Shown: positions 1 to 64,000 of the stretch, one piece after another | Position numbering within the stretch: the first letter of the stretch is position 1 | Layout of the letters: every line of letters starts with the position of its first letter | DNA from: Planctomycetota bacterium | Lineage (GTDB): Bacteria; Planctomycetota; Phycisphaerae; Sedimentisphaerales; Anaerohalosphaeraceae | Length of the DNA stretch: 64,000 nt | Assembly (NCBI GenBank): GCA_019456225.1 | Contig: VRUI01000005.1 | Span: forward strand, 1-64,000 | Direction of reading: 5' to 3' | Notes under the pieces: model-generated | The model's database searches: none | Told to the model about the DNA's origin: nothing | What the model saw: the letters and a program-made list of their open reading frames with translations, nothing else | Made by a program: the position numbers and the translations under genes

Positions 1-556
1 AATTCAAACCGGTCATGCAATATTGTAATTCCCGCCAGGGCGTCAATCCACAGCCGGCAAAACCATAAGGTCGTCAATACTAAAGGCAATACTCATTGCG
101 GCATCGGTTCGTTTTAACTGTAATTATTATAACACACCGGTTGTCCAATATTGCATCCTTATGTTCGCGTTTCCGGTGCCGGTAATTTTCATCTCCATCA
201 TTATGACAGACAAAACTGATTTGTCGCACAGACCGTCGAATTTGCTTTCGGTTTAGCCGCTTTGCCCTTCTTTCCTACTGCCTTACTGGGAATACTCTCT
301 AAACGGATGAACAAAGAAGACGCGATATCGGACATGACACTATACGAGCAAAATATACCGCTTTTGTGCTACGACCTAAATAAGTATATTAATAAAGTTG
401 ACGCACCATTATTTTTTGCTAGAATAGCTGTTCAATTTTATGGAAGACTGAAGGTCTCCATACGTTCAGACTCATCTGAATTTCAATAACAATCGTCCCG
501 GTTCAAAGTACATCCGGGGATTTAAGGTTTTATATTTAGAAAAGGAAAATAGTAAA
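1..556. other. Gene-free leader region
   Basis: No convincing gene is seen here. The only open frame of any length (about 262-489) has a composition unlike the neighbouring proteins and no ribosome binding site. The last 100 bases are AT-rich and probably carry the promoter and leader of the porin gene that starts at 557; an AAAGGA-type ribosome binding site sits at about 540-546. Confidence 0.5.
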
Positions 557-1915
557 ATGAAGAAGCTAGTTGTTATTAGCTGTACTATGTTTTTCGCATG
601 CCTGCCGATCGCAGCATCGGCAGCGACAAACGAAGAGCTTTCAAGCGAAAACGCCGCACTAAAGCTGCGTCTTGATCGTCTCGAAAGTGAACTGGCCCAG
701 ATCAAAAGTCTGCTCTTAAAAAAGGACACCCCTGCCCCGGTAAAACCGGCAAGCGTACCTGCCATAAGCGACGCGGACCTGGCAAAGATCAGCGAAATGG
801 TCAAAAAGAAAGACGGATCCGGGATAACGATCAAACCCTACGGTTACATCAAGGCCGACGCCTCCTATGACAACTCACGGACAACCCCCGGCAACTATGT
901 AAAGTGGGTCGATTCGGAAACTGGAAATCGTAATGACAATGAATTTAATCTTACCGCAAACCAGACAAGGATCGGCCTGAAGATTAACGGTCCCCAGTCA
1001 GAAGATATGAATGCAAGCGGAATTGTAGAGGTCGATTTCTACGGCGGCAACAGCGGCGGTGCCAGTGAAAACACATCACATATGTTCATGCGTCATGCGT
1101 TCTTGAAACTTCACTGGCCTAAAGAACGCTTCAGCATCATCGCCGGTCAAACTTCGGACGTAATCTCCCCCCTTAACCCATCTACACTGAACTACTCGGT
1201 GGCATGGTGGGCAGGTAATATCGGCTACAGACGTCCGCAGATCCGTCTTACAAAATCGTACACACTCAATGACAATCTCGATCTGAAACTCGAAGGTGCA
1301 CTGGCAAGAAACATCGGAACAAATGGTTCAGGCGCATTTGCAACTGCAGAGTCCGGCCAGGACTCCGGTCAGCCTATGTACCAGGGACGTGCAAGTCTGA
1401 CATTCCCGATGTTTGGCAATAAACCCACAACAGTTGGTTTGTCCGGGCACTGGGGAAAAGAAAAATTTGATAACCGCGCTACTGTAGCCCAGGGTAACAA
1501 ATTTGATACATGGTCGCTTAACATTGATATTAACCAGCCGATCAACAAATGGCTTACCATCAAAAGCGAGCTTTTCAAAGGCGAAAACCTCAATCAATTC
1601 TTCGGCGGTATTGGCCAGGGAATCAACACTACCACTAGCAATGAGATTTCGACCAGGGGCGGATGGGTCGCCGCAAGCATCGGACCGTTCGACAAATGGC
1701 GTTTCAACACCGGTTTCAGCATAGAAGATGCCGACGCCGACGACCTCAATGCCGGAGACAGAAGCGTAAATAGCTCCATCTTCGGCAACATGGTCTACTC
1801 GTTCAACAAAAACACCGAAGTAGGCTTTGAGATCTCACGCTGGAGAACTGATTATAAGGGTCAGTCAGACGCAGACGATTTGAGACTTCAATCGTCTTTT
1901 GTTTACAAGTTCTAA
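557..1915 (+). CDS. Outer-membrane porin, DcaP-like
   Basis: A 452-residue protein with a clear signal peptide (about residues 1-22, ending in an AxA-type site before ATNEE). A short coiled-coil stretch follows (about 25-55, rich in Leu, Glu and Lys), then a proline-rich linker, then a region beginning GITIKPYGYIKADASYD that runs to the C-terminus. That layout, an N-terminal trimerising coiled coil followed by a beta-barrel, is typical of DcaP-like and related planctomycete porins. The last residue is Phe (VYKF), the usual signature for insertion of outer-membrane barrels. A Rho-independent terminator follows 53 bases after the stop, so the gene is probably monocistronic. The substrate cannot be read from the sequence. 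Confidence 0.8.
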   Translation: MKKLVVISCTMFFACLPIAASAATNEELSSENAALKLRLDRLESELAQIKSLLLKKDTPAPVKPASVPAISDADLAKISEMVKKKDGSGITIKPYGYIKADASYDNSRTTPGNYVKWVDSETGNRNDNEFNLTANQTRIGLKINGPQSEDMNASGIVEVDFYGGNSGGASENTSHMFMRHAFLKLHWPKERFSIIAGQTSDVISPLNPSTLNYSVAWWAGNIGYRRPQIRLTKSYTLNDNLDLKLEGALARNIGTNGSGAFATAESGQDSGQPMYQGRASLTFPMFGNKPTTVGLSGHWGKEKFDNRATVAQGNKFDTWSLNIDINQPINKWLTIKSELFKGENLNQFFGGIGQGINTTTSNEISTRGGWVAASIGPFDKWRFNTGFSIEDADADDLNAGDRSVNSSIFGNMVYSFNKNTEVGFEISRWRTDYKGQSDADDLRLQSSFVYKF

Positions 1916-1967
1916 TTCCACCAAAAATGAACTCGTTCTTTACAAACGGGTAAATATTGATTATATT

Positions 1968-2005
1968 GGTTCCGGTTGGCAAAAGTCACCCGGAACCTTT
2001 TTTTT
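1968..2005 (+). terminator. Rho-independent terminator of the porin gene
   Basis: A perfect 8-bp stem (GGTTCCGG at 1968-1975 with CCGGAACC at 1990-1997) is followed by eight T residues. Confidence 0.85.
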
Positions 2006-2009
2006 AAAC

Positions 2010-2112
2010 AGAAGCCCGAAGCGCAAGCGCAGGGATAAAGGTAGGATGGGCTGTGCCCATGCTGAATAAAATAGCATCGCCGAAGAGCCTGCCCTGAGCG
2101 CAGTCGAATGGG
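2010..2112. repeat. Dispersed intergenic motifs
   Basis: This short spacer contains three motifs that recur elsewhere in the window. One is CCCGAAGCGCAAGCGCAGGG, seen again inverted at about 23531-23551 and in a diverged form at 36332. The second is an AAAATAGCATCGCCGAAG motif, also at about 6714 and 7715. The third is a CCTGCCCTGAGC block, also at about 7823. They resemble REP-like or otherwise propagated intergenic elements rather than regulatory sites of valS. Confidence 0.5.
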
Positions 2113-2163
2113 CGAGTCCTTAATTATACATTAGACAATAATCATTAGACATTTGGATTTATC

Positions 2164-5124
2164 ATGACAGAGCAGCTTTCTACGGTTTATGAACCCGTAT
2201 CGATCGAAGCGACCGCTATCGAGATATGGAAAAAGGGCAACTATTTTCACGCCGAAGCTGGAGCAGAGACATCCGAAAACAGCTACACAATAGTCATCCC
2301 CCCGCCGAACGTAACCGCCGCCCTGCACCTCGGCCACGCTCTCAACAACACCCTACAGGACATCCTCATCCGCTTCAAACGAATGCAGGGCCTAAACACC
2401 CTATGGATGCCGGGCACCGACCATGCAGGAATCGCCACGCAGACAATTGTTGATAAAAGTCTTCGCAGCGAAGGAAAACCTTCTCTGGTCGATTACAGAA
2501 AAATCGAAGAAGAAGGCGGAAATGGACGGCAGGAATTTATCCGGCACGTTCAGAACTGGAAAGATGAGTTCGAGACCAGGATCATTGGTCAGCTAAAGAG
2601 CATGGGCTGTTCATGTGACTGGGAGAGAACCCGCTTTACTATGGACGATATGTGCGCAAAAGCTGTACGCGCAAATTTCTTCAAACTCTTCTCAGACGGT
2701 CTTATCTATAGAGGCAAACGACTTGTAAACTGGGACCCGGCGACACAAACCGTTCTAGCCGACGACGAAGTCGAACATGTAAATGTTCGCGGTTTCTTCT
2801 GGTACCTCCAGTACCCGCTCGTCGAACCAGTCGAAATAGACGGCAAAACCATTGACACTATAACAGTCGCCACAACCCGACCCGAAACAATGCTCGGCGA
2901 TACCGCGATAGCAATGAACCCATCCGACCCAAGAGCCGCCGCACTTGTAGGCAAACAAGTCAGACTCCCTATAGTCGGCAGGCTAATACCTATCATAGCC
3001 GACGAACACGTAGTCCTTCCAAACCCCGAAAGCGACGACGAAAAAGCAAAATTCTCAACCGGATTTTTGAAAGTAACCCCCGCCCACGACCCCGACGACT
3101 ACGCAATCGGCCAAAGACACGACCTCGACATAATTAACGTAATGGCCCCGGACGGATCGATCAGCGACAAGTACGGCTGGGAAGATTCAGCAGAGCCCGA
3201 AGCACAGGCTTTACTCTCAATGGACCGCTTCGAGGCGAGAGAGGCCATCGTCGAATGGTTCCGCATTGAAAAACTCCTCGAAGAAATCCGCGATTATGAA
3301 CACGAAGTAGGCCACAGCTACAGAAGCCACGTACCAATAGAACCATACCTCTCCGATCAGTGGTATGTCGCCGTCAAAAAAGAAATCCCCCACCTAGCCG
3401 ATAAATTCGGCGAAGGAATGATAGAAGGAACAGACGTCCCGGCAAACTCACTAGCTGGAATCGCCCTCAAACCCCTAAACGAAGGCAAACTAAAATTCAC
3501 CCCCGAGCGATATGCAGCAACATACAAAAACTGGCTCGAAAACCTGAGAGACTGGCCAATAAGCCGCCAGCTATGGTGGGGCCACCAGATACCAATCTGG
3601 AGTTCAACAACCGAAATCAAAGCCGATGAGATTGACGGCATCGAAGTCCAGCAAAAAATCGACGAAGAAGACCAGACCGTTTATTACGTCTGCGTCTCGC
3701 CCGACAATATCGAAGCCGAAAAAACACTCGAAGCAAAAGGCTTCACCCGTGACGAAGACGTACTCGACACATGGTTCTCATCGGCTCTGTGGCCGTTCAG
3801 CACACTCGGCTGGCCGGATGACGTCCCCGAGATGAAAAGCTTTTACCCAGGCGATGTACTCTGCACCGCCCGCGAGATCATCACGCTTTGGGTCTCTCGA
3901 ATGGTAATGATGGGCCAGTACTGCGTCGGCGACATCCCGTTCAAAGACGTCTACATCCACGCAATGATCCAGGACGGCAAGGGCCGCAAAATGTCCAAGT
4001 CCCTCGGCAACGGAATCGACCCCCTCGTCGCCATCGACTCCCACGGAGCAGACGCAATGCGGTTCACCCTCGCCAACATGACCACAGACACCCAGGACGT
4101 CCGCATGCCCGTCGCCCCGATGGAACTTCCCGACGGCAGAACAGTAAACACCTCGCCAAAATTCGACGTAGGCAGAAACTTCTGCAACAAGCTATGGAAC
4201 GCCTCACGATTCGCAATGATGAACCTGGAAGGCATAGAGCCCGACAAATTCGACGCGTCCAAAATGACCGTCGCCGACAAGTGGATCCTTTCACGCCTGT
4301 CAGGCACCATCAAAGAGACAACCGCCCTCCTGGGCGAGTTCAAGTTCAACGAACCGCTAAATGCCGTCTACAAATTCTTCTGGAATGACCTGTGCGACTG
4401 GTACCTCGAGTGGGCAAAACCAAGAATGCAGAACGACCAGCAAAAACCGATAGCACAGAACATACTCGCATACGTACTAGACCAGACCCTCCGCCTGCTC
4501 CACCCGTTCATACCGTTCATCACAGAGGGAATGTTCCAAAAGCTAAACGAGATCGCACCGGTACGAAAGCTCAAAGGCATAGCAGACGCCGGTCAGTCCG
4601 AAGCGATAATAGTAGCCAAATGGCCCACCGCCCTTGAAGACTACATCTGCGAAAAAACCGAAGCTGACATCGCCGTCATCCAAAACGCGATCAAATCGAT
4701 ACGCGAGGTAAGAAGCCAGTACAACATCCCGCCAAAGATCCGCCTGAAAGCTTCGGCAAAAGCGCCCGCCGCGACATCCGAAATACTAAACACAAACAGC
4801 GACCTTATTTGCCGGCTCGCCGGCCTCGAAGACTTCACTTCCGGCGATCAAATGGAAAAACCATCCAAGGCGGCGTCGGCGATAATCGACGAAATACAAA
4901 TCTTCGTACACGACGTAATCGACCCCGAAGCAGAACGCAAACGCCTCGAAAAACAAAAAGAGCAGATCGTTAAGGGACTACGCGGCACCGAAGGCAAGCT
5001 AAACAACGAAAACTTCATAAGCCGCGCAAAACCCGAAGTAGTAGAACAAGCCAGAATAAAACTAAAAGAGTTCCAGGACCAGCTAACAGCAATAGAAAAA
5101 CACATAGCCGAAATAGAAGACTAA
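2164..5124 (+). CDS. valS: Valine--tRNA ligase
   Basis: Class I aminoacyl-tRNA synthetase that charges tRNA-Val with valine and edits threonine. The 986-residue protein has the HIGH-type signature as HLGH at residues 55-58 after PPPNVTAAL, and KMSKS at about 609-613 within the run GRKMSKSLGNGIDP. The editing domain lies between the two halves of the Rossmann fold. The C-terminus is a charged coiled-coil arm (about 920-986), characteristic of bacterial ValRS and used for tRNA binding. At 986 residues it is slightly long for the family but shows no insertion that breaks a motif. The ATG at 2164 begins the conserved N-terminus; upstream spacing to the porin terminator suggests its own promoter. 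Confidence 0.97.
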   Translation: MTEQLSTVYEPVSIEATAIEIWKKGNYFHAEAGAETSENSYTIVIPPPNVTAALHLGHALNNTLQDILIRFKRMQGLNTLWMPGTDHAGIATQTIVDKSLRSEGKPSLVDYRKIEEEGGNGRQEFIRHVQNWKDEFETRIIGQLKSMGCSCDWERTRFTMDDMCAKAVRANFFKLFSDGLIYRGKRLVNWDPATQTVLADDEVEHVNVRGFFWYLQYPLVEPVEIDGKTIDTITVATTRPETMLGDTAIAMNPSDPRAAALVGKQVRLPIVGRLIPIIADEHVVLPNPESDDEKAKFSTGFLKVTPAHDPDDYAIGQRHDLDIINVMAPDGSISDKYGWEDSAEPEAQALLSMDRFEAREAIVEWFRIEKLLEEIRDYEHEVGHSYRSHVPIEPYLSDQWYVAVKKEIPHLADKFGEGMIEGTDVPANSLAGIALKPLNEGKLKFTPERYAATYKNWLENLRDWPISRQLWWGHQIPIWSSTTEIKADEIDGIEVQQKIDEEDQTVYYVCVSPDNIEAEKTLEAKGFTRDEDVLDTWFSSALWPFSTLGWPDDVPEMKSFYPGDVLCTAREIITLWVSRMVMMGQYCVGDIPFKDVYIHAMIQDGKGRKMSKSLGNGIDPLVAIDSHGADAMRFTLANMTTDTQDVRMPVAPMELPDGRTVNTSPKFDVGRNFCNKLWNASRFAMMNLEGIEPDKFDASKMTVADKWILSRLSGTIKETTALLGEFKFNEPLNAVYKFFWNDLCDWYLEWAKPRMQNDQQKPIAQNILAYVLDQTLRLLHPFIPFITEGMFQKLNEIAPVRKLKGIADAGQSEAIIVAKWPTALEDYICEKTEADIAVIQNAIKSIREVRSQYNIPPKIRLKASAKAPAATSEILNTNSDLICRLAGLEDFTSGDQMEKPSKAASAIIDEIQIFVHDVIDPEAERKRLEKQKEQIVKGLRGTEGKLNNENFISRAKPEVVEQARIKLKEFQDQLTAIEKHIAEIED

Positions 5125-5239
5125 CCGTTTAATAATTCAAACGGCCCCTAAAAGCGAGGGAGCGCAAGCTCCCCGATAAAACGCCAGGAATACATAACAA
5201 ACGCCGGCAAAACACCGGATACGACTGAAAGGCCATGTA

Positions 5240-5632
5240 ATGGAAGTTCAGGTAGAAATATCAAAAATAATAATAAACGAAACAGTTGCTCAGCAGGTCA
5301 TCGTCCTCAAAGAGACCGAAGGCCAGAGGCGGTTTTTCCCTATGGTCATCGGGATGCCCGAGATACTCGCCATCGACCGCCGCCTGAAAGGAAAAACATA
5401 CCCAAGACCGCTAACCCACGACCTCCTGGCAAACCTGATACAAGAGATGGACGGGATCCTGACAAAAGTCGTAATAACAGACCTCAACGACCACACATTC
5501 TACGCAAACCTGGTAATAAACCAAAACGGAAAAAGCATAATAGTAGACTGCCGCCCTTCAGACGCGATGGCACTGGGAGTAGGCCTGAAAGTACCATTCT
5601 ACGTAGAAGAACAGGTATTCGAAAAACTGTAA
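5240..5632 (+). CDS. Bifunctional nuclease family protein (DUF151)
   Basis: A 130-residue single-domain protein of the BFN/DUF151 family. The family hallmarks are present: a central block with the phrase FPMVIGMPEILAID, a helix with HDLLANLIQEM, and the C-terminal CRPSDAMALG motif that forms the presumed active site. Plant and bacterial homologues have been reported to cut DNA and RNA, but the physiological role in bacteria is unsettled. It follows valS by 115 bases on the same strand and may be co-transcribed. A start at the ATG at 5240 is supported because the fold begins immediately after it. Confidence 0.85.
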   Translation: MEVQVEISKIIINETVAQQVIVLKETEGQRRFFPMVIGMPEILAIDRRLKGKTYPRPLTHDLLANLIQEMDGILTKVVITDLNDHTFYANLVINQNGKSIIVDCRPSDAMALGVGLKVPFYVEEQVFEKL

Positions 5633-5696
5633 CTTTTATTTTCAATGTACCTGTTTTGCTGCAAAACACCAGAAACAGCGGCGGCGTAAACGTCTA

Positions 5697-6164
5697 TTAT
5701 TTATTTGCGGTGTATTTTGTTTCTCTTTCTTGACGTCTTTGGTTTGTTCCATAAATGAAGGCAGAAACAAGTCCGGTTAAACCGGTAGAACCAAGAACCG
5801 TCCCGGAGATTGGATGACCAGTGTAAATAACTGCTCCGCCTATTATAATTGCTGCAAGTCCGATTATTAGAGCAGAGATAATACCCAACAAACTGTTTCT
5901 GGAATCCGTCTTTATCACTTTCTTTTCTAATTCCCGCCTATGTTGGCTTTGATTTTCAGCCATTACCATAATGCGTTCCGCGCCATTCGGGATAATATCA
6001 TTATAATGAGCTAAGGTTTCAGGGGGAGGCAATGGGCCGGAAAAAGACGATGCAACAACGCCTACAACTTCTTGAGCTAATTCGTTCTTACCTTGCTGAC
6101 GCAATGAATTTTCGTCGGCTGGAGGTATTTGGGGGTGGGGATGTTTACGCTTTTTCTGTGCCAT
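5697..6164 (-). CDS. DUF2335 family membrane protein
   Basis: A 155-residue protein with a basic, proline-rich N-terminus. A conserved soluble block follows (SGPLPPPETLAHYNDI, then GAERIMVMAENQSQHR at about 65-85), then two closely spaced transmembrane helices (about 95-140) and a charged C-terminal tail. This is the DUF2335 layout. The family is common on prophages and mobile elements; no biochemical function is established. It overlaps the preceding gene (6145-6360) by 20 bases, so the two are translated from one message and probably act together. The shared promoter is at 6402-6430. Confidence 0.8.
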   Translation of the reverse strand: MAQKKRKHPHPQIPPADENSLRQQGKNELAQEVVGVVASSFSGPLPPPETLAHYNDIIPNGAERIMVMAENQSQHRRELEKKVIKTDSRNSLLGIISALIIGLAAIIIGGAVIYTGHPISGTVLGSTGLTGLVSAFIYGTNQRRQERETKYTANK

Positions 6165-6360
6165 GTTCTTCGCTAAACCGCCTTAATGCGTCATCTATAT
6201 CCATTCCTACTATGGCCCAATCAGACTTCAAAGCGAGCAAATCAGCCAAATTTGGTGTACGCGAACGATTGTACTCGCTTACGAGAGTACCGCCCAAGTC
6301 CATAGCCGAAGCCATGCCACCAAGAAAATTTGGCCTTGCATATAAAAAATCTGTTCCCAT
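6145..6360 (-). CDS. Small partner of the DUF2335 protein
   Basis: A 71-residue soluble protein that opens with MGTDFLYARPNFLGG and contains a TPNLADLLALKSDW segment. Similar small proteins with this opening are familiar next to DUF2335 genes, in the same order, on phage-like and plasmid loci; that association is recalled knowledge and could not be checked here. An AAAGGGA ribosome binding site precedes the ATG at 6360, and a strong promoter lies about 40 bases upstream. The gene's end overlaps the DUF2335 start. Function unknown. Confidence 0.7.
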   Translation of the reverse strand: MGTDFLYARPNFLGGMASAMDLGGTLVSEYNRSRTPNLADLLALKSDWAIVGMDIDDALRRFSEEHGTEKA

Positions 6361-6401
6361 GAGAAATCCCTTTATTTTGTCTTATACAATATCACAAAGG
6401 T

Positions 6402-6430
6402 ATTATACAAACAATTTTCGGTGTTTGCAA
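6402..6430 (-). promoter_or_regulatory. Sigma-70-type promoter for the DUF2335 pair
   Basis: On the minus strand, TTGCAA (6425-6430) and a perfect TATAAT (6402-6407) are separated by 17 bases. Transcription would start near 6395, about 35 bases before the ATG at 6360. Confidence 0.65.
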
Positions 6431-6767
6431 GTCATAACTTTAACAAAAGCCGAGACTTACATCTTATTCGTCGAAATCCTGACTTGCAGGTTTACACAAT
6501 TTATACAGACTAAGTCCATCATTAGCGACCATTTTTTTTAGAAATGACAAAAAAAGTGAAAAAACACACGTTTTTTTGCCTGGCCGCTTTCAGTTCCAGA
6601 GGCTGAAGAAAACAAAGGGCTACGGTACTTTTTTCTAGGGAATCGCTGTTTTTGATGGCATAAACAGTCCGATTGGATGGGTGAAAATGCTTTTCTTTTA
6701 CCCATGCTGATAAAAATAGCATCGCCGAAGGCGAAACCAAAATTCGTCATTCGTAATTCGTAATTTT
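6431..6767. other. Gene-free spacer
   Basis: No credible gene is seen. Short open frames on both strands lack ribosome binding sites and family features. The right end holds an AATTCGT-type heptanucleotide repeat (about 6743-6765) and a copy of the AAAATAGCATCGCCGAAG motif. Confidence 0.5.
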
Positions 6768-6791
6768 CAAACTGGCCAACCGGTCAGTTTG
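6768..6791. repeat. 24-bp palindromic element, copy 1
   Basis: CAAACTGGCC and GGTCAGTTTG arms form an imperfect palindrome that overlaps the stop codon of the CPBP gene. The reverse complement of the same 24 bases occurs at 28643-28666, and a diverged version (ACCGAC..GTCGGT core) lies near 10163-10189. Each copy is at a gene end, so it may work as a weak transcription terminator or mRNA 3' end. Confidence 0.6.
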
Positions 6792-7632
6792 CCCCCAGCA
6801 GAACTCCTGCAATACTAACAGAATTGAAAATCACATGAATGCAGATAGACCGCAATATCGACCCGCTCTTTTCGTAAGCATAACCCATACAAACCGAAAG
6901 CGCCATCAGCGGCAGCCAGTGCTGCCAGATACCGTGCATCACGACAAAAACCATCGAAGTAAGAACTATCGCAAGCCACGGGCTCTGCAGGTGGGTGCGA
7001 AGTGCTGTCTGGATCAATCCCCGAAACAGAAGTTCCTCAAACACCGGAACAACAAGCGCCGCAGAAAATATCACGACAATTTGAAAGCCGACATGGATTT
7101 GCGTCAGCAGTTCAAGGCTCTCGTGTTTGGCAAGCTCAAAATCGGCACTAATAAAGATTTTGCCTAATCCAATAACAATCAACATAGAAACCGCGATAAT
7201 CGGAATCGCCGCGACATAGTTAACCGCGCCCCACCCGATATCCTTGCCCAAAGTCCTGAAATTCAGACCAAACCCGTCAAATCTGCCATGAAAATTCATA
7301 AACGCGATAACCAGAATACTGAAGATCATCCCAAGCTCGACAGCAAGCATTGCTATAGACATCGCCAGTTGACCCTGAACAGACAAAGGCTCTTCAAAAC
7401 GCAACCGTATCAGGGATCCGGACAGCATAATAAGGATAATCCAGATAAAAAGCTGCATCAAAGGCGTATGCAAACGCATCTTATTAACCCGCGCAGGCGA
7501 AAACTCCACCAATGAAAAACCCTTATTACGGATCAGCCAGTATATAAGTATCCCAACCCCGACAACAATAGTAATTGTCGAAAGAAACTCAAACACCGTC
7601 GCCGAACCAAGAATATGAAAAATATTTCCCAT
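6784..7632 (-). CDS. CPBP family intramembrane metalloprotease
   Basis: A 282-residue polytopic membrane protein with about seven or eight predicted helices. It carries the CPBP (Abi/Rce1-like) signature: motif 1 EELLFRG in the helix that opens the domain, a His-containing helix (VFVVMHGIWQHWLP), and a final conserved helix with HVIFNS. In this family the EE pair and the following Arg and His residues form the glutamate-type protease active site. Known members process prenylated or small secreted peptides or give bacteriocin self-immunity; the substrate here is unknown. Monocistronic, running opposite to its neighbours. Confidence 0.85.
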   Translation of the reverse strand: MGNIFHILGSATVFEFLSTITIVVGVGILIYWLIRNKGFSLVEFSPARVNKMRLHTPLMQLFIWIILIMLSGSLIRLRFEEPLSVQGQLAMSIAMLAVELGMIFSILVIAFMNFHGRFDGFGLNFRTLGKDIGWGAVNYVAAIPIIAVSMLIVIGLGKIFISADFELAKHESLELLTQIHVGFQIVVIFSAALVVPVFEELLFRGLIQTALRTHLQSPWLAIVLTSMVFVVMHGIWQHWLPLMALSVCMGYAYEKSGSILRSICIHVIFNSVSIAGVLLGAN

Positions 7633-7994
7633 AAAAAAACCTTATATCTTTGTTACATTTTAGCCAAGTGCTCCAAACATTTTGTCATTCCCGCGAATGC
7701 GGGAATCCACAGTAAAATAGCATCCGCCGAAGGCGGTTTCATGTTTTTCAGCACATAGCTAAAATATTACATATCTTTTAAAAAATCTTTTCTCTTATCT
7801 CTCTCTTTTTCTCATTATCCGGAGCCTGCCCTGAGCTTGCCGAAGGGTGGCAAAATAACCGCAGATTAAAAGCATATACCCACAAATTACAAATAAACCC
7901 AAATTGCCAGTTTAATCTTGCCAACAATACAATTTTGTATTAGATTATAAGCAGTAATGCAAGCAAAAAACCATTTGTTCCACGGAAGGCAATT
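7633..7994. other. Intergenic region with REP-like palindrome
   Basis: A 361-bp spacer between the divergent CPBP gene and murA. It contains an 8-bp-arm palindrome, ATTCCCGC-GAAT-GCGGGAAT (7687-7706), a short AAAATAGCATCCGCCGAAG motif next to it, and a CCTGCCCTGAGC block near 7823, all of which recur in other intergenic regions. The AT-rich stretch at about 7895-7945 probably holds the murA promoter. Confidence 0.5.
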
Positions 7995-9263
7995 ATGGAC
8001 ATTTTCAAAATCGAAGGCCCCGTCAAACTCTCGGGCGATATTCGCATTAACGGCTCAAAAAACGCCGCCCTGCCGATCATGGCAGCTACGATCCTCGCCC
8101 CGGGAAAATCGACAATTCTCGACGTCCCGGACCTGGCAGACATTAACGTACTCAAAACTCTCCTCACCTCACTAGGCGCAACCGTCGAAACACGCCAAAA
8201 AGGCGAGGTAGAAATCGACACATCAGTAATAGACAATCCGGTAGGCGAATACGACATCGTCCGCAAAATGAGAGCCAGCATCTGCATACTTGGCCCCCTG
8301 CTAGCCCGCTGCGGTCGTGCAGAAGTCTCAATGCCAGGCGGATGCGCAATAGGAGACCGACCCGTAGACATCCATCTGCGAGGTCTCCGCGAACTAGGCG
8401 CAGAAATCTGCCTCAAAAACGGTAACATAGTCGCCACCGCACCCAAAGGCCTTATCGGCAAACAGATCTTCCTCGGCGGGCCCTTCGGATCAACGGTTCT
8501 GGGAACAGCAAACATTCTGATGGCCGCCACCCTCGCCAAAGGAACCACAGTAATAGAATCGGCTGCATGCGAACCGGAGATCGGCGACCTTGCCGGAATA
8601 CTAAACGCAATGGGAGCAAAGATAACAGGTATGGGTTCGCCGAGACTGACAATAGAGGGCGTCAAATCCCTGAGCCCCGTCAAATACAGGGTCATCGGAG
8701 ACCGAATAGAAGCAGGAACATTCATGGTAGCCGCCGCCATCACAAAAGGCAACCTCCGCCTCCACAACTGCAACCTCGACCACATGCTCGCGATAGTCGA
8801 CCGCCTCGAACACATCGGCGTAACCATCGACACGGCAGACGACGGATGCGTAGTAACAAGAACCGGCTCAATAAAAGCAGCAGACATAACAACCCAGACA
8901 TACCCGGGCTTTCCAACCGACCTGCAGGCTCAGCTAATGGCACTCCTCGCCCACGCCGACGGAAACTCGATCGTAACAGAAAAGATTTTCCCCGACAGAT
9001 TCATGCACGTCGCGGAGATGAACAGAATGGCGGCAAACATCAGAAAAGAGGGAGCAAGCGCAATAATCGCAGGAGTAAAAAACCTCGTAGCCGCACCGAT
9101 CATGGCCTCGGACCTAAGGGCCTCGGCAGCCCTGGTACTAGCCGCCATGGCCGCCCACGGAACAACAATCATTAACAGAGTCTACCACATAGACAGAGGA
9201 TACGAAAAGATAGAGAAAAAACTAAACGCAGCAGGAGCAAAAATAACAAGAGAATCAGTATAG
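7995..9263 (+). CDS. murA: UDP-N-acetylglucosamine 1-carboxyvinyltransferase
   Basis: Catalyses the first committed step of peptidoglycan synthesis, transfer of enolpyruvate from PEP to UDP-GlcNAc, in the cytoplasm. The 422 residues match the usual length. The SKNAALP motif contains Lys22 and Asn23, and the catalytic loop GGCAIGDRPVD has the Cys at residue 117. That Cys is the fosfomycin target, and since it is not replaced by Asp the enzyme is predicted to be fosfomycin-sensitive. The C-terminal IDRGYEKIEKKL block is present. Its presence suggests the organism makes peptidoglycan. It is transcribed alone. Confidence 0.97.
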   Translation: MDIFKIEGPVKLSGDIRINGSKNAALPIMAATILAPGKSTILDVPDLADINVLKTLLTSLGATVETRQKGEVEIDTSVIDNPVGEYDIVRKMRASICILGPLLARCGRAEVSMPGGCAIGDRPVDIHLRGLRELGAEICLKNGNIVATAPKGLIGKQIFLGGPFGSTVLGTANILMAATLAKGTTVIESAACEPEIGDLAGILNAMGAKITGMGSPRLTIEGVKSLSPVKYRVIGDRIEAGTFMVAAAITKGNLRLHNCNLDHMLAIVDRLEHIGVTIDTADDGCVVTRTGSIKAADITTQTYPGFPTDLQAQLMALLAHADGNSIVTEKIFPDRFMHVAEMNRMAANIRKEGASAIIAGVKNLVAAPIMASDLRASAALVLAAMAAHGTTIINRVYHIDRGYEKIEKKLNAAGAKITRESV

Positions 9264-9285
9264 AAGCTAATTGCTAATCGCTAAT

Positions 9286-10098
9286 TCAAACAATCGACGT
9301 ATTCTGCCAGCGCCCGATCCCGTCCCACCACACAGAAACCCTGTCGACAAACTCAACCCCATCTTTATCGCCCCGCACCCGGCAAGCATCCATCGTCATC
9401 TCATGCAAAAATTTCATACAAGTAAGCCCGCCCATACGCCAGGCCTTAACACCGATAGAAGCCGCGACAGCCTCAGCATCGTCAACGTCGCTGCCGCAAA
9501 TCACAAGCGACGCCAGCTTTTCCGCATGGACGGAAAGTTCTTCTTTCCACTCATTCCGGCTGATATCTTCGGCCTTTAGAACCTGCTCGATCAGAAGTTT
9601 CTTCGCCGCTTCGTTCTTTTCTTTTTCCTTGTGAGCCGCCTCAAGCCGCACCGCTTTATGCCTCCGGCTAGCCGGCAAAACAGACTCAATAAGCCCAACA
9701 AGCGGATCAACGATCACCCAACCGACAAAAGTAGCACAAAACGTACCAAGCGAAACACCCAGCAAAAAACTTCTAGCACTGGGCTCGTCGTACATTGCAA
9801 TAATTCCAGCGGCAAGACCAAGATAAGGGCTGCAAACATAAAACAGCATATAATACGCAGAACTGGTCAGAGGATGCTCGTTAACCTCAGGGCTGCCGCT
9901 AACCCCGCGAAACATCGCAAAAAGATACACGCTGATCAGCAGCAAACCCATCAGAGCGGTGTGCCCGGAAAGGCTGAAAATTATCCACCAGCTAACATCC
10001 CTCTGTCGAAGGGCAAGAACAAGAATAAAAGCAATACTCGCCAGAAAGAAAAGTGTTCCGGTAAGATGGATCAACTTTAATGTTCGTTTAATAGTCAT
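9286..10098 (-). CDS. Four-helix membrane protein with cytoplasmic domain
   Basis: A 270-residue protein I cannot assign to a named family. The first half has four predicted transmembrane helices (about 10-30, 40-62, 85-105, 115-140). The second half is soluble: a highly charged helical segment rich in Glu, Lys and Ala (about 150-185), then a small alpha/beta-looking domain with a conserved-looking VICGSDVDDAEAVA stretch and a Trp-rich end. It converges on murA and lies 93 bases downstream of the Wza-like gene on the same strand, with repeat sequence between, so co-transcription is uncertain. Confidence 0.6.
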   Translation of the reverse strand: MTIKRTLKLIHLTGTLFFLASIAFILVLALRQRDVSWWIIFSLSGHTALMGLLLISVYLFAMFRGVSGSPEVNEHPLTSSAYYMLFYVCSPYLGLAAGIIAMYDEPSARSFLLGVSLGTFCATFVGWVIVDPLVGLIESVLPASRRHKAVRLEAAHKEKEKNEAAKKLLIEQVLKAEDISRNEWKEELSVHAEKLASLVICGSDVDDAEAVAASIGVKAWRMGGLTCMKFLHEMTMDACRVRGDKDGVEFVDRVSVWWDGIGRWQNTSIV

Positions 10099-10191
10099 TT
10101 AAATTAAAACGCCTCGGCCGAAAGGCCGATTCCTTTAATAATCAATAATAAATAATAAATCTCAAACTAACCGACAGGTCGGTTTGAGTGG

Positions 10192-10944
10192 CTAGTAGCC
10201 GCCGCCGCCGCTGCCACCGGTCGAAGACCTGTTGACAATACTAACCGTAGAAAACGCCCGACCGATTGGACGAACAAATTCTTCAACACGCTGGGCAACC
10301 CACGCCAGCGGAGTCGGAGGAATATAAACAATATCACCTTCCTGCAGCAGAACATCCTTGCTAAGATCACCTCGTAAAAGAGCGTCCTTAAGATTAAACT
10401 CGAATATCTTAGCCTTAACTTTACGGTCAGACGAAGGACGAATAATCTGGATACGCGACTTCCACGCCATAGGATTTGGCCGGGCATCGGCGAGTATAGA
10501 GAATAACGTATCACGCCCGGTATAAACCTTTCTACCAGGCAAATAAGCCTCGCCCATAACATAGAAAAACTTGCTCCGGTACGCCGCGACATGAACATCA
10601 ATCGGCTTATCGCCAGCCAAAGTATAGAGACCGGAAACTTGTTTCTTAAGCAGATCGGCAACCTCAGCAGGCGTCTTACCAGCGACAGAAATATCACCGA
10701 TACCCTCGAAAGTCACATTCCCGTCAGGCCGAATACGCTGCCTGCGCAAATGAATCTCAGGCACACGAGTGCAGTGAATCTCGATCTCATCTGGAGGCTG
10801 AAGGACATATTCCTTAGCCGTAACTGCAACCTCACCCGGTTTAAGGAATGCATGAATATCCTGAGGATTCGAAGAAAAACATCCCGAAACCCCAACCAGT
10901 AAAACGATTAATACACAAAATGTCAATAAAGAGCTAACTCTCAT
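10192..10944 (-). CDS. Polysaccharide export lipoprotein, Wza-like
   Basis: A 250-residue protein with a lipoprotein signal (hydrophobic core then GVSGC, Cys at about residue 21). The polysaccharide-export (Poly_export/SLBB) region starts at YVLQPPDEIEIHC and continues with RIRPDGNVTFEGIGDISVAG, the hallmark of periplasmic Wza/GfcE-type proteins. A second beta-grasp-like block follows (FFYVMGEAYLPGRKVYTG and a later EGDIVYIPP). It ends in a Ser/Gly-rich tail. The usual partner genes (tyrosine kinase Wzc, glycosyltransferases) are not adjacent, so it is a stand-alone export component here. About 250 residues is shorter than full Wza (about 380), so it probably lacks the outer-membrane helix barrel. 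Confidence 0.8.
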   Translation of the reverse strand: MRVSSLLTFCVLIVLLVGVSGCFSSNPQDIHAFLKPGEVAVTAKEYVLQPPDEIEIHCTRVPEIHLRRQRIRPDGNVTFEGIGDISVAGKTPAEVADLLKKQVSGLYTLAGDKPIDVHVAAYRSKFFYVMGEAYLPGRKVYTGRDTLFSILADARPNPMAWKSRIQIIRPSSDRKVKAKIFEFNLKDALLRGDLSKDVLLQEGDIVYIPPTPLAWVAQRVEEFVRPIGRAFSTVSIVNRSSTGGSGGGGY

Positions 10945-11171
10945 TCTAAAGCCTCCGAGTCTAAGGTTCCATTTTAGAAAATACCCTAAGTACTTTAACT
11001 AAACTAAGTTATACAATAAAGCTCCCATAATGTCAAGAAAAAACAATAAAAGAACTCACAACTAAATTTATCGGCAAAATCCTAAGCAAACTAAACCAAA
11101 GAATCAGCCAAAAACCAATAGCGATAGCATTTTGCCGAAAAAAAAAGAAATCCTACCTAAACCCCCACCAA

Positions 11172-11227
11172 ATCAAGACTTACGACTCAAGACTTACGAC
11201 TCAAGACTTACGACTCAAGACTCACGA
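11172..11227. repeat. Heptanucleotide-type tandem repeat
   Basis: Tandem copies of a 14-bp unit, ACTTACGACTCAAG (two 7-bp halves), about 3.5 times, just downstream of the acylphosphatase stop. It belongs to the same class of 7-bp-period intergenic repeats seen at several other places in this window. Confidence 0.8.
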
Positions 11228-11229
11228 AA

Positions 11230-11505
11230 CTAAAACAAAATCCCAAAATCAGTATACCGCCCATTGACCGCAATATCCCCGCAATCGGCATCTGTTATCC
11301 CCCTGCCGAAAGTCTCCGAGATATCCCGCAAGCAGTTCGTTACGTCATCGGCGTGTCCCTGGGCGACCATTTCAACCTGTCCGGTAGGCAGATTCTTAAC
11401 AAATCCCACAAGCCCATACCGCCGCGCGATCCGCTCAGCAGTAAACCGAAACCCAACCCCCTGAACCCGACCGCTATAAACAACATGTTTAGCAACTTCT
11501 TCCAT
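11230..11505 (-). CDS. acyP: Acylphosphatase
   Basis: A 91-residue enzyme that hydrolyses acyl phosphates such as acetyl- or carbamoyl-phosphate. The phosphate-binding motif GRVQGVGFR has the catalytic Arg at residue 20, and the [10 protein letters not shown] stretch has the catalytic Asn at residue 38. Length and fold order match the family exactly. No operon partner is evident. Confidence 0.93.
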
Positions 11506-11560
11506 ACCGAATCAATGTAACGCTATACGACCCAATAATCAATGATTAATCCCGGCCCCT

Positions 11561-11851
11561 TCAATTTGACCTGTAAACGACAGATGATACATGACGACGA
11601 TTGCCATACCGATAAGGCTTCGGAGCTGGACGGCAATGCGGATCAGGCTTAGGTATAGGACGATGATGCCGATCTTGGACCGGAACACGTTTAACGATAA
11701 CAACCGGCGCCCGGCGCGGAATCGGCCGGCGCTGAGGATGATGCACTGGCCGATGTTCTGGACGACGCCTTGGGTGATGCCGATAAGATACACTCTCAAT
11801 ACACCCGGCAAATAAGAAACAAGCAGCGATTAGTATACAAGACTTAAACAT
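11561..11851 (-). CDS. His/Arg/Pro-rich small lipoprotein
   Basis: A 96-residue product with a lipoprotein signal peptide (LFAGC, Cys at about 17). The mature part is almost entirely low complexity: runs of HHPRRRPEHRPVHHPQRR type, alternating His, Arg, Pro and Lys. The N-terminal signal, an upstream GGAGAT-type ribosome binding site and the AT-rich promoter region behind it make a real gene likely. Such basic, histidine-rich exported proteins may bind metal or polyanions, but no function can be claimed. Confidence 0.6.
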   Translation of the reverse strand: MFKSCILIAACFLFAGCIESVSYRHHPRRRPEHRPVHHPQRRPIPRRAPVVIVKRVPVQDRHHRPIPKPDPHCRPAPKPYRYGNRRHVSSVVYRSN

Positions 11852-12022
11852 GAGCGATCTCCTTTGGATTAAATAATTATTAACATTTCAATATCCAAAG
11901 TACTAGACGCAAAACCAAAAAAAAATCCCGCAAAATCCCAAAAAAACAATCATAAATCATAAATCATAAATCATCAATTATAAATCCAAAAGCTCCCCCC
12001 AACCGTGGACCTTAAACTTCCC

Positions 12023-13279
12023 TTACTCAACATCAACATCTCCAGCAATACTATCAAGTTCCAGCATCCCAGCCTCAGGCAACACTTTATCTCCACCAAC
12101 CAACCCCTCGATTTCACCGCGCATCTCAGCGGCATTATCAAGTACAACCGAAATTTGCTTTTCTCGCTTCTTCCATATCTTAGTCAGCGCCCGCTTTTCA
12201 CTCTCAAGATCAGTCTGCATTTGCACATAAGCATCGACAATCCGTTTGATCCGCCTGTTAAACTCCTGCCCAGTAACATATTTATAAACGACATCTTTCA
12301 TACTCTCCTGCCCGATAGCAACAATCCGCTCCCGCGCCACATTGATCAACCCACCCCGCAAAGAAGTGCAAAGGCCGATAGCACATTTATAATTCGTAAT
12401 CCAGACATCGTTACAAAGGTCAAAATCCCGAACATCCCGAGGCATCGCTACTGTCATAAGGATCGCAAACTCAGCAGACGCATCCGCCTGATCTTTTTTA
12501 AGCTTTTCGATCCACCCCTTGCTGAACTCTTTAGTATTCTTAGACTCCCACAATATCTTACCGCAAACCTTACCGGTAGGCCCATGCACAATCTGCACAA
12601 TATCCGCCCCGCGTTTTCCCTTTGCAACATCATCAAACCGGTCACGCGGAAAACTCCGTTCGAGCAATTCCTTAAGCTCTTCCTCAAGCATCTCACCCTG
12701 ACGCTCCTGCGACCCCTGCTCCATCTTACGCCGCATATCCTCAAGCTTATCCTTAAGCGAGATAACAAGATCGTCCTTTTCACGTATCTTAAGCTGCTGT
12801 TCTTCTTCTGCCTGTCGCCTGGCCTCAGAACTTATCTTTTTGCGTTCTTCGTTAAGCTTACGCTCAACATCAAGCTCAAGCCGCTCCGTCTTTTCTTCAA
12901 GCTCACGCTCTTTCTTAAGAAACCCAAGCTCTTTCAATTCCGCAGCTTTAACAGCTTCAGCCTTTTTGGCAAGTTCCTCCTCAAGACTCTTAGTCTTAAC
13001 AGAAACCGCCTCTGCTGCCAAAGCAAACTGCTCTTTACGCACTTTCGCAATTTCTTCGCCAACCCGCTTATCAACATCATCGGCAATACTCCGCCCCTGC
13101 CGAGCAACCTCACGCTCACGCCGGGAGATTTCTTCTTGTTTAACTTCCAACTCACGCTCAAGCGCCAAAGCCTCAGCCTCGATCTCACTACGCAAACTCT
13201 CACGAATACCACCAGTCAAAGCAGCACTCAAAGCAATCTCAAACCCACACTCAGGACATTTAACAGTATCATCAGACAT
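12023..13279 (-). CDS. DUF2130 protein: coiled coil plus PD-(D/E)XK-like nuclease
   Basis: A 418-residue protein. Residues 8-11 are CPEC, a small zinc-ribbon-like start. About residues 25-185 form a long coiled coil with heavy Glu/Lys/Arg content. The conserved C-terminal domain follows: a helix with EMLEEELKELLERSFP (about 197-211), then GADIVQIV with Asp226, then ILWESKNT with Glu245 and Lys247. Helix-Asp-ExK is the pattern of the PD-(D/E)XK nuclease fold, which fits the DUF2130 family; nuclease activity is inferred. Its codon use looks like the host's. It lies 31 bases after the ATPase gene and may be read through from it. Confidence 0.8.
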   Translation of the reverse strand: MSDDTVKCPECGFEIALSAALTGGIRESLRSEIEAEALALERELEVKQEEISRREREVARQGRSIADDVDKRVGEEIAKVRKEQFALAAEAVSVKTKSLEEELAKKAEAVKAAELKELGFLKKERELEEKTERLELDVERKLNEERKKISSEARRQAEEEQQLKIREKDDLVISLKDKLEDMRRKMEQGSQERQGEMLEEELKELLERSFPRDRFDDVAKGKRGADIVQIVHGPTGKVCGKILWESKNTKEFSKGWIEKLKKDQADASAEFAILMTVAMPRDVRDFDLCNDVWITNYKCAIGLCTSLRGGLINVARERIVAIGQESMKDVVYKYVTGQEFNRRIKRIVDAYVQMQTDLESEKRALTKIWKKREKQISVVLDNAAEMRGEIEGLVGGDKVLPEAGMLELDSIAGDVDVE

Positions 13280-13310
13280 CTTATAATTTCCCTATCAATA
13301 GATAATAATT

Positions 13311-15704
13311 TCACACATCAAAACTTTCTGGTTCTTCGCCAATACTCTTTAATAAGGCATTGAACTGCCCAGAGTCCTCATCCTTAATCTTTGCCAGTAC
13401 ATAGCGAGCCAGCTTCGGAATTTCTGGAATTTCCAACGGCTTAATACTTCGATCAAATATACACTCAAGATGTGAATACTCATTGACAATTCTATTAGTT
13501 AATGCCAAAGAACTATCATCGTCACCAAAAAACATCTTTAGCTTTACTTCAATCGCTGCTTGATAGGGATATTTATAAAACAAATATGCCTCAAGAAACT
13601 TTCTAAGATTATTAGAAAAATTATAAAAACTTTCATGTTTATCATTAATATTTTCCGCTTTTGAACACTTAAATATCTGGGAAAATAAATAGTTGAACTC
13701 GGTTATATACTTTTTCAAGTAATCCGGCATAATTGTTATTATACTTTTATCTCTGCTAGTCCTTTGAATAATAAAAGACTCCATCCCCCCCAAGTTGGCC
13801 TTGGGTAGGGGAAGCCGCTTCAAATATTTAAGGAAATCCAGATTATGAGTAGATATAAATAACTGTTTATATTTAAATGTATCCGAACCACTAGGATTTT
13901 TTATTGGTTTTGCTATAAGACTATGTATTATACTAAAAAGAAAAAAGATGTGATTGCTATCTAAACTGGACACAGGATCATCTATCCATATGATGAGTTC
14001 TTTACCAGTTGATTCAACATCTTGCAGTTTAGCGACAAAATAGCAGAAAGCAACCAGACTACACTCACCGTCGCTTAAATTATATGCTAAATCATCCCCA
14101 CGCATAATTTGAAACCCCACTCCTTTTTCTAAGCCATCATTTTTATCGGGTACCAATTTTAAATTCTCATGACCAAACCAATGATTAAGGATTTCATTAA
14201 CTAAATCTGCAGCATTTCCTTCGTCGCTAAGTTCATTTTTAAGATCGGTTATTTCTGATTCCAGTTTTAAAATATTTTCACGAATCAGATCAAGTTCTGG
14301 CTGGAGTTTATCGATTGCTATCTTCTGATCTTCGATTTCAATATTTTTTTTCTCATAATCAATTATCTCAATAAATTTTTTGATTTCATCAAATCTCAAA
14401 TCTCCTCTTGCTTTATCCTGATCTTGCTCAAGACTACTCGTCTTTAGGTTGTTCTGTGCGATAAGTTTGTTAATTACTTCATGCAATCTGCCAATTTCTA
14501 CAGAATTATCTTCGCATTCGGGCATTGAAAGGACGTTGAAAATGTCATTTTCTCTTTTGCTTAGAGATTCTGCCAAGGTAGTCAAGGTAGATTGGTATTT
14601 TTTGATCTCAACGTCCCAATCTTTTTTCCAACTTTCAAAATCTTCATGAAAGATCGAATAGAAATCTTCCTTTTTTTGTGGTAGCAATACCCCAATGCGA
14701 TCCATTTCGTGAGATAAGTTAAGACAACAATCTTGAATTTGCTTTTGAAGGACTTTTGACTCACTACTGAAATGTGCATCTAACTTGTCCCATAAATCAA
14801 GCGGGATATTATTACTGCAAAATGCGCAAACTTTACGTTTTCCCTTATGTAACCCAATGCCCTCTTGTACCCATTTCTGTAAAACCGCGTTTTCTAGCAA
14901 TTCTTGTATTGGCTTTGTTGGTTTTAAGGGTTTTGTTAGGAGCGATTTTACTTTTTGATAGCTTTTTTCGAATTCTAAGTCTTGAGGTATAAACTTTTGA
15001 ATAGGCTCCTTCGGCTGCTCTTTAAGTAATTCTTGTTTTTGCTTTATTTCTTCATCTGTCAATGATACTGTTTGGTCATTCCTTATGGTTTGAATGTCCG
15101 CATTGATTTTTGTAACATTGTAATTAACATAATGATATGCTCGATTATTCTTTATGTTTCTTGCTTTAGTTTTCAACTTTTCCTGAAGATCGTCATTTGA
15201 TCTGTGCAATACATTTCTCTTTTGTATTAACTGTTGATCTTCCAAATAAAAATCATGACGAATTCCAGTTTTTTCTTCCGCACTACCTAGTATCGCCTCT
15301 TTTCCATTTATCTGTTTTTCAATCTCAACATTCTTTTCTCCAAGAACTGCAAACGGTTTAATTGAGTCATCCTCATCGTAAAGCATCCCCAAATTTTCTT
15401 TTACAAAGTCCTTATTATATACTCTGATATTGTAAAGATGGGAATCCAAATTATCATGCGTCATTCTTTCAGTACCGCTATGTAATAGCTCAAACTGAGC
15501 ATCTTCAAATTTATCGAAAAGTTCCTTATTCTCAAAGCTTCTTAATATGCGTGACAATGTTGTTTTGCCCGAATAATTACGACCATAAATTATGTTGAGC
15601 TTCTTAAATTCAGCAACTTGATTTTTGCTATCAATGACATGTTTGTCCCATTCAAAACCATCAAAAACTGCGCATTTATTTATATTGGTAATTTTTTTTA
15701 TCAT
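13311..15704 (-). CDS. AAA_13/RloC-like ATPase with zinc hook and HEPN-like end
   Basis: A 797-residue SMC/Rad50-like ABC ATPase. Walker A is GRNYSGKT (41-48). Two coiled-coil arms meet at a CAFC zinc-hook motif (Cys293 and Cys296). The ABC signature LSDGE and a Walker B in ELIIWIDDPVSSLDS follow. The last 110 residues contain an RKFLE motif (Arg701, Glu705) and RIVNEYSH (Arg738 to His745), an R-x6-H pattern typical of HEPN ribonucleases and comparable to the anticodon nucleases PrrC and RloC. RloC also has a zinc hook, so a stress- or phage-activated tRNA nuclease is a reasonable hypothesis. The ATG at 15704 with GGGAG upstream is preferred over a TTG at 15722. The gene is AT-rich compared with its neighbours, suggesting transfer. 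Confidence 0.75.
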   Translation of the reverse strand: MIKKITNINKCAVFDGFEWDKHVIDSKNQVAEFKKLNIIYGRNYSGKTTLSRILRSFENKELFDKFEDAQFELLHSGTERMTHDNLDSHLYNIRVYNKDFVKENLGMLYDEDDSIKPFAVLGEKNVEIEKQINGKEAILGSAEEKTGIRHDFYLEDQQLIQKRNVLHRSNDDLQEKLKTKARNIKNNRAYHYVNYNVTKINADIQTIRNDQTVSLTDEEIKQKQELLKEQPKEPIQKFIPQDLEFEKSYQKVKSLLTKPLKPTKPIQELLENAVLQKWVQEGIGLHKGKRKVCAFCSNNIPLDLWDKLDAHFSSESKVLQKQIQDCCLNLSHEMDRIGVLLPQKKEDFYSIFHEDFESWKKDWDVEIKKYQSTLTTLAESLSKRENDIFNVLSMPECEDNSVEIGRLHEVINKLIAQNNLKTSSLEQDQDKARGDLRFDEIKKFIEIIDYEKKNIEIEDQKIAIDKLQPELDLIRENILKLESEITDLKNELSDEGNAADLVNEILNHWFGHENLKLVPDKNDGLEKGVGFQIMRGDDLAYNLSDGECSLVAFCYFVAKLQDVESTGKELIIWIDDPVSSLDSNHIFFLFSIIHSLIAKPIKNPSGSDTFKYKQLFISTHNLDFLKYLKRLPLPKANLGGMESFIIQRTSRDKSIITIMPDYLKKYITEFNYLFSQIFKCSKAENINDKHESFYNFSNNLRKFLEAYLFYKYPYQAAIEVKLKMFFGDDDSSLALTNRIVNEYSHLECIFDRSIKPLEIPEIPKLARYVLAKIKDEDSGQFNALLKSIGEEPESFDV

Positions 15705-15717
15705 ATTAGAACAAACT

Positions 15718-15732
15718 CCCAAATCCCTCTAT
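15718..15732. repeat. 15-bp direct repeat, left copy
   Basis: CCCAAATCCCTCTAT occurs here, immediately upstream of the ATPase start codon, and again perfectly at 17143-17157. The two copies bracket the PIN gene. Confidence 0.75.
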
Positions 15733-15807
15733 TAACCGATTATTTTTAAAGCCCTTTGTAGAAAACTGCCCAACATAGCATCTAGCTTACCAACGCCGTG
15801 GCGGCTC

Positions 15808-16926
15808 TTACATGTCGACTTTAATTTCAAAGTTATCATCAATATCCATGTCGTCAGTTGTAATCGTATCTTGTAAATTATTCAAGTCATCGCAGTTTTC
15901 AATTTCTAACGCGGAAAGGTCTATCATTAAACCGCCTGAAAAACTAATATTCTCATATTTTTCTGCGCGAAAATAATGCTTATTCCAGTCTTCCACGCTA
16001 ACATGGTCTCTTATGTCATCGTCAAGGCAGTAATAATCAGATTTAAATATATAAAAATCTACGAGACATTCTGCTTGAAAATCAAATGGTAGCAAAAGCA
16101 TACCGTCTCCGTAATTTTCCAATTCATCAAATTGTAATTTAATGTTTTCAGGAGTTCCTGTTTGCCATATTGTAGCTTCACCATTTTCCACATATTCATC
16201 GCACAGTTCGATTTCCTTCGCTTCAAGCAATCTTTCACCTTCATCGCTAATTTTTCCAATAAGATCATTTTCATTAGCTTTTAAGGCTTTGATGATTTCT
16301 GGTAAATGCGTATGCACCAAACTATGTTCATCAACTTCATTTATAATAGTAACTATTACTTCATTAAGTGTTTCATATGCATCTGCATTCTGAAGTTGCC
16401 CTACTGTTTCTCTTAATTTTTTGTCACCGCTCACAAAATACAGACTTAAAGTGATTTCAGATAAATTCTTAATATTCTCATAAATAAAAGCGTCTGGAAT
16501 GTCCTTACGGGTTTTAATATTCTTAAATGGTGGATTGCCTTTGAAATACCCTTCGAAAACGCTTTTGCTATCGGCTTCTGATACGCAACTTTCAGAAGCA
16601 TTCATTTCTTGGAGCCAGATTACAAATTTCGCTCTAAGATATTCTTCCATCCCTGCTTTAGCTTCTGTTAAAGTAGAAATAGTATTTGATAGATTAAGAA
16701 ATTCTTTGAAATGACTCTTATCCAATTCCCTAATATTTTTCAAACTTTTATTCAGGATATTTTTTTTATCGATGGCATAATGCGTAACAAATTCTTCTTT
16801 CACCAAATTTGGAACGTGAAGCTTTATTACTTCCTTTTTACATAGACGTTCCAATGCCAGAAATGCTGAATCATATCGTCCAAAACTGGAAATAAAAACC
16901 TGTGAATCTAATACCAAATTATACAT
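15808..16926 (-). CDS. PIN-domain (DUF4935-like) ribonuclease candidate
   Basis: A 372-residue protein. The N-terminal 175 residues carry all four acidic positions of a PIN nuclease: Asp7 in VLDSQVF, Glu45 in VKEEF, Asp145 in DIPDAFI and Asp168 in SGDKKLR. PIN domains cut RNA with a metal-ion mechanism; DUF4935-type members are larger than VapC toxins and often sit in defence loci. The C-terminal half (about 200-372) is acidic, of unknown fold, and may be a sensor or regulator. The gene is AT-rich and lies 85 bases upstream of the ATPase gene on the same strand, between 15-bp direct repeats. No small antitoxin gene is visible. The ATG at 16926 starts right at the fold. Confidence 0.75.
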   Translation of the reverse strand: MYNLVLDSQVFISSFGRYDSAFLALERLCKKEVIKLHVPNLVKEEFVTHYAIDKKNILNKSLKNIRELDKSHFKEFLNLSNTISTLTEAKAGMEEYLRAKFVIWLQEMNASESCVSEADSKSVFEGYFKGNPPFKNIKTRKDIPDAFIYENIKNLSEITLSLYFVSGDKKLRETVGQLQNADAYETLNEVIVTIINEVDEHSLVHTHLPEIIKALKANENDLIGKISDEGERLLEAKEIELCDEYVENGEATIWQTGTPENIKLQFDELENYGDGMLLLPFDFQAECLVDFYIFKSDYYCLDDDIRDHVSVEDWNKHYFRAEKYENISFSGGLMIDLSALEIENCDDLNNLQDTITTDDMDIDDNFEIKVDM

Positions 16927-16977
16927 AAAATCTTTCTTTGCAAACTAATACAATTTTCCGAGATAAAAAGAATTAGA

Positions 16978-17091
16978 GGAAAATTAAAGGCTCCGGGAGC
17001 CTTTTCCGGGGGTTTAGGTAAAATAGCATGCTGCGGAAAATTAAAGGCTCCGGGAGCCTTTTCCGGGGGTTTAGGTAAAATAGCATGCTGC
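16978..17091. repeat. 57-bp tandem repeat, two copies
   Basis: Units 16978-17034 and 17035-17091 are identical across 57 bases. Each contains the hairpin GGCTCCGGGAGCC followed by TTTTCCGGGGG and ends with an AAAATAGCATGCTGC motif related to the dispersed AAAATAGCAT element. It lies upstream of the PIN gene. Confidence 0.9.
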
Positions 17092-17142
17092 AATCCCGTC
17101 CATTTAATTAACTGCCCTATTTTACAACCCAATTGACAATCG

Positions 17143-17157
17143 CCCAAATCCCTCTAT
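17143..17157. repeat. 15-bp direct repeat, right copy
   Basis: Identical to 15718-15732 (CCCAAATCCCTCTAT). Confidence 0.75.
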
Positions 17158-17800
17158 CTGGAACATCCCGGCTTTACGTCGGGAATAAAATCGCGGACTG
17201 GACGAATCGGCCTTGCGGTCTCACTCCGGTATTTCCACAATAACAGGATACTATGGAATGTAAAGAAAAAACCCCAAAAAACAAACAAAAAAAATCCCCC
17301 GCCGAAGGTGAATCCTCAATTCGTAATTCGTAATTCGTAATTAGTAATTGCTGTCAAACCGGCCGCCTGCAAATCTAACGACTAAAACCTAACGACTAAC
17401 GACTAATAAAATCACCACCAACAAAAAGTTGAGCAAAGCGAAATCCCGACTTCACGTCGGGGCTTATTGCTGATTTCTAATTACCACTTACCAAAAACAA
17501 CAAAAAGTAAAGAAAAAATCCCAAAAAAAAATTAGTGCAAATTAGCGTAAATTAGTGGTTCAAGTTTTTGTTTTTGTTTTTAACTATCTTTTGCTTTTAG
17601 TTTTTAATCCGTGCAATCCGCGAAATCCGCGGATAAATTCTCTCTTTCTCTCGGTGGCCCTCTGTGCCCTCGGTGGCAAAGCTTTTAAATAAAAAAAATC
17701 TTTTCTTCATGTCCTTCATTTTCCTTCACGCTCTCCATGGTAAACCCCTACTTAGAGATACTATGGGTATCAAGAATTTAGTTTACCTCTGAATTAGGTG

Positions 17801-17897
17801 TCAAAAAACGTTCAAAAGCGCGCCATTTTACTCAAAATAATTCAAAAAATGTCAAAATATCGCGATTTATGTCAATTAATTTCAATATATTTCAAAA
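17801..17897. repeat. Helically phased TCAAAA array
   Basis: TCAAAA or close variants (TCAATT, TCAATA) begin at 17801, 17812, 17832, 17842, 17852, 17872, 17882 and 17892. The spacings are 11, 20, 10, 10, 20, 10 and 10, so every element faces the same side of the helix. Such phased A-tracts normally give intrinsically curved DNA. The array lies 210-300 bases upstream of the GAF-SpoIIE phosphatase gene. Confidence 0.75.
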
Positions 17898-18104
17898 AAA
17901 ACGCCCAAAACCACAGGTGGGAAATGTCCAGAATGTCCAGTATAGCCGTTTTTAGCCCAAAATCGCACATGGAAAACTTCACAAAACCCGCAAAAAAGAG
18001 GTATCATACCAGACGAAATTAAGTTATAATGAAAAACCAAATGAGGCTACAACAGGAAATACCCCCTGCAACAAGGACCATAAACCCATTACAGATAAAC
18101 ACTT

Positions 18105-19367
18105 ATGAAATTAAAAACAAAAAACCAGGCACTACGCGAAAAACAGATCACCGACATATCAACAATGGTAGCCGGCAACTTCAAACTCCACGAAGTCCTC
18201 GACAAACTAGCAGAATCCGCCGTTAAAGCAACAAAAACGCAGGCCTGCTCAATAAGACTCCTCGATGAGGACCAAAAAAAACTAAAAATGCGAAGCACCT
18301 ACGGCCTCTCCAACGAGTACCGCAACAAAGGAGCCGTCACACGCCACGATCCGGTCATAAAAGCCGCTTTTGAGGGCGATGCGGTCGTTATTGACAACAT
18401 GCAGGACGACAAGCGTGTCAAATATCCGCAAGCGGCAAAGAACGAAGGACTGGTCAGCCAGCTAACCGTCTCCATGATATTTAGAAACACGAAAATCGGC
18501 GTTTTACGTCTATACAGCCCGAAACCAAAGCGTTTTGACGAAGACACCGTCGCCATCGCCCGCATCGTCGCCGCCCAGTGCGCCGTGGCAATATCAAGCG
18601 CCCGCTTCTACGCCAAAGCAATAGAAGCTACCCGCATGGAAGAGCAAATGCGGCTAGCCGCAATTGTCCAGCGGCGCATGATCCCCGAGAGCGCGCCAAG
18701 CATCGTAAACCTTGACGTAGCCGCGATTTACAGGCCATGCTTCCAGATCGGCGGCGACCTGTACGACTTCATCCGGATCGACGATCACACCCTCGTCATC
18801 GCCATCGCCGACGTAATCGGCAAGGGCATCCCGGCGGCGATAATGATGAGCATGTTCCGGGGCACCCTCCGCGCCTACGCCGACGGCGGTCACGATCGCC
18901 ATTCTATGGCTGAAATCGTCGATAAACTCAACAAAGTCAGCTGCAAGGAATGCGACGACGGCGAGTTTATCACGCTCTTCCTGGCGATCATCGATACCAG
19001 AAAAATGAAAATGACATACTGCAACTGCGGTCACGAACCGGCTTTATTAGTGCGTGACGGCAAAATTACCGAGCTAACCAGCGGCGGGCTTGTGCTCGGT
19101 GTATTGGAAGATGCCGAGTATGAGATCGCCACCATCGATCTTGTCAAATGCGATCACCTGGTCATGTACACAGACGGTCTCATCGACGCGGTAAATTTCG
19201 ACGGCGAGTTGTGGGGCAAAGAGAGAATGTATAAAGCGATCAACCGGTACATCGTCTGCCCTTCGGCTGACCAGATGATCCGGAGGCTGCTTGGCTACCG
19301 CCGAAGATTCGTAGGCCTTGCCCGCCAGACAGACGACACAAGCGTAGTGGCAATGTGTGTTGGGTAA
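18105..19367 (+). CDS. GAF-domain PP2C (SpoIIE/RsbU-type) phosphatase
   Basis: A 420-residue soluble signalling protein. An N-terminal helix is followed by a GAF domain (about 20-165, with CSIRLLDEDQKKL and a VLRLYSPKPKRF core). The PP2C-type SpoIIE domain (about 190-420) contains IGGDLYDFI, IADVIGKGIPAAIMMS, MYTDGLID and a final QTDDTSVV; these hold the metal-binding aspartates. Such enzymes dephosphorylate STAS-domain anti-anti-sigma proteins in partner-switching pathways or similar Ser/Thr-phosphorylated targets. The GAF domain presumably senses a small ligand. No anti-sigma or STAS gene is adjacent. The ATG at 18105 matches the start of the domain structure. Confidence 0.88.
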   Translation: MKLKTKNQALREKQITDISTMVAGNFKLHEVLDKLAESAVKATKTQACSIRLLDEDQKKLKMRSTYGLSNEYRNKGAVTRHDPVIKAAFEGDAVVIDNMQDDKRVKYPQAAKNEGLVSQLTVSMIFRNTKIGVLRLYSPKPKRFDEDTVAIARIVAAQCAVAISSARFYAKAIEATRMEEQMRLAAIVQRRMIPESAPSIVNLDVAAIYRPCFQIGGDLYDFIRIDDHTLVIAIADVIGKGIPAAIMMSMFRGTLRAYADGGHDRHSMAEIVDKLNKVSCKECDDGEFITLFLAIIDTRKMKMTYCNCGHEPALLVRDGKITELTSGGLVLGVLEDAEYEIATIDLVKCDHLVMYTDGLIDAVNFDGELWGKERMYKAINRYIVCPSADQMIRRLLGYRRRFVGLARQTDDTSVVAMCVG

Positions 19368-19380
19368 CGATTTTAATTGA

Positions 19381-19779
19381 TTATTGATTATTCGTTTGTG
19401 TTGTTTTTATTGTTGCGTGGTGTGTTCTTTTTAGTATTACTCTTGCTCTTGAACATTGGGTTGTCAGGTTTATTTTTATTTTGCCATCCTCTATTGCTAC
19501 TACCGTTATTGCCGCTTTGCCGCCGTTTATACCCATCTCGCTTACTTCCAGGTCAATGGTATCTCCGGCAGACTTTTCGGCTAGTACCTGTTTATTTTGG
19601 TTTGCCCAGGCAAAGGCGCTTGATGCAAGATTTGCATTGTGGACCTTGAGCCTTTCGGCGGTGGTCTCGTAGGTGAGATTGCTGAGGTGATTGCTGAGAA
19701 TAGCCAGCACGAGCCCAAGCAGCATCAGGAAGATCACTACCACAAACAGTACAAACCCTTTTTGCTTATCCGATCTCAT
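19381..19779 (-). CDS. GspK/PilX-like minor pseudopilin
   Basis: A 132-residue protein with a type IV pilin-like N-terminus: a short basic leader, Gly, then FVLFVVVIFLMLLGLVLAIL. There is no Glu at mature position 5, which is typical of the tip pseudopilin GspK and of PilX. A small soluble domain follows. It is the last gene of the pseudopilin operon, overlapping the preceding gene by 4 bases (ATGA). At 132 residues it is far shorter than classical GspK (about 300) and lacks its large alpha domain. Confidence 0.65.
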   Translation of the reverse strand: MRSDKQKGFVLFVVVIFLMLLGLVLAILSNHLSNLTYETTAERLKVHNANLASSAFAWANQNKQVLAEKSAGDTIDLEVSEMGINGGKAAITVVAIEDGKIKINLTTQCSRARVILKRTHHATIKTTQTNNQ

Positions 19780-20294
19780 AATTGCGTCTCCAAAGTATTT
19801 ACACCGACAAACAAAACATGTGAATTTTTCAGATTGGTCTTGACCCCGCTTTGCGTGCGGCGATTAATGCCGGTGCTTATCTCGACAGCTACGGCCTTTC
19901 CGCCATGGTTTCTTAACTTCCAGTCGAACTTTCCGCCGGGTATGTTCCAGGTTCTCTGGGCATCGGACAACTCCATACCCTCTTGCCTGTCGCGGAGCCT
20001 GGTAACCCGACCATCGTCAAACGAATATGATATAACCCCGTCGGGCGAATCGATAAGAAGCATATCGGCGCCGGCTGCGTTATTGCCCTGATACCGCATC
20101 AGGCCTTTAGACGTTTCAACGTCTTTTCTGAGATCATCAAGCATGCTGTTGATCACACTGTTAGCCCGGTAATCGAACTGCTGGTGCGGGATATTTCTCG
20201 TGACATTTCTCATTGGTTTTACCATTATCATCGCCACTATGATCATGATCGCCATAATAGTCATCATCTCGATAAGAAAAGCACCTTTACGCAT
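19776..20294 (-). CDS. GspJ-like prepilin-type protein
   Basis: A 172-residue protein that begins MRKGAFLIEMMTIMAIM. The prepilin peptidase site is the Gly before AFLIE, with Glu at mature position 5, followed by a hydrophobic helix. The soluble part (YSFDDGRVTRLRDRQEG and similar) resembles GspJ-type minor pseudopilins. A start at 20294 is chosen because GGAGGGG lies at ribosome-binding distance; an in-frame ATG 18 bases further upstream would overlap the previous gene. The gap to the previous gene is one base. Confidence 0.7.
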   Translation of the reverse strand: MRKGAFLIEMMTIMAIMIIVAMIMVKPMRNVTRNIPHQQFDYRANSVINSMLDDLRKDVETSKGLMRYQGNNAAGADMLLIDSPDGVISYSFDDGRVTRLRDRQEGMELSDAQRTWNIPGGKFDWKLRNHGGKAVAVEISTGINRRTQSGVKTNLKNSHVLFVGVNTLETQL

Positions 20295-20295
20295 T

Positions 20296-20670
20296 TTATT
20301 GCCCCTCCGCATAAACGTATTTCTTCAGTTCGATCCTGACCAGCCTTTTTTTGAGCTTTCTCGATGCGGTGACCTCGAGCAATTTGAGCCCGTCCCACTG
20401 TCCTGAGCCTTCGGATTCTTCGACCGTGACACTGATATTCTTCCACAACCGCGAAATGTCGGCATCGCTTATCGATGCTCCCGTGGCGGTGAGGCTCGAC
20501 ATCTGCGAACGGGCGGCGGCGAGGCACTGCTGCCTTGTAAGCTGAAGGCGATTATATTTCCTATTGACGTTTAGCATAGCGGCAAGGACACCAAGGATCA
20601 TCCATAAAAGAAGCATCGAGACGGCGAATTCGGTACTTATCCAGCCCGGCCTTGTTTTGCGTTTATTCAT
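20296..20670 (-). CDS. GspI-like prepilin-type protein
   Basis: A 124-residue minor pseudopilin candidate that starts MNKRKTRPG, with the cleavage Gly followed by WISTE (Glu at position 5) and the helix FAVSMLLLWMILGVLAAML. The soluble domain is about 85 residues, which fits GspI-type size. The start at 20670 is preferred over a longer reading that would begin inside the upstream gspF-like gene; the gap from that gene is then 17 bases. Confidence 0.68.
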   Translation of the reverse strand: MNKRKTRPGWISTEFAVSMLLLWMILGVLAAMLNVNRKYNRLQLTRQQCLAAARSQMSSLTATGASISDADISRLWKNISVTVEESEGSGQWDGLKLLEVTASRKLKKRLVRIELKKYVYAEGQ

Positions 20671-20687
20671 TTTAACTAACCTGTAAA

Positions 20688-22169
20688 TTATGGTAATGCT
20701 GTTTCTGTTAGATGAGTTATTATCGAAACCATCGGTACGAACATCGCGTATACTATAAAGCCTACCATTGCGCCTAGCAGGAGTATGGTACATGGAAAGG
20801 CTATGGCACGTACTACATTTGCTTTGAAGTTATAGCTTGCCCTGTAAAACTTTTCGAGCATGCCGAGTATCTCAGGTGTATTTCCGGCGTTAACTCTATC
20901 GTCGAAGGCCCATGCCAGCGAATTTCCCATTCCGGTATCCAGTGCGGCGGCGGAGATGTTCTGACCCTGTTCGACCCTGGTCAGCCAGCGAGAAAGACGC
21001 TTGCGAAAACAATTGTTCAGGTCGAGATCGCCGGCGTTTCTAATCGCGTCATTGACGGGACAGCCGGATTTTAGCGAAACGCGGAGAAGTCCCGTCACCC
21101 GCATTATCGAATAGTTAAACTCAAACCAGTGGAGAATCGGCAGGTGCCATTTAAAAAAATCACCGAGGCGAATAATGAACGCCGGGTTATTGACCTTCCT
21201 TGGAAACTTGCGGTAAAAACCCCTGATCCATGGCAGGCCAATATTTAAGAAAATGAGCACCAACAGTATCAGTAACGCAATGATACCATTTCCTGAAATC
21301 AAATAGTCGGCGATATCTATAAGTATCAGTGTCGAGCGCGGCATAGTTTCGAGTCCTCCGCTTATATCGCTGAGAACCATGCCAAATGTAGGAATTATAA
21401 AAATCATAAGGCCAAACATTATCGAAAACGCCACGGTGACTACAGTTATCGGGTAGGACGGATCTACGGGATTCATTTTGCTGCTCTCACTGGCGTTTCC
21501 TTCGATCTCTGCTTCTATGCTTCTGATGGCCTCCGGAAGCTGGTTGACCTTTTCGGCGGCGTCTACCATCGAAGTAATATACACCGGGCACCTGGGGTAA
21601 CCAAGTCTCAGCGCTCCGCCAAGACAATAACCTTCGGTGAGCCATCTTGAAATGTCCAGGAATATCCGCTTTCTGCGGCCTCTGTATCCGTCGGCAGTTG
21701 CGGCTAACGCCATCGGAAGCGGCAGGTTCTGGCGGACGCACGATCCGATAGTCGAAATGACATCCAAAGCTATCGACTGGCGGTTTGCGACGAAAATGCG
21801 GTGCTCAAATATTATGTACACAAACCAGGTAACAACGCCAAGGATATTTAAAATGATGGTCAAACCAGCGAGCAACACCAGGTAGTAAATAATTCGCCAG
21901 GTCCAAAAGGCGAGAATGTGCGGCCACTTTCGCTTGGTTACATCGGTCCTGGCACCTCTGACGGTTACGATCAAAAGTGTAACGGGGAAAACTATGGCAG
22001 AGATCAGAATAGCGACAGCCTTAACAGCATCATTGTCAATATACATCTCGGACAACAAAGCCGAACACAAAAGGCTCGCCGGCAGCGAAGAAAGCAATGC
22101 AACGCCGGACCACCTGAATGACAGGTAAATAAAAAATACCAATAATAAAACAGCTATAGCAATATGCAT
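20688..22169 (-). CDS. Second GspF-like inner-membrane platform protein
   Basis: A 493-residue polytopic protein with two T2SSF domains, each with a cytoplasmic four-helix bundle ahead of transmembrane helices (for example LVIFIIPTFGMVLSDISGG-like and a final MVGFIVYAMFVPMVSI helix). Compared with the canonical 400-residue GspF it has three or four additional N-terminal transmembrane segments (about residues 1-125). It sits directly after a standard gspF, so the locus has two platform proteins that might form a heteromeric platform. The canonical spacing of pilus genes supports the assignment. Confidence 0.78.
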   Translation of the reverse strand: MHIAIAVLLLVFFIYLSFRWSGVALLSSLPASLLCSALLSEMYIDNDAVKAVAILISAIVFPVTLLIVTVRGARTDVTKRKWPHILAFWTWRIIYYLVLLAGLTIILNILGVVTWFVYIIFEHRIFVANRQSIALDVISTIGSCVRQNLPLPMALAATADGYRGRRKRIFLDISRWLTEGYCLGGALRLGYPRCPVYITSMVDAAEKVNQLPEAIRSIEAEIEGNASESSKMNPVDPSYPITVVTVAFSIMFGLMIFIIPTFGMVLSDISGGLETMPRSTLILIDIADYLISGNGIIALLILLVLIFLNIGLPWIRGFYRKFPRKVNNPAFIIRLGDFFKWHLPILHWFEFNYSIMRVTGLLRVSLKSGCPVNDAIRNAGDLDLNNCFRKRLSRWLTRVEQGQNISAAALDTGMGNSLAWAFDDRVNAGNTPEILGMLEKFYRASYNFKANVVRAIAFPCTILLLGAMVGFIVYAMFVPMVSIITHLTETALP

Positions 22170-22276
22170 ATGTAAACCAGGTTTTAACTACAATTATTAA
22201 TTACTAATTACTAATTTTGGTTTCGGCCTTACGGCCGAGACTTTTTCATTTAAAAGCTGCGGGCTGGAAGCCGGCG

Positions 22277-23473
22277 CTACATTAAAGCCGTAGTAATACT
22301 GATTATCGGCAGGAACATTGAAAGGATGATCGTTCCGATCATAACGCCGACGAATATTATCATAAAGGGCAGCAACATGGTCTGCAGCTTGGCTTGCAGG
22401 CATCGTGACTGTTCTGCGTACATCTCGCCGAGGCTGTGCAGATTGTCCTGCAGCTCGTTTCTCTGTGAGCCAAGCTGCATCGAATAGAGAAACAGCCTTG
22501 GCAGGGTTTTGCCGATGTGTCCTGCTTCCATCAGGGCTGCACCCTTTTCGACCTGGCTGGCGAGTATTGAGCTTTCGAGCTTTAACATTTCGCTGCCGGA
22601 CGCTCCGGAGCTTAGCCTTAGACACTCGCCCATGTCACAGCCGGAACTGACGAGCAGGGCCATCGCTTCGGACATGCGGGCAAGAATGCTGCTGTGATAA
22701 AGCCTGCCAAGGATCGGCATCTTCATAAGCATTGCTTCCCTGAACCGTCGTCCGGCAGCGTTAGTTGAAAGCAGACTTAATATTAAGATCACCGAAAGAA
22801 CAAACGCTCCAAACGTAGCGGCTATGGGAATGATGTTTCTGGCGAGCTGCAGCATTTGCTGGGTCAGCCATGGCAGCCTGGCCCCGTCGCCCATATCTGT
22901 AAGTACCTCGCCAAAAGTAGGGATTACAAAAATGAAGAGAGCTACTATTATCGTAAACGCAAAAAACAGGACGACGAGCGGGTAGCTTAGTGCTTCCAGT
23001 ACGATACGTTTTGTCTTTGCTCCCATTTCCAGGTGACGGTTGAGGCTTGTGAGCATCTCGCTGAGTCTGCCGGTTCGGACGCCGGCTTTGAGGATGCGGC
23101 TGTAGAGCGGGGGGAAAGATCTCTGGCGTTTTTCGATAGCCTCGTCTATGCTTGCGCCGGCTTCGAGTTCATTGGCGATGGCGGTTATCATTTTTCGCAT
23201 CGAACGCGACGACACATCGTTGGCAAGTTCGCGGAGACCACGCTCGATAGGTATGCCGGCCTTTGTGATGGAGGCAAGCTGCTGATTGAAAAGGAGCAGC
23301 TCGGTTCTGCCGATACCGGTTTTGGACTTTTTGCCCTGAACCTTGGTTATCTCGGCGACGACAAGGTTCATGTCGGTAAGCATTTCGACAGCCTGCTCGC
23401 GAGAAGCCGCCTCGATAATGCCGCCCATGGAACGACCGCTCTCGGTTAATGATGTATATTCAAAAGTAGCCAT
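22277..23473 (-). CDS. gspF: Type II secretion/type IV pilus platform protein
   Basis: A 398-residue protein of normal GspF/PilC length. It opens with the canonical MATFEYTSLTESGR start, then has two T2SSF domains (about 60-185 and 265-390). Characteristic pieces are FNQQLASITKAGIPIERGL, the transmembrane segment FIFVIPTFGEVLTDMG, and LVSSGCDMGECL in the second domain. It anchors the assembly ATPase to the inner membrane during pseudopilus extension. Confidence 0.88.
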   Translation of the reverse strand: MATFEYTSLTESGRSMGGIIEAASREQAVEMLTDMNLVVAEITKVQGKKSKTGIGRTELLLFNQQLASITKAGIPIERGLRELANDVSSRSMRKMITAIANELEAGASIDEAIEKRQRSFPPLYSRILKAGVRTGRLSEMLTSLNRHLEMGAKTKRIVLEALSYPLVVLFFAFTIIVALFIFVIPTFGEVLTDMGDGARLPWLTQQMLQLARNIIPIAATFGAFVLSVILILSLLSTNAAGRRFREAMLMKMPILGRLYHSSILARMSEAMALLVSSGCDMGECLRLSSGASGSEMLKLESSILASQVEKGAALMEAGHIGKTLPRLFLYSMQLGSQRNELQDNLHSLGEMYAEQSRCLQAKLQTMLLPFMIIFVGVMIGTIILSMFLPIISITTALM

Positions 23474-23503
23474 TATAAATTTCCTTTTTTCGTTCTACTG
23501 CGT

Positions 23504-24880
23504 TTAATCTTTTGTTTGATCGCTTTTTATCCCTGCGCTTGCGCTTCGGGCTTTTATTTCAAAGTATATCGTACTTTCGTGGTCTGCCTGCTTCCTGGTA
23601 ACCGGCGAGCCGAGAAGAGCAATATCTTTGCCGAGGGCGTACCTGAACGGCCTCTGGGTTACCGGGTCAAGCGGAAGCGACAGGTCAGAAATATCGTTAA
23701 GCGAGGCGGGGAGTTTGCCGCCGTGCAATGCCGCATAATATCGGATGCCTTCCAGACACTGCAATGCCGCGACGAGACGGTCAAGCTTGTTCATCTGCAA
23801 AAGGATGTCCTTACGCGAATGCGTGGGCTCTTCGGCAGGCTCGTCAGGTTCATCTTCAAATTCATCCTCAACATATATTTTATATCTCCCCTTTCCACCC
23901 ATTCGGCCTGGAAGAGTAATGTAATGTCCTGATCTTCGGCGATTCTTAGAATTATCTTCTGTCTTTGCTGGGGGCATGCTTAGGTTTACAAGTGGTTTTG
24001 GCAGGTCGGACAGCGATCTGTAGAGGCTTGGGGCTTTTGGGGACTGGACAAGTTCTTCTACGCTTTTCAGCATTACAGAGGCAGTGTTTGCGGCGGCCAT
24101 TGTCTGGATCATTGATGGGGTGTTTGCGATGTGTCTTGACATGGCTAAACCGTCGCGAATAGCTTTGACGGCGGTTTTGTATTCGCCGACAGAGGTATCC
24201 AGACGTGCCTTTAAAGCCACAACCGATGTGAGACTGTTAAGACCTTTGAGTAATGAAAATGTTCCTTTTCCGGCCTGGTCTTTTGGCCATTGGCATTGGC
24301 GCAGAAGACTGCCCCGGGCGATGAGGTCCAGCGAATTGGCGCAAGGCTTAACGATAGACGCTGCGATGTCGGTATTGAATTTGTCCATCGGCGCATCGAG
24401 CATGGCATTAATAGCGGATTGACTGAAGTCGGCCGGCAAGGCGTCAATGGCTTTGACATAAAGTTCTGCGGCATCACCGTCGGATCTTTCCATGTCAAGC
24501 GGGAGAAGGCGGTACTTAAACTGCGGCAAATCAGTGGCTGGGGAAATGCTGACACTGACAACATCGGGGAGTTTTCTGACGGCTTCGACGACGACATCAA
24601 CGACAGAACCTGGGTCATTTGGTTCGTTAGGTTCCTGGGAGCCGGTGCCGGAGTTTAACAACTTAATGGCGTTTTCGATAGTGGGATAACTCTTGACAGG
24701 ATCGGCGACTTCGGCAGGTGCTGCGGGGATCTCGGGTTTAGTGATAACCTTCGGAATATTGGGCTCAGTAAGATCGTTTGGGTCGCTGACGCTATTAGGC
24801 TCGTTTGGGTCTGCGCAGAGTGTTGCGGACATGCCAAAACAGAAAATCAAAATCGCTATTAAAAGTAAATATCGTTTCAT
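23504..24880 (-). CDS. Secreted DPNEPN-rich protein in the pseudopilin operon
   Basis: A 458-residue protein with a signal peptide (MSATLCA, cleavage at about 22). The first mature 60 residues are rich in DPNEPN and EPNIPK-type repeats, a composition I associate with exported planctomycete proteins. The main part (about 100-330) is mostly helical with no domain I recognise. A charged acidic/proline segment follows, then a C-terminal region with DPVTQRPFRYALG resembling the calcium-loop-like end of pseudopilin-associated proteins. It lies between gspE and gspF genes, 30 bases from gspF, and is therefore likely a dedicated cargo or periplasmic component of the machine. Confidence 0.6.
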   Translation of the reverse strand: MKRYLLLIAILIFCFGMSATLCADPNEPNSVSDPNDLTEPNIPKVITKPEIPAAPAEVADPVKSYPTIENAIKLLNSGTGSQEPNEPNDPGSVVDVVVEAVRKLPDVVSVSISPATDLPQFKYRLLPLDMERSDGDAAELYVKAIDALPADFSQSAINAMLDAPMDKFNTDIAASIVKPCANSLDLIARGSLLRQCQWPKDQAGKGTFSLLKGLNSLTSVVALKARLDTSVGEYKTAVKAIRDGLAMSRHIANTPSMIQTMAAANTASVMLKSVEELVQSPKAPSLYRSLSDLPKPLVNLSMPPAKTEDNSKNRRRSGHYITLPGRMGGKGRYKIYVEDEFEDEPDEPAEEPTHSRKDILLQMNKLDRLVAALQCLEGIRYYAALHGGKLPASLNDISDLSLPLDPVTQRPFRYALGKDIALLGSPVTRKQADHESTIYFEIKARSASAGIKSDQTKD

Positions 24881-24942
24881 GGTTTTCCTAGAGATTTTAA
24901 TAGTTTCCTGGGCACCGGCGAGGGGTGCCCCTACAGGATTTT

Positions 24943-26109
24943 TTAGTGTCGGCTTTCTGTGTTTACTTCTTCTTGCGTCGTTATCCCGCTAGTTACCAGT
25001 CGTCTTGAGTCGTGTGCCATGTTCATGTGGCCGCGGCTCTTTAAGATTGCGTCGAGCTCTTCTATGTCTGATTTGGCGAGTATTGCCTTTCGCAGTTGTC
25101 CGTCCATCATCACCATCTCTGAGATGAGTACCCTGCCGCTAAAGCCTGTATTCATGCAGCTTTGACAGCCGACTGCCTGGAAAGTACCGGTTTTTGCAAT
25201 CTCTTTTTTGCAATCTTCGCACAGCCGCCTTACGAGCCGCTGATTTAGAACCGCTGAAATGCTGGAGGTTACCTGGTATGGCTCGATCTGCATTTCGAGC
25301 AGGCGAAGAAGTGCCCCTGCCGGCGATCCGCTGTGCATTGTGCTCATAAGCAGATGGCCGGTCAGGCCGGCTTCGATGGCGATGCGTGCGGTCTCTGCGT
25401 CTCTTATCTCGCCGATCATGAGTACCTGCGGGTCCTGCCGAAGCAGCGAACGCAGCGCAACGGGAAACGTCATGTCGCCGGTGCCGGTTATCTGGACCTG
25501 TGTAACTCCTTCTATGTCTCTTTCGACCGGGTCCTCCAGCGCGACAATGCTTCGGCCTGCAAAGCGGGTGAGTATATCGCGAAGGATGGCCGCGAGCGTT
25601 GTGCTCTTTCCGCTGCCTGCAGGTCCGGTCAGCAGTAAAACGCCCTGGTTCCTGGAGGCGATCTCTTTTAGATTCGACAAAATGAAATCGGAAAAGCCAA
25701 GCTGATCAAGCGACATCAAACCGGCGTCTTCATAAAAGACCCTTATGACTGCCCGCTGGCCGTGGATCGTTGGAAAAACGGCGAGCCGCTTGTCGGTGAC
25801 ACTGCTCTCTATCGGCGTGGCGCCCGCGCCTTTTATCCGGCCTTCCTGGGGGATGTCGTTGCGGTAGGTGAGCAGTCCGCCGAGGACCTTGAGCCTTGCG
25901 ATGATATTATCGCTTATGGTTTTCGGCAGCTCGTCGACGATCTTCAACTGGCCGTCAAGGCGAAACTTGACCTGCAGCTTACGGCTGGTCGGCTCGAAAT
26001 GAATATCGCTGGCCCGCCGCGAAACCGCCTCTTGCAGAATATCGTCAACCAACTGAGAAACATCGGCGCTGGTATGCTTTCGCTTCATAATATCTTCCCT
26101 GTCAAGCAT
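24943..26109 (-). CDS. gspE: Secretion/pilus assembly ATPase, short GspE/PilB type
   Basis: A 388-residue hexameric ATPase that powers pseudopilus assembly. Visible motifs are DIHFEP in the N2 domain (about 35-40), Walker A GPAGSGKST (162-170), the Asp box around ALEDPVE, Walker B VLMIGEIRD (229-237), the His box STMHSGSP, and a tetracysteine zinc site (Cys297, Cys300, Cys315, Cys318). It lacks the N1 (MshEN) domain present in most GspE/PilB proteins, which are about 500-570 residues. It is the first gene of a seven-gene minus-strand operon. No secretin, GspL/M or prepilin peptidase is seen in the window. Confidence 0.88.
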   Translation of the reverse strand: MLDREDIMKRKHTSADVSQLVDDILQEAVSRRASDIHFEPTSRKLQVKFRLDGQLKIVDELPKTISDNIIARLKVLGGLLTYRNDIPQEGRIKGAGATPIESSVTDKRLAVFPTIHGQRAVIRVFYEDAGLMSLDQLGFSDFILSNLKEIASRNQGVLLLTGPAGSGKSTTLAAILRDILTRFAGRSIVALEDPVERDIEGVTQVQITGTGDMTFPVALRSLLRQDPQVLMIGEIRDAETARIAIEAGLTGHLLMSTMHSGSPAGALLRLLEMQIEPYQVTSSISAVLNQRLVRRLCEDCKKEIAKTGTFQAVGCQSCMNTGFSGRVLISEMVMMDGQLRKAILAKSDIEELDAILKSRGHMNMAHDSRRLVTSGITTQEEVNTESRH

Positions 26110-26234
26110 TTACGTTACAATCAGGGCCTTTCACCTTGCCCTGTCACCAATATTGACGCGCGACAGCAGGTAATAGTTACCTGAATAATCGGAATTTAAA
26201 AAAAAATAGTAAGTCATAAATCGGAAGGCGTATG

Positions 26235-26382
26235 ACTCCAGGTGCACATTAGATGCACATTAGATGTTCATTATATGCCTATTAGCCATGGTATTACACC
26301 CTTCTCTATTCAGTGATTACTGCATAAGTCTTTTGTTTGAAGGACGTTATACAACATCTTGCTTGCTGGCACAGAAATTGCT
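26235..26382 (+). promoter_or_regulatory. Sigma-54 promoter unit, copy 1
   Basis: The -24/-12 element is TGGCAC-N5-TTGCT (26367-26382), matching the sigma-54 consensus with GG and GC dinucleotides at the required spacing; the predicted start is near 26392. Upstream lies an imperfect inverted repeat AAGTCTTT-N6-AAGGACGT (26326-26347) and a tandem GCACATTAGAT block (about 26243-26266). The whole block from ACTCCA at 26235 is a diverged duplicate of the one at 29099-29247 with the same internal spacing, which supports function of the conserved parts. Confidence 0.75.
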
Positions 26383-26440
26383 TGTTATCTTGTTAATTGT
26401 TTTAAAATTCGATAGCTATTGAGAAAAAAAGTGTAGTAAA

Positions 26441-26521
26441 ATGAAGCAGATAATGGTAATTATATCATTGTTCGCTGCATCAGTTTCGAATGTGTTTGGT
26501 GCTGATAATAACGCTTTATAG
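26441..26521 (+). pseudogene. Truncated signal-peptide ORF downstream of sigma-54 unit 1
   Basis: A 26-codon frame beginning MKQIMVIISLF that reads like a lipoprotein or Sec signal peptide and then stops. In the duplicated unit further right the equivalent position is the start of a full lipoprotein gene (MKKTMVILMVL). The simplest reading is a decayed paralogue whose promoter survives and may now drive the downstream activase genes. A leader-peptide role cannot be excluded. Confidence 0.55.
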
Positions 26522-26686
26522 AAAAACAATATTCTTTGAGGGATTCTGATTCTGATTTTCGCGTTGATAATTAGAGTTGAGTGATATCAGTTTTTCGATA
26601 TTTGCGTAGAAAACTAAACAGATATTAATGTTAACTGATCTGGAGAATTGAAATGCTCTTGATTATTCTAAAATAAGGTGACTCTT

Positions 26687-27676
26687 ATGTTTGCAGTGAA
26701 GAATTGCTCCGAGCAGGAAAGTGTAACCGGGACATCATCAATGAGCCTTAATCTCAATAAATCCCGAAAAGTTGCTCTTCCCTGGATAGGTAAAGGATAC
26801 ATTAAATTACTTGCCAGATCGTTGGTCAATCTTGGCATTGATGTGCATCTGCCTCCGCCAACGACAGATAAAACGATCCGGCTTGGTGTTCGAAATACTG
26901 CTGAGATGGCATGTTTTCCACTTAAACCGACTCTGGGCAATTTCATTGAAGCTTTGGATAATGGAGCCGATACACTTTTGATGTATGATTCACAAGGCCT
27001 TTGCAGATTACGACACTACGGGAAAATCCATGAATTCACATTAAAAAGTCTGGGCTATGAGTTTGAGATGTTTAATGTCAATTTCAGCAACGTACTTCCG
27101 ATCTGCCGCAAATTAGGCGGAGCATCGTATGCAAAGATAATCAGAGAACTCATTCGTTATTATAACCGCCTCAAAAAAATGGATGAAGCGAAAGAAAAAT
27201 GGTCAACCAGCAAACCTAACATTGGCATTATCGGGGAAATATTTACATGCTGCGATGAGCGGATCAATTACGGGATAGAAAGCAAGATCTCAAAACTCGG
27301 GGCCAAACCGGTTAATACCGTAACTTTATCGTCTTTCATCAAAAATAGTTTTTTGAAGAAGATACATTTCCCTTCCCCAAGAAGACGTTACAAAAAAAAG
27401 GTCGAGGTCTATTTTAACGGCGGCCTGGGAGGGCATGCCAAAGAAAATATATCGCATCTCCTGGAACTGGTTGACAAAAAAATAGACGGTGTGCTCCACT
27501 TATTACCCATGAGCTGCATGCCTGAAACTACAATTGAACCCTTTGTAACGGCTATATGCCGAGACAATGATACACCGCTGCTTAGAATCCCGATCGATGA
27601 GAATACGGCGGAAGCAAATCTCGAAACAAGGCTGGAAACATTCATCGAACTTATTAAAATGAGGGTTAAGCAATGA
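26687..27676 (+). CDS. DUF2229-type dehydratase activase-related protein
   Basis: A 329-residue protein matching the DUF2229 half of large CoA-dehydratase activase proteins. Characteristic segments are GVRNTAEMACFPLKPTLGN with a conserved Cys, the GEIFTCCDERINYGIE segment, and LLPMSCMPETTIEP. It resembles the 2-hydroxyacyl-CoA dehydratase subunit fold with cysteines that could hold an iron-sulfur cluster. Its stop overlaps the next gene, the ATPase half, by 4 bases. In many anaerobes both halves are one giant protein; here they are split. The ATG at 26687 with AAGGTG six bases upstream is preferred over the GTG at 26678. It probably belongs to the sigma-54 unit above. Confidence 0.8.
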   Translation: MFAVKNCSEQESVTGTSSMSLNLNKSRKVALPWIGKGYIKLLARSLVNLGIDVHLPPPTTDKTIRLGVRNTAEMACFPLKPTLGNFIEALDNGADTLLMYDSQGLCRLRHYGKIHEFTLKSLGYEFEMFNVNFSNVLPICRKLGGASYAKIIRELIRYYNRLKKMDEAKEKWSTSKPNIGIIGEIFTCCDERINYGIESKISKLGAKPVNTVTLSSFIKNSFLKKIHFPSPRRRYKKKVEVYFNGGLGGHAKENISHLLELVDKKIDGVLHLLPMSCMPETTIEPFVTAICRDNDTPLLRIPIDENTAEANLETRLETFIELIKMRVKQ

Positions 27677-28635
27677 GAACATATATAGGTCTTGACATTG
27701 GCAGCGTTTCGGTAAAGTTGGCGAAGATTGACGAATTCGGGAGATTGGTCAAATCTATTTATTTACGCAACTGCGGTTTAATCGAAACAGTTATGGAAGG
27801 AATGGAGTATATTTCCGATGATTCGGAAGTTGCCGGTGTTGGAGTTACCGGAAGCGGCAGAAAGTTTGTCGGCATGCTGGTCGGTGCCGATCTGGTCAAA
27901 ACAGAAATACTGGCGCATACTTTCGGCACGTTATCTTATTATCCCGATGTCCGAACGCTTATGGATATAGGGGGAGAAGATTCGAAATTAATGATATTAA
28001 ATAACGGTATTTTAGAGGACTTCCGACTGAATTCAATCTGCTCGGCCGGTACCGGCAGTTTCCTGGAATCCATTGCCTCAAGGATGGGAATACGAATTGA
28101 AGATGTTGGAGACATTGCTTTAAATAGCAGACAGAGACTGGATTTCCCTTCCAAATGCGGGGTGTTTACTCAGTCTGCGGTAGTTTCGAAGAAAAATACA
28201 GGAGCCAGCAAGGAAGATATCCTGATGGGAGTATGCAGGTCATTAGTTTCAAATTATCTGACAATGACAAAAGGAACAAATCTTAAGCCGCCGTTTGTTT
28301 TCCAGGGAGCAACAGCAAAGAACAGTGCGATTGTTGCAGCATTTGAGGAAGGACTTGACCATGAGATTATTGTTCCTGAGTACTGCGACGTGATGGGGGC
28401 GATAGGAATTTCAATCATGACAAAGCGATTGAATCCAGCTCAAACGAATTTCAAGGGAAACAGTCTGCTCGACAAGGATTATCGCACAAAAACTGAGATT
28501 GCCGATGGGTGCGCTAATCATTGTGAACTAACAGTGCTTTTCGAAAATGATCAATATGTCGGTTGCATTGGCAATAAATGTGATAAATGTGCCTCTATTG
28601 AACATAGGCATCAAGAAGTGAGCAGGTGTGCATAG
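27673..28635 (+). CDS. BadF/HgdC-type dehydratase activase ATPase
   Basis: A 320-residue ASKHA-fold ATPase that injects an electron into 2-hydroxyacyl-CoA or benzoyl-CoA-type enzymes using ATP. The phosphate motif is LDIGSVSVKL (7-16), a second is MDIGGEDSK, and the iron-sulfur ligands are Cys123 in SICSAGTGSF and Cys162 in KCGVFTQSA; two such cysteines per monomer form the bridging [4Fe-4S] cluster of the dimer. An unusual extra C-terminal tail (about 275-320) contains six further cysteines (CANHC, CIGNKCDKC), suggesting a second cluster. No dehydratase subunits are adjacent. The enzyme is oxygen-sensitive in known cases, pointing to an anaerobic lifestyle. Confidence 0.88.
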   Translation: MRTYIGLDIGSVSVKLAKIDEFGRLVKSIYLRNCGLIETVMEGMEYISDDSEVAGVGVTGSGRKFVGMLVGADLVKTEILAHTFGTLSYYPDVRTLMDIGGEDSKLMILNNGILEDFRLNSICSAGTGSFLESIASRMGIRIEDVGDIALNSRQRLDFPSKCGVFTQSAVVSKKNTGASKEDILMGVCRSLVSNYLTMTKGTNLKPPFVFQGATAKNSAIVAAFEEGLDHEIIVPEYCDVMGAIGISIMTKRLNPAQTNFKGNSLLDKDYRTKTEIADGCANHCELTVLFENDQYVGCIGNKCDKCASIEHRHQEVSRCA

Positions 28636-28640
28636 AGTTA

Positions 28641-28668
28641 GTCAAACTGACCGGTTGGCCAGTTTGAC
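28641..28668. repeat. 28-bp palindromic element, copy 2
   Basis: GTCAAACTG and CAGTTTGAC arms around a GGTTGG-type core, immediately after the activase stop codon. The inner 24 bases are the exact reverse complement of 6768-6791. It may serve as the 3' end of the operon. Confidence 0.7.
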
Positions 28669-28896
28669 AATTACGAATTACTAATTAAGGATTCGGCCTA
28701 AGGGCCGAGGCTATTTTATTTAAAAACAGATACCACGCAAACTCTTTAATTACAGTGGTTTACCGTGTTTTTACGCTGCCTTGAATACTCCCGAGGACAA
28801 ACGTCAATCCTGCTTAAAGCAAGCCTGTGAAGGACTGCGGCAGTGAACCTGCTTAAAGCGAGCTTTTGCGGTCATTCAGCAATCAACTTTTTTTGC
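28669..28896. other. Gene-free spacer with direct repeat
   Basis: No gene is seen. An AATTACT-type repeat and a TTCGGCCTAAGGGCCGAGG palindrome (about 28691-28710) recur at about 22222 and 35709. The 12-mer CCTGCTTAAAGC occurs at 28809-28820 and again at 28848-28859, each followed by a short complementary segment that can form a small hairpin. Confidence 0.45.
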
Positions 28897-28998
28897 AAAA
28901 AAAAACCGCCCGGATCTTTGTAACTCGGAGAAGATAAAAAGCCACAAAAGCCGCGAGCGGAATATTTAGTCGATCAACTCGATCAGCATTGATCTACT
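28897..28998 (-). ncRNA. Candidate small RNA with promoter and terminator
   Basis: A strong promoter (29005-29033) would start transcription near 28998 on the minus strand. About 90 bases later there is a long hairpin whose outer arms are CCGCTCG and CGGGCGG (28906-28960 overall), followed directly by nine T residues (28897-28905). No open frame is present. The 5' part has self-complementary GATCAA/TGATC segments. The family is not recognised; similarity to known RNAs was not testable. Confidence 0.55.
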
Positions 28999-29004
28999 GT
29001 CTAT

Positions 29005-29033
29005 ATAGTACCATAATGATCCTATAAAGTCAA
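29005..29033 (-). promoter_or_regulatory. Promoter of the candidate small RNA
   Basis: On the minus strand TTGACT (29028-29033) and TACTAT (29005-29010) are 17 bases apart, close to the sigma-70 consensus. Confidence 0.6.
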
Positions 29034-29098
29034 GAGGAAAAAAACTTTTAGGAACCACGGATTTTTTTGGCTTTGCAGCCTGAAGAGAAAAACGCAGG

Positions 29099-29247
29099 AC
29101 TCCAGATGCACATAGAATGCGCATTAGATATTCATTATATGCCTATTAGCCATGATTTCACACCTTTGCCCTATTTAACGAGCACCGCATAAGTCCTTTA
29201 GTTGAAGGACTTTATATGATTTTTTGCTTGCTGGTACAGTTATTGCT
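29099..29247 (+). promoter_or_regulatory. Sigma-54 promoter unit, copy 2
   Basis: TGGTAC-N5-TTGCT (29232-29247) is a sigma-54 -24/-12 element. A perfect inverted repeat, AAGTCCTT-N6-AAGGACTT (29191-29212), lies 41 bases upstream of it, exactly the spacing in copy 1. Further upstream the ATTCATTATATGCCTATTAG block is shared with copy 1. It drives the lipoprotein gene at 29306. Confidence 0.75.
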
Positions 29248-29305
29248 TATTATCTTGTTAATTGTTTTGAAATTCAACAGCTATTAAGGAAGAAAGGGCA
29301 GTAAA

Positions 29306-29710
29306 ATGAAAAAGACAATGGTAATTTTAATGGTACTGGGCGCAGCATTAGCTGGGTGTAAAAAGACCAGTTCAACAGAAGCAACAGAAACAGTAGTAAA
29401 CGATCCAGCAGGCGTCTACACTTTAGTTACGGTCGATGGGGTCAAAATCCCCGGAACTTTTTCTCACGGTAAAAGAAAGGTAATGCTGCATTCGGGAAGC
29501 TTCATAATCAATGCCGATAATACGTGCGTCAGTAAAACTGTCTTTGGCTCGCAAAAAATCGCTCGCCAGGTCAAAGCGACGTACACCCAGGATGGTTCAA
29601 CATTGAACATGCAATGGATCGGGGCCGGCAGGACCAGGGGAACCATCAAGGGCGACACTTTTACGATGAATAACGAAGGGATGATTTTTTCGTACAAAAA
29701 GCAACCTTAA
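29306..29710 (+). CDS. Small lipoprotein under sigma-54 control
   Basis: A 134-residue lipoprotein precursor: signal peptide, then the lipobox LAGC with Cys at residue 18. The mature part (about 35-130) has the rhythm of a lipocalin-like small beta-barrel domain (AGVYTLVTVDG, FIINADNTC, NMQWIGAGRTRGTIKGD, TFTMNNEGMIFSY), as in lipocalin-like or META-like lipoproteins. Function unknown. A GGAAG ribosome binding site precedes the ATG. Its promoter unit and signal peptide are duplicated, in decayed form, at 26235-26521. Confidence 0.75.
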   Translation: MKKTMVILMVLGAALAGCKKTSSTEATETVVNDPAGVYTLVTVDGVKIPGTFSHGKRKVMLHSGSFIINADNTCVSKTVFGSQKIARQVKATYTQDGSTLNMQWIGAGRTRGTIKGDTFTMNNEGMIFSYKKQP

Positions 29711-29732
29711 CGGCTTGATACAGTTTGGGAAA

Positions 29733-29876
29733 ATGCAAAGCAAGTACTATAGGGGAGACTACGAGGAAAGCGGGTATTATTCACAATGGCAGGAGATGTA
29801 CCGAAACAGCGGGTATTTAAACGGCAATGGATACCTCTATGGAAAACGCGTTGGTATACTTTCGTTGAGTAAATAG
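29733..29876 (+). CDS. Possible Tyr/Gly-rich micro-protein
   Basis: A 47-codon frame 22 bases after the lipoprotein stop, encoding a Tyr-, Gly- and Asn-rich peptide with repeats such as ESGYY and NSGYLNGNGYLYG. The composition is non-random, and the position suggests co-transcription with the lipoprotein, but the ribosome binding site is weak. It could equally be a decayed gene end. Confidence 0.35.
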   Translation: MQSKYYRGDYEESGYYSQWQEMYRNSGYLNGNGYLYGKRVGILSLSK

Positions 29877-29907
29877 CGAACCAGCAGCGATGCGGGGTTG
29901 AGGCTTG

Positions 29908-30360
29908 CTATCTGGAAAACATCTGCCTTATCTTTTTGAGATCGATCTCATCGGCCTCTTCGTATATCGACAGGTTTTCAAAGAGGTCTTTGATTTCATG
30001 GGCAACCGGCTGTCTGGATATCTGCCTATACATTTGCACCATGCACTCGTCGAAAGCGATTGCAGCTTCAAGGATTACGAGAGGAGTTGCATCCGGAGAC
30101 AACTTGATTTCCTTAAAGCAATGTTCTCCGGGGATGTCCGGCTGATACTGCAAAGGCAGTTTTTTTATGCGGTCAATCACCTCATGCGGACATTCATCAA
30201 GGGCAGCAAGGGTCCTGTGGCGGTGACGTGCAATATAGTCGGTCAGTAACCTGGCACCTTCATCGTGGGTTTCGTCATGAATTTTATCAAAAAAATCTGT
30301 GAGGGAGTTTTCAAAGCATTCTATATGTCCCAGAATTTCCTCAATCGTAATAGCTCTCAT
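29908..30360 (-). CDS. Ferritin-like or hemerythrin-like helical protein
   Basis: A 150-residue, wholly helical protein. The spaced Glu, His and Asp residues (FFDKIHDETHDEGARLL, RHRHRTLAALDE, AAIAFDECMVQMYRQ, and a final IYEEADEIDLKKI) fit a four-helix bundle with a possible metal site, as in ferritin-like proteins. I cannot assign a precise family. It is convergent with the lipoprotein and has its own upstream region. Confidence 0.5.
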   Translation of the reverse strand: MRAITIEEILGHIECFENSLTDFFDKIHDETHDEGARLLTDYIARHRHRTLAALDECPHEVIDRIKKLPLQYQPDIPGEHCFKEIKLSPDATPLVILEAAIAFDECMVQMYRQISRQPVAHEIKDLFENLSIYEEADEIDLKKIRQMFSR

Positions 30361-30656
30361 AAAAGCCTCCCCTTCAATTGATTATCTATAAGTTATGCTC
30401 ACTTAAATCCGGCTCGTCGAACGGATTACCCCTTTAGGCTGAGTTTGCATCTACTTCTTATATTTCGGCATTAACAATTAGCTGCTTAAGCTGATGTTTC
30501 GCAAAATATTGTGCATCCTTGCCCAGTTATGCCCGTCAGGTACCCTTGGCGAATTAGTATCATTTGGCGTATGCGGCCCAGAAGGAGTTAACTTGAAACC
30601 CGGATTGTCCGATTAAATAGAAATGGGAGTACAGCATATTGCTTGGGGGCAACAAA

Positions 30657-33308
30657 ATGCCGAATAAGACCGAATCTTATGATCGCCAATCCGACGTGAA
30701 GCTGAAAAAAACGGCGGATTCAATGGGTTACAGAGGGCTGGTACGTCAACTGTCGCCAGTGACGATTGTATTGGCTGCATCGGTCTTGACGTTTCTTCTT
30801 CTGATGGGATTAGGCTGGCAGGTCTGGAAATCATACCAGGATCATAAGTGGTCGCAGGAGCAGGCTTTTCCAATACAGGCCCTCAGGGATAAGATAATTC
30901 ATTTTGACGAAGTCCTTACTATGTCGGCCAATATGGCAGCAGCAACAGGCGATAAGCAGTGGGAAAAACGCTATCGCCAGTTTGAACCGAAGTTGGACGC
31001 AGCGATAAAAAGTCTGGAAAAACTTGCCGGCGAAACATTCGACAGTAAATCTGCCGTTCAAACCGATAAAGCCAACGTCAAACTTGTTGAAATGGAGAAT
31101 CAGGTCTTTAAGCTGGTTGGCCAGGGGCGTCTTGACCAAGCTCAGGCGATAATTTCAGGGAATGATTACCGCAGGCAAAAGGAACTGTACAGCGATGGTA
31201 TGCAGCGAATTGCGTCAGACCTTGAGAACCTTATAAGCTCCAATCTCGAAAGTCATCGAAAAAAGGCTCTGATTTCTGTAGTATCGTTACTGGTGAGTTT
31301 ACCCTTGCTGGCACTGCTTTGGCTGTTGGTTCTGCAAAATATGCGTCGACATCTAAAAGAGCGTCTCTTAGCGGAGGAGGCACTCAAGGAAAGCGAGAAA
31401 AAATATCGGGGCTTTCTTGAAGCATCTCCGGACGCAACAGCGGTCTTTAATGAAAATGGCCGGATCGTAATGGTCAATTCCATGATGGAAAAAATGTTCG
31501 GTTACTCAAGGCAGGCACTACTGGCAATGACAGCAGAAGAACTCATGGCAGAGAGATTTCGAGATATCCACGTCGATCACTGCGCAAATTACCTCGCAGA
31601 TCCTGCAATAAAGCTAATGGGGAGCGGACATGGAGCGTTTGGATTGCGAAAAGATGGAACTGAATTTCCGGCTGACATAAGTCTTGGGCCTCTTGAGACT
31701 GAAGAAGGTCTGATCGTGGTTGCCTCTATACGCGATATAACCGAACGCAAGCGGTCGGAAGAGGCCCTGGAAAAAAGCGAACAGCAATTCCGCTCAGTAG
31801 TGGAAACGGCTACCAGTGCAATTATATCTTCCGACAAAAATGGAAATATAGTTTTCTGGAATCATAAAGCAGAAAAACTATTTGGGTATTCGGTTGAGGA
31901 AATTCTTAATCAGTCCCTCACGAAAATTATGCCCCATCGATATCATGAAACCCACTTAAAGGGTTACAAACATCTAATTGAAACCGGTAAGTCGAGGATA
32001 AGAGATGGTGCCGTTGAACTGTTTGGGCTTAAAAAAGATGGCAATGAATTTCCCCTGGAACTTTTCCTTTCAAAATGGAAAGTAGAAGAGGACATCTTCT
32101 TCACAGCTATCATTAATGATATAACCGACCGCAAGCGGGCCGAAGAAGCTTTGCGTGAGAGTGAAGATCGATTCAGAGACTTCTTCGCCAATGCCCCTAT
32201 CGGCTTCCACATATTCGATTCCAACCAGATAATAACATCCGTAAATGACAGCGAACTTGAGATGATAGGGTACAGCCGTGATGAAATAGTCGGCAAAAAG
32301 GCATGGGCAGACTTGATCGTCCCTGAACAGAAAGAACGGTTTGAAAAGCATTGGCATGAAATAGCTACTACTGGTAAAGTAACAAACCTCGAATATAAGC
32401 TTGTCCACAAACAAGGACACCACATTGATGTAATTCTTAACACATCTTCACGTTTTGACGCAGATGGTAAATTAGTAAACACTCGCGGAAGCATATTGAA
32501 TATCACCGATCGCAAGCAGGCCGAAAAGCAACGCAACAAGCTTGTTAAGGCTTTGGAATACAAAAATACGGAACTACAGGACATCGTTTATACTGCCTCG
32601 CATGATCTGCGGTCGCCGCTGGTCAATATCGAGGGTTTCAGCGGTGAGCTTGGAACTGAATGCGATCGCCTGATGGAACTACTGGTAGAACAGTCTGAAG
32701 GCGGGGACACAATTGATCAGATCGAATCGGTGTTAAAGGAGGATATACCCGAATGCCTGCGATTTATTAACAGCGGTGCAAAAAAAATGTCCAGCCTTTT
32801 GGATGGGCTGCTGCAGATATCAAGGATTGGGACTGTCAAAATACACAGTGAATCTCTGGATATGCAAAAGACCGTCAGAGAAATACTTGATGCAATGTCA
32901 CATCAGATAAAAGAAAACAATATCACAGTCACGGTCGAAATGGTTCCGGACTGTATAGGTGACAGTCATATGCTGGACCATGTCTTTACCAACCTTATAA
33001 GCAATGCTATAAAGTACCGCGACCGGGCAAAAGAAAGCGAAATAAAAATATCAGGCAGGGTAGAAGACAGCATGAGTATCTATTGTGTTGAAGACAACGG
33101 CATCGGAATTGCGCCGATGCATCAGGAAAAAGTCTTTGAGATATTCCACCGCCTAAACCCCGATGACCCCGTCAAAGGCGAAGGCCTCGGCCTTACAATC
33201 GTAAAACGCGTCCTCGACCGGCTGGGAGGAAAAATCCGGCTCGAATCTGAACAGGGCAAGGGCAGCAAATTCTTTTTCGCAATCCCAACGGTTTACTCGC
33301 ATAATTAA
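30657..33308 (+). CDS. Membrane PAS-domain sensor histidine kinase
   Basis: An 883-residue hybrid of two transmembrane helices (about 35-57 and 210-235) flanking a periplasmic helical domain, then three PAS domains with PAC segments (about 250-370, 375-500 and 505-625), then a HisKA domain with the phospho-acceptor His at about residue 649 in TASHDLRSPL, and a HATPase_c domain with an N box (LISNAIKYRD), G1 (VEDNGIGI) and G2 (GEGLGLTIVKR). The kinase resembles phytochrome-like or bacteriophytochrome-type output modules. No response regulator gene is adjacent, so the partner is elsewhere. The ATG at 30657 is used; a TTG at 30639 would add six residues. Confidence 0.9.
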   Translation: MPNKTESYDRQSDVKLKKTADSMGYRGLVRQLSPVTIVLAASVLTFLLLMGLGWQVWKSYQDHKWSQEQAFPIQALRDKIIHFDEVLTMSANMAAATGDKQWEKRYRQFEPKLDAAIKSLEKLAGETFDSKSAVQTDKANVKLVEMENQVFKLVGQGRLDQAQAIISGNDYRRQKELYSDGMQRIASDLENLISSNLESHRKKALISVVSLLVSLPLLALLWLLVLQNMRRHLKERLLAEEALKESEKKYRGFLEASPDATAVFNENGRIVMVNSMMEKMFGYSRQALLAMTAEELMAERFRDIHVDHCANYLADPAIKLMGSGHGAFGLRKDGTEFPADISLGPLETEEGLIVVASIRDITERKRSEEALEKSEQQFRSVVETATSAIISSDKNGNIVFWNHKAEKLFGYSVEEILNQSLTKIMPHRYHETHLKGYKHLIETGKSRIRDGAVELFGLKKDGNEFPLELFLSKWKVEEDIFFTAIINDITDRKRAEEALRESEDRFRDFFANAPIGFHIFDSNQIITSVNDSELEMIGYSRDEIVGKKAWADLIVPEQKERFEKHWHEIATTGKVTNLEYKLVHKQGHHIDVILNTSSRFDADGKLVNTRGSILNITDRKQAEKQRNKLVKALEYKNTELQDIVYTASHDLRSPLVNIEGFSGELGTECDRLMELLVEQSEGGDTIDQIESVLKEDIPECLRFINSGAKKMSSLLDGLLQISRIGTVKIHSESLDMQKTVREILDAMSHQIKENNITVTVEMVPDCIGDSHMLDHVFTNLISNAIKYRDRAKESEIKISGRVEDSMSIYCVEDNGIGIAPMHQEKVFEIFHRLNPDDPVKGEGLGLTIVKRVLDRLGGKIRLESEQGKGSKFFFAIPTVYSHN

Positions 33309-33411
33309 TTATACAAATTTGGTATTTTTCTATATTTATGCAGGTTTTTTGGGTTTTTTGTTTTTTGCGAAAAAATCGAGTAACGTATTCATTGCTTTCT
33401 GTGAAAGTTGA

Positions 33412-34302
33412 CTATTTTGCCAGGCGGTTTAATCGCTGTGCTGCAATTTCCAGGAACCTCTCTTGCAACTGGACAGTTAGCAGCGAATTGGTGATCATAT
33501 CTGCAAACTTATTACTCAAGGCGATTAGTTCGGCGATTTTACTTTCCGCATATTTTGCCTCTATCTGCATACCTTTTGCAAAGGCAAGGAAATCATCTCT
33601 TTTAAGACGGTTTCGTTTACCATTAAGCGTTAAGGCCATTTCCTCTGCTTCTTCTGGAATTACCAGCCTTGATGAAACAAGATCATAAGCCGGGCTAAGC
33701 GCAACAACACCCTTTTGATCAGTCAGCAGAGAAAAGTTTTTCCGATGAGCGTCGCCATTGCCGATAGCAAAGTTAAAAATTGTCATCTCGTAAAATCGCT
33801 GAAGTTCAAGCGGAGCAAATGCGCAGTAATCACGAATAACCCTGGCAATTTGCTCATGGCTTCCGGCGTATTTGTCAGGGCCGCCGAGCACCTGATGAAT
33901 GTCTTCGCAGGAGAGCTTTTCCATGCGATTACCTTTTTTGAAACGATCAAATCGCTTGACCAGATAGGCCGGCGAACCGTCTGACAATTCAAGCAAGATC
34001 GACCGGGCAGTATTAAGGCCAAACCGGTTGCCCATTTGCATGCAGAGATATTCATTCTGCGGCAATTGAGCAAACTCCTGGGTTTGCGGCTTAAGAATAT
34101 ACTGGCCGTCGCGGGCAACCGGCAGCAGTTGGTCGCCCTCAAGACGAACGGAAAGCTTTGGCTGAACACCCGATATACTGAGTTTGCCGGCGAGCTTTTG
34201 AGCTTCGGTGCTGATCTGATCTAAGCTGATAGATATACCCGGCCTGACAGGCTTGCCAAACATCGCTTTCAGTTGTTTGTCGCTATAATCAATCCTGGTC
34301 AT
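33412..34302 (-). CDS. hipT: HipT-type Ser/Thr kinase toxin
   Basis: A 296-residue HipA-fold kinase without the N-terminal subdomain 1 found in HipA. The glycine-rich loop is SISGVQPK (42-49), preceded by the Ser-Ile-Ser pair that is autophosphorylated in E. coli HipT. Lys116 in YLVKRFDR may bind ATP. The catalytic loop AIGNGDAHRKNF holds Asp184 and Asn189, and SPAYDLVSS holds the metal-binding Asp207. In enteropathogenic E. coli HipT phosphorylates tryptophanyl-tRNA synthetase and halts growth, and HipS neutralises it. The target here is inferred from that family. It overlaps the hipS-like gene by 14 bases. Confidence 0.88.
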   Translation of the reverse strand: MTRIDYSDKQLKAMFGKPVRPGISISLDQISTEAQKLAGKLSISGVQPKLSVRLEGDQLLPVARDGQYILKPQTQEFAQLPQNEYLCMQMGNRFGLNTARSILLELSDGSPAYLVKRFDRFKKGNRMEKLSCEDIHQVLGGPDKYAGSHEQIARVIRDYCAFAPLELQRFYEMTIFNFAIGNGDAHRKNFSLLTDQKGVVALSPAYDLVSSRLVIPEEAEEMALTLNGKRNRLKRDDFLAFAKGMQIEAKYAESKIAELIALSNKFADMITNSLLTVQLQERFLEIAAQRLNRLAK

Positions 34303-34618
34303 TTTTGACCTCCTGCAAACTTACAGCCCCGATGCAATCGTCACAGGTTCGCATCAATAGCCCAAATGTATCATTTGCATCAACCTTTATTGTAGGCGCA
34401 ACAATGCGAAGATACCAGCCCTCCGGAACCAGGCCCGCGAAAAAGGAAAATATAGTCTCCGATTCAAACGCCTCGGCTTGCAGCGGCAGCGTCATAGAAA
34501 TCGCAGTTCCATCGGCTAAGTAGTCAGCATCATAGACAAATCTGTAACCGCCATTGGGCAGTTCGCTAAGAGTGCCGGCAAATTTTTTGCGGTAGTAAAC
34601 TTTTGCTTGCCGGGTCAT
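34289..34618 (-). CDS. hipS: HipS-like antitoxin (HipA N-terminal domain)
   Basis: A 109-residue protein equivalent to the detached N-subdomain 1 of HipA: YYRKKFAGTLSELPNGGYRFVYDADYL, then ISMTLPLQ, FFAGLVPEGWYL and a final LMRTCDDCIGAVSL. As a stand-alone gene between a small HTH gene and a truncated HipA kinase it is diagnostic of the tripartite HipBST arrangement, in which HipS rather than HipB is the antitoxin. It overlaps hipB by 4 bases and hipT by 14. Confidence 0.87.
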   Translation of the reverse strand: MTRQAKVYYRKKFAGTLSELPNGGYRFVYDADYLADGTAISMTLPLQAEAFESETIFSFFAGLVPEGWYLRIVAPTIKVDANDTFGLLMRTCDDCIGAVSLQEVKNDQD

Positions 34619-34809
34619 GATTTACGCCTTAAACATAGCTCATAGCCCAGCAAGTCAAGAACCTGATTGACCTTGTCAAGACGAACCGTTTGCTTACCCT
34701 GCTCAAGTTCCCTGACAAACCTCAGACCGACTCCGGCCCGCCTTGCCAATTCAGCTTGGGTCAAACCAGCGGCCTTACGCATCGCCATAATTTCTTTTGC
34801 AAACCCCAC
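34615..34809 (-). CDS. hipB: HipB-like HTH repressor
   Basis: A 64-residue helix-turn-helix protein of the Cro/CI type: GLTQAELARRAGVGLRFV, recognition region, then RELEQGKQTVRLDKVNQVL. It starts with GTG at 34809. Three palindromic candidate operators lie between 34812 and 34974, one of them overlapping the ribosome binding region, which supports autorepression as in other hip operons. Confidence 0.87.
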   Translation of the reverse strand: MGFAKEIMAMRKAAGLTQAELARRAGVGLRFVRELEQGKQTVRLDKVNQVLDLLGYELCLRRKS

Positions 34810-34811
34810 AA

Positions 34812-34829
34812 TAGCCCCTTTAGGGTATA
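34812..34829. promoter_or_regulatory. hip operator O1 (imperfect)
   Basis: TAGCCCC-TTTA-GGGTATA differs at two positions from the two perfect palindromes upstream and lies directly before the hipB start codon. Confidence 0.6.
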
Positions 34830-34885
34830 ATAACAGTTCTTTCTTTTATACCATCGGCTATTCGAGGTGAAAAGTAAAGCATTTT

Positions 34886-34903
34886 TATACCCTATGGGGT
34901 ATA
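34886..34903. promoter_or_regulatory. hip operator O2
   Basis: A palindrome with 7-bp arms, TATACCC-TATG-GGGTATA. It lies 74 bases upstream of O1, about seven helical turns. Confidence 0.75.
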
Positions 34904-34956
34904 AAATATGAAATACGAAAGTTTAATTATTATTTTGGCCTCAGAAACCCGCTTTT

Positions 34957-34974
34957 TATACCCTATCGGGTATA
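34957..34974. promoter_or_regulatory. hip operator O3
   Basis: A palindrome TATACCC-TATC-GGGTATA, 71 bases upstream of O2. Similar regular spacing would allow looping by HipB or the HipBST complex. Confidence 0.75.
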
Positions 34975-35102
34975 TCACCTAGTTTCAAATACCATTATCT
35001 TTCCAAAATATTTATTTAATTTTATTATTTTGCGAAAAAATCGAGTAACATAATCGTTCCCCCGTGCGTCATTATATATGTTAACACAATCAAAGGACGT
35101 CT

Positions 35103-35657
35103 ATGTCGAGTAACAGTGCTGCTATTGGTTTGCGTTGGGACCTTGCGGCTGTGTCTTCTGTCGAGAAGAGTCAGCAGTGGGTGCTGTCTGCAATGCAGAA
35201 ACGCGGGCCTGCACTAATCAGCATGCTTTGGCGGATTCTCGGCAATGAACAAGACGTTTGCGATGCTTATCAGCAGACATTTTTGCAGTTGGCGCATTAT
35301 CAGGATATGAAAAAACCTGCTAACCTCGAGGCATACCTGTTCCGTACCGCGTCAAATACTGCGATATCGATGCTCAGAGACAAACGACTTCGCGACAGAT
35401 CGGCAGCTAAACTTGCGTCATCAGCTACAGAGACAACATACCCGGATTTCGCAGGCGACCTGGACGCAAAACATCTTCAGGCAAAACTAAGAGCGGCGAT
35501 CTCGGAACTGCCGGATTACTTAAAAGACGTGGTAGTATTGAGAGACATGGCCGAAATGCCGTATGCACAGATCGGTAAGATACTGTCTATCCCGGCGGCG
35601 ACGGCAAGGGTGTACCGGTGTAAGGCAATAAACTTATTAGCACGGTGGATGAAATGA
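35103..35657 (+). CDS. ECF-type sigma factor
   Basis: A 184-residue RNA polymerase sigma factor. Region 2 is about 28-95 (ALISMLWRILGNEQDVCDAYQQTF, then YLFRTASNTAISMLR) and region 4 about 125-184 (AISELPDYLKDVVVLRDM, then MPYAQIGKILSIPAATARVY). The short linker between them is typical of ECF sigma factors, which respond to envelope or other stresses. The following gene on the same strand has a zinc anti-sigma motif, so the two probably form a pair. Confidence 0.9.
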   Translation: MSSNSAAIGLRWDLAAVSSVEKSQQWVLSAMQKRGPALISMLWRILGNEQDVCDAYQQTFLQLAHYQDMKKPANLEAYLFRTASNTAISMLRDKRLRDRSAAKLASSATETTYPDFAGDLDAKHLQAKLRAAISELPDYLKDVVVLRDMAEMPYAQIGKILSIPAATARVYRCKAINLLARWMK

Positions 35658-35740
35658 TAATTACGAATTACTAATTACTAATTACTAATTACTAATTACT
35701 AATTTTGGATTCGGCCTTAGGGCCGAGGCTGATTTATTGA
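35658..35740. repeat. AATTACT heptanucleotide repeat and GGCC palindrome
   Basis: About five and a half tandem copies of AATTACT (35663-35702), then a TTCGGCCTTAGGGCCGAGG palindrome. The same AATTACT-plus-palindrome arrangement occurs at about 22197-22235 and 28669-28711. Confidence 0.8.
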
Positions 35741-35825
35741 TGAGCAGCCTCTATGCAAGTTGTTGCGGGTGAAAAGTGATGAGACCGTTAATAAAGCTTA
35801 TTTATTAATTGAAACTGGTTTAAAA

Positions 35826-36320
35826 ATGAGAAATTCAAAGATCATAAACAAATGCAGGCACATCAGGGACGGTATGCAGAAATCTATCCTCAAACGCATC
35901 GCCCTGGACAAGGGGTGGCTCGCTGAGCATATCGCAAACTGTCCGAAGTGCCAGTCCAGGATCTCCGGACTTGGGAAAGTCGACCTTGCCCTGTCGCTTA
36001 TAAAAACCCAGACGCATAAGATGGACCTTCTGATGCGGGCCAACGCACAGGCGCTGAAAATGTTAAAGCACAGCCTGCGCGACTGCCCGAAAGCCGACAA
36101 ACTGAGAGTAACCAACCCGCGGCCAAACTTGCTGATGAGAAACCACAGATACATCTCAAGCATTACGTCGACGGCGGCGTGTTTCGCAATCCTGCTGCTG
36201 CTGAAATGCGGGATCTTCTCCTCAATGGAATACTCACAGCAGCAAGGCCAGGAAACCGTAAAACAATACTACGCAAAACACCTCGACCAGGACACAATCA
36301 ACGACATATTCACAGCATGA
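35826..36320 (+). CDS. Zinc-finger anti-sigma-like membrane protein
   Basis: A 164-residue protein. It has an N-terminal His/Cys cluster reading HIANCPKCQSR, the H-x3-C-x2-C core of ZAS-type anti-sigma domains, and one transmembrane helix (about residues 110-132, SSITSTAACFAILLLLKCG). The C-terminal tail is short. Following an ECF sigma gene on the same strand, it is the best candidate anti-sigma factor. The N-terminus is uncertain: the ATG at 35826 is used here, but in-frame TTG and GTG codons at 35760 and 35769 would add about 20 residues. The 168-bp gap is filled with repeats, so separate transcription is possible. Confidence 0.7.
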   Translation: MRNSKIINKCRHIRDGMQKSILKRIALDKGWLAEHIANCPKCQSRISGLGKVDLALSLIKTQTHKMDLLMRANAQALKMLKHSLRDCPKADKLRVTNPRPNLLMRNHRYISSITSTAACFAILLLLKCGIFSSMEYSQQQGQETVKQYYAKHLDQDTINDIFTA

Positions 36321-36562
36321 CAAACAAAAGCCCGAAGCGTGAACGCAGAGATAACCCCACATTCAAAAAACGGCATTACCGGCAGCTTACCCATCTCACC
36401 AAAAAGAAACCCGGTTTCTTTAATTCTTTTGCATTGTAAAGGACTATGCTGTGGGCAAGATGCCCTTGTGCTGCCGCGCTTTTTAAAAATAACTCTTGCC
36501 AATCTTTAATACTACCTTTATACTTGTCGGCGGTTAATATTTAATTTCTAAAGGAGTAGATT

Positions 36563-37777
36563 ATGAAGGTTTTGATCGCTGATAAGTTGTCGGCTGTTGC
36601 CGTAAGTGAGTTGGAATCGCTTGGCTGCGATGTTGTTATGAATCCGGATCTGACGGCCGCCGACCTTCCCGGCGCTATCGGCGATGCCGATGCCCTGGTG
36701 GTTCGCTCTACAAAGGTAACTGCCGATATGATAGACGCGGCGACGAATCTTTCTCTTATAATCCGGGCAGGTGCCGGGGTCAATACTATCGACCTGGCCG
36801 AGGCGTCCAGCCACGGAATTCACGTCGCAAACACACCCGGTAAAAATACCGACGCGGTCGCAGAACTTGCCATAGGGCATCTTATCGCCGCCGACAGGCG
36901 TATTGTCGCCGCTAACAGGGATATGGCCGCCGGTAACTGGAAGAAAAAGGAGTACGGCAAATCTCGCGGGCTTAAAGGGCGAACGCTCGGCATCATCGGT
37001 CTTGGCGCGATAGGAAAGGCAGTCGCCAGAAAAGCGGCCGGTCTGGAAATGAATGTGATCGGATGGTCAAGGTCGCTTACCCGAGAAACGGCTGAAAAAC
37101 TGGGGATCGGATACTGCAAAAACGCCGATGAAGTAGCTCAAAAAGCGGACGCGATCAGTTTGCATATCGCTTCAAAACCAGAGACAGCCGGAATGATCAA
37201 CGCCGAGTTTTTGGCGAAGATGAAGGACGGTGCGATACTGGTTAACTGCGCTCGCGGTGAAGTCGTCGATACGGCGGCACTAAAGGATGCGATAAAAACA
37301 AAAGGCATCCGGGCAGGACTCGATGTTTTCGAGAATGAACCGACCGGCGGGGTCAGCGACTTCAATGACACCGAACTGGCCGAACTGGCCGCCTGCACTC
37401 CGCATATCGGGGCCTCAACCGACCAGGCCGCAGAAGCCGTCGCCAAAGAAGTGGTCTATATTGTCAATTCCTATATCACTACCGGAATGCCCAAAAATGC
37501 CGTAAATATCCAGGATAAATCCCCGGCAACGGTTAACCTTGTGGTGCGTCATTACAACCGTGTAGGAGTTCTCGCAGCCGTCCTCGACGAGATACGCAAC
37601 GCCGAAATCAATGTCGAAGAGATGGAAAATATGATCTTCGCAGGCGGAAAAGCGGCGTCATGTACGCTAAAACTGGATGAAGAACTCCAAACCGAAACAC
37701 TGGATAAGATAACCGCAAACGAAAATGTCATCGCCGCAAATATCAAAGTAGACTCCAAAGTTTTCCCAACCTGGTAG
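36563..37777 (+). CDS. serA: D-3-phosphoglycerate dehydrogenase
   Basis: A 404-residue NAD-dependent dehydrogenase for the first step of serine biosynthesis. The Rossmann motif is GLGAIGKAV (about 149-157). The catalytic Arg is in NCARGEVVD, the Glu in DVFENEP, and the His in CTPHIGAST. A C-terminal ACT-type domain (about 325-404) provides allosteric control by serine. An AGGAG ribosome binding site precedes the ATG. Other 2-hydroxyacid dehydrogenases look similar, but the ACT domain supports SerA. No other serine-pathway gene is adjacent. Confidence 0.9.
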   Translation: MKVLIADKLSAVAVSELESLGCDVVMNPDLTAADLPGAIGDADALVVRSTKVTADMIDAATNLSLIIRAGAGVNTIDLAEASSHGIHVANTPGKNTDAVAELAIGHLIAADRRIVAANRDMAAGNWKKKEYGKSRGLKGRTLGIIGLGAIGKAVARKAAGLEMNVIGWSRSLTRETAEKLGIGYCKNADEVAQKADAISLHIASKPETAGMINAEFLAKMKDGAILVNCARGEVVDTAALKDAIKTKGIRAGLDVFENEPTGGVSDFNDTELAELAACTPHIGASTDQAAEAVAKEVVYIVNSYITTGMPKNAVNIQDKSPATVNLVVRHYNRVGVLAAVLDEIRNAEINVEEMENMIFAGGKAASCTLKLDEELQTETLDKITANENVIAANIKVDSKVFPTW

Positions 37778-37968
37778 GATTTTTCTTCGGTATCAATCCT
37801 AAGTAGAGGATATAATAGACATTTAAAATTCCGCAAACGCGAAAAGTGTGTAAAAAGGTGTCAAAATGTGTCATTTTTCGCGGATTCGCCTATCCAAAAA
37901 ACAAGCGTTTTCCCGGAAGCCGCATTTTCATGCGTTAAACGGCGATGACGGTAAATTGCACTTTCGGG

Positions 37969-39459
37969 TCAGACTCTGCGTGTCTTTTGTGTGATTATTT
38001 TCAGGCGTCTTGATATCGATGGTTTTATCTGGCGGGGTATCATCTGCCATTGCCAGTTTCCGTCGATGGTTGACGGGGTGTTCATTCGGCAATCGCTGCC
38101 GAGGGCAAGTATGTCCTGGATCGGGATAATGGTAAGATTTGCACGTGAGGTTAAGAGATACTCTATAAGCTTGAAGTGAATATCGGTATCTCCGGCCTTT
38201 GCGTGTGCAGCTTTTAGCAGATGCTTTTTCTGCAGATCGCCCGCCTCGTCCTCTAACCAACCCATCAGCGTGTTGTTATCGTGCGTGCCGGTATATGCGA
38301 CGCAGCGTTTGATATGATTCTTCAGGTCGTGCTCGTTGGTACCTGCTTTACCGACGCCGGCCCACTGCAAAATCTTCATCCCGTAAAGTCCGTACTTATC
38401 AACAGCCCGTCTGACTGCCGGCGTGATAACCCCGAGATCCTCAACGATCATCGAATCCCGTGAGAACTCCTTAAACACCCTGTCGAGGAAACTGTCCTTT
38501 GGAGTGCGGACCCATCTGCCATTTTTGGCCGTCTTATTGCCCGCCGGAACCTGCCAGAACGCGATGAGTCCGCGGAAATGATCGATCCGGACAAGATCAC
38601 ACATCGCCAGGTTATGGCCGATGCGGTCGATCCACCATTTGAAGTCGGCCTTTTTGAGAGCCTTCCAGTCATAGACAGGATTGCCCCAGAGCTGTCCCGT
38701 CTTGCAAAAACCGTCCGGCGGGGTTCCTGTAACAAACAGCGGTTTGCCGCTTTTGGACAGCTTAAAGATGCTCTGATTGGCCCAGACATCGGCACTGTCG
38801 AATGCGACATAGATCGGGATGTCGCCTATTATCTTAACGCCCCTCTTATTGCAGTGGGCCTTTAGCGAGTGCCACTGCTTAAAGAAGATATACTGGTAAA
38901 ACTTCCTCTCGACGATCTCACTTGCAAACTCTTTTTCCGCGGCGGCTAGTGCCTCGCCATCACGGCAGGCAAGCCCTTTCGGCCACTGGTTCCAAAAGCC
39001 CGTCTGGAATTTATCACGAAGCACCATAAACAACGAAAAGTCGTCCAGCCAGGCGGAGTGGTCATCGCAAAACGCCTCAAACGCCGAATCCTTTTTGGCC
39101 TTAAACGCCTTATACGCCCTCTTTAGAAGCCTCCGCTTAAACGAATCGGCGCGGGTGTAATCTACTCGACCGGATGGGAAATTCGGGACGTCTGTTATGT
39201 CCTGCTTAGTCAAGAGGCCACTACGGTGCAGCAGCTTTGGGCTGATAAAAAGCGGATCGCCCGCAAAAGCTGAAACCGCGCTGTAAGGACAATGCAGCGA
39301 GTTTACCGTCGGCGGATTGACCGGAAGCACCTGCCAGTACCGCTGCCCCGTACGGGCAAGAAAATCGGCAAACGCAAAAGCAGCCGGCCCAAGATCGCCA
39401 ACCCCAAAGCCAGAGGCCAAAGAACTAATATGCAAAAGTATCCCGCTGGATCGTTTCAT
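37969..39459 (-). CDS. malQ: 4-alpha-glucanotransferase (amylomaltase)
   Basis: A 496-residue GH77 enzyme that transfers maltodextrin segments. The start RSSGILLHISSLASGFGVGDLG is the family opening. Catalytic pieces are VRIDHFRG (nucleophile Asp), IVEDLGVITP (acid/base Glu) and TGTHDNNTLMGW (Asp stabilising the transition state). It functions in glycogen or maltodextrin use. The gene is single, with no other carbohydrate enzymes next to it. Confidence 0.95.
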   Translation of the reverse strand: MKRSSGILLHISSLASGFGVGDLGPAAFAFADFLARTGQRYWQVLPVNPPTVNSLHCPYSAVSAFAGDPLFISPKLLHRSGLLTKQDITDVPNFPSGRVDYTRADSFKRRLLKRAYKAFKAKKDSAFEAFCDDHSAWLDDFSLFMVLRDKFQTGFWNQWPKGLACRDGEALAAAEKEFASEIVERKFYQYIFFKQWHSLKAHCNKRGVKIIGDIPIYVAFDSADVWANQSIFKLSKSGKPLFVTGTPPDGFCKTGQLWGNPVYDWKALKKADFKWWIDRIGHNLAMCDLVRIDHFRGLIAFWQVPAGNKTAKNGRWVRTPKDSFLDRVFKEFSRDSMIVEDLGVITPAVRRAVDKYGLYGMKILQWAGVGKAGTNEHDLKNHIKRCVAYTGTHDNNTLMGWLEDEAGDLQKKHLLKAAHAKAGDTDIHFKLIEYLLTSRANLTIIPIQDILALGSDCRMNTPSTIDGNWQWQMIPRQIKPSISRRLKIITQKTRRV

Positions 39460-39697
39460 ACAACTTTCTTCTCTATTTTGAACCTCATTTCACTCGATAA
39501 ACGATAAATAATCCGATTGTGTCCAATATTACATGTATCTGAAAATAATCAAGTGCATTTTGCGATGAATTGAATTTTAGTAGGAGAAAAAGCACATTTG
39601 TTTGATTTAAAACCACAATTATATTTACCCGTAAAACTGCGTTTTTTGCTCTTAAATGGAGATTCTGAGTTTTTTTTGCAAAAATTCAAAATAATGC
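39460..39697. other. AT-rich spacer
   Basis: No gene is seen. It contains the divergent upstream region of malQ and, at its right end, the promoter of the candidate small RNA described next. Confidence 0.5.
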
Positions 39698-39725
39698 TTG
39701 CATGGGTCGGAGAATCGGTTATAAT
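39698..39725 (+). promoter_or_regulatory. Promoter of candidate small RNA
   Basis: TTGCAT (39698-39703) and a perfect TATAAT (39720-39725) with a 16-base spacer. Confidence 0.6.
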
Positions 39726-39731
39726 CTTAGT

Positions 39732-39869
39732 AGTTAGATAAGCTCTTTTCTTTTTTTATATCTCTATCTCTCTAAAGAGGTCGACGCAACATTATATTTT
39801 TGATATTTTCTTATACCCAAAATTTGCATCGACTAAAAACCGGTACTCTCTCAGTGCCGGTTTTTTTTT
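39732..39869 (+). ncRNA. Candidate small RNA, about 138 nt
   Basis: A good promoter, no open frame with a start codon, an internal stem (GTCGACGCAA at 39780-39789 with TTGCATCGAC at 39824-39833, one mismatch) and a strong terminator define a compact transcript. The internal loop is AT-rich (about 34 bases). The family is not recognised. It lies in a spacer between malQ and a conserved-looking small gene. Confidence 0.55.
39839..39869 (+). terminator. Terminator of the candidate small RNA
   Basis: Stem ACCGGTACT with AGTGCCGGT (one wobble pair), loop CTCTC, then a run of nine T residues. Confidence 0.85.
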
Positions 39870-39926
39870 GCGCATATTTATCGGATAACCAGAAGAATTG
39901 GAGAAAAGAGAGAACGTTGTCGGCAA

Positions 39927-40115
39927 TCAGCGTTTTGTCATTACTGCCGCTATCAGGATGTGCCTGAGTTTGTCCTGACTGCAGCCGTTTAGGTACGCAT
40001 CTGTGAAATCGAGCTTAAAATTTCCCCTGAAAACCTTGATCTGCTTTTTGAGCTGATTTTTATTCATCGAACAAATCGATGCTGATACTTTTTCAAACGA
40101 TCTGGGTGGAGTCAT
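39927..40115 (-). CDS. Small conserved-looking protein
   Basis: A 62-residue basic protein. The C-terminal half (KLDFTDAYLNGCSQDKLRHI followed by LIAAVM) reads like a short helix-rich domain. I believe similar small proteins occur in other planctomycetes but cannot name the family. GAGGG sits seven bases before the ATG at 40115; a TTG at 40121 would add two residues. Function unknown. Confidence 0.5.
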   Translation of the reverse strand: MTPPRSFEKVSASICSMNKNQLKKQIKVFRGNFKLDFTDAYLNGCSQDKLRHILIAAVMTKR

Positions 40116-40371
40116 ATTCAAAACCCTCTAAAAAAATTTAAAACTTGCCGGCTTACCTTTATGGTTATTCTATCGGATAAATGTAACGCCGATTCTATCA
40201 AACTCGCCGAACTTTTTTAAAAATCGGGCAATAGGTGCACTTACAACGATAAATTTGTTCCGCCGCGGGCAGGAATGTCTTATAATGTTTTAACTGACAT
40301 GTCGTCAGTTAAAGATATCGGATTTCAGATATCTGATTTTAGGTGATTAAAGAATATTTGATAACACTAAC

Positions 40372-41421
40372 ATGCTTACAGAATCATTGAATTATGAATT
40401 GCCGGCCAGGCTTATCGCTCAAAAGCCGGCGGATACACGAACGGCTAGCCGGTTGCTGGTGCTGGACCGCCCTACCGGCGTTATAATCGATAGGACTTTT
40501 CCGGATATCGCTGCGTATATCCAGCCCGGCGACTGCCTGGTCCTTAACGATACCAAGGTGCTGCCGGCGAGGTTCTTTGCTCGCAGAAAGACGGGGGCGA
40601 AACTCGAAGGGCTTTTCCTGGAAGAAACCGCCCCTTGCGTCTGGAAGATAATGCTAAAGCACTCGCGGAAGATAAAAACCGACGAAACGATCGATCTGAC
40701 CGGAAACGACGGAACGCCCTTCTGTGAGATAACCGCCGTTGAGCGAACGGAAAATGGTCAGTGGATACTGGAAATTCACGCCGACGGGACGCCCGAAGAT
40801 ATCCTCGCCAAAACCGGATTCACTCCCCTGCCGCCCTATATCAAACGAGACGACAACCCCGATACCGCCGCCGAGGATCTTGTACGGTACCAGACTGTCT
40901 ATGCCAAAAACACAGGCGCGATCGCGGCACCGACGGCGGGGATGCATTTTACGACGGAACTGATGGATGAGCTTAAAGCGTCCGGAATAAACATCGCGTA
41001 TGTTACCCTGCACGTCGGGGCGGGCACCTTCAAACCGGTAACCGCCGAAAATCTGGCCGACCACCCGATGCACAGCGAACGGTACTCGCTCGACGCGGCA
41101 AACGCCAAAATAATAAACAGCAGCAAAGCAGCGGGCGGGAAAATAATCGCGGTAGGGACGACCTCGGTGCGGACGCTGGAAACGATAGCGGCGAGCGGGG
41201 AATTAAAACCGATGCAGGGGGCGACAAAGCTGTTCATTAAACCCGGCTATGAGTTCAAGGCGGTAGACACAATAATAACAAACTTCCACCTGCCGAAATC
41301 AACACTGATAGCACTGGTCGGAGCGTTCGCGGGGATGGAGCAAATAATGAAGGCATACAGACACGCGATAGAACAGAAGTACAGGTTTTATTCGTATGGG
41401 GATTCGATGATGATATTGTAA
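40372..41421 (+). CDS. queA: tRNA preQ1(34) S-adenosylmethionine ribosyltransferase-isomerase
   Basis: A 349-residue enzyme of queuosine synthesis that transfers the ribosyl part of S-adenosylmethionine to preQ1 at position 34 of GUN-anticodon tRNAs. The start YELPARLIAQKPADTRTASR and the central GAIAAPTAGMHFTTELM and HVGAGTFKPV blocks are diagnostic. Length is normal. It is monocistronic; tgt is not adjacent. Confidence 0.95.
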   Translation: MLTESLNYELPARLIAQKPADTRTASRLLVLDRPTGVIIDRTFPDIAAYIQPGDCLVLNDTKVLPARFFARRKTGAKLEGLFLEETAPCVWKIMLKHSRKIKTDETIDLTGNDGTPFCEITAVERTENGQWILEIHADGTPEDILAKTGFTPLPPYIKRDDNPDTAAEDLVRYQTVYAKNTGAIAAPTAGMHFTTELMDELKASGINIAYVTLHVGAGTFKPVTAENLADHPMHSERYSLDAANAKIINSSKAAGGKIIAVGTTSVRTLETIAASGELKPMQGATKLFIKPGYEFKAVDTIITNFHLPKSTLIALVGAFAGMEQIMKAYRHAIEQKYRFYSYGDSMMIL

Positions 41422-41566
41422 AAAAGCGAATATCCAACATCCAACACGGAATATCGAATAATGAAGGAAAAGGCGAATAGCCGAGGCTGTTTTTTTTGGT
41501 TATTGGTTATTCCTTGTTAGCTATTGGATATTCAAAAAACATCCGGAAAGCATGAAGTATTTGGAT

Positions 41567-41598
41567 AAAAAACAAGCCGGGTTTCGAATGCCCGGCTC
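41567..41598 (-). terminator. Terminator of the hflKC operon
   Basis: On the minus strand, AGCCGGG and CCCGGCT form a perfect 7-bp stem, followed by TGTTTTTT. Confidence 0.75.
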
Positions 41599-41639
41599 GT
41601 GTCTTTGTGCTCGATTGGCCCGATCTCCATCGAGCGACA

Positions 41640-42494
41640 TTATTTTGTGTTTAGGTATTTGAAGAACTCTGAGTTTGCCGGTAGTATTATTGTTGTGTCT
41701 TTTTTCAGGGCCTTTTCATATGTTTCGAGGGTCTTTACGAACGCGTAAAACTCCGGATCCTGCTCGAAGGCCTCGGCGTATATTTTGATTGCCTTGGCAT
41801 CTCCTTCGCCTTTTAGTATTTCTGCTTTTCTGTAGCTTTCGGCGAGAAGGATAGTCTTTTCCATATCCGTTTCGGCCATGATCTTGGCGGCTTCTTCTGC
41901 GCCTTCTGCGCGGTATTTCTTTGCGATCATGTCCCTTTCGGCTATCATCCTGGTATATACCGAAGGAGCGACTTCCCGGGGCAGGTCGGCACGTTTTACC
42001 CGCACATCGATTATTTCAATGCCGTATTCGGAGGCCTTTGCCCTGCACTGCTCCGTAACCTTTTGCATAAGCTCGTCGCGGTTCGCTGTGACGATTTCAG
42101 TAAGCGTATGCCTGGCGATCTCTTCGCGTATCTCCGAGAAAACTATGTCATCAAGACGGTCTATCGCACTTTGTTCGCTTCGCACTTTTTCATAGAATTT
42201 CAGTGGGTCAACAATCCGCCAGCGTGCATAATTATCAATAACAAGTTGTTTCTTGTCGCTGGTGATCATCTTGGCAGGCTTTGAGTCGTATTCCATTACT
42301 CTCTTTTCAAACTTCTTCGTCATTTGCACAAATGGTATCTTAAAGTGCAATCCCGGCTCTGATGCGGTTTTTACATATTTGCCCAGCTGTGTAACGATGG
42401 CCTGCTCTGTTTCGTCGACGGTGAAAACAGATTGCGCCAAAAGGATCGCGACGATTACTACAATAACTATCGGAATAATTAGTTTGGGACTCAT
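41640..42494 (-). CDS. hflC: HflC-like SPFH protease modulator
   Basis: A 284-residue SPFH/band-7 protein with an N-terminal transmembrane helix (about 4-22) and a VDETEQAIVTQLGKYV start of the SPFH domain. A helical segment near the end has AESYRKAEILKGEGDA. With HflK it forms a large cage around FtsH. The start overlaps the hflK stop by 4 bases. Confidence 0.92.
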   Translation of the reverse strand: MSPKLIIPIVIVVIVAILLAQSVFTVDETEQAIVTQLGKYVKTASEPGLHFKIPFVQMTKKFEKRVMEYDSKPAKMITSDKKQLVIDNYARWRIVDPLKFYEKVRSEQSAIDRLDDIVFSEIREEIARHTLTEIVTANRDELMQKVTEQCRAKASEYGIEIIDVRVKRADLPREVAPSVYTRMIAERDMIAKKYRAEGAEEAAKIMAETDMEKTILLAESYRKAEILKGEGDAKAIKIYAEAFEQDPEFYAFVKTLETYEKALKKDTTIILPANSEFFKYLNTK

Positions 42495-43492
42495 TTGTCA
42501 CCTCCTTTATCAAGTGGCAGGAACTGGAGCATATTGCCGCCGGTATCCGGGTCTATCACGAATTTCTTAATACCCGGCAGGATCCGTTCCATCGTCTCAA
42601 GATACAGTCTCTTTCGGGTTACTTCTTTAGCTTTGGTATATTCCTTTAGTACGACGAGGAATCTTTCGGCATCGCCTTCTGCACGTTTTATACGTTCCTG
42701 CTTGTATGCTTCTGCTTGTTTTTCGATCTGTGCGGCCCGCCCTCTTGTCCTTGGTATCAAGTCTGCATAATAACCCTTTGCCTTCTTGATGAGCGTGTCT
42801 TTTTCTTCCTTGGCACTGACTACATCGCTAAAAGCGGCAGCAACTTCTCTGGGGGGCCGGACTGTTTGAAGTTTTACCTCTCTGACCGAAATTCCGCTTT
42901 CATATCCGTCGAGTATGCTTTGCAAAGACTCCCTGATCTCTATCTCTATCTCGAGTTTCTTATCAATCAGCACGTCATCGATAGGCCTTTGTCCGACGAC
43001 CTTTCTAAGCGAGACCTCTGCGGCATCGATAATAACACCGTCATCTCCTTCGAGTATGCGAACTTTAAATAAGTAGTTCTTAACATCGTTGACTTTGTAC
43101 TGAACGATTATCTGGGCATCTACAATCTGCTCGTCACCTGTGAGCATGAGAGATTCTTCCGGCACAAATCTGTATTCGGCTGTCGTCCCCGAACTGACCG
43201 TGCGAAACCCGATCTCGACACGCCTTATCTTTTCGACGGCAACTTTATCGACCTGCTCTATTGGCATGGGAAAATGAAAATGCGGACCGGGGCCAACTGT
43301 CCTGACGGCTTTTCCGAATCTGCGGACGACTCCCTGCTCGCCGGGCTGGACGATGTAAATGCCCGACAGAGCCCAGAGGATCAGTAAGATGGGTATCAGC
43401 AACAAAAACAGCTTCCAATTGACTTTTATATTCGGCTTGAACGAGGGCATCCCGCCGCCTTCAAACCATTCTTTTCTTCTAACATCTACCAT
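42491..43492 (-). CDS. hflK: HflK-like SPFH protease modulator
   Basis: A 333-residue band-7 protein. It has a cytoplasmic segment, a transmembrane helix (about 28-50), and the SPFH domain starting IVQPGEQGVVRRFGKAV; the helical region has AQIEKQAEAYKQERIKRAEGD. It is the partner of HflC in the next gene. The ATG at 43492 is preferred over a longer frame starting at 43636, whose first 48 residues have no domain character. Confidence 0.9.
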   Translation of the reverse strand: MVDVRRKEWFEGGGMPSFKPNIKVNWKLFLLLIPILLILWALSGIYIVQPGEQGVVRRFGKAVRTVGPGPHFHFPMPIEQVDKVAVEKIRRVEIGFRTVSSGTTAEYRFVPEESLMLTGDEQIVDAQIIVQYKVNDVKNYLFKVRILEGDDGVIIDAAEVSLRKVVGQRPIDDVLIDKKLEIEIEIRESLQSILDGYESGISVREVKLQTVRPPREVAAAFSDVVSAKEEKDTLIKKAKGYYADLIPRTRGRAAQIEKQAEAYKQERIKRAEGDAERFLVVLKEYTKAKEVTRKRLYLETMERILPGIKKFVIDPDTGGNMLQFLPLDKGGDK

Positions 43493-43652
43493 TATTGTAC
43501 CCCATTTTTTAGATAATGCCGCAATTGCGGCGCGTATAGCGATAATCGGCATTTTTCGGGGGTCGGCATGAGGTTTTTTAAAAGTAAAAAGTGAAAAGTG
43601 ACAGGTGACAGGTGTGATAATGAAGCAGGACGTCAACTCTGCATTACAGGAA

Positions 43653-44741
43653 TTATTTCTTTTTGCGTTTTTTCTTCTTCTTTTTCTTGTTTGATTTATT
43701 TGTTTTGTTGATCTTTTTGCGTTGCCGGGCTATTTCTTTTGCTTTTCGGTTTTGTTCCTGGCGACGTTCGAGCAGGTGTATCTCGTCTTTTAGCTTCTGG
43801 AAGTTTTCGATCCGCTGGGGGTCTATCTTTCCTTCTTCAAGTGCCTCGAGCACCGCACAGCCGGGTTCGTGGTCGTGGGTGCAGTCGCGGAATTTGCAGT
43901 TTTCGGCGAGAAGTTCGATATCCTCGAATGCCCGTTTAATGCCATCCTGATCCACCCACAGGTGCAGCTGACGCATTCCGGGGTTGTCTATCATCGCTCC
44001 TCCCTGGGGCAGCAGGATCAGTTCCCTGTGCGTTGTGGTGTGTCTGCCTTTGCTGTCGTCTTCTCTGACCGGGGCAACTGCCAGACGCTCGATTCCCAGT
44101 ATCGTGTTAATTATCGTGGATTTTCCCACGCCGGATGAGCCGAGCAGTGAGACTGTCTTGCCGCTTCCGAGATACTCGAAAAGAGGTTCAATGCCCTTGC
44201 CTTCGGTGGCGCAAATCGTGTGGATGGGGACGTCCGGAGCAACGAATTTTATCTGGGATATGTAGTACTCGACATCGTCGCAGAGATCGGATTTATTGAG
44301 GATGATGACAGGGTCTGCCCCGCTGTCCCATGCCAGTACGAGGTATCGTTCTATTCTTCTGAGATTAAAATCTTCGTCAAAGGCGGTTACGAGAAAAACT
44401 GTTTCGATGTTTACCGCGATTACCTGTTCTTCGTCGGCTTTTGCGACGCTTTTGCGTGTGAACTTGCTCTTGCGGGGCAAGATGGCGCGGATTACGGCTT
44501 TGTCTTCGTTTGGGATAAGCTTGACGGCAACCCAGTCGCCGACGGTTGGGTAGTCCGCTTTTGTCTGGGCGTCATAGTCGATCTTTCCGGCGAGAGCGGC
44601 GGTTAAGGGTCCGTCTTCTGTGTGGACCTGGTAGATGTGTTTGTGTTCGCGGATTACCCGGGCAGGGACTAGGCCCTTTTGTTTATGATCGGTGAAATGC
44701 TCTTCAAAAAACCGGTTCCATCCGAGTTCTCTTAAATCCAT
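43653..44741 (-). CDS. rsgA: Small ribosomal subunit biogenesis GTPase RsgA
   Basis: A 362-residue circularly permuted GTPase that helps mature the 30S subunit. An N-terminal OB fold is followed by the G4 motif NKSD (149-152), G1 GSSGVGKST (201-209) and G3 around DNPGMRQL. The zinc site with the spaced Cys and His residues CKFRDCTHDHEPGC follows. It ends in an unusually lysine-rich tail (about 20 basic residues), probably for rRNA contact. The ATG at 44741 with AGGGA upstream is preferred over a TTG at 44756. Confidence 0.94.
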   Translation of the reverse strand: MDLRELGWNRFFEEHFTDHKQKGLVPARVIREHKHIYQVHTEDGPLTAALAGKIDYDAQTKADYPTVGDWVAVKLIPNEDKAVIRAILPRKSKFTRKSVAKADEEQVIAVNIETVFLVTAFDEDFNLRRIERYLVLAWDSGADPVIILNKSDLCDDVEYYISQIKFVAPDVPIHTICATEGKGIEPLFEYLGSGKTVSLLGSSGVGKSTIINTILGIERLAVAPVREDDSKGRHTTTHRELILLPQGGAMIDNPGMRQLHLWVDQDGIKRAFEDIELLAENCKFRDCTHDHEPGCAVLEALEEGKIDPQRIENFQKLKDEIHLLERRQEQNRKAKEIARQRKKINKTNKSNKKKKKKKRKKK

Positions 44742-44822
44742 ATTATTCCCTGACAATCAAGATTAGCATTGATACGCTGGTTCCATCTTACTGATTATCA
44801 TCGGAAAGTCAAGAGATGGCGG

Positions 44823-45305
44823 TTATGCGGTTTCTTTGTAGACTACGATGAGTTTCAGTTTGCAGTCGGCAGCGGCGGCGAAAACAACCGCTTTATGCCC
44901 ATCTGCACCTGTTGCGGGAACCATTTCCTTGCCTTCCATTACCATCGGCACTGAAATTTCTATGTGTCCGACACTTTCGGCGATTCTGGACTTAAAGCCG
45001 CCAATAATAAGGTTGACCACCTCTCCGAAAGCATCTTGCACCTCTGAAGGTTCGATAGTATCGTCCGGCTCCATCATGAGCATGTTTTTTGCGATACATT
45101 CGGCAGATTTGTCGCAGCATTTCAGGATTACAGCACCCTGGAGGACATCTGTGAAAGTTATAGATCCGATCAGCGTTTTGCAGTCGTCAAGTTCGGCGTC
45201 AAAATCTTCAGCCTTTTCGATAGGCAGCATTATCATGGTATCAAAGGCCTCTTTTGCACCTAGCCAGAGACATTCTTCGAGTGCGACAGTTTCAATCATT
45301 TCCAT
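44823..45305 (-). CDS. CheX/CheC-like chemotaxis phosphatase domain protein
   Basis: A 160-residue protein of the CheC/CheX phosphatase superfamily. The dephosphorylating helix has DAFGEVVNLIIGG with Glu95 and Asn98 (the E-x2-N motif). It presumably removes phosphate from CheY-like response regulators. No other chemotaxis genes are near, so it may serve an unrelated regulator. Confidence 0.8.
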   Translation of the reverse strand: MEMIETVALEECLWLGAKEAFDTMIMLPIEKAEDFDAELDDCKTLIGSITFTDVLQGAVILKCCDKSAECIAKNMLMMEPDDTIEPSEVQDAFGEVVNLIIGGFKSRIAESVGHIEISVPMVMEGKEMVPATGADGHKAVVFAAAADCKLKLIVVYKETA

Positions 45306-45441
45306 TTTTCCTTTAAAAAACCGCAGTAATTACCTTAAAATCGACAAAAAACAGATGCGACTTTAGCCGGAAATAAAATTTGAATAAAGCGAAAAAACAG
45401 TTGTAAGATGCGTTTTGGCTGGTTACAATAATATTTCCTAT

Positions 45442-45516
45442 CGGGGCGTGGCGCAGTTTGGCTAGCGCGCATGACTGGGGGTCATGAGGTCGGAGGTTCA
45501 AGTCCTCTCGCCCCGA
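45442..45516 (+). tRNA. tRNA-Pro (anticodon GGG)
   Basis: A complete cloverleaf of 75 nt. The acceptor stem is CGGGGCG with CGCCCCG; the D-arm is GCGC/GCGC; the anticodon stem CATGA/TCATG encloses the loop CTGGGGG with anticodon GGG; the T-arm is GGAGG-TTCAAGT-CCTCT. The discriminator base is A and no CCA is encoded. A terminator follows seven bases later. Integrative elements commonly insert at the 3' end of tRNA genes, and the gene content changes right after this one. Confidence 0.95.
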
Positions 45517-45522
45517 CTACTT

Positions 45523-45563
45523 AACCCCTTGCGAGTAAAGCACTTGCAGGGGGTTTTCTTTTT
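45523..45563 (+). terminator. Terminator after tRNA-Pro
   Basis: AACCCCTTGC (45523-45532) pairs with GCAGGGGGTT (45546-45555), then TTCTTTTTT. Confidence 0.8.
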
Positions 45564-45696
45564 TCTGTATCATACCTTAAAGCTGGTCTTGTCTTATGCT
45601 TGTCTTTTTCAGAACTTGACAAAAGATTATCGGAGTTTACAATTTAATGAAAGTGAATCGTAACAAGGTAAGGTGACTTTTCTGAAAGGGAATGCA

Positions 45697-46410
45697 ATGG
45701 AAATAGGGGTTCTTATAGCGTTTTTTGTAGCTTACGTAGCTTGGCGGCAATATAAAACAGACCGTGATAAACTTAGGTTGGATTTGTACGACAAGAGATA
45801 TGAGATTTACCGAGCTTTAAAATTTCTGCTTGGATATATTTTACAAAACGGATACGTACGGCATGAACAAATTATGGAATTTTTGAAAGGAAGAAGAGAA
45901 GATGATTTTCTTTTTGACAAAGGCATCGTAGCCTACTTGCAGGATATACAAGCTAAAGCTAATGAACTGATGAATGCCGAAGTTGTTTTAGAGAATAATC
46001 CCAGTGATGCAGAACGTCCCGCAAAAGAAAAAGAAGTAATCAAGCTTAGGAAATGGTTTTATGAACAACACGAAATAGCCATAGATAAATTTGGTAAATA
46101 TTTAAAGTTTGAGATAATTGAACGACCGAGCCAGTTGCCGTTAATAATAATTATTATTACCTTAGGCATCGCTCTATTGCTATCAAATTTTACTAACAAT
46201 GAGCGATATTCAGTATCGTCCTCGGGTAACACTGCATTTGTTGTCGATACCAAAACAGGACAGTTGTGGATGCGGACAATCGGAGGTAGCTTTAATCTCG
46301 GTACGAATGAAAAACCCACAGCTGACTTCATCAATATTAACCCAAAAGATGCTAAAAGGGTCTCAGGGCAAGTCAAAGAATTTGAGAAAAAAAGAAAAGA
46401 CGAGCAATAA
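45697..46410 (+). CDS. Membrane-anchored protein of unknown function
   Basis: A 237-residue protein. It has an N-terminal transmembrane helix (about 2-16), a charged segment with RLDLYDKRYEIYRALKFLLGYI that I recognise as a recurring but unnamed family start, a helical middle, a second transmembrane segment (about 148-165) and a small C-terminal domain. AAGGG lies six bases before the ATG at 45697. First gene after the tRNA-Pro terminator. Function unknown. Confidence 0.65.
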   Translation: MEIGVLIAFFVAYVAWRQYKTDRDKLRLDLYDKRYEIYRALKFLLGYILQNGYVRHEQIMEFLKGRREDDFLFDKGIVAYLQDIQAKANELMNAEVVLENNPSDAERPAKEKEVIKLRKWFYEQHEIAIDKFGKYLKFEIIERPSQLPLIIIIITLGIALLLSNFTNNERYSVSSSGNTAFVVDTKTGQLWMRTIGGSFNLGTNEKPTADFININPKDAKRVSGQVKEFEKKRKDEQ

Positions 46411-46495
46411 CAAGTAATCTAGGCCAGCCTGACAGCGGTGGTTTTGGTTTGCCGACCTCCCACCGCAGTCGGCTGTCCGGAAAAGGTCGGCAAAA

Positions 46496-47491
46496 ATGGC
46501 TAAAAAACCAACAAAGACAGGCCCAGACCTTTGGGAATATCTGGACAAGAACAACGTGAGTTTGCCATCTATTCCTTCAGATTTGCGCATCAAGGTAAGG
46601 GGGGGGAACCCTGACTTTCAGCGTGAATTTTATTTGCTACCTCAGACTCTTACGACCGTTACTAATGTACGCACAGAGAATTTATCCTCAGACGAAAAAG
46701 ATAGCCTTTTTTTACAGATCCAAAGAGAGACCCGCAAGGTTTTGGATCACGTTTGTAACGAAGTAAGTAAATTCGCCGGTGCCGATATTTCTGAAGGTTG
46801 CATGGCTATCCTAAACGACTATCAGACATGGTCTGAAAAGGTGTTACAGTGGGCTAAACAATCAATGTTTGGCCAGAGTATTGACACTGATACTTTTTAT
46901 GAACTTTGGCGTGAGCATTCCAATCTCCAGAGAAGGCGCATACTGGCTGGAACAATCAATAGTAAGTACCTAGAAAAAACAGTTGCTGAGTTAGAAGAAA
47001 AACTTTCAAACATCAAATCACAACGGTCAGCAGGAACAGGGCAGAAAAACCCCTCGAAACCAAATATAAAGACTTGGGATGAGTTGACAATAGAATTTAT
47101 TGATGACGGCACGATAAAATATAAAGGGGCAGATAGGCAATGGCATCGTGTAAACTATGCAGAACTTGGTTTTCAAGATAGACGCAATGGATTGCCCAAC
47201 CAGCTTTGGGGGATACTCCGTACACTAGCAGAACAAAACACCCTAATAGCGAAAGGACTTCCTACATCCAAACACAGTCTTCCTATGGATACACAAAAAA
47301 GCATTGACCGTATTCGTAAAACACTCCGCGCTTACTTTGACTTGCAGGATATACCCATAGTGTATAATCGAACAAAACACAGATATTGTTGCAAGTTTAC
47401 TCTTAGAGAAGCGCAAGAAGATTTAGAATTATATGCCAAAAGAAAACATGCCAGAGAAGCAACCAGCTATAAGCCAGACTTAGATGCCTAA
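46496..47491 (+). CDS. Hypothetical protein with possible winged-helix end
   Basis: A 331-residue protein not recognised as a family. The N-terminal 130 residues are mixed; about 150-195 is a helical charged linker with low-complexity SQRSAGTGQKNPSK. The C-terminal third (about 200-315) contains WHRVNYAELGF, LWGILRTLAEQNT, IDRIRKTLRAYF and a beta hairpin-like YNRTKHRYCCKF, an arrangement that fits a winged helix-turn-helix. It may be a regulator or replication initiator of the element; this is inference only. Confidence 0.6.
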   Translation: MAKKPTKTGPDLWEYLDKNNVSLPSIPSDLRIKVRGGNPDFQREFYLLPQTLTTVTNVRTENLSSDEKDSLFLQIQRETRKVLDHVCNEVSKFAGADISEGCMAILNDYQTWSEKVLQWAKQSMFGQSIDTDTFYELWREHSNLQRRRILAGTINSKYLEKTVAELEEKLSNIKSQRSAGTGQKNPSKPNIKTWDELTIEFIDDGTIKYKGADRQWHRVNYAELGFQDRRNGLPNQLWGILRTLAEQNTLIAKGLPTSKHSLPMDTQKSIDRIRKTLRAYFDLQDIPIVYNRTKHRYCCKFTLREAQEDLELYAKRKHAREATSYKPDLDA

Positions 47492-47780
47492 ATTGTAGAG
47501 CGGTTCTAAGATTCCACCCCCATATAGCCTCTAAAACGAAATCTCCTTTTCGTTATTATTAAAAATCCCCAAAAAAGTTCCATTTTTTTATCGTAAAACC
47601 TGTGTTTTTAGCCACTTAAACCATATTTTTCTCCGCCTCGTTAATTGACTGCCCTTTAGTCCCATCATGTTGCACGAAATATCGAAATTTCGCCATATAA
47701 GGGTGAGAGGGTAAAAAAGCTTGGGTGTTTTTTGTCCATGGCTGAAACTGTAATGACGGTTGTTTATAAAAGGAAATATT

Positions 47781-47981
47781 ATGGAAATCAAATCAACAAA
47801 GCAAGTTGCGGTCTTGATTGGGGTTAAACCGAACAAGCTACAGCGGGCGGTCTGGGAAGGTAGAATTTCAGAGCCGAAAAAAGGCCCCGGAAATAGTTTC
47901 TACTGGACGGAAGCTGATATAAACCGAGCCTCGAAGGCGTTACTTAACAAACCTTACAGGCCGGAGGCAACGGGGGATTGA
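47781..47981 (+). CDS. MerR/excisionase-like HTH protein
   Basis: A 66-residue DNA-binding protein: TKQVAVLIGVKPNKLQRAVWEGRI, then FYWTEADINRASKALL, the pattern of a small winged-helix excisionase or MerR-type domain. The ATG at 47781 has AAGGA in good position; a TTG at 47760 is less likely. Its stop overlaps the next gene by one base (TGATG). Confidence 0.75.
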   Translation: MEIKSTKQVAVLIGVKPNKLQRAVWEGRISEPKKGPGNSFYWTEADINRASKALLNKPYRPEATGD

Positions 47982-48199
47982 TGAAAGCTTCAATCAAACT
48001 TGAACCATTATTGATCTCTGCTGACGATGCCGCAAAAATGCTAGGCGTTTCTCGCTCATTCTTTTATGAAATGTTATCCTCGGGCAGGTGTCCTGTCCGT
48101 CCTGTCCAATTTTCTAAACGCCGACTCTGGCGCGTTGATTTACTAATGGCATGGGTTCAGTCAGGTTGCCGGGCAGATTGGAGGCCCAAAAATGAGTAA
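47981..48199 (+). CDS. Excisionase-family (AlpA/HTH_17) protein
   Basis: A 72-residue protein with ISADDAAKMLGVSRSFFYEM, the canonical helix-turn-helix of excisionase-like proteins, and a wing with RPVQFSKRRLWRVDLLMAWV. It may regulate excision or transcription of the element. The ATG at 47981 overlaps the previous stop; the end overlaps the following CsrA-like gene by 8 bases. Confidence 0.82.
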   Translation: MKASIKLEPLLISADDAAKMLGVSRSFFYEMLSSGRCPVRPVQFSKRRLWRVDLLMAWVQSGCRADWRPKNE

Positions 48200-48362
48200 G
48201 GGCGGCTTAGTTTTAGACACGAAGAGGAACGAAATGTTCCAGTTGCGTGACGCTGAGACAGGGACAATCACGACAATAAAAATATTTTATCGAGACAGCG
48301 GAAGCCTCGCAGTGCGATTTGAGGCCCCCAAGAATATACTAATTAGCAGGAAAAAAGAATAA
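48192..48362 (+). CDS. csrA: CsrA-like carbon storage regulator homologue
   Basis: A 56-residue protein, too short for usual length cut-offs. The pattern matches CsrA strand by strand: GGLVLDTKRNEMFQL for LVLTRK-GESI, a TGTITTIKIFYRDSG hairpin, and the diagnostic VRFEAPKNILISRKKE for IEAPKDVSVHREE. CsrA binds GGA motifs in mRNA leaders and controls translation. It overlaps the previous gene by 8 bases (ATGAGTAA) and is 23 bases before the DNA polymerase gene. A CsrA copy on an element suggests post-transcriptional control of its own genes or of the host. Confidence 0.72.
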   Translation: MSKGGLVLDTKRNEMFQLRDAETGTITTIKIFYRDSGSLAVRFEAPKNILISRKKE

Positions 48363-48385
48363 AAATCATACGATGGAGCGTTAAA

Positions 48386-49537
48386 GTGGTACAAAGATCA
48401 AAACAATATGATTATTCGGCCAACAAAAAACTTAATAATTATGTCCGACTAAAATATCAAAATCAGTTGTCAAATGGAGCTTTACACGTGTATCTACTTG
48501 CAATGCCATATTTAGAAGAAAAGCAATCTGGTTTTTGCCAGCAAGTTACGGCTAACTACGATGAACTCGGGCAAGCTACATGCAGAGATTATTCCGGGAT
48601 GAAGAATCCTCTCTTGGAATTGAAAGGTGTTCTTTGCGAAGTTGTGATCGGTAAACCGATTAAGGGCGGGAAAAAGGCAACAGTTATCCGTAGATATAAC
48701 CTTCAAGAACTTAAAGAGAAGAAATTACAATCCAAAATAATTGATAAGAGTCCGGCCCATGCACAGACGCTGGCAAAAATACTGGAGAGCCGTTCATTTA
48801 TTTATGGTGATAATCTCACATACAAACCATATTGGGACGCCAGCAAGACCGGCAGAGTAGTATCGCATAAGCCGAATGTTCAGGGAGACAGCAAGAATGA
48901 TAGGGCCGAAAGACTCCGCCATGGCTTGCTAAAAGGGCAATTTTTATTCGATCTCGATATAAAGCAGGCAGAGCCGTCAATAATTCAGCAAGTTTTGAAA
49001 TATAAATTCCCTTCAGACCCTTACCAAATGCTTGCTGACGTTAGCGAGTTTGACCGCAAAGAGGCCAAGCAAAAGATCAATATGCTGGCTTATGCGATAA
49101 GTGCGGTCAAAATAGTTCGATATTGGTCACTTGAAGCGCAAGAGATGTTTTTGCCTTATGCAAAGCAACTCGACAAATACAAAGCTAAATTATGGGAATC
49201 TTGGAAACCTAAAGGCAAGCAAAGACGGTTTATAGATACGCTTGGAGGTTCAAGGGTTTATGCAGATAGAGGGCAGCGAAACAACAAAGGCAAAATACTT
49301 AACTGGCATATACAGGGAACAGTAGCAGATATTATAAATACCGCCTCTCTTGAGATTATCCAGAGAGAACAAGCGGAGGGATGGAAGTTTCTTTTTCCGG
49401 AACATGACAGTATATACGTTGTTGGTAAAAACCAACACCAGGAAAAACTAAAACAAGTAATTATCAGTAAGGCGAAAGATTTAAACTTGGATTTATCGGT
49501 AGGTGTACAGTCATACGTTGTTGGAAAAACCCAATAA
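48386..49537 (+). CDS. Compact family A DNA polymerase
   Basis: A 383-residue protein with the palm and fingers motifs of DNA polymerase I: SKTGRVVSHKPNVQ (TGR then PN-Q, about 153-166), motif A DLDIKQAEPSII (Asp189/Asp191, Glu196), motif B R-x3-K-x7-Y as RKEAKQKINMLAY (Arg224, Lys228, Tyr236), and motif C PEHDSIYV (His340, Asp341). No 3'-5' or 5'-3' exonuclease is present; the first 130 residues are unlike either. It starts with GTG and has GGAG eight bases upstream. Element-encoded minimal polymerases of this kind may replicate the element itself. An RNase HI gene lies 770 bases downstream. Confidence 0.85.
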   Translation: MVQRSKQYDYSANKKLNNYVRLKYQNQLSNGALHVYLLAMPYLEEKQSGFCQQVTANYDELGQATCRDYSGMKNPLLELKGVLCEVVIGKPIKGGKKATVIRRYNLQELKEKKLQSKIIDKSPAHAQTLAKILESRSFIYGDNLTYKPYWDASKTGRVVSHKPNVQGDSKNDRAERLRHGLLKGQFLFDLDIKQAEPSIIQQVLKYKFPSDPYQMLADVSEFDRKEAKQKINMLAYAISAVKIVRYWSLEAQEMFLPYAKQLDKYKAKLWESWKPKGKQRRFIDTLGGSRVYADRGQRNNKGKILNWHIQGTVADIINTASLEIIQREQAEGWKFLFPEHDSIYVVGKNQHQEKLKQVIISKAKDLNLDLSVGVQSYVVGKTQ

Positions 49538-49621
49538 CAAAAACACTGGCTTACTGTTTGAAAAAACCAACCCTTATACCATGTATATATGTTGATGTGG
49601 TTTTTTATTTATGTGAGTGAA

Positions 49622-49690
49622 AACAAACGAACCGAAACGAACGAAAACGAAAACGAGTGAAAAAAAAAACGAAACGAAAAACGAAAACGA
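49622..49690. repeat. ACGAAA-rich repeat tract
   Basis: About ten copies of ACGAAA, ACGAAAA or CGAAAC within 70 bases, all purine-rich on one strand, with a 10-A run. It lies between the DNA polymerase and DUF3102 genes in an otherwise gene-free spacer. Confidence 0.7.
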
Positions 49691-49773
49691 ATTGTGTAGT
49701 TTTTTAGTTGAACAGCTTTTTAAAACAGGAAAACTGAAAATCTTAAAAATTAAAGTAAATAGTAAAAGTAAAA

Positions 49774-50307
49774 ATGAAAAAAAACGAAATTGAAAAAAAC
49801 CGGGTTAATGAAATTCTCACACTTCACAATGAAATTGCAGGCTATTTGAAAATGTCGGTTGAGAAGGCGGTTAAGATCGGGCGATTATTGCAGGAACAGA
49901 AATCCGCTTTACCGCATGGGGAGTTTGTTGGATGGATCGAATTAAATATGCCGTTCAGTGATAGGACAGCCAGGAACTATATGCGATTGCACGAAAACCG
50001 GGACAAACTGGAAACTGTTTCCGATTTGACCTCGGCATATAAGTTATTGTCCCCCTCTACGGAAGATTCGAAGGTAGAAGACTGGCATAGTTACGTACAG
50101 AGACAAAAGCGAGAGTTGCACTCAGAGATGGATAGTCTTGACGACATTCCCGACATCTACCAGAGATTGACCGCCTGTAAATTGATTTACGATAAACTTC
50201 TTTGGTTGACTCAGTCTTGCGCCGAGGTTTTGTTATACACTGAGGCTCGATTGGGACAGCTTTTGGACGAACAAACAATGACAAGTAAACTACAGGTGCA
50301 ACTATGA
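49774..50307 (+). CDS. DUF3102 family protein
   Basis: A 177-residue protein. The N-terminal half (about 5-95) is the DUF3102 region: AVKIGRLLQEQKSALPHGEF, GWIELNMPFSDRTARNYMR and a following helix. Such proteins are common on plasmids and phages and are thought to bind DNA. A second part (about 100-177) is helical. It overlaps the RNase H gene by 4 bases (ATGA), suggesting a joint replication or maintenance role. Confidence 0.75.
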   Translation: MKKNEIEKNRVNEILTLHNEIAGYLKMSVEKAVKIGRLLQEQKSALPHGEFVGWIELNMPFSDRTARNYMRLHENRDKLETVSDLTSAYKLLSPSTEDSKVEDWHSYVQRQKRELHSEMDSLDDIPDIYQRLTACKLIYDKLLWLTQSCAEVLLYTEARLGQLLDEQTMTSKLQVQL

Positions 50308-50708
50308 TAGAAGGATATTTTGACGGCGGTTGTTGGGAGAATCCGGGCGGACACGCTTCTTGCGGTTGTTATATTGTAGGCGATACCGGAATCTTACTTG
50401 AAGAAGGATACTACATCGGACATGGTGAAAGTATGTCGAACAATGTCGCAGAATATGAGGGCTTAATCCGAGTACTGGAATTTCTGCTAGATGAACACAA
50501 GGACAGCCCGATTGTCATTTTTGGTGACTCAATGTTAGTCATAAAACAAATGTCCGGTAGCTGGAAGATTAAAAAAGGATTTTATGCCAGTAGAGCAAGA
50601 CAGGCCAAGGAACTAGCTACCAAGTTTACAAGCATAACTTTCCGGTGGATTCCAAGAGACGAAAACACTATTTGCGATAAACTGGCAGAGGCAGCAATGC
50701 ACGGTTAA
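50304..50708 (+). CDS. rnhA: Ribonuclease HI-like protein
   Basis: A 134-residue RNase H. The four catalytic carboxylates are visible: Asp7 in YFDGGCWENPGG, Glu50 in NNVAEYEGL, Asp75 in FGDSMLVIKQ and Asp125 in ENTICDKLAE. It degrades RNA in RNA-DNA hybrids and would be needed to remove primers if the element's own polymerase lacks an exonuclease. Starts at an ATG overlapping the previous stop. Confidence 0.88.
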   Translation: MIEGYFDGGCWENPGGHASCGCYIVGDTGILLEEGYYIGHGESMSNNVAEYEGLIRVLEFLLDEHKDSPIVIFGDSMLVIKQMSGSWKIKKGFYASRARQAKELATKFTSITFRWIPRDENTICDKLAEAAMHG

Positions 50709-51073
50709 ATCCGGTTATATGAATAAGCACAACTGACAGTAAAACACTCTTTAAAAAGTTAACATGGCGTCCATGCGACGATAATTTGAAGATCGGGGGA
50801 CTGGCGATCCCCCATCTTCTCACTTTGAACACCCGGGTTGAAAGACGAAGAAAAAAGAAAGAGCGGAAAATGGGGATATTATCAGGGCCGATTCAGAGAC
50901 AAATGGAGAGGTTTAGGGCCAAGTTGCAATAGTTTAAAAGAGGGCAGAGAATTGAAGGCTAAAAATGTATGGAATATCTTAGTTTGCGATAAGTTTGTTG
51001 GGCGCAAAAATATACCAAAGATTATGCTTGATATTGACCGAAATATGTTATAATGAACAAATAGGAGTTAGAT
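50709..51073. other. Spacer with strong hairpin
   Basis: A long perfect-looking hairpin lies at 50788-50819 (GAAGAT-C-GGGGGA with TCCCCC-ATCTTC). A short frame from a TTG at 50838 to 51053 (71 codons) has no ribosome binding site; it may be real but is not supported. The spacer precedes the first Panacea module. Confidence 0.45.
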
Positions 51074-51547
51074 ATGGAAAGCTATGATACACAACCAATT
51101 ACCACGGCCTCAGATTTGGCACAATATATTATTAATTTTGCCAATCATACAGGTGAGTTGTTGACAAATTTAAAATTACAGAAACTTTTGTATTATGCAC
51201 AGGGATGGCATTTGGCCCACTATAATCATTTACTGTTCAGTGATAAAATTGAGGCTTGGGTTCATGGCCCTGTTGTACCACACCTTTATCATCTTTACAA
51301 AAATGGGTGGGCACCTATAAATAGCGAAATAAACCAACGGCCAAAGTATTTGTTAGGGGTTGATAAGTGGTTAGTAGGTTTTTTGCGAGAGTATATGCCA
51401 ATCGATGCTTTCGAGTTGGAACAAATGACTCACCTTGAAAAGCCTTGGTTGGAAGCAAGAGGCGGAATCCCAGAAGATGAGATTTGTTCTAAAGCAATAG
51501 ACCCAGAAACCATGAAGAAGTATTTTGTGAGTCTTTTAAATGCCTAA
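51074..51547 (+). CDS. Panacea-domain (DUF4065/SocA-type) antitoxin, module 1
   Basis: A 157-residue protein with the Panacea pattern: ASDLAQYIINFANHTGELLTN, KLQKLLYYAQGWHLAHYN, EAWVHGPVVPHLYHLYK and a C-terminal helix. Panacea domains are chaperone-like antitoxin parts that neutralise diverse toxins encoded next to them. A GGAG site precedes the ATG. The end overlaps the next gene by 8 bases, which supports a toxin-antitoxin pair. Confidence 0.85.
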   Translation: MESYDTQPITTASDLAQYIINFANHTGELLTNLKLQKLLYYAQGWHLAHYNHLLFSDKIEAWVHGPVVPHLYHLYKNGWAPINSEINQRPKYLLGVDKWLVGFLREYMPIDAFELEQMTHLEKPWLEARGGIPEDEICSKAIDPETMKKYFVSLLNA

Positions 51548-52019
51548 GAAGCAATATTACAAAACCCAAACCACTTCTAACCCGAAATTCCCCAAAACAC
51601 CAATAAAAAAAATCACGCAATATTTGATGAGATTTTCTTTTAAGTATCTTGACCTTACCCACGAATTATTTACTTTTGAAGCAGTTTGCCAACAATATGG
51701 AAATGATTACTATAAAGACTATAAGCAAGCGTTATTAAAAAGATTGGCAAGTATTTCAACGTGGAAAGTTAATGATTTTAGGCAAAGCAATTCACGGGCG
51801 TTAAGAGCACACCCTATTAATTGGTTAAGCGATACAGTCCAGTTAACCGGATTAGGCATTCTGAATAATAGCGAGCCTGACGAGTGTGCTTATCAGTTCA
51901 ACATATCATTAAGTAAATATGGCCGTATAATCGGCTTTATGATAGATAACACTTTTTTTATTAGGTGGCTTGACCCCGGCCATCAATGCGATATAGGGAG
52001 GCATGGCAAAAGGCGCTAA
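51540..52019 (+). CDS. Putative toxin partner of Panacea module 1
   Basis: A 159-residue basic protein, starting within the Panacea gene. The C-terminal half holds YGRIIGFMIDNTFFIRWLDP, which I recall as a recurring ending of small toxin-like proteins; the N-terminal half is Lys- and Tyr-rich. By position it is the cognate toxin. Mechanism unknown. Confidence 0.6.
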   Translation: MPKKQYYKTQTTSNPKFPKTPIKKITQYLMRFSFKYLDLTHELFTFEAVCQQYGNDYYKDYKQALLKRLASISTWKVNDFRQSNSRALRAHPINWLSDTVQLTGLGILNNSEPDECAYQFNISLSKYGRIIGFMIDNTFFIRWLDPGHQCDIGRHGKRR

Positions 52020-52114
52020 TCATTAATTGATTTTTTATTCACCGAGTTTTCTATTAATCTAGGTCTTCAAATAGTGAATAAGTATTTTCCTGACCTGCAT
52101 ATCGCCGCACCTTC

Positions 52115-52801
52115 CTACTTTGACCACCCTTGTCTAGTGATGATTCGCTTAACTACAACGCCAGACCACTTTTTCCCCGTACGAGTTGCAAGGCCCTCTT
52201 TATTCAAGATATTGGCTATTTCATAGCAACCAAGGCGAACACCGCCCCGAGGCTTTCGATTAAGCTGCTTGATACGTTCGAGAATAGGCTTTTCGCTGTC
52301 ATGGTATCCGTAGGGCTTGCGACCTTCACAACGGCCTGTTTTGGCTTTCTTTGCCTGTCTTGCTTTTTTCAACTTCAACACCAGCATAGACTTGTCAAGC
52401 TCAGCAAACGCGCCCTGGACCTGTAACATCATTTTATTCATAGGGTCTGAATTATAGGATTCAGTAACATTAAAACCGGTATCAGCACTTATTAAAGTCA
52501 GCTTTTTAGTGCATAGCATACTTACTAATTGCATTTGCACCATTAAGTCACGCGCTAACCTGTCTAATCGTTCAATGATAATCACACGAATACCATTACT
52601 AAGCAATTCAGCTAACATCAAAAGAAATTCAGGCCTGTCGGCATCGGTACCAGTAAACGCTTCTTTGTAAACGATAGTAATCTCATAGTCATTTTTATTA
52701 GCGAATTCTGTTATAGTTTGCTCTTGACGCTCCAGACCAGTACCATCTTTTTGTTGACCCTTAGAGCTTACTCTTGTATATCCTACGGCTTTAATTTTCA
52801 T
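52115..52801 (-). CDS. Serine recombinase (resolvase/invertase family)
   Basis: A 228-residue recombinase. The catalytic Ser12 is in GYTRVSSKGQ; further family blocks are YKEAFTGTDADRPEFLLML, VIIIERLDRLARDL and QVQGAFAELDKSM. A short C-terminal DNA-binding part ends GKKWSGVVVKRIITR. At 228 residues it is a small resolvase, not a large serine integrase, so it may resolve multimers or mediate site-specific inversion. It overlaps the AAA+ gene stop by one base and is the last gene of a three-gene operon. Confidence 0.88.
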   Translation of the reverse strand: MKIKAVGYTRVSSKGQQKDGTGLERQEQTITEFANKNDYEITIVYKEAFTGTDADRPEFLLMLAELLSNGIRVIIIERLDRLARDLMVQMQLVSMLCTKKLTLISADTGFNVTESYNSDPMNKMMLQVQGAFAELDKSMLVLKLKKARQAKKAKTGRCEGRKPYGYHDSEKPILERIKQLNRKPRGGVRLGCYEIANILNKEGLATRTGKKWSGVVVKRIITRQGWSK

Positions 52802-53448
52802 TATTCTGTTTCCTTAAGCATATAACCGCTTTCTATTTCCTGTAGCATCATTCTACAATTATTCTTGCACTTTTGCGCTAGTTTAATATAGCTTTGCAGG
52901 GGCTTTCCGTCTAATGATTCAGACCTTGCAATATTCTGGCAATGTTGCGCGAAGGCTTTCGCTAATCCCTGATTAGTCAGTTGAATATCAATGCAGCGCG
53001 ATAACAATGGGCTTGCGTCTATACAGTCATCAAATAGGCTTTCTTGCCCCTGTTTAGTCGTTGTAAAGACAAACACTATATAATCAGGCAATCGCTCTAA
53101 AATCCCTAACAGACGCCGTATAGACGCCTTGCGAAGTCCATGCGCTTCATTGATAATATAAGCCTTGCCAGAACCAAAGCCCCTGTACTGCATATCCTTT
53201 TCGACCTTATCAAGTGCCGAAACGGTTAACAGATCAGCGCAATCATATTCAGTAATATATAAATCGTCTGCAATGCTCTTGCCAATTATCCGGGCAAGTG
53301 TTGTTTTACCTGAACCGCTTATACCGCTAATCCAATAAGCCCGGCCCCCCAAACCGGATTTATTGAATCGCTGGATAGTTTTAACTGCCTTGTCTTGACC
53401 GATAACTTGATCAAGTGTTTTGGGTCTGAACTTTTCGCATAGCTGCAT
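52801..53448 (-). CDS. Clamp-loader-like AAA+ ATPase
   Basis: A 215-residue AAA+ protein that starts CEKFRPKTLDQVIGQ, the typical opening of DnaX/RFC-type proteins. Walker A is GISGSGKTT (42-50). Walker B reads KAYIINEAHGL, with Asn in place of the usual first Asp (residue 100) before Glu101. No collar domain is present, so it resembles a minimal clamp-loader or RuvB/Holliday-type small AAA+. It lies between ArdC (1-bp gap) and the recombinase. Confidence 0.78.
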   Translation of the reverse strand: MQLCEKFRPKTLDQVIGQDKAVKTIQRFNKSGLGGRAYWISGISGSGKTTLARIIGKSIADDLYITEYDCADLLTVSALDKVEKDMQYRGFGSGKAYIINEAHGLRKASIRRLLGILERLPDYIVFVFTTTKQGQESLFDDCIDASPLLSRCIDIQLTNQGLAKAFAQHCQNIARSESLDGKPLQSYIKLAQKCKNNCRMMLQEIESGYMLKETE

Positions 53449-53449
53449 A

Positions 53450-54352
53450 TTACACCCCCCTTATAAAATCGGCGGCTTTTTGACCAGCACTGGCAGCCTG
53501 AACAACAAGTTTACGGTCTTTCTTAATAGCCTTGGACCAACTGTCGATATATGCTGAACTATTTTCGATTGTAGCTGATTCAATTCCAGCAATCCCGCAA
53601 AGCATACAGGAACTGAACTCAGCAATTAACTCTTCTTTTCCATAGTTAACACTGCCGAAAGCTGCTACGGCTTTTTCCTGCCGATTGAGCCTTGAACTAT
53701 GGCCGGTGCTGTGTGATAACTCATGGAATAAGACGCTATAATAAAAAGATTCACTTTCAAACTTTGTCTTATTCGGCATATTTACAATATCTGCCGAAGG
53801 CCTGTAATACGCCTGAGGATCGCCGCTATGAGTAATCGCTGGTCGATTCGGCATATTATGTACAATTTGCTCACAAGCTGCAATAGGCTCAAAATCAAGC
53901 TCTGTTTCGTCAATCTCAGGCATAGCATCAACAGGTAGTTTGTCAGGGTCAAGATTATCACACTGGTCAAGATTGAAAACCCTGTAATATCTCATAATAA
54001 AAAACTCATCTTTTTCAATAGTGCCTGAATCGCTTACTTTTTTCTTTTCCAGCTTTTTCCAAAATACCGCAACAGTGCTCTTTTCACCTTTTCTAACCTG
54101 ACCGCCAAGGTCTTGCGCCTTCTTGTATGTAACCCAATAGCAGCTTTCAAATCCTGCTGCTTGTGCTGACATACTCAATAGCCAAACATTAATACCATTA
54201 TAAGGCTTTCGGGTTGATAATGATTTTGGTCTACCTGCTGAACCGCCGCGCCAAGGCTTGCGCCAAGGTACGGTTCCTTCGTCCAGTGCTTTTAAGATTT
54301 GATCTGTAACAATTTGGTAGACATCCGGCTTGTTTCCTGATACTTTACGCAT
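53450..54352 (-). CDS. ArdC-family antirestriction/zincin protein
   Basis: A 300-residue protein with an ssDNA-binding N-terminal domain (YQIVTDQILKALDEGTVPWRK, YNGINVWLLSMS, VRKGEKSTVAVFW) and a C-terminal zincin-like metallopeptidase domain with the HELSH zinc motif plus AFGSVNYGKEELIAEF. ArdC proteins protect incoming DNA from restriction and are typical of plasmids. The ATG at 54352 has AGGAG eight bases upstream; a longer reading to 54427 is not needed. First gene of the ArdC-AAA-recombinase operon. Confidence 0.88.
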   Translation of the reverse strand: MRKVSGNKPDVYQIVTDQILKALDEGTVPWRKPWRGGSAGRPKSLSTRKPYNGINVWLLSMSAQAAGFESCYWVTYKKAQDLGGQVRKGEKSTVAVFWKKLEKKKVSDSGTIEKDEFFIMRYYRVFNLDQCDNLDPDKLPVDAMPEIDETELDFEPIAACEQIVHNMPNRPAITHSGDPQAYYRPSADIVNMPNKTKFESESFYYSVLFHELSHSTGHSSRLNRQEKAVAAFGSVNYGKEELIAEFSSCMLCGIAGIESATIENSSAYIDSWSKAIKKDRKLVVQAASAGQKAADFIRGV

Positions 54353-54427
54353 AATCGAAACTCCTAAACAGTTTTGATTCACGGTCGGGGATACTTTGCG
54401 GGTATCGCCCGGCCAATATCTTGTCAA

Positions 54428-54903
54428 GACTCCATTAGTCTCAACTGCCTAAACTATACCCTATGAATCAAACCGCGTCAACCAATTCTTTAGAATTAGT
54501 TTGCGTATCTATTGAATATCAGTGCTTAAGCTATAATAAACGTAGATTGTAAGGCAAAAAAAACTTTATAAAATAAAAAGATTATTCGATTCGGCATGTT
54601 ATTACGCAAGATTACAATAGACTGAATAGCCGGGATAACAGACAGCAGCAAACCCGGACAGCATAGCAGACCCGGGATAACATAGCATAGCCCGGACAGC
54701 AGGTGTAAAGCACTGTCAAACCATTGGCAAAGCGCAGGCAAACAAGGGGTAAAGCTACGTCAAATCAGCGATAATCATAGCAAAAACAGCACTAAAAGCC
54801 CATAGGGGGGAGCCCCAAGAGGCCACCCAACCCGGCACGTAAGGCTTATCCTTCCAAATTATTTTCACCCAGAGTCCAATAGACATTCACAATACACAAT
54901 GAG
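54428..54903. other. Gene-free region with iteron-like repeats
   Basis: Between the ArdC promoter and the next traces of coding. It contains interleaved CCGGGATAACA repeats (54630-54640, 54672-54682) and CCCGGACAGCA repeats (54653-54663, 54691-54701), then a G-rich region. It lies upstream of the ArdC/AAA/recombinase operon and is a plausible origin or recombination site; see findings. Confidence 0.5.
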
Positions 54904-55163
54904 GTGTATATAGATGGATCGGAAATTAAGGTGTCTGGTTATATCAAGGTTACGCCTCGTGATATTATTTGTGGCATGCGTGGGGATACGAGAACCGTTC
55001 CCAAAATTTTCCTGAAAAATGCTAATTTTTACTTAAGGGCATTATCGACTTTATCATCCGGCACAAGGAAAATGAGGACTTGGACGAACGGCTGAAAGAG
55101 GTTGAAAAACGGTTGAAGGCACTCTCTGCATCAGGGTGTAAGATTATAATACCTATACTCTAA
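54904..55163 (+). pseudogene. Probable frameshifted small gene
   Basis: A frame from GTG at 54904 (MYIDGSEIKVSGYIKVTPRD...) loses its character near 55035. Shifting one frame there gives an uninterrupted coiled-coil-like end, DFIIRHKENEDLDERLKEVE and so on to a stop at 55163. Together they look like one phage-like small protein broken by a frameshift. The alternative is two unrelated random frames. Confidence 0.4.
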
Positions 55164-55245
55164 AAATCAGCAGCGAGGCTCCTACGACACATATCTCCGG
55201 TAAAATAGTGGTAAAAACATTATAAACTAGTTTATAATAGGGTTT

Positions 55246-55869
55246 TTAAGGCCAACAGTATACGGATTCTACAAAGGGGTCTATATACTGATCACCTTCT
55301 TCTAAACTAAGCTCATGTAAATTATTTTTCCAGTTTCCTAACAGGTACTGCTGGACGCAAAAGGATGATATTATGGCATCAAATTCGTGGTCAGTTTTAG
55401 TAACTACTTTGAGGCCTATGAAGCTTGATAAATTTGAATCCATTGTTTCTTTAGAGTTTTGCCAATCATATCTATTGTCTGTTAACTCAAAATATATTAC
55501 TTTGGGATGTGTTTCGGAAACAAGTCCAACTTTACTACGTTGAGAGTATGCTTTCTTAATTAACATCCCTCCGATTGACATTGAACCAAACAGAGAGTTG
55601 GGTGACATGATACTATTCTGAATACTTTTATACTGTTTTTTCAACCAGTGATCAGCAGGCCTCCACCCACTCACTCCTGTACACCAACGAGTTAATGTAT
55701 CAATTCCAATACCTAATGAATTCCTGTAGGTATCAAAAAAATCAATTACATCTTGGGTTGTTTCCAGTGTGAAAAAATCTATTGATACTGAAGCCAAGCT
55801 ATCCGACACTTCTAGGACAGCAACTCCATGATTACCGTTACCGCCCGGGTCATATCCAAATATATACAT
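55246..55869 (-). CDS. DUF429-like RNase H-fold protein
   Basis: A 207-residue protein with a FGYDPGGNGNHGVAVLE start that reads like the first strand pair of an RNase H/ASKHA fold, GIGIDTLTRW as the second motif, and a later TKTDHEFDAIISSF with an Asp pair. The pattern fits DUF429-type or Holliday-resolvase-like folds. Nuclease activity cannot be asserted. It is monocistronic. Confidence 0.55.
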   Translation of the reverse strand: MYIFGYDPGGNGNHGVAVLEVSDSLASVSIDFFTLETTQDVIDFFDTYRNSLGIGIDTLTRWCTGVSGWRPADHWLKKQYKSIQNSIMSPNSLFGSMSIGGMLIKKAYSQRSKVGLVSETHPKVIYFELTDNRYDWQNSKETMDSNLSSFIGLKVVTKTDHEFDAIISSFCVQQYLLGNWKNNLHELSLEEGDQYIDPFVESVYCWP

Positions 55870-56306
55870 CTCTACCTCATAATAAAATATTTATAAGCAC
55901 GTGCATAATATCACCATAGGCTATGTTTGGCAAAGATTTACTCTGGAAATGCGTGATTGTCATTCAGTAATTGGTATGAAATATCGTCCCCAAAGCAGCC
56001 TTACTTATTCACCAACCAAACTCGGAAGCCCATCCGTATTCAATATCCGGATGATGGGTAGGACACATGAGCCATAGCACTTCCACAGCCTAACAACAAA
56101 GAACCAACAATAAAACAACCAAAGAGTACCATATTAAAACCTATGTTTAACAGGGAAAGGACTACAAAAGAAAGCAAAAGCAATACGCTTGAGGACTAAA
56201 TTAGCCTTATAGGTGCTGTAAATGGGGGGAAGGTGGGTGGATGCTAGTTTCTTGGGCTTGCCTTTACAAACCGACTACCCAAATTCTCCTGCTTTTTTAT
56301 TTGTTC
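55870..56306. other. Gene-free spacer
   Basis: No gene, tRNA or clear repeat is seen. It includes the upstream region of the DUF429-like gene. Confidence 0.4.
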
Positions 56307-56765
56307 CTAAAGCATCTGAGAAGATTCTTTGACGTGTCGTAGTATTATTTCTTTAAATACATCACGTCTATGCTCAGTCCAGACATCCGATTTATCTAAT
56401 TTGGGACTGTAGCGAAAACCTGACATACCTAATTCTTTTTCCTTCTCCATTGCTTCGAGGCAAAAGTCATCTTCGATCCAATAGCAATCCGCTATTTCGT
56501 GATATTCAATGTCTGTCGTTAATTCTCCTGCAGCCATAACAATTCGGATGGGTGTTACAACCATTATGGAAATGCAATCTGTCTCGGGCACTCTTGCCAT
56601 ATTGCTGTCGGCTACCCATCCTAAGCCACATATCATTGCTTCGATAGACTCCTTTTCCTGTGTTGTAAGGTCTCTCTTTAGCGCATTTATTGGCTTTCGA
56701 TAGAAAGCAAGTCGGTAGAATAAACCAACTTGAGATCTAAACAAACGGTTTAAATTCCAGCCCAT
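56307..56765 (-). CDS. Hypothetical protein
   Basis: A 152-residue protein with no recognised family. It opens MGWNLNRLFRSQVGLFYRL, contains a beta-rich middle (CISIMVVTPIRIVMAAGELT) and ends with a basic helical part. AAAGGGG lies before the ATG at 56765. Single gene. Confidence 0.5.
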   Translation of the reverse strand: MGWNLNRLFRSQVGLFYRLAFYRKPINALKRDLTTQEKESIEAMICGLGWVADSNMARVPETDCISIMVVTPIRIVMAAGELTTDIEYHEIADCYWIEDDFCLEAMEKEKELGMSGFRYSPKLDKSDVWTEHRRDVFKEIILRHVKESSQML

Positions 56766-56887
56766 TTTATCCCCTTTCAAAATTACCCAAAAACTGATTT
56801 ACTAAGATTCTATATCACTCTGACTGGGAGGTCAAGGACATACACATCACACTTTTATTACTATTTGCACGAATACCCACACTTCCA

Positions 56888-57457
56888 TTACTCAATACCG
56901 AGCTTTGTTGCAACAGCATTTATTATTTCAATGAAGTGGGCAAAATACAAATTAAACCTTCTAGTCAAGCAAAACTTATAAATATCATCATCACATTTCT
57001 TCTGAGTTAAAGACTCATAAAAATCACCAGATATTTTTTGTATAATCTCTAAATAAAACTGTGTATCTTCATCATTGCCAGTTTCTTTAATCTTGTAATA
57101 TGCGTCTAAAATACCTAGAGATTCCCAGCGACTAACTTTCTCTTTGCATTTGGGTAAATCTGACTGCAACAACCAACGGCATGTTAATTTTTCTATATAT
57201 CGTTCAGAAGATATTTCTGCAAAGTTTCTATCAAACAAAACTCCAATATATAATTTAATTGCATTTTGCCCAAGAAATGAACAGAGATATACCATTTGCT
57301 CTTTTAATTTTAATTTGCTTGAAATATTAAAAAAACTACAAGGCCAATCTATAGATTTGGCAACGGATTTAAGCTCTTTAATGCTAAAAAAATCGATGGC
57401 AACAGCCCAATGCAATTCATCTGCAAATTTATCTATAAGAGCAACATTAGTTGTCAT
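56888..57457 (-). CDS. Hypothetical helical protein
   Basis: A 189-residue, mainly helical protein without recognised family (MTTNVALIDKFADELHWAV at the start, several Lys-rich helices). The ATG at 57457 with AAGGAA upstream is preferred over a longer frame to 57553, which would begin inside the neighbouring gene. Confidence 0.5.
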   Translation of the reverse strand: MTTNVALIDKFADELHWAVAIDFFSIKELKSVAKSIDWPCSFFNISSKLKLKEQMVYLCSFLGQNAIKLYIGVLFDRNFAEISSERYIEKLTCRWLLQSDLPKCKEKVSRWESLGILDAYYKIKETGNDEDTQFYLEIIQKISGDFYESLTQKKCDDDIYKFCLTRRFNLYFAHFIEIINAVATKLGIE

Positions 57458-57471
57458 TTTATTATTCCTTC

Positions 57472-57786
57472 CTAGTTTTCCCCTGTAGGTTTCTCCAATA
57501 CGAACATCATAACAATAAACAGTATCGCACAAACCACATCTATTGGCTGCCATATCTCACGTGACAGATGTATTGGAATTAGAGGATTAAACAGTAGAGC
57601 GATAAAACCAAACAACCATACGCCCCACATCTTCTGCCAACTATAAGCCGTAACAGCTATGTAAACGCTGACACCACAGACAACAAGCCTGAGCAGCTGA
57701 TAATAGCCGTAAGGCAAGTCTGCTAAAGCTAAGAGCAACATCGCCGCTGCAATTAAAGATGGGATCAAGTGTGGCCTTTTGTTCAT
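57472..57786 (-). CDS. Small membrane protein (DUF6804-like)
   Basis: A 104-residue protein with three to four transmembrane helices, starting MNKRPHLIPSLIAAAMLLLA. CGGAGATTTTAATT precedes the ATG. The gene at 61943 shares the MNKR start and a similar GGAGATTT leader, so the two may be distant paralogues. Function unknown. Confidence 0.6.
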   Translation of the reverse strand: MNKRPHLIPSLIAAAMLLLALADLPYGYYQLLRLVVCGVSVYIAVTAYSWQKMWGVWLFGFIALLFNPLIPIHLSREIWQPIDVVCAILFIVMMFVLEKPTGEN

Positions 57787-57817
57787 AATTAAAATCTCCG
57801 TATTTTGTCGATAATTT

Positions 57818-58798
57818 CTAAGGCCATTTCTTTTCCCTAACCGGTCTTCCATATTGATCCATGTGAACACCCATGCCGTATCCGTCGGTTTTGATTTCTA
57901 AGCGTTCTCCGTAAACACCGCCGAAGTCTGGTTTTAGTATTACTGGTTGGCCAAAACGATTTATATGGACACCCATGCCGTAGCCATCAGGCTGAATAAC
58001 AGAATTGTTACCGCTGCTAATAGTATTATGTCTGGATGAGTCATTTATTTCTATTGACCTTTTTTTAAGCTCATTCTGAGCCACAGCAACTCCCTGCTCA
58101 GCAGCTTTCCTGTACCACTTGACAGCCTCCTTGTAATCCTGCGTAACGCCGTGACGTTTACGATACACCACCCCCAGCCACCGCTGAGCATCAGCATACC
58201 CCTGCTCTGCGGCTTTGGTGTACCATTTGACCGCCTCCTTGTCGTCTTTTTCAACGCCATAACCGTTGCCATACATCACGCCAAGATTGAACTGAGCCTC
58301 AGCAACTCCCTGCTCAGCTGCTTTTCCTAACCATTTGACGGCCTTTTTGTCGTCTTTGGCAACGCCATCACCTATATAATACACCACCCACAGACGCCAC
58401 TGTGCATCGACATGTCCCTGCTCTGCGGCTTTTCCTAACCATTTGATAGCTTGCTTGTAATCTTTTTCAACACCATCGCCGATGTAATACATTTGTCCAA
58501 GATTGAACTGAGCCTCAGCAACTCCCTGCTCAGCTGCTTTTGTGTACCACTTGATAGCTTGCTTGTGATCTAGGGTAACACCGTTACCGTCATCATACAT
58601 TTGTGCAAGATTAAGCTGTGCTGTTGCATCGCCTTCTTCAGCTTGTTTGAGCATCTTTTCAAAAGTGGCCTCATCACTGACAGGTAAATCGGAGGTACGT
58701 AACGAGTCTAATATTGGCGTAGCGGATTCTTTACTACAGCCACAACAGAACAGCAAGGCTAATAGAATTACCACCACCACAAGACTTGACGTTCTCAT
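57818..58798 (-). CDS. Sel1-repeat lipoprotein
   Basis: A 326-residue lipoprotein: signal peptide with CCGC lipobox (Cys at about 22), then seven Sel1-like tetratricopeptide repeats of 36 residues such as AIKWYTKAAEQGVAEAQFNL and AVKWLGKAAEQG. A C-terminal section repeats KTDGYGMGVHMDQYGRPV twice. Sel1 proteins are scaffolds for protein interaction. The ATG at 58798 starts the signal peptide; an upstream extension to 58849 is not supported. Confidence 0.85.
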   Translation of the reverse strand: MRTSSLVVVVILLALLFCCGCSKESATPILDSLRTSDLPVSDEATFEKMLKQAEEGDATAQLNLAQMYDDGNGVTLDHKQAIKWYTKAAEQGVAEAQFNLGQMYYIGDGVEKDYKQAIKWLGKAAEQGHVDAQWRLWVVYYIGDGVAKDDKKAVKWLGKAAEQGVAEAQFNLGVMYGNGYGVEKDDKEAVKWYTKAAEQGYADAQRWLGVVYRKRHGVTQDYKEAVKWYRKAAEQGVAVAQNELKKRSIEINDSSRHNTISSGNNSVIQPDGYGMGVHINRFGQPVILKPDFGGVYGERLEIKTDGYGMGVHMDQYGRPVREKKWP

Positions 58799-59124
58799 TT
58801 CTTTCTCCCTAAAAAAATATTGTTGTTTTCCGCCCAAAAAAAAGGACACCGCTACATCATGCTTCTCTCAGGCCCGGCAAGGCCTAACCAAAGACACGCA
58901 AGCGATGTCCCGTATTGGGACACCGATCTTGTGCGTTCTTTGGTCTTACAAAATTGCCGGTTTGAGAGAAAACGCTCAAAGTTCAGTGAACTTCATTATT
59001 TAATTGTCAATGACAATTATACCGCTCCGAGGGTACAAATCAAGCAAAAAAGATAGATATATTGCGTATTCCATATTAAAGACATGAAAGGTTTTTTATG
59101 AACAGCAAATGGTAGTAAAAAGTT

Positions 59125-59160
59125 AAAAAAAGACGGCGAAGTTCTCAAGAAACCTCGCCG
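59125..59160 (-). terminator. Terminator of the small hydrophobic peptide gene
   Basis: On the minus strand CGGCGA-GGTT and AACTTCGCCG form a hairpin followed by TCTTTTTTT. Confidence 0.75.
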
Positions 59161-59177
59161 GGTGCTTAGCACCTACG

Positions 59178-59240
59178 CTATGACTTAATCACAGCAATCA
59201 GCGCTATCACAGCACCAATGAACATAGTCAGTTCAGACAT
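59178..59240 (-). CDS. 20-residue hydrophobic peptide, type I toxin candidate
   Basis: ATG at 59240 preceded by a perfect AAGGAGGTG Shine-Dalgarno sequence at ideal spacing. The 20-residue product MSELTMFIGAVIALIAVIKS is one short transmembrane helix with charged ends, the profile of type I toxin or holin-like peptides. A terminator follows the stop by about 20 bases. The 5' leader carries a 12-bp hairpin (59281-59311). No antisense RNA was identified. Confidence 0.6.
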   Translation of the reverse strand: MSELTMFIGAVIALIAVIKS

Positions 59241-59280
59241 AGTTCACCTCCTTATAGCCACGCAGGGATAAATCCAGTTG

Positions 59281-59311
59281 ACCCATTAGCCCTTACATTG
59301 GGCTAGTGGGT
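59281..59311 (-). promoter_or_regulatory. Leader hairpin of the peptide gene
   Basis: ACCCATTAGCCC and GGGCTAGTGGGT form a 12-bp stem with one wobble pair and a 7-base loop, upstream of the peptide start. In type I systems such stems control translation. Confidence 0.6.
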
Positions 59312-59610
59312 TTCTCTCTTTCCTTTGGTGTCTGCGCAGTAAGGCCATTTTAGCTCATATATGCGGGGTGTCAAGAAATGGAATTGCGAAGGCGGTGGGA
59401 CGAAATCAGGGAAGATTTGTCAGATTTAAAGTCAGATGCAATAAGCCCAAAATAACGCCCCAAAACAGCCAAAAGGCACTATTGCCCCAATTTTCCGTAA
59501 CGCCCTCATTTTTAGCCTAATATCAAGGGTAGTACCCCCATTTTTAGGCCAAAAACACTGCCAGCCAAAAACAGCTAACGTAACGTTTTATCTAATATGA
59601 AAGATTTACC

Positions 59611-59913
59611 ATGACAAATGCAGAACGACAAAGAAAATATCGGGCAAAGCACAAGATGCTTACCCAGATCAAAGACAAAAAACGTAAAGCCGACAGAGTT
59701 GATAAGGAAGGCTTGAGATGGACAAAGGCACAGTTCTTTTTAGAGCGTGCAGACGGTAACGACTTCGATGACCTTGACACCACCTATTGCAGCTTTGGCC
59801 CGGACGAGTTTAGATCGGTAGGCCCTACGCATGGGCCTTTTCATGAACCGAATCCGGTACTTGCCCGGAAAATGTTTGCTCGTGCTTGTATAACCATGAC
59901 AAACTTGGTATAA
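59611..59913 (+). CDS. Small DNA-binding-like protein
   Basis: A 100-residue protein starting TNAERQRKYRAKHKMLTQIK, a typical start of small mobile-element proteins, then a segment with KAQFFLERADGNDFDDLDTT. Function unknown. Monocistronic. Confidence 0.55.
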   Translation: MTNAERQRKYRAKHKMLTQIKDKKRKADRVDKEGLRWTKAQFFLERADGNDFDDLDTTYCSFGPDEFRSVGPTHGPFHEPNPVLARKMFARACITMTNLV

Positions 59914-59992
59914 TACTTGAATAGTGGTCCCTAGGCACACTCGGGACGCATGACTGACAATACCGATTCTGGTGATTTTTTGGAGTTAAATT

Positions 59993-60457
59993 ATGGAACT
60001 GGCATATGGGATAATAATAGCTATTGTTTTCTTTTCTGACTTAGCACGCATGAGGTATTTGCACAACAAAGGAGTACTAATTGATTTCGGAGGACTGTTT
60101 ATTAATCCCGTTGGCATAATAATTACAATTTTTATCACTGTTTATGCTTTTGTTCTAGGAATAGTTGATTTTGGATTTAGCTTGTTGGGAGTAACTGGAG
60201 CTTTATTTTGCTGTTTACCTGCCGTTGTTGCCGGTCTGTTGGTTGGCGGGGCTTTCTCTTCGTTGCCATTTACTATATTAGCTTGTAATATTTGGTTATT
60301 GATAATGCATGAAAAGCACATGGGTATAGGCATTATAGGCGAGATGGTATTTGATGAAGGTACAATACATGCACAAATCGTCGGCATAAGCGCTACTGTT
60401 ACATCGTTTATAATTCCTATTGTATCATTCTTTAAACTTTTTAGCAAACGCAATTAA
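59993..60457 (+). CDS. Four-helix membrane protein
   Basis: A 154-residue protein with about four transmembrane helices (starting near 2, 40, 62, 85 and a C-terminal one near 130). TGGAG lies before the ATG. Not recognised. Confidence 0.6.
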   Translation: MELAYGIIIAIVFFSDLARMRYLHNKGVLIDFGGLFINPVGIIITIFITVYAFVLGIVDFGFSLLGVTGALFCCLPAVVAGLLVGGAFSSLPFTILACNIWLLIMHEKHMGIGIIGEMVFDEGTIHAQIVGISATVTSFIIPIVSFFKLFSKRN

Positions 60458-60856
60458 GTTTGTCCAGTGTATTAAGCCTACGCCCGGCAGATCGGTCTTG
60501 ACGCCGACAAGGTGGTGGGTTCTATCAAAACGAGCTATTGCCCCGGCTGTGATGTTGAATTGAAAGCAAGCGAGAAATATTGTCGATCATGCCGGATAGC
60601 AGCACGCTATAAGACCGCCATATAAGGCCATACAGCACGCGCCAGTCCAAAAACTACCCCAAAAAAAGCAACATTGGTACATTTATACCAAAAGTGAAAA
60701 AATGAACAATAAACTGTGTCGCAGGTAGGATTATAAGGAAGCAAAGTAGTAATTGTCGCTACTTAAAGGCAGAACTATTGGATATTCCTAAATATTTTAC
60801 TTGATTTGGACGAATAGAATAGTGTAGAATGAATATTAACGAAAGGATGTTAAATT
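60458..60856. other. Spacer with zinc-ribbon remnant
   Basis: A short frame ending at 60625 (36 codons from GTG at 60512) has two CxxC pairs, CPGC and CRSC, as in a zinc ribbon, but only a poor start. It looks like the end of a decayed gene. The rest holds no gene; the promoter of the second Panacea module lies at its right end. Confidence 0.4.
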
Positions 60857-61420
60857 ATGCGTGCTCCCTGTAACAATTCAAACCCTTTTTCTTTTGACCT
60901 AGAAAAGGCTATTCAAGCAGTTGCGTTTTTGTTAAAACAAAAACCTCAAACAAACTGCTCTGATAATTACATGCGCATTTTAAAATTATTATATTTTGCG
61001 GACAGGGAAAGCATAAAAGAAACAGGAACACCTATAACTGGTGATCGATTTGTTGCACTCAAATACGGGCCAACTCTTAGCCGTTTATTGAATCTTGTAC
61101 GTCAAGAAGCGCCGGGTGGTATTGAATGGGATAAGTTTATTCAAAAAGTTGGATATGATATTAGGCTTATCAATGACCCTGGTAATGGAAAATTATGCAA
61201 ATATGAAATTGAATTACTGAGAAAGATTTGGAACGAAAACCGAGACTTAGGGGAATGGGATGTCGCAACGAAATCAGAAACCTTTCAAGAGTTTATAAAA
61301 AATAACCCCGGAGATTCCCAAAAACCAATTCCATTGACTGATTTGTTAGAGGCCGTTGGCAGAAGCGATTGGCTTCAAGGAATCATTCAAGCTTCGACGG
61401 AAAGTTGCTCTCCAATATAA
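60857..61420 (+). CDS. Panacea-domain (DUF4065-type) antitoxin, module 2
   Basis: A 187-residue protein with DLEKAIQAVAFLLKQK, MRILKLLYFADRESIKETG, GDRFVALKYGPTLSRLLNL and a C-terminal helix, the Panacea layout. AAAGGA precedes the ATG. A toxin-like gene follows 20 bases later. It is only distantly similar to the antitoxin of module 1. Confidence 0.83.
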   Translation: MRAPCNNSNPFSFDLEKAIQAVAFLLKQKPQTNCSDNYMRILKLLYFADRESIKETGTPITGDRFVALKYGPTLSRLLNLVRQEAPGGIEWDKFIQKVGYDIRLINDPGNGKLCKYEIELLRKIWNENRDLGEWDVATKSETFQEFIKNNPGDSQKPIPLTDLLEAVGRSDWLQGIIQASTESCSPI

Positions 61421-61440
61421 ACTTTAGGTGATTGATTTTA

Positions 61441-61839
61441 ATGCCATTTGAAATCGGTAATACTTATCAAAGTAATCAGAATTATGGTCACGTTGACGAC
61501 CATCCTTGGGTTATCATCTCAGAACCCTCCACAAATCCTGAAAAAATAGCTGTTGTAAATATAACAAGCTGGAAGGACCAAGCGATTGGATTAAATGATG
61601 AAGCTTGCATAGTAGATTCAGGAGAACACCCTCTCATAACACACAAGAGTTTTGTTTATTATAGAAAGGCGCTTTGCTTAACATTTGAGCAATTAGAAAA
61701 AGCATTCTCAGACACTCTAATAATTAAAAGCGAAGATTGCTCAAGCGAACTCTTAGGTAAAATTTTAGTGGGAGCAGTTAATACGCGTTATCTCCCTATT
61801 GAGATAGGCCAACTTTTAGAAGAACAATCGCTTATATAG
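61441..61839 (+). CDS. Putative PemK/MazF-like toxin, module 2
   Basis: A 132-residue protein starting MPFEIGNTYQSNQNYGHVDD, then HPWVIIS and AVVNITSWKDQAIGLNDEAC. The small beta-barrel rhythm resembles PemK/MazF-type endoribonucleases, which often pair with Panacea antitoxins. The ATG at 61441 with AGGTGA upstream is preferred over a TTG at 61432. Mechanism inferred. Confidence 0.62.
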   Translation: MPFEIGNTYQSNQNYGHVDDHPWVIISEPSTNPEKIAVVNITSWKDQAIGLNDEACIVDSGEHPLITHKSFVYYRKALCLTFEQLEKAFSDTLIIKSEDCSSELLGKILVGAVNTRYLPIEIGQLLEEQSLI

Positions 61840-61942
61840 ACGATTCTACTTTTCGTTACACTCTGTGAGCTAAGTACATATTTCCGAGTTTCTTCGGTCC
61901 ATAAAAAAGCGGAGTTTCCCGAAGCCTATAAGAGATGTACAT

Positions 61943-62260
61943 TCAGTATCTGAAACGAGTAACAGGTAGGCGTGCTGGCTGCCCCGCAGCAAAAATAACC
62001 AGAAATACAAGAACTATTATAGCTAATCCGACCACAATATACTGAAGTTGATTCATTTTTTGATCACCACGCAGATAGTAAATTAAACCAGCAACACCAG
62101 CAGATAATATAAACCATTGGATAAGTAGCTTCTGAAATTGGATCGCCGCACTGTTCTCCGTCAGCAAGAACCCATAGCCTCTACGCAATGGAGGAAAAAG
62201 TCCAATAACTATAAAGATAATTATTCCTGCCGACAAGACCACCGTTTGCCTTTTGTTCAT
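61943..62260 (-). CDS. Small membrane protein, MNKR type
   Basis: A 105-residue protein with three transmembrane helices (MNKRQTVVLSAGIIIFIVIG, then LLIQWFILSAGVAGLIYYL and a C-terminal VVGLAIIVLVFLVIFAAG). GCGGAGATTTGG precedes the ATG, similar to the leader of the gene at 57786. Function unknown. Confidence 0.6.
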   Translation of the reverse strand: MNKRQTVVLSAGIIIFIVIGLFPPLRRGYGFLLTENSAAIQFQKLLIQWFILSAGVAGLIYYLRGDQKMNQLQYIVVGLAIIVLVFLVIFAAGQPARLPVTRFRY

Positions 62261-62463
62261 AATCCAAATCTCCGCATAATATTATCGTTTCCTTCACCCC
62301 CCAAGCCACCACCTGCCTTGCAAACAATAGTCTACCGAGAAATATATATCGATTCTGACTATATGAATTGCGGACAAAGGCGGTCTTGTGTAGTTGACAG
62401 CTACAATAGCTACCGTATTAAACGTGGAAGCATAGGCAATTCTGTCTTTTAGTCTACTTTCAT

Positions 62464-63048
62464 TCAGTCAGGATTCCAGTTCAACTTAGTCATATTCTCT
62501 GCATTAACCAACTTAGTAGAGCCGTCTACGAAGGAAACATGGAAACCGCCTTTGTGTCTGGGCTCCATAGTCACACGGTGCCTGTCACTGTAGCTATTCC
62601 AATCTCCTTCACTTTCAAAAAATACAACGGTGCTGGCGGGGTTCTTGATTCTGGAAAGAGGTATTTCGCTCAGATTTCCATTGAACCCGTAGGCACATTT
62701 CACGTCAAGTTGGGATGGACAGGTCGGAAACTGTAGGGGCGGAATGATGTAATCAGCAAGTAAATCACACCAAGTAGAAGCTGGTGGAAAGTAATTCTTG
62801 TTATCCTCTAAATAAAACACTAGCGCCATGTTTAGTGAGGATAAATTTGACCGGCAACTGATAGCCATTGCATCTTTTCGTATTGATTTAGACTGCCCGC
62901 AAACTATAAGAAAACCTCCAATAAGCGTCATGAAAAAGGGCCACTTATGATACCGCCAGTGCTTTAATGGACTTTTCCTGCAAGCAAGAACCGCAGACCA
63001 AATTAATGCAATAAAAACGAGGATTTCTCCTAGAACTGTCATCGACAC
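62464..63048 (-). CDS. H-X9-DG (DUF1559-like) membrane protein
   Basis: A 194-residue protein with two N-terminal transmembrane helices (about 5-24, 35-52), a soluble domain with SCRSNLSSLNMALVFYLED, and the diagnostic HKGGFHVSFVDGS at its end (His-x9-Asp-Gly). This motif marks the prepilin-like DUF1559 proteins that are greatly expanded in Planctomycetota. Usually they have a pilin-type N-terminus; here two plain helices replace it. Confidence 0.75.
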   Translation of the reverse strand: MSMTVLGEILVFIALIWSAVLACRKSPLKHWRYHKWPFFMTLIGGFLIVCGQSKSIRKDAMAISCRSNLSSLNMALVFYLEDNKNYFPPASTWCDLLADYIIPPLQFPTCPSQLDVKCAYGFNGNLSEIPLSRIKNPASTVVFFESEGDWNSYSDRHRVTMEPRHKGGFHVSFVDGSTKLVNAENMTKLNWNPD

Positions 63049-63529
63049 TTTGATAATCTCCTTTCAAATTCTCTGCACTGAACGACAAGCAGGTTTTATT
63101 CCTTGCCGATTTTCCCAGTCAATATAAACCGGCATGATTATATATCGCTCAGTTTGGAGAGTCAAGGGCCATTTCCGGCTAATAATGTTAGTCTTTAAAG
63201 CCTGCAAGAGAGAATGAAATTATACGATAACTGTTGACTTTAGTTGACATTATGTTGAAATTTGTTGAGTTCTGAAAACCTAACAAAACTTAGTATTTGA
63301 ACTTGTCAAAACTTGTCTTTTTGAATAACTGGAACTATTAACAATAGTTAAGGTTCCCCAACATTTTCAGGGGAGTTTTCCAGCATTAAAAAAGAATTAG
63401 TGGAATATAAGGTTGATTTTGGAAATAGGCTGTTATGACTACCATCAAGGTCTGATCGGCGATTCTACGAGCGTAAGGACACTCTGAGAGGTGTCCTGTG
63501 AGATTCTGTGGGTTGCTGTGAGAAAAAAA
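63049..63529. other. AT-rich gene-free region
   Basis: No gene is seen. Short words such as ACTTGTC, GTTGAC and TTGTTGA recur (about 63230-63320), but no clean tandem structure. It leads into the structured block described next. Confidence 0.4.
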
Positions 63530-63602
63530 AGAGCACCGCAGCTGTTTTTCCGAATGGAAATTTGAGAAAAAACCAACGCTTAACGGTGCTCTATAATTTT
63601 TT
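63530..63602 (+). other. Stem-closed structured element A
   Basis: A 9-bp perfect stem, AGAGCACCG (63530-63538) with CGGTGCTCT (63584-63592), encloses 45 bases with an inner TTCC-GAAT-GGAA hairpin and is followed by a T6 run. It may be the end of a transcript or a folded RNA domain. Confidence 0.55.
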
Positions 63603-63609
63603 ATAAAAG

Positions 63610-63788
63610 AAAGGGATCACCGCCCCGGCGACGTTAAACCATAACGCCACAAAGCCGAGACGGCAACCTGTTGTGTCCTAAGCAATCCCTTTAATAGTTG
63701 TCTAAAGGGATCACCGCCCCGGCGACGTTAAACCTGTAACGCCACAAAGCCGAGACGGTAACATGTTGTATCCTATTTTGATCCCTTT
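63610..63788 (+). repeat. Two tandem cloverleaf-like elements B and C
   Basis: Copy B (63610-63692) and copy C (63704-63788) are about 85% identical with a 94-base period. Each is closed by AAAGGGAT(CA)/(TG)ATCCCTTT arms and has inner stems CGTTA/TAACG and GCCG-AGA-CGGC (CGGT in copy C, preserving pairing as G-U). The conservation of pairing suggests a functional RNA or single-stranded DNA structure. Confidence 0.7.
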
Positions 63789-63813
63789 AATAATAAACTT
63801 ACATTTAATCTAA

Positions 63814-63983
63814 CAAGGCAGGCAGGGGTCGAACCTGCGCAGCTCATACCAAGGTACGCACCTGTGTATATCCACAGCTTTTCAATTAGTCACACCTGGG
63901 CTTATGGGTGATATAACCCTTGAGCCGACTGGATTATGGCACATAACCGCCTACCAGTACGTTTACCATTCCGTCACTGCCTC
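63814..63983 (-). other. 170-nt tRNA-like sequence
   Basis: On the minus strand the ends match a class II tRNA: acceptor GAGGCAG with CTGCCTT (first pair G-U), then TG, D-arm ACG-GAATGGTAAA-CGT, and a canonical T-arm GCAGG-TTCGACC-CCTGC. About 119 bases lie between D-arm and T-arm instead of about 35. A CTGG/CCAG stem encloses a 21-base loop where the anticodon would be, and several further hairpins follow. It is either a tRNA with an extra insertion, or a tRNA-like structured RNA. Confidence 0.45.
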
Positions 63984-64000
63984 GACTGAAAACCGCTGCA

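Follow-up and report, generated by a model that had tools for sequence, protein, structure and literature searches.

Two similar copies of one promoter block, found in the genome of an uncultured planctomycete, probably represent two promoters of a single Anaerohalosphaeraceae sigma-54 regulon for the remodelling of membrane lipids and envelope. The blocks are located in contig VRUI01000005.1 of a Planctomycetota bacterium (Anaerohalosphaeraceae; GCA_019456225.1), whose positions 1-64,000 were analysed (this whole stretch is hereafter the window); all the window features reported below lie on the forward strand. These putative promoters consist of an upstream element at about -114 and a TAAGT dyad at about -42 (both counted from the T of the -24 element), followed by the -24/-12 element itself. 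The upstream element is most likely the binding site of a sigma-54 activator (bEBP) that has a helical N-terminal domain and is encoded on contig C19 of the same genome; this activator would drive the sigma-54 polymerase. The genes predicted to be under its control encode a split, half-size PlsA/Ger-like reductase, a lipoprotein and a CAAX protease, along with two operons, one for VIT-VWA/rhombosortase and one for a BipL-like phospholipase with LplT-PlsC-Aas. To our knowledge, little is known about the regulation by which bacteria start making ether and other unusual membrane lipids; a candidate regulator, its likely site and its putative target genes can now be named for such a membrane remodelling switch.

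Results and Discussion

Structure of the twin promoter blocks

A 232-bp block occurs twice in the genome, at positions 26234-26464 and 29098-29329, the two copies sharing 81% identity (E 1.7e-58 in the genome search). This value rules out a chance resemblance and confirms the twin blocks with a common layout that an earlier note on this DNA had described. The segmental duplication proposed there is also supported; the whole-genome search retrieves just two full copies, the next-best match being 28 bp long (E 0.003). The identity between copies is 52/60 in the upstream block, 21/31 in the linker, 22/26 in the dyad, 12/17 between dyad and -24, 13/16 in the -24/-12 element, 49/58 in the leader, 20/24 in the first eight codons and 22/57 beyond them, the control elements being better kept than the linkers. 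The upstream block, the dyad and the -24/-12 element are also present at fixed spacing in relatives, beside a divergent bEBP gene. No Rfam match was obtained between positions 25900 and 29800 at E up to 1.

Sigma-54 promoters have GG and GC dinucleotides at -24/-12 spacing. Both copies carry them in the consensus context and are predicted promoters: TGGCACAGAAATTGCT in copy 1 (26367-26382; TGGCAC-N5-TTGCT) is kept in copy 2 as TGGTACAGTTATTGCT (29232-29247; TGGTAC-N5-TTGCT), the better -24 element being that of copy 1. The dyads, TAAGTCTTTTGTTTGAAGGACGTTA (26325-26349) and TAAGTCCTTTAGTTGAAGGACTTTA (29190-29214), both lie about 42 bases before the -24 T. In agreement with the earlier note, which placed the inverted repeat 41 bases upstream, its arms match fully in copy 2 (AAGTCCTT-N6-AAGGACTT, starting 41 bases ahead of the -24 T) and imperfectly in copy 1, where 6/8 positions match. 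The genome encodes rpoN (PF04552, 188.3 bits vs. a cut-off of 22.8) and contains six strict TGGCAC-N5-TTGCT sites, vs. three for the reversed control. The combined pattern TAAG-N37-39-TGGYAY-N5-TTGY has five matches vs. none in the control, and 85 vs. 26 over 59 genomes. Four of the five correspond to the twins and two C19 promoters; the fifth (C72:72285), located by inspection in a flagellar cluster, was excluded from the regulon count. Genome searching along the lines suggested in the earlier note has yielded additional sites, in keeping with a regulon, and the predicted sigma-54 control of the twins is likewise supported.

When all nine promoters were considered, a fixed-register inverted repeat performed moderately at best (sum 39 in the best of 679 registers; mean 23.0, sd 4.9), so that the dyad was scored with a template (maximum 14) drawn from these same promoters. 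The dnaK promoter and C115:25301 of this genome, which were not used for the template, both score 11/14, a value of at least 11 being reached at 38/20000 random positions. The dnaK promoter possesses the dyad and the -24/-12 element and lacks the upstream block; the shared dyad probably adds a heat or protein-stress input. A PEP-CTERM regulator was rejected as the owner of the dyad (PEP_resp_reg, 152 vs. a cut-off of 503).

The upstream element and the sigma-54 activator

In copy 1 the upstream element (ATGCAC-N7-GTTCAT-N3-ATGC) spans positions 26253-26278, starting 114 bases before the -24 T; in copy 2 it spans 29117-29142, starting 115 bases before. A matrix trained on 12 promoters, all from other genomes (99.9% null, 10.2), assigns them scores of 24.7 and 18.9, respectively. 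The copy 1 element is embedded in an 11-bp tandem array (26243-26290; TRF score 51 over 26243-26278), and the 11-bp autocorrelation of its block was reached by 0/20000 shuffles. The conservation of this upstream block had been recognised before, whereas the array and the status of the block as a conserved element had been missed. The genome contains 106 TGGYAY-N5-TTGY sites, against 51 in the control; from 100 of them, 40 were taken in addition to those already under study. Among the 47 sigma-54-like sites scored with the matrix only five reach at least 14.8 (14.8-24.7, the highest being copy 1), the next scoring 2.7. The earlier idea of a regulon is thus upheld, as far as sequence can tell, by a matrix built on other genomes. 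Further members may exist among the sites outside the 47.

The activator gene (C19:40798-42267) encodes a Sigma54_activat AAA+ domain (PF00158, 141.5 bits vs. a cut-off of 20.2), and its translation contains KKGAFTGAV, that is, the GAFTGA loop, a hallmark of bEBPs. Its C-terminus gave no Pfam HTH match, an HTH-like tail being visible by eye; its N-terminal domain gave no Pfam match and, as a model (pLDDT 75.8), no Foldseek match in the PDB at E 0.001. This N-terminal domain was found in 30/59 genomes. The locus could be oriented in 25 of the 30 (not in the other five), and a divergent TGGYAY-N5-TTGY site is present in 20/25 and missing in five; 19 of these 20 sites have a dyad score of at least 10/14.

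The genes downstream

The five high-scoring sites precede the reductase pair, the lipoprotein gene, the VIT-VWA/rhombosortase operon, the phospholipase/LplT-PlsC-Aas operon, whose phospholipase is BipL-like, and a CAAX protease gene (PF02517). The last was picked out by the motif alone; by inspection, a protein resembling it sits in the lipid operon of another genome (G011). The C19 rhombosortase scores 100.7 vs. a cut-off of 84, and the VIT-VWA protein beside it has, by inspection, a GlyGly-CTERM-like tail. In relatives the same genes are gathered into a single operon or a small number of operons, often together with a B12-radical SAM enzyme, of which no homolog was found in L082, the part of this genome covered by the search. 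In this genome the gene set is split, each piece having its own predicted promoter; this would represent a case of an operon broken up, whose pieces are held together by copies of one three-element promoter.

Copy 1 precedes a reductase/dehydratase-like subunit (26687-27676; orthologs begin at the equivalent of 26741), assigned by its DUF2229 and HGD-D domains, its fold and its orthologs, and an ATP-dependent activase of the BcrAD/BadFG family (27673-28635), which also exceeds the TIGR00241 cut-off and has 4eht and 1hux as PDB relatives. The Pfam scores of the pair are all over cut-off (PF01869, 140.6 bits; PF09989, 39.1; PF06050, 29). The pair does not consist, as had been stated, of two activases, since one is an HGD-D/DUF2229-type (cluster-type) subunit; nor is it an orphan, the first gene being the dehydratase/reductase-like partner of the second. 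The activation and the reduction domain types of PlsA/Ger are both present, on two separate chains (about 311 and 320 aa) rather than on a single chain with two reduction domains and one or two activation domains, and no further DUF2229 gene was found in this genome. In sister genomes the same lipid gene set includes a gene for a four-domain PlsA/Ger-like protein of 1450-1500 aa; compared with that of G009, the pair shows 35% identity to Act2 and 19-23% to both Red domains. The pair would carry out ester-to-ether reduction of lipids, and its one-activation/one-reduction organization could reveal the smallest working unit of this chemistry.

Copy 2 leads, as reported in the earlier note, into a complete lipoprotein ORF (29306-29710, 134 aa; lipobox by eye), for which no Pfam family was found. 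Copy 1 is followed by a 26-residue leader ORF (26441-26521) with a signal-peptide start. The claim that this is a truncated version of the same signal peptide holds over the first eight codons (20/24) and fails beyond them (22/57); the ORF is likely a decaying leader.

Alternative explanations

The twin might have arisen in the direction suggested earlier, with the activase operon acquiring a copy of the lipoprotein promoter, as the intact gene after copy 2, the stub after copy 1 and the perfect repeat of copy 2 would suggest. This appears improbable, because all five named ortholog loci of the pair have a -24/-12-like element before the pair or its operon, with TAAGT (in four) or TAAGA (in one) 41-43 bases upstream, whereas a lipoprotein homolog exists in only 1/58 other genomes searched and has no such promoter there. 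The lipoprotein is thus the likelier recruit, likely a recent one, and the duplication most likely proceeded from the reductase operon, probably the old member of the regulon, to the lipoprotein. That copy 1 is instead a dead duplicate, the reductase genes being transcribed from another promoter, would fit the stub and the 165 bases separating it from the next start; it is the least probable of the alternatives, given the better -24 element of copy 1, its top matrix score and the stronger conservation of elements than of linkers. It is also conceivable that the pair acts on a small molecule as a double-cubane or acyl-CoA type ATP-dependent reductase. One activase with one HGD-D-like subunit recalls DCCP:DCCP-R, and the fold search with the predicted structure of the subunit matched BzdN, HadC and DCCP; 13/16 matches at E 0.001 belong to the benzoyl-CoA reductase/2-hydroxyacyl-CoA dehydratase/DCCP group, obtained with a weak model (pLDDT 66.2, six sequences), and the other three are an acetyl-CoA synthetase. 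However, the pair falls far below the cut-offs for double-cubane reductase (NF040772, 16 bits vs. 350) and HadC (NF052456, 16.2 vs. 700), lipid genes lie next to it and the PlsA/Ger-like protein occurs in the same set at sister loci, so that a small-molecule role seems somewhat unlikely.

The assignment of the upstream element to the bEBP has an unlikely competitor, in which the TAAGT dyad is the binding site of the bEBP, while a second regulator owns the upstream element, or this element serves mainly as the sigma-70 promoter of the bEBP gene. The dyad is indeed present at bEBP-adjacent promoters as well, and at those loci the reversed upstream element resembles, by inspection, TTGACA-N18-TACATT, so that part of it could be the bEBP's own promoter. 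Yet the element occurs at the same offset without an adjacent bEBP at the window twins, C19:37460, C115:25301, L065, L146, L149, L150 and L154. Across genomes, 57 promoters with a dyad score of at least 10 were compared (after merging of near-identical ones; those scoring below 10, L067 among them, were left out). The element is present in 14/29 non-adjacent promoters of bEBP-positive genomes vs. 0/8 of bEBP-negative ones (Fisher p 0.015, uncorrected for kinship); G031 and G035, with weak bEBP matches (E 2e-13 and 2e-17), were classed as negative and contribute none of the 57. Eight of the 57 dyad promoters come from genomes lacking a strong bEBP match; the single-contig G026 is one such genome. 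Another activator may therefore bind the dyad. Binding of the bEBP to the upstream element remains the preferred reading. More tentatively, a new dedicated bEBP family might act as the transcriptional switch by which Sedimentisphaerales turn from ester phospholipids to ether lipids, and perhaps to lipids modified by B12-radical SAM enzymes; heat-shock input would come through the dyad shared with dnaK/hsp20/clpB, and the split reductase would be a minimal two-protein Ger.

Comparison with known systems

A literature search of licensed PMC papers disclosed no such regulon. In Planctomycetota, including Phycisphaerae, predicted sigma-54 promoters are enriched before GroEL, DnaK, DnaJ, GrpE and IbpA, according to the available part of PMC12316311; dnaK of this genome fits that pattern, whereas that part names no activator, dyad, upstream element or lipid remodelling set. 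In the accessible portions of two other sources, rpoN is not regulated in Rhodopirellula under heat shock (PMC2754498), and no heat-shock or ether-lipid regulon is given for Desulfovibrio sigma-54 (PMC4641369). The C19 bEBP shares with RtcR, NorR, PspF and other bEBPs the AAA+ sigma-54 interaction domain with GAFTGA; it differs in its N-terminal domain without Pfam match and in scoring below the cut-offs of the NCBIfam bEBP equivalogs listed (RtcR 179/650, NorR 162/476, PspF 141/444).

PlsA (plasmalogen synthase) and Ger (glycerol ester reductase) combine PF01869 with DUF2229/HGD-D, as the pair does, in the excerpts available of PMC13274423, PMC9702350 and PMC12838417. The form with two activation domains, which the excerpt of PMC13274423 ties to Ger, is the one carried by the sister loci. 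The pair differs in that each of its two chains bears one domain, activation or reduction, with low identity, and in its predicted sigma-54 control, which those excerpts do not mention. Finally, the C19 operon pairs a rhombosortase with a GlyGly-CTERM-like tail protein, as does the rhombosortase/GlyGly-CTERM system (PMC3237569, PMC6219818); the C19 version differs in falling in a predicted sigma-54 regulon together with lipid enzymes.

Twin Promoter Blocks

The alignment of 26234-26464 (copy 1) with 29098-29329 (copy 2), both lying on contig C113 of the 4.45 Mb source genome, revealed an identity of 81% (E 1.7e-58), and a genome-wide similarity search retrieved these two full copies only, so that the twin blocks described in the earlier note are confirmed. 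The copies share 52/60 positions in the upstream block, 22/26 in the dyad, 13/16 in the -24/-12 element and 49/58 in the leader; the two linkers are less conserved than these (21/31 and 12/17), and the likeness ends 8 codons inside the reading frame. The upstream block consists of tandem 11-bp units (TRF score 51), whose autocorrelation was reached by 0/20000 shuffles for copy 1 and by 66/20000 for copy 2.

Copy 1 precedes the reductase pair and copy 2 a lipoprotein gene (29306-29710). The capture of the promoter by the activase operon, as previously proposed, probably has the direction reversed, since the reductase operons of relatives do possess promoters with dyad and -24/-12, whereas for the only lipoprotein homolog detected in the 58 other genomes (G051, 51% identity) no such combination was found upstream. 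The simplest history suggested by these sequences would be that the reductase promoter was duplicated along with the beginning of its leader ORF and that the duplicate came to lie before the lipoprotein.

Other repeats are present in the window. A 69-nt repeat, in which AATTACTAATTACTAATT precedes a GGCCTTAGGGCCGAG hairpin and a T-rich tail, occurs in three copies (22192-22260, 28662-28730 and 35680-35748; 75-84% alike) and may represent a repeated terminator-like element. A dispersed 33-nt repeat, with arms 85% complementary, is located at 23527-23559 and 36322-36354, in locus L082 after position 11461 (minus strand) and, by eye, between the C19:37460 promoter and the BipL-like gene discussed below. 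A direct repeat, TTTTTTGCGAAAAAATCGAGTAAC, lies at 33355-33393 and 35020-35058 (85% alike). Three small minus-strand ORFs (33412-34809) resemble a HipB/HipA-type set, with an HTH protein and the two HipA portions, N-terminal and C-terminal, on separate frames.

The Reductase Pair

The genes behind copy 1, formerly regarded as an orphan activase pair, are neither two activases nor orphan. The first (26687-27676) has DUF2229 and HGD-D matches above the Pfam cut-offs, and its structure model (pLDDT 66) matches BzdN, HadC and DCCP subunits, with a lowest E of 4e-7; the second (27673-28635) is an activase of the BcrAD/BadFG family. Thus, the pair is a cluster-type subunit with its ATP-driven reductase. 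No further DUF2229 gene was found elsewhere in the genome.

Orthologs of the subunit were retrieved in 4/59 genomes, including the source one, and in five named MAG records (Anaerohalosphaeraceae, Phycisphaerae and Sedimentisphaerales bacterium); judged by this gene kinship, the source genome falls within or close to the family Anaerohalosphaeraceae of the Planctomycetota. In all five named loci a -24/-12-like site precedes the pair or its operon, with TAAGT (four) or TAAGA (one) 41-43 bases 5' of it, and in four (the exception being L065) a divergent sigma-54 activator of ~490-509 aa adjoins the site. In a comparison of nine promoters, among them the twins and two on contig C19, eight have TAAGT. 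At L067 and L068, a promoter and a signal-peptide stub lie ahead of the reductase pair, a pattern as in copy 1; the small ORF of L068, MEELVSQKTHEIVGYIIAGILL..., resembles the start of the L119 VIT-VWA protein.

A Proposed Sigma-54 Regulon

The ortholog of the activator (bEBP) in the source genome (C19:40798-42267; 56% identity over 490 aa) carries a Sigma54_activat domain and GAFTGA. Its first 190 residues gave no Pfam match, and the N-domain of its relatives, modelled as helical, had no PDB counterpart at E 0.001. This domain was detected in 30/59 genomes, and 25 of these 30 loci could be oriented by signature: a divergent TGGYAY-N5-TTGY lies at most 420 bases away at 20 of them and is absent at five. 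The dyad scores at least 10 of 14 in 19 of these 20 sites, and at 12 the first long divergent gene encodes, by eye, a B12-radical SAM protein.

The pattern TAAG-N37-39-TGGYAY-N5-TTGY yielded 85 matches across the 59 genomes versus 26 in the control; five (control 0) are in the source genome, at the twins, at two promoters on C19 and at one further site. One C19 promoter lies ahead of a divergent operon, the products of which are a 73-aa protein, a protein of the VIT-VWA kind and a rhombosortase (TIGR03902, 100.7 bits, cut-off 84); the other precedes a BipL-like hydrolase (248 bits, under the cut-off of 450) and an LplT-PlsC-Aas fusion (NF006386, 1351 bits, cut-off 1221). BipL of Pseudomonas aeruginosa is termed a predicted phospholipase in an excerpt of PMC10597414.

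A matrix of the upstream element (consensus ATGTACATC..GTGTACAT..TATGT) was trained on 12 bEBP-adjacent promoters from other genomes only and applied to 57 promoters with a good dyad. The 99% null (5.1) was exceeded by 20/20 bEBP-adjacent promoters (12 being the training set) and by 14/29 non-adjacent ones in bEBP-positive genomes, versus 0/8 in bEBP-negative genomes (Fisher p 0.015, uncorrected for kinship). Among 47 sigma-54-like sites of the source genome, five stand out (24.7, 18.9, 18.5, 14.9 and 14.8; the sixth scores 2.7), with the element at -114 to -117; the third lies ahead of a previously unsuspected CAAX protease (PF02517), to which the last protein of the G011 lipid operon is similar by eye. 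Across the 64-kb window, no position outside the two blocks exceeds 12.5. Together with the C19 operons and the relatives, this upholds and extends the proposed sigma-54 regulon. Promoters at L146 (G006), L150 (G019) and L154 (G013) score 16.7, 18.8 and 14.3; the translations behind them look, by eye, glycosyltransferase-like and acyltransferase/CDP-alcohol-transferase-like.

In relatives, the dyad and -24/-12 without the upstream element precede dnaK, hsp20, clpB and htrA (named by eye from translations); dnaK of the source genome has a promoter of this class too, with the dyad TAAAC...ACTTA and an element score of -5.2. The dyad therefore appears to be a stress input common to both promoter classes, and the upstream element appears to mark out the lipid regulon. 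The element-less class belongs to the heat-shock trend known in Planctomycetota, where, in the portion of PMC12316311 available, sigma-54 sites are enriched ahead of heat-shock genes. Sigma-54-like sites also occur near two GroEL-like genes (L191, G000:C93:18380-19540; L194, G000:C97:1290-2450); since neither dyad nor upstream element was found at these two sites, GroEL may be under a different activator.

Lipid Genes and Comparison with Ger

In relatives the genes of the set are clustered: at L069, a single stretch harbors, in this order, genes for VIT-VWA, rhomboid and B12-radical SAM proteins, the pair, an OmpH-like protein, a hydrolase and a zinc-ribbon protein. In the lipid sets of G009, G011 and G008, one protein of 1452-1504 aa combines two activation domains with DUF2229 and HGD-D; the set of G009 additionally includes a PlsY-type acyltransferase. 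When aligned with the G009 protein, the window activase is 35% identical to the second activation domain (E 5e-55) and the subunit 19 and 23% identical to the two reduction domains. This likeness and the gene company in relatives suggest that the set remodels lipids, with ester-to-ether reduction the likeliest reaction for the pair; a bEBP-driven ether-lipid switch, beyond co-regulation, can be hypothesized. The two-activation-domain form is linked to Ger in the accessible text of PMC13274423; the Ger-like protein of the three relatives is one chain, whereas the window pair divides into activase and subunit.

Follow-up and report, generated by a model that had tools for sequence, protein, structure and literature searches.

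The open reading frame at positions 48386-49537 (forward strand) of the window, by which we mean the whole stretch of 64,000 nucleotides that was analysed, is confirmed from its sequence to encode a real family A DNA polymerase without an exonuclease. With somewhat better than even confidence, we take this protein to be the own replication enzyme of a tRNA-integrated element that carries defence genes. This reading is supported by the catalytic residues of the protein, the lack of an exonuclease, the att repeats and integrase of the element, and the conserved place of the polymerase gene behind an AlpA-like HTH gene at three loci.

The reading frame, for which the earlier note gave the same coordinates, begins with GTG, encodes 383 amino acids, and is preceded by a GGAG ribosome-binding-like site at about position 48374. 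The protein was found to match the Pfam family DNA_pol_A (PF00476) over residues 217-372 with 45.4 bits (E 6.9e-12; curated cut-off, 34.3 bits), and it also has the catalytic Asp pair, the RxxxK motif and the hairpin Arg of that family. In a profile comparison against 14 ordinary PolA sequences, residues 151-383 were aligned (E 3.5e-11) with the part of PolA that begins shortly ahead of the TGR motif and continues to the C-terminus, at ~23% identity to cellular PolA over the aligned part. The palm and fingers, with their catalytic residues and Pfam match, are like those of cellular PolA, whereas the protein lacks a 5' or 3' exonuclease and its N-terminal 150 residues gave no alignment to the PolA thumb in the same comparison. 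No exonuclease domain was detected in the polymerase in Pfam and NCBIfam scans, and no separate exonuclease gene was detected among the element proteins scanned. The earlier description of an exonuclease-less family A polymerase of 383 residues is upheld by these results.

A second polymerase is encoded in the same genome, and the residues common to both copies are T155-G156-R157, D191, D211, R224/K228 (RxxxK), Y236, Q310-G-T, and H340-D341. R157 corresponds to the template-strand hairpin Arg, and D191 and D341 are the metal ligands. Residue E196 is changed to Asp in the second copy. The HDE Glu is replaced by Ser in the window polymerase and by Gly in the second copy, and Asn is found in both at the position of F762 in E. 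coli Pol I when the sequences are aligned by eye. The earlier claim that all polymerase motifs are present is correct for the key palm and fingers residues but fails at the HDE Glu and the F762 position; these two changes, as read from the sequence, could lower the activity of the polymerase.

The second mini-polymerase (contig C136) is 56% identical to the first and is located just downstream of a tRNA-Lys gene. The identities of the two genes at the first, second, and third codon positions are 65, 78, and 38%, with a dN of 0.36 and a saturated dS, from which both copies appear to be under purifying selection. The existence of a copy that is 56% identical, with 78% identity at second positions versus 38% at third positions, makes the reading frame real far beyond chance. 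The host PolA is a separate 939-aa frame on contig C11. A third, partial homologue, 26-27% identical over the N-terminal half, was found in a genome of the same phylum (G171) that lies outside the 397 genomes of the window's class. It has HTH_17 and tyrosine integrase genes upstream on the same strand and a tRNA-Leu nearby. All three homologues therefore occur in HTH, integrase, or tRNA contexts, which bears out the mobile-element setting proposed earlier and argues against such polymerases never being found on mobile elements. A tblastx comparison of the window element and the second element identified only two clearly shared genes, that of the polymerase and that of the AlpA-like HTH protein. 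Directly after the second polymerase (L006, 3501-4112) is a gene for a 203-aa DnaD-like protein (PHROG helicase-loader match, E 3e-5), in the place that is taken by a repeat array in the window.

A search of the genomes of relatives, of the same class and phylum, and of the class of a Blastopirellula genome returned the two copies of this genome and the G171 homologue only. Three weak matches in the Blastopirellula-class set were set aside as frames of over 1000 aa, and the tblastn matches in phages and plasmids were to ordinary polA genes, whole or fragmentary. No relative was detected in viral contigs, using protein and profile queries, a DNA pattern, and a few strict peptide patterns, or in pattern scans of genome contigs, where 8 matches were attributed to chance; since the peptide patterns were few and strict, absence from the contig scans is weak evidence. 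A 321-aa phage polymerase profile applied to 200 Bacilli returned mainly long PolA frames, and the two short ones that were examined proved to be split phage-type genes. In these Bacilli (L036 and L051) the N- and C-terminal parts of a phage-type PolA are found in separate ORFs, in one case with a small ORF between them. The mini-polymerase of the window type is rare in every collection searched.

The positions of attL and attR give an element of ~35.0 kb that runs past the end of the window. Its features are given below in window coordinates, and those beyond the window are given on the window's contig (C113).

45442..45517, forward strand: intact tRNA-Pro (GGG) gene at the left end, the integration target (ARAGORN, Rfam)
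45473..45518, no strand: attL, a 46-bp perfect direct repeat of the 3' part of the tRNA-Pro gene (exact repeat search)
46496..47491, forward strand: ORF of 331 aa before the HTH pair, with no Pfam, PHROG, or NCBIfam match
47760..47981, forward strand: small HTH_17 (excisionase-like) protein (Pfam 22.4 bits, below the cut-off)
47978..48199, forward strand: HTH_17/AlpA-like excisionase-regulator (Pfam 34.2 bits)
48192..48362, forward strand: 56-aa ORF immediately upstream of the polymerase (with an insignificant CsrA-like pattern)
48386..48775, forward strand: N-terminal domain (residues 1-130) of the polymerase, with a probable winged helix-turn-helix spanning residues ~30-105
49621..49691, no strand: AACGAA repeat array just 3' of the polymerase gene, a candidate origin or iteron-like site
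49774..50307, forward strand: DUF3102 protein, overlapping the RNase HI gene (Pfam 46 bits)
50304..50708, forward strand: RNase HI (RVT_3 61 bits)
52115..52801, reverse strand: serine recombinase of the resolvase type (Pfam Resolvase 102 bits)
52801..53448, reverse strand: clamp-loader-like AAA+ protein (PHROG clamp loader 112 bits; DNA_pol3_delta2 28 bits)
53450..54427, reverse strand: ArdC-type anti-restriction protein (Pfam ArdcN 130 bits, MPTase-PolyVal 119 bits)
C113:78951-80153: tyrosine integrase adjoining attR (Phage_integrase 72.5 bits)
C113:80487-80532: attR, beyond the window (exact repeat search)

Direct repeats derived from a tRNA gene and an integrase at one end identify this region as a tRNA-integrated element, and its GC content is 40.9% versus 46.3 and 46.5% in the flanks. 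A counterpart of the AlpA-like HTH gene is found upstream of the polymerase at all three loci (window, L006, and G171). At the second polymerase, the position of the 56-aa ORF of the window is occupied by a 71-aa ORF that overlaps the start of the polymerase by 47 bp. An identity of the 56-aa ORF with CsrA was considered and was not established, there being no significant relation. Beyond the window, the element encodes a type I restriction system (HsdM, HsdS, and HsdR; C113:66742-73775, L030), a PrrC-like protein between HsdM and HsdS (PADLOC PrrC, 321 bits), and a TIR-domain protein beside this system. No match to a capsid, terminase, relaxase, secretion, D5, DUF927, DnaB, or primase protein was obtained in the Pfam scans of the element, which covered all but a few short ORFs, and the autonomous module postulated in the earlier note is in this respect unproven. 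Scans for promoters and terminators performed no better than on shuffled sequences. The element also contains two near-identical DUF6804-type membrane protein genes (window 57472-57870 and C113:75913-76251), two SocA/Panacea-domain antitoxin-like genes (51074-51547 and 60857-61420), each followed by a small ORF, and nearly perfect direct repeats of 31 and 39 bp with a spacing of 94-95 bp (window 63610-63775).

The N-terminal ~130 residues of the polymerase had been described as having no known domain and had been suggested as the specificity or priming part. No Pfam domain of note was found in this region among matches up to E 10, and the ~130 residues are kept in all three homologues, with 26% identity to the G171 copy. 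An AlphaFold model of residues 1-146 made with three sequences consists of helices at 30-47, 58-64, and 69-78 and strands at 82-92 and 96-105, and this order, with a beta wing after three helices, is that of a winged helix, although the mean pLDDT is 45 and confidence in the model is low. The first rows of a Foldseek search with this model were mostly winged-helix proteins (MarR type and the DnaD N-domain) at insignificant E values of 0.13 or higher, and the VIA-align list was mixed, with an insignificant best Z of 3.6. Among the top structural matches, all of them insignificant, is an entry titled 'Structure of initiator'. The full-length polymerase modeled with two sequences gave a pLDDT of 33. 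The structure prediction called for earlier has therefore delivered the winged-helix order but neither a confident model nor a significant fold match. On this model the N-terminal region is likely to be a winged helix. As the part that confers DNA specificity it is a strong candidate, in line with the earlier suggestion. Plasmid and phage initiators of the RepA/DnaD type resemble the window polymerase in the order of elements in this low-confidence N-terminal model and in having an adjoining repeat array; the family A polymerase domain that follows the N-terminal domain sets the window polymerase apart from them.

The gap between the polymerase and DUF3102 genes contains 8 copies of AACGAA, compared with a mean of 1.2 and a maximum of 5 in shuffled sequences. 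The shorter ACGAA occurs 8 times in an 80-bp stretch, versus 3 times at the next-densest spot of the 106-kb contig. We infer from these counts that the array is a candidate site for the origin. No such array was detected in the second element; ahead of its HTH gene there is instead a short repeat of 20 bp (L006, 5958-6003).

If the polymerase is indeed the replication enzyme of the element, the integrase and the HTH protein would excise the element as a circle, and the N-terminal winged helix would bind specific DNA, for which the AACGAA array is the candidate, and so place the polymerase domain there. The polymerase would then make or extend a short DNA start, and host enzymes would complete replication. 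Several points weigh against the replication reading. The element proteins scanned yielded no helicase or primase, in contrast to CcPol and many TV-Pols; the array is missing in the second element; the winged-helix model is of low confidence; and the changes at the HDE Glu and the F762 position could make the polymerase less active.

CcPol is a family A enzyme of SCCmec that consists of the polymerase domain only and has a proposed origin nearby (PMC7581432). This exonuclease-less protein is encoded on an integrated island and primes DNA when joined by the small partner MP (PMC7581432, PMC10061031). CcPol is the best functional model for the window polymerase, which we take, with moderate confidence, to work like it or like the TV-Pols. 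The CcPol-MP systems of SCCmec and Bacillota islands share with the window a polymerase of similar length, an integrated element, a small neighbouring ORF, a separate host PolA, and restriction cargo. They differ in that Pfam scans gave no COG3378/DUF927 helicase beside the window polymerase or elsewhere among the scanned proteins of the element, in the recombinase (a tyrosine integrase at a tRNA here, a large serine recombinase there), and in the N-terminal region (probably a winged helix here, an exonuclease remnant there). The TV-Pols form a broader group in which the same minimal motifs occur; they are linked to integrases and resolvases (PMC2579912). Like TV-Pols, the window polymerase lacks an exonuclease, belongs to a mobile element, and has the corresponding residues (R157, D191, D341, D211, and R224xxxK228), and its element likewise contains integrase and resolvase genes. 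In contrast to many TV-Pols, no D5 helicase was found among the scanned proteins of the element, and the N-terminal domain of the window polymerase, likely a winged helix, may differ from the all-helical one described for TV-Pols. The sequence comparison was made with one candidate TV-Pol, MAP_030 of Microcystis phage LMM01, chosen from motifs and neighbours; it is not matched by Pfam DNA_pol_A and is not similar in sequence to the window polymerase, which keeps more of the PolA signature (TGR...PNVQ, QGT).

A rather unlikely alternative is that the protein is a primase-polymerase of the PolA-SSB kind that starts DNA de novo, with the small upstream ORF as the counterpart of MP. The window polymerase shares with PolA-SSB primases a polymerase domain that lacks a full exonuclease and a location on a mobile element, and both copies of the gene have a small ORF overlapping the start or just ahead of it. 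By eye, the distance from the TGR Arg to the motif A Glu is 3 residues shorter than in E. coli Pol I, whose numbering we take from general knowledge, and this shortened stretch is the region of the shortened helix of CcPol. The length of 383 aa is also close to that of CcPol, estimated from residue numbers as about 390 (PMC7581432). However, the scans of the element proteins gave no helicase, the small ORF is upstream rather than downstream of the polymerase and shows no significant relation to CsrA, and the F762 residue kept in CcPol (PMC7581432) is Asn in the window polymerase. Because it has no helicase neighbour, the window polymerase was not assigned to the PolA-SSB primases, the comparison with CcPol being one of descriptions and not of sequences. 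Primer-independent priming as by SCCmec CcPol with MP is, by analogy, possible, at well short of even confidence.

It is quite improbable that the protein is a repair or defence polymerase carried as non-replicative cargo among the type I restriction, PrrC-like, and TIR genes. The defence genes of the element and the lack of an accompanying helicase would fit such a role, but the polymerase gene belongs to the conserved HTH block close to the att end and is outside the cargo; the polymerase has no PADLOC match and is conserved together with the HTH gene across different elements.

The RNase HI gene that follows the polymerase was also considered. Its residues D7/E50/D75/D125 are present by eye, and its scores against the NCBIfam ribonuclease HI models reach 102 bits, below their cut-offs. 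The earlier placement of this gene in the same cluster is loosely true: the ORF is real and on the same strand, but an A-rich gap of 236 bp separates the DUF3102-RNase HI pair from the polymerase. Neither RNase HI nor DUF3102 is found beside the second polymerase, and the genome's other DUF3102 gene, located at one end of contig C124, is not accompanied by a polymerase within the next 8 kb. The expected co-occurrence of the three genes was thus not borne out, and a conserved polymerase-RNase HI unit is disfavoured, as judged from two elements only. One other RNase HI of the RVT_3 type is present in the genome (C98), and since the host has this enzyme and a full PolA, the element would not be needed for the removal of primers; an enzyme that primes like CcPol-MP would make DNA primers and would not need an RNase H. 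The proposed division of labour, in which RNase HI removes RNA primers within one replication module, is therefore very improbable: both genes are found on one strand inside 2.4 kb, with the RNase HI residues in place, but the pair is missing beside the second polymerase, the only clearly shared genes are the polymerase and the HTH gene, and the gap and the host RNase HI stand against it. Most likely the RNase HI is a separate gene of the DUF3102 pair, and it looks like a bystander of the polymerase. A relative of the DUF3102 protein is Orf4 in the 5.26-kb record of Leptospira phage LE1 (AF261714; E 1e-6).

The preferred reading remains that of a replication enzyme belonging to the element. 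A more specific and doubtful proposal is a one-chain initiator-polymerase, in which an origin-binding winged helix would be joined to a minimal family A polymerase, with no dedicated helicase or separate primase; no earlier description of this architecture was found. If the N-terminal domain targets the origin, then origin recognition and family A synthesis would be combined in one chain of 383 residues, and this, if true, would go beyond the PolA-SSB primases reported from Bacillota. The two diverged copies at different tRNA genes of one genome are natural replicates for tests, and the polymerase bears on the question of how a PolA-type enzyme may start DNA synthesis without a primer.
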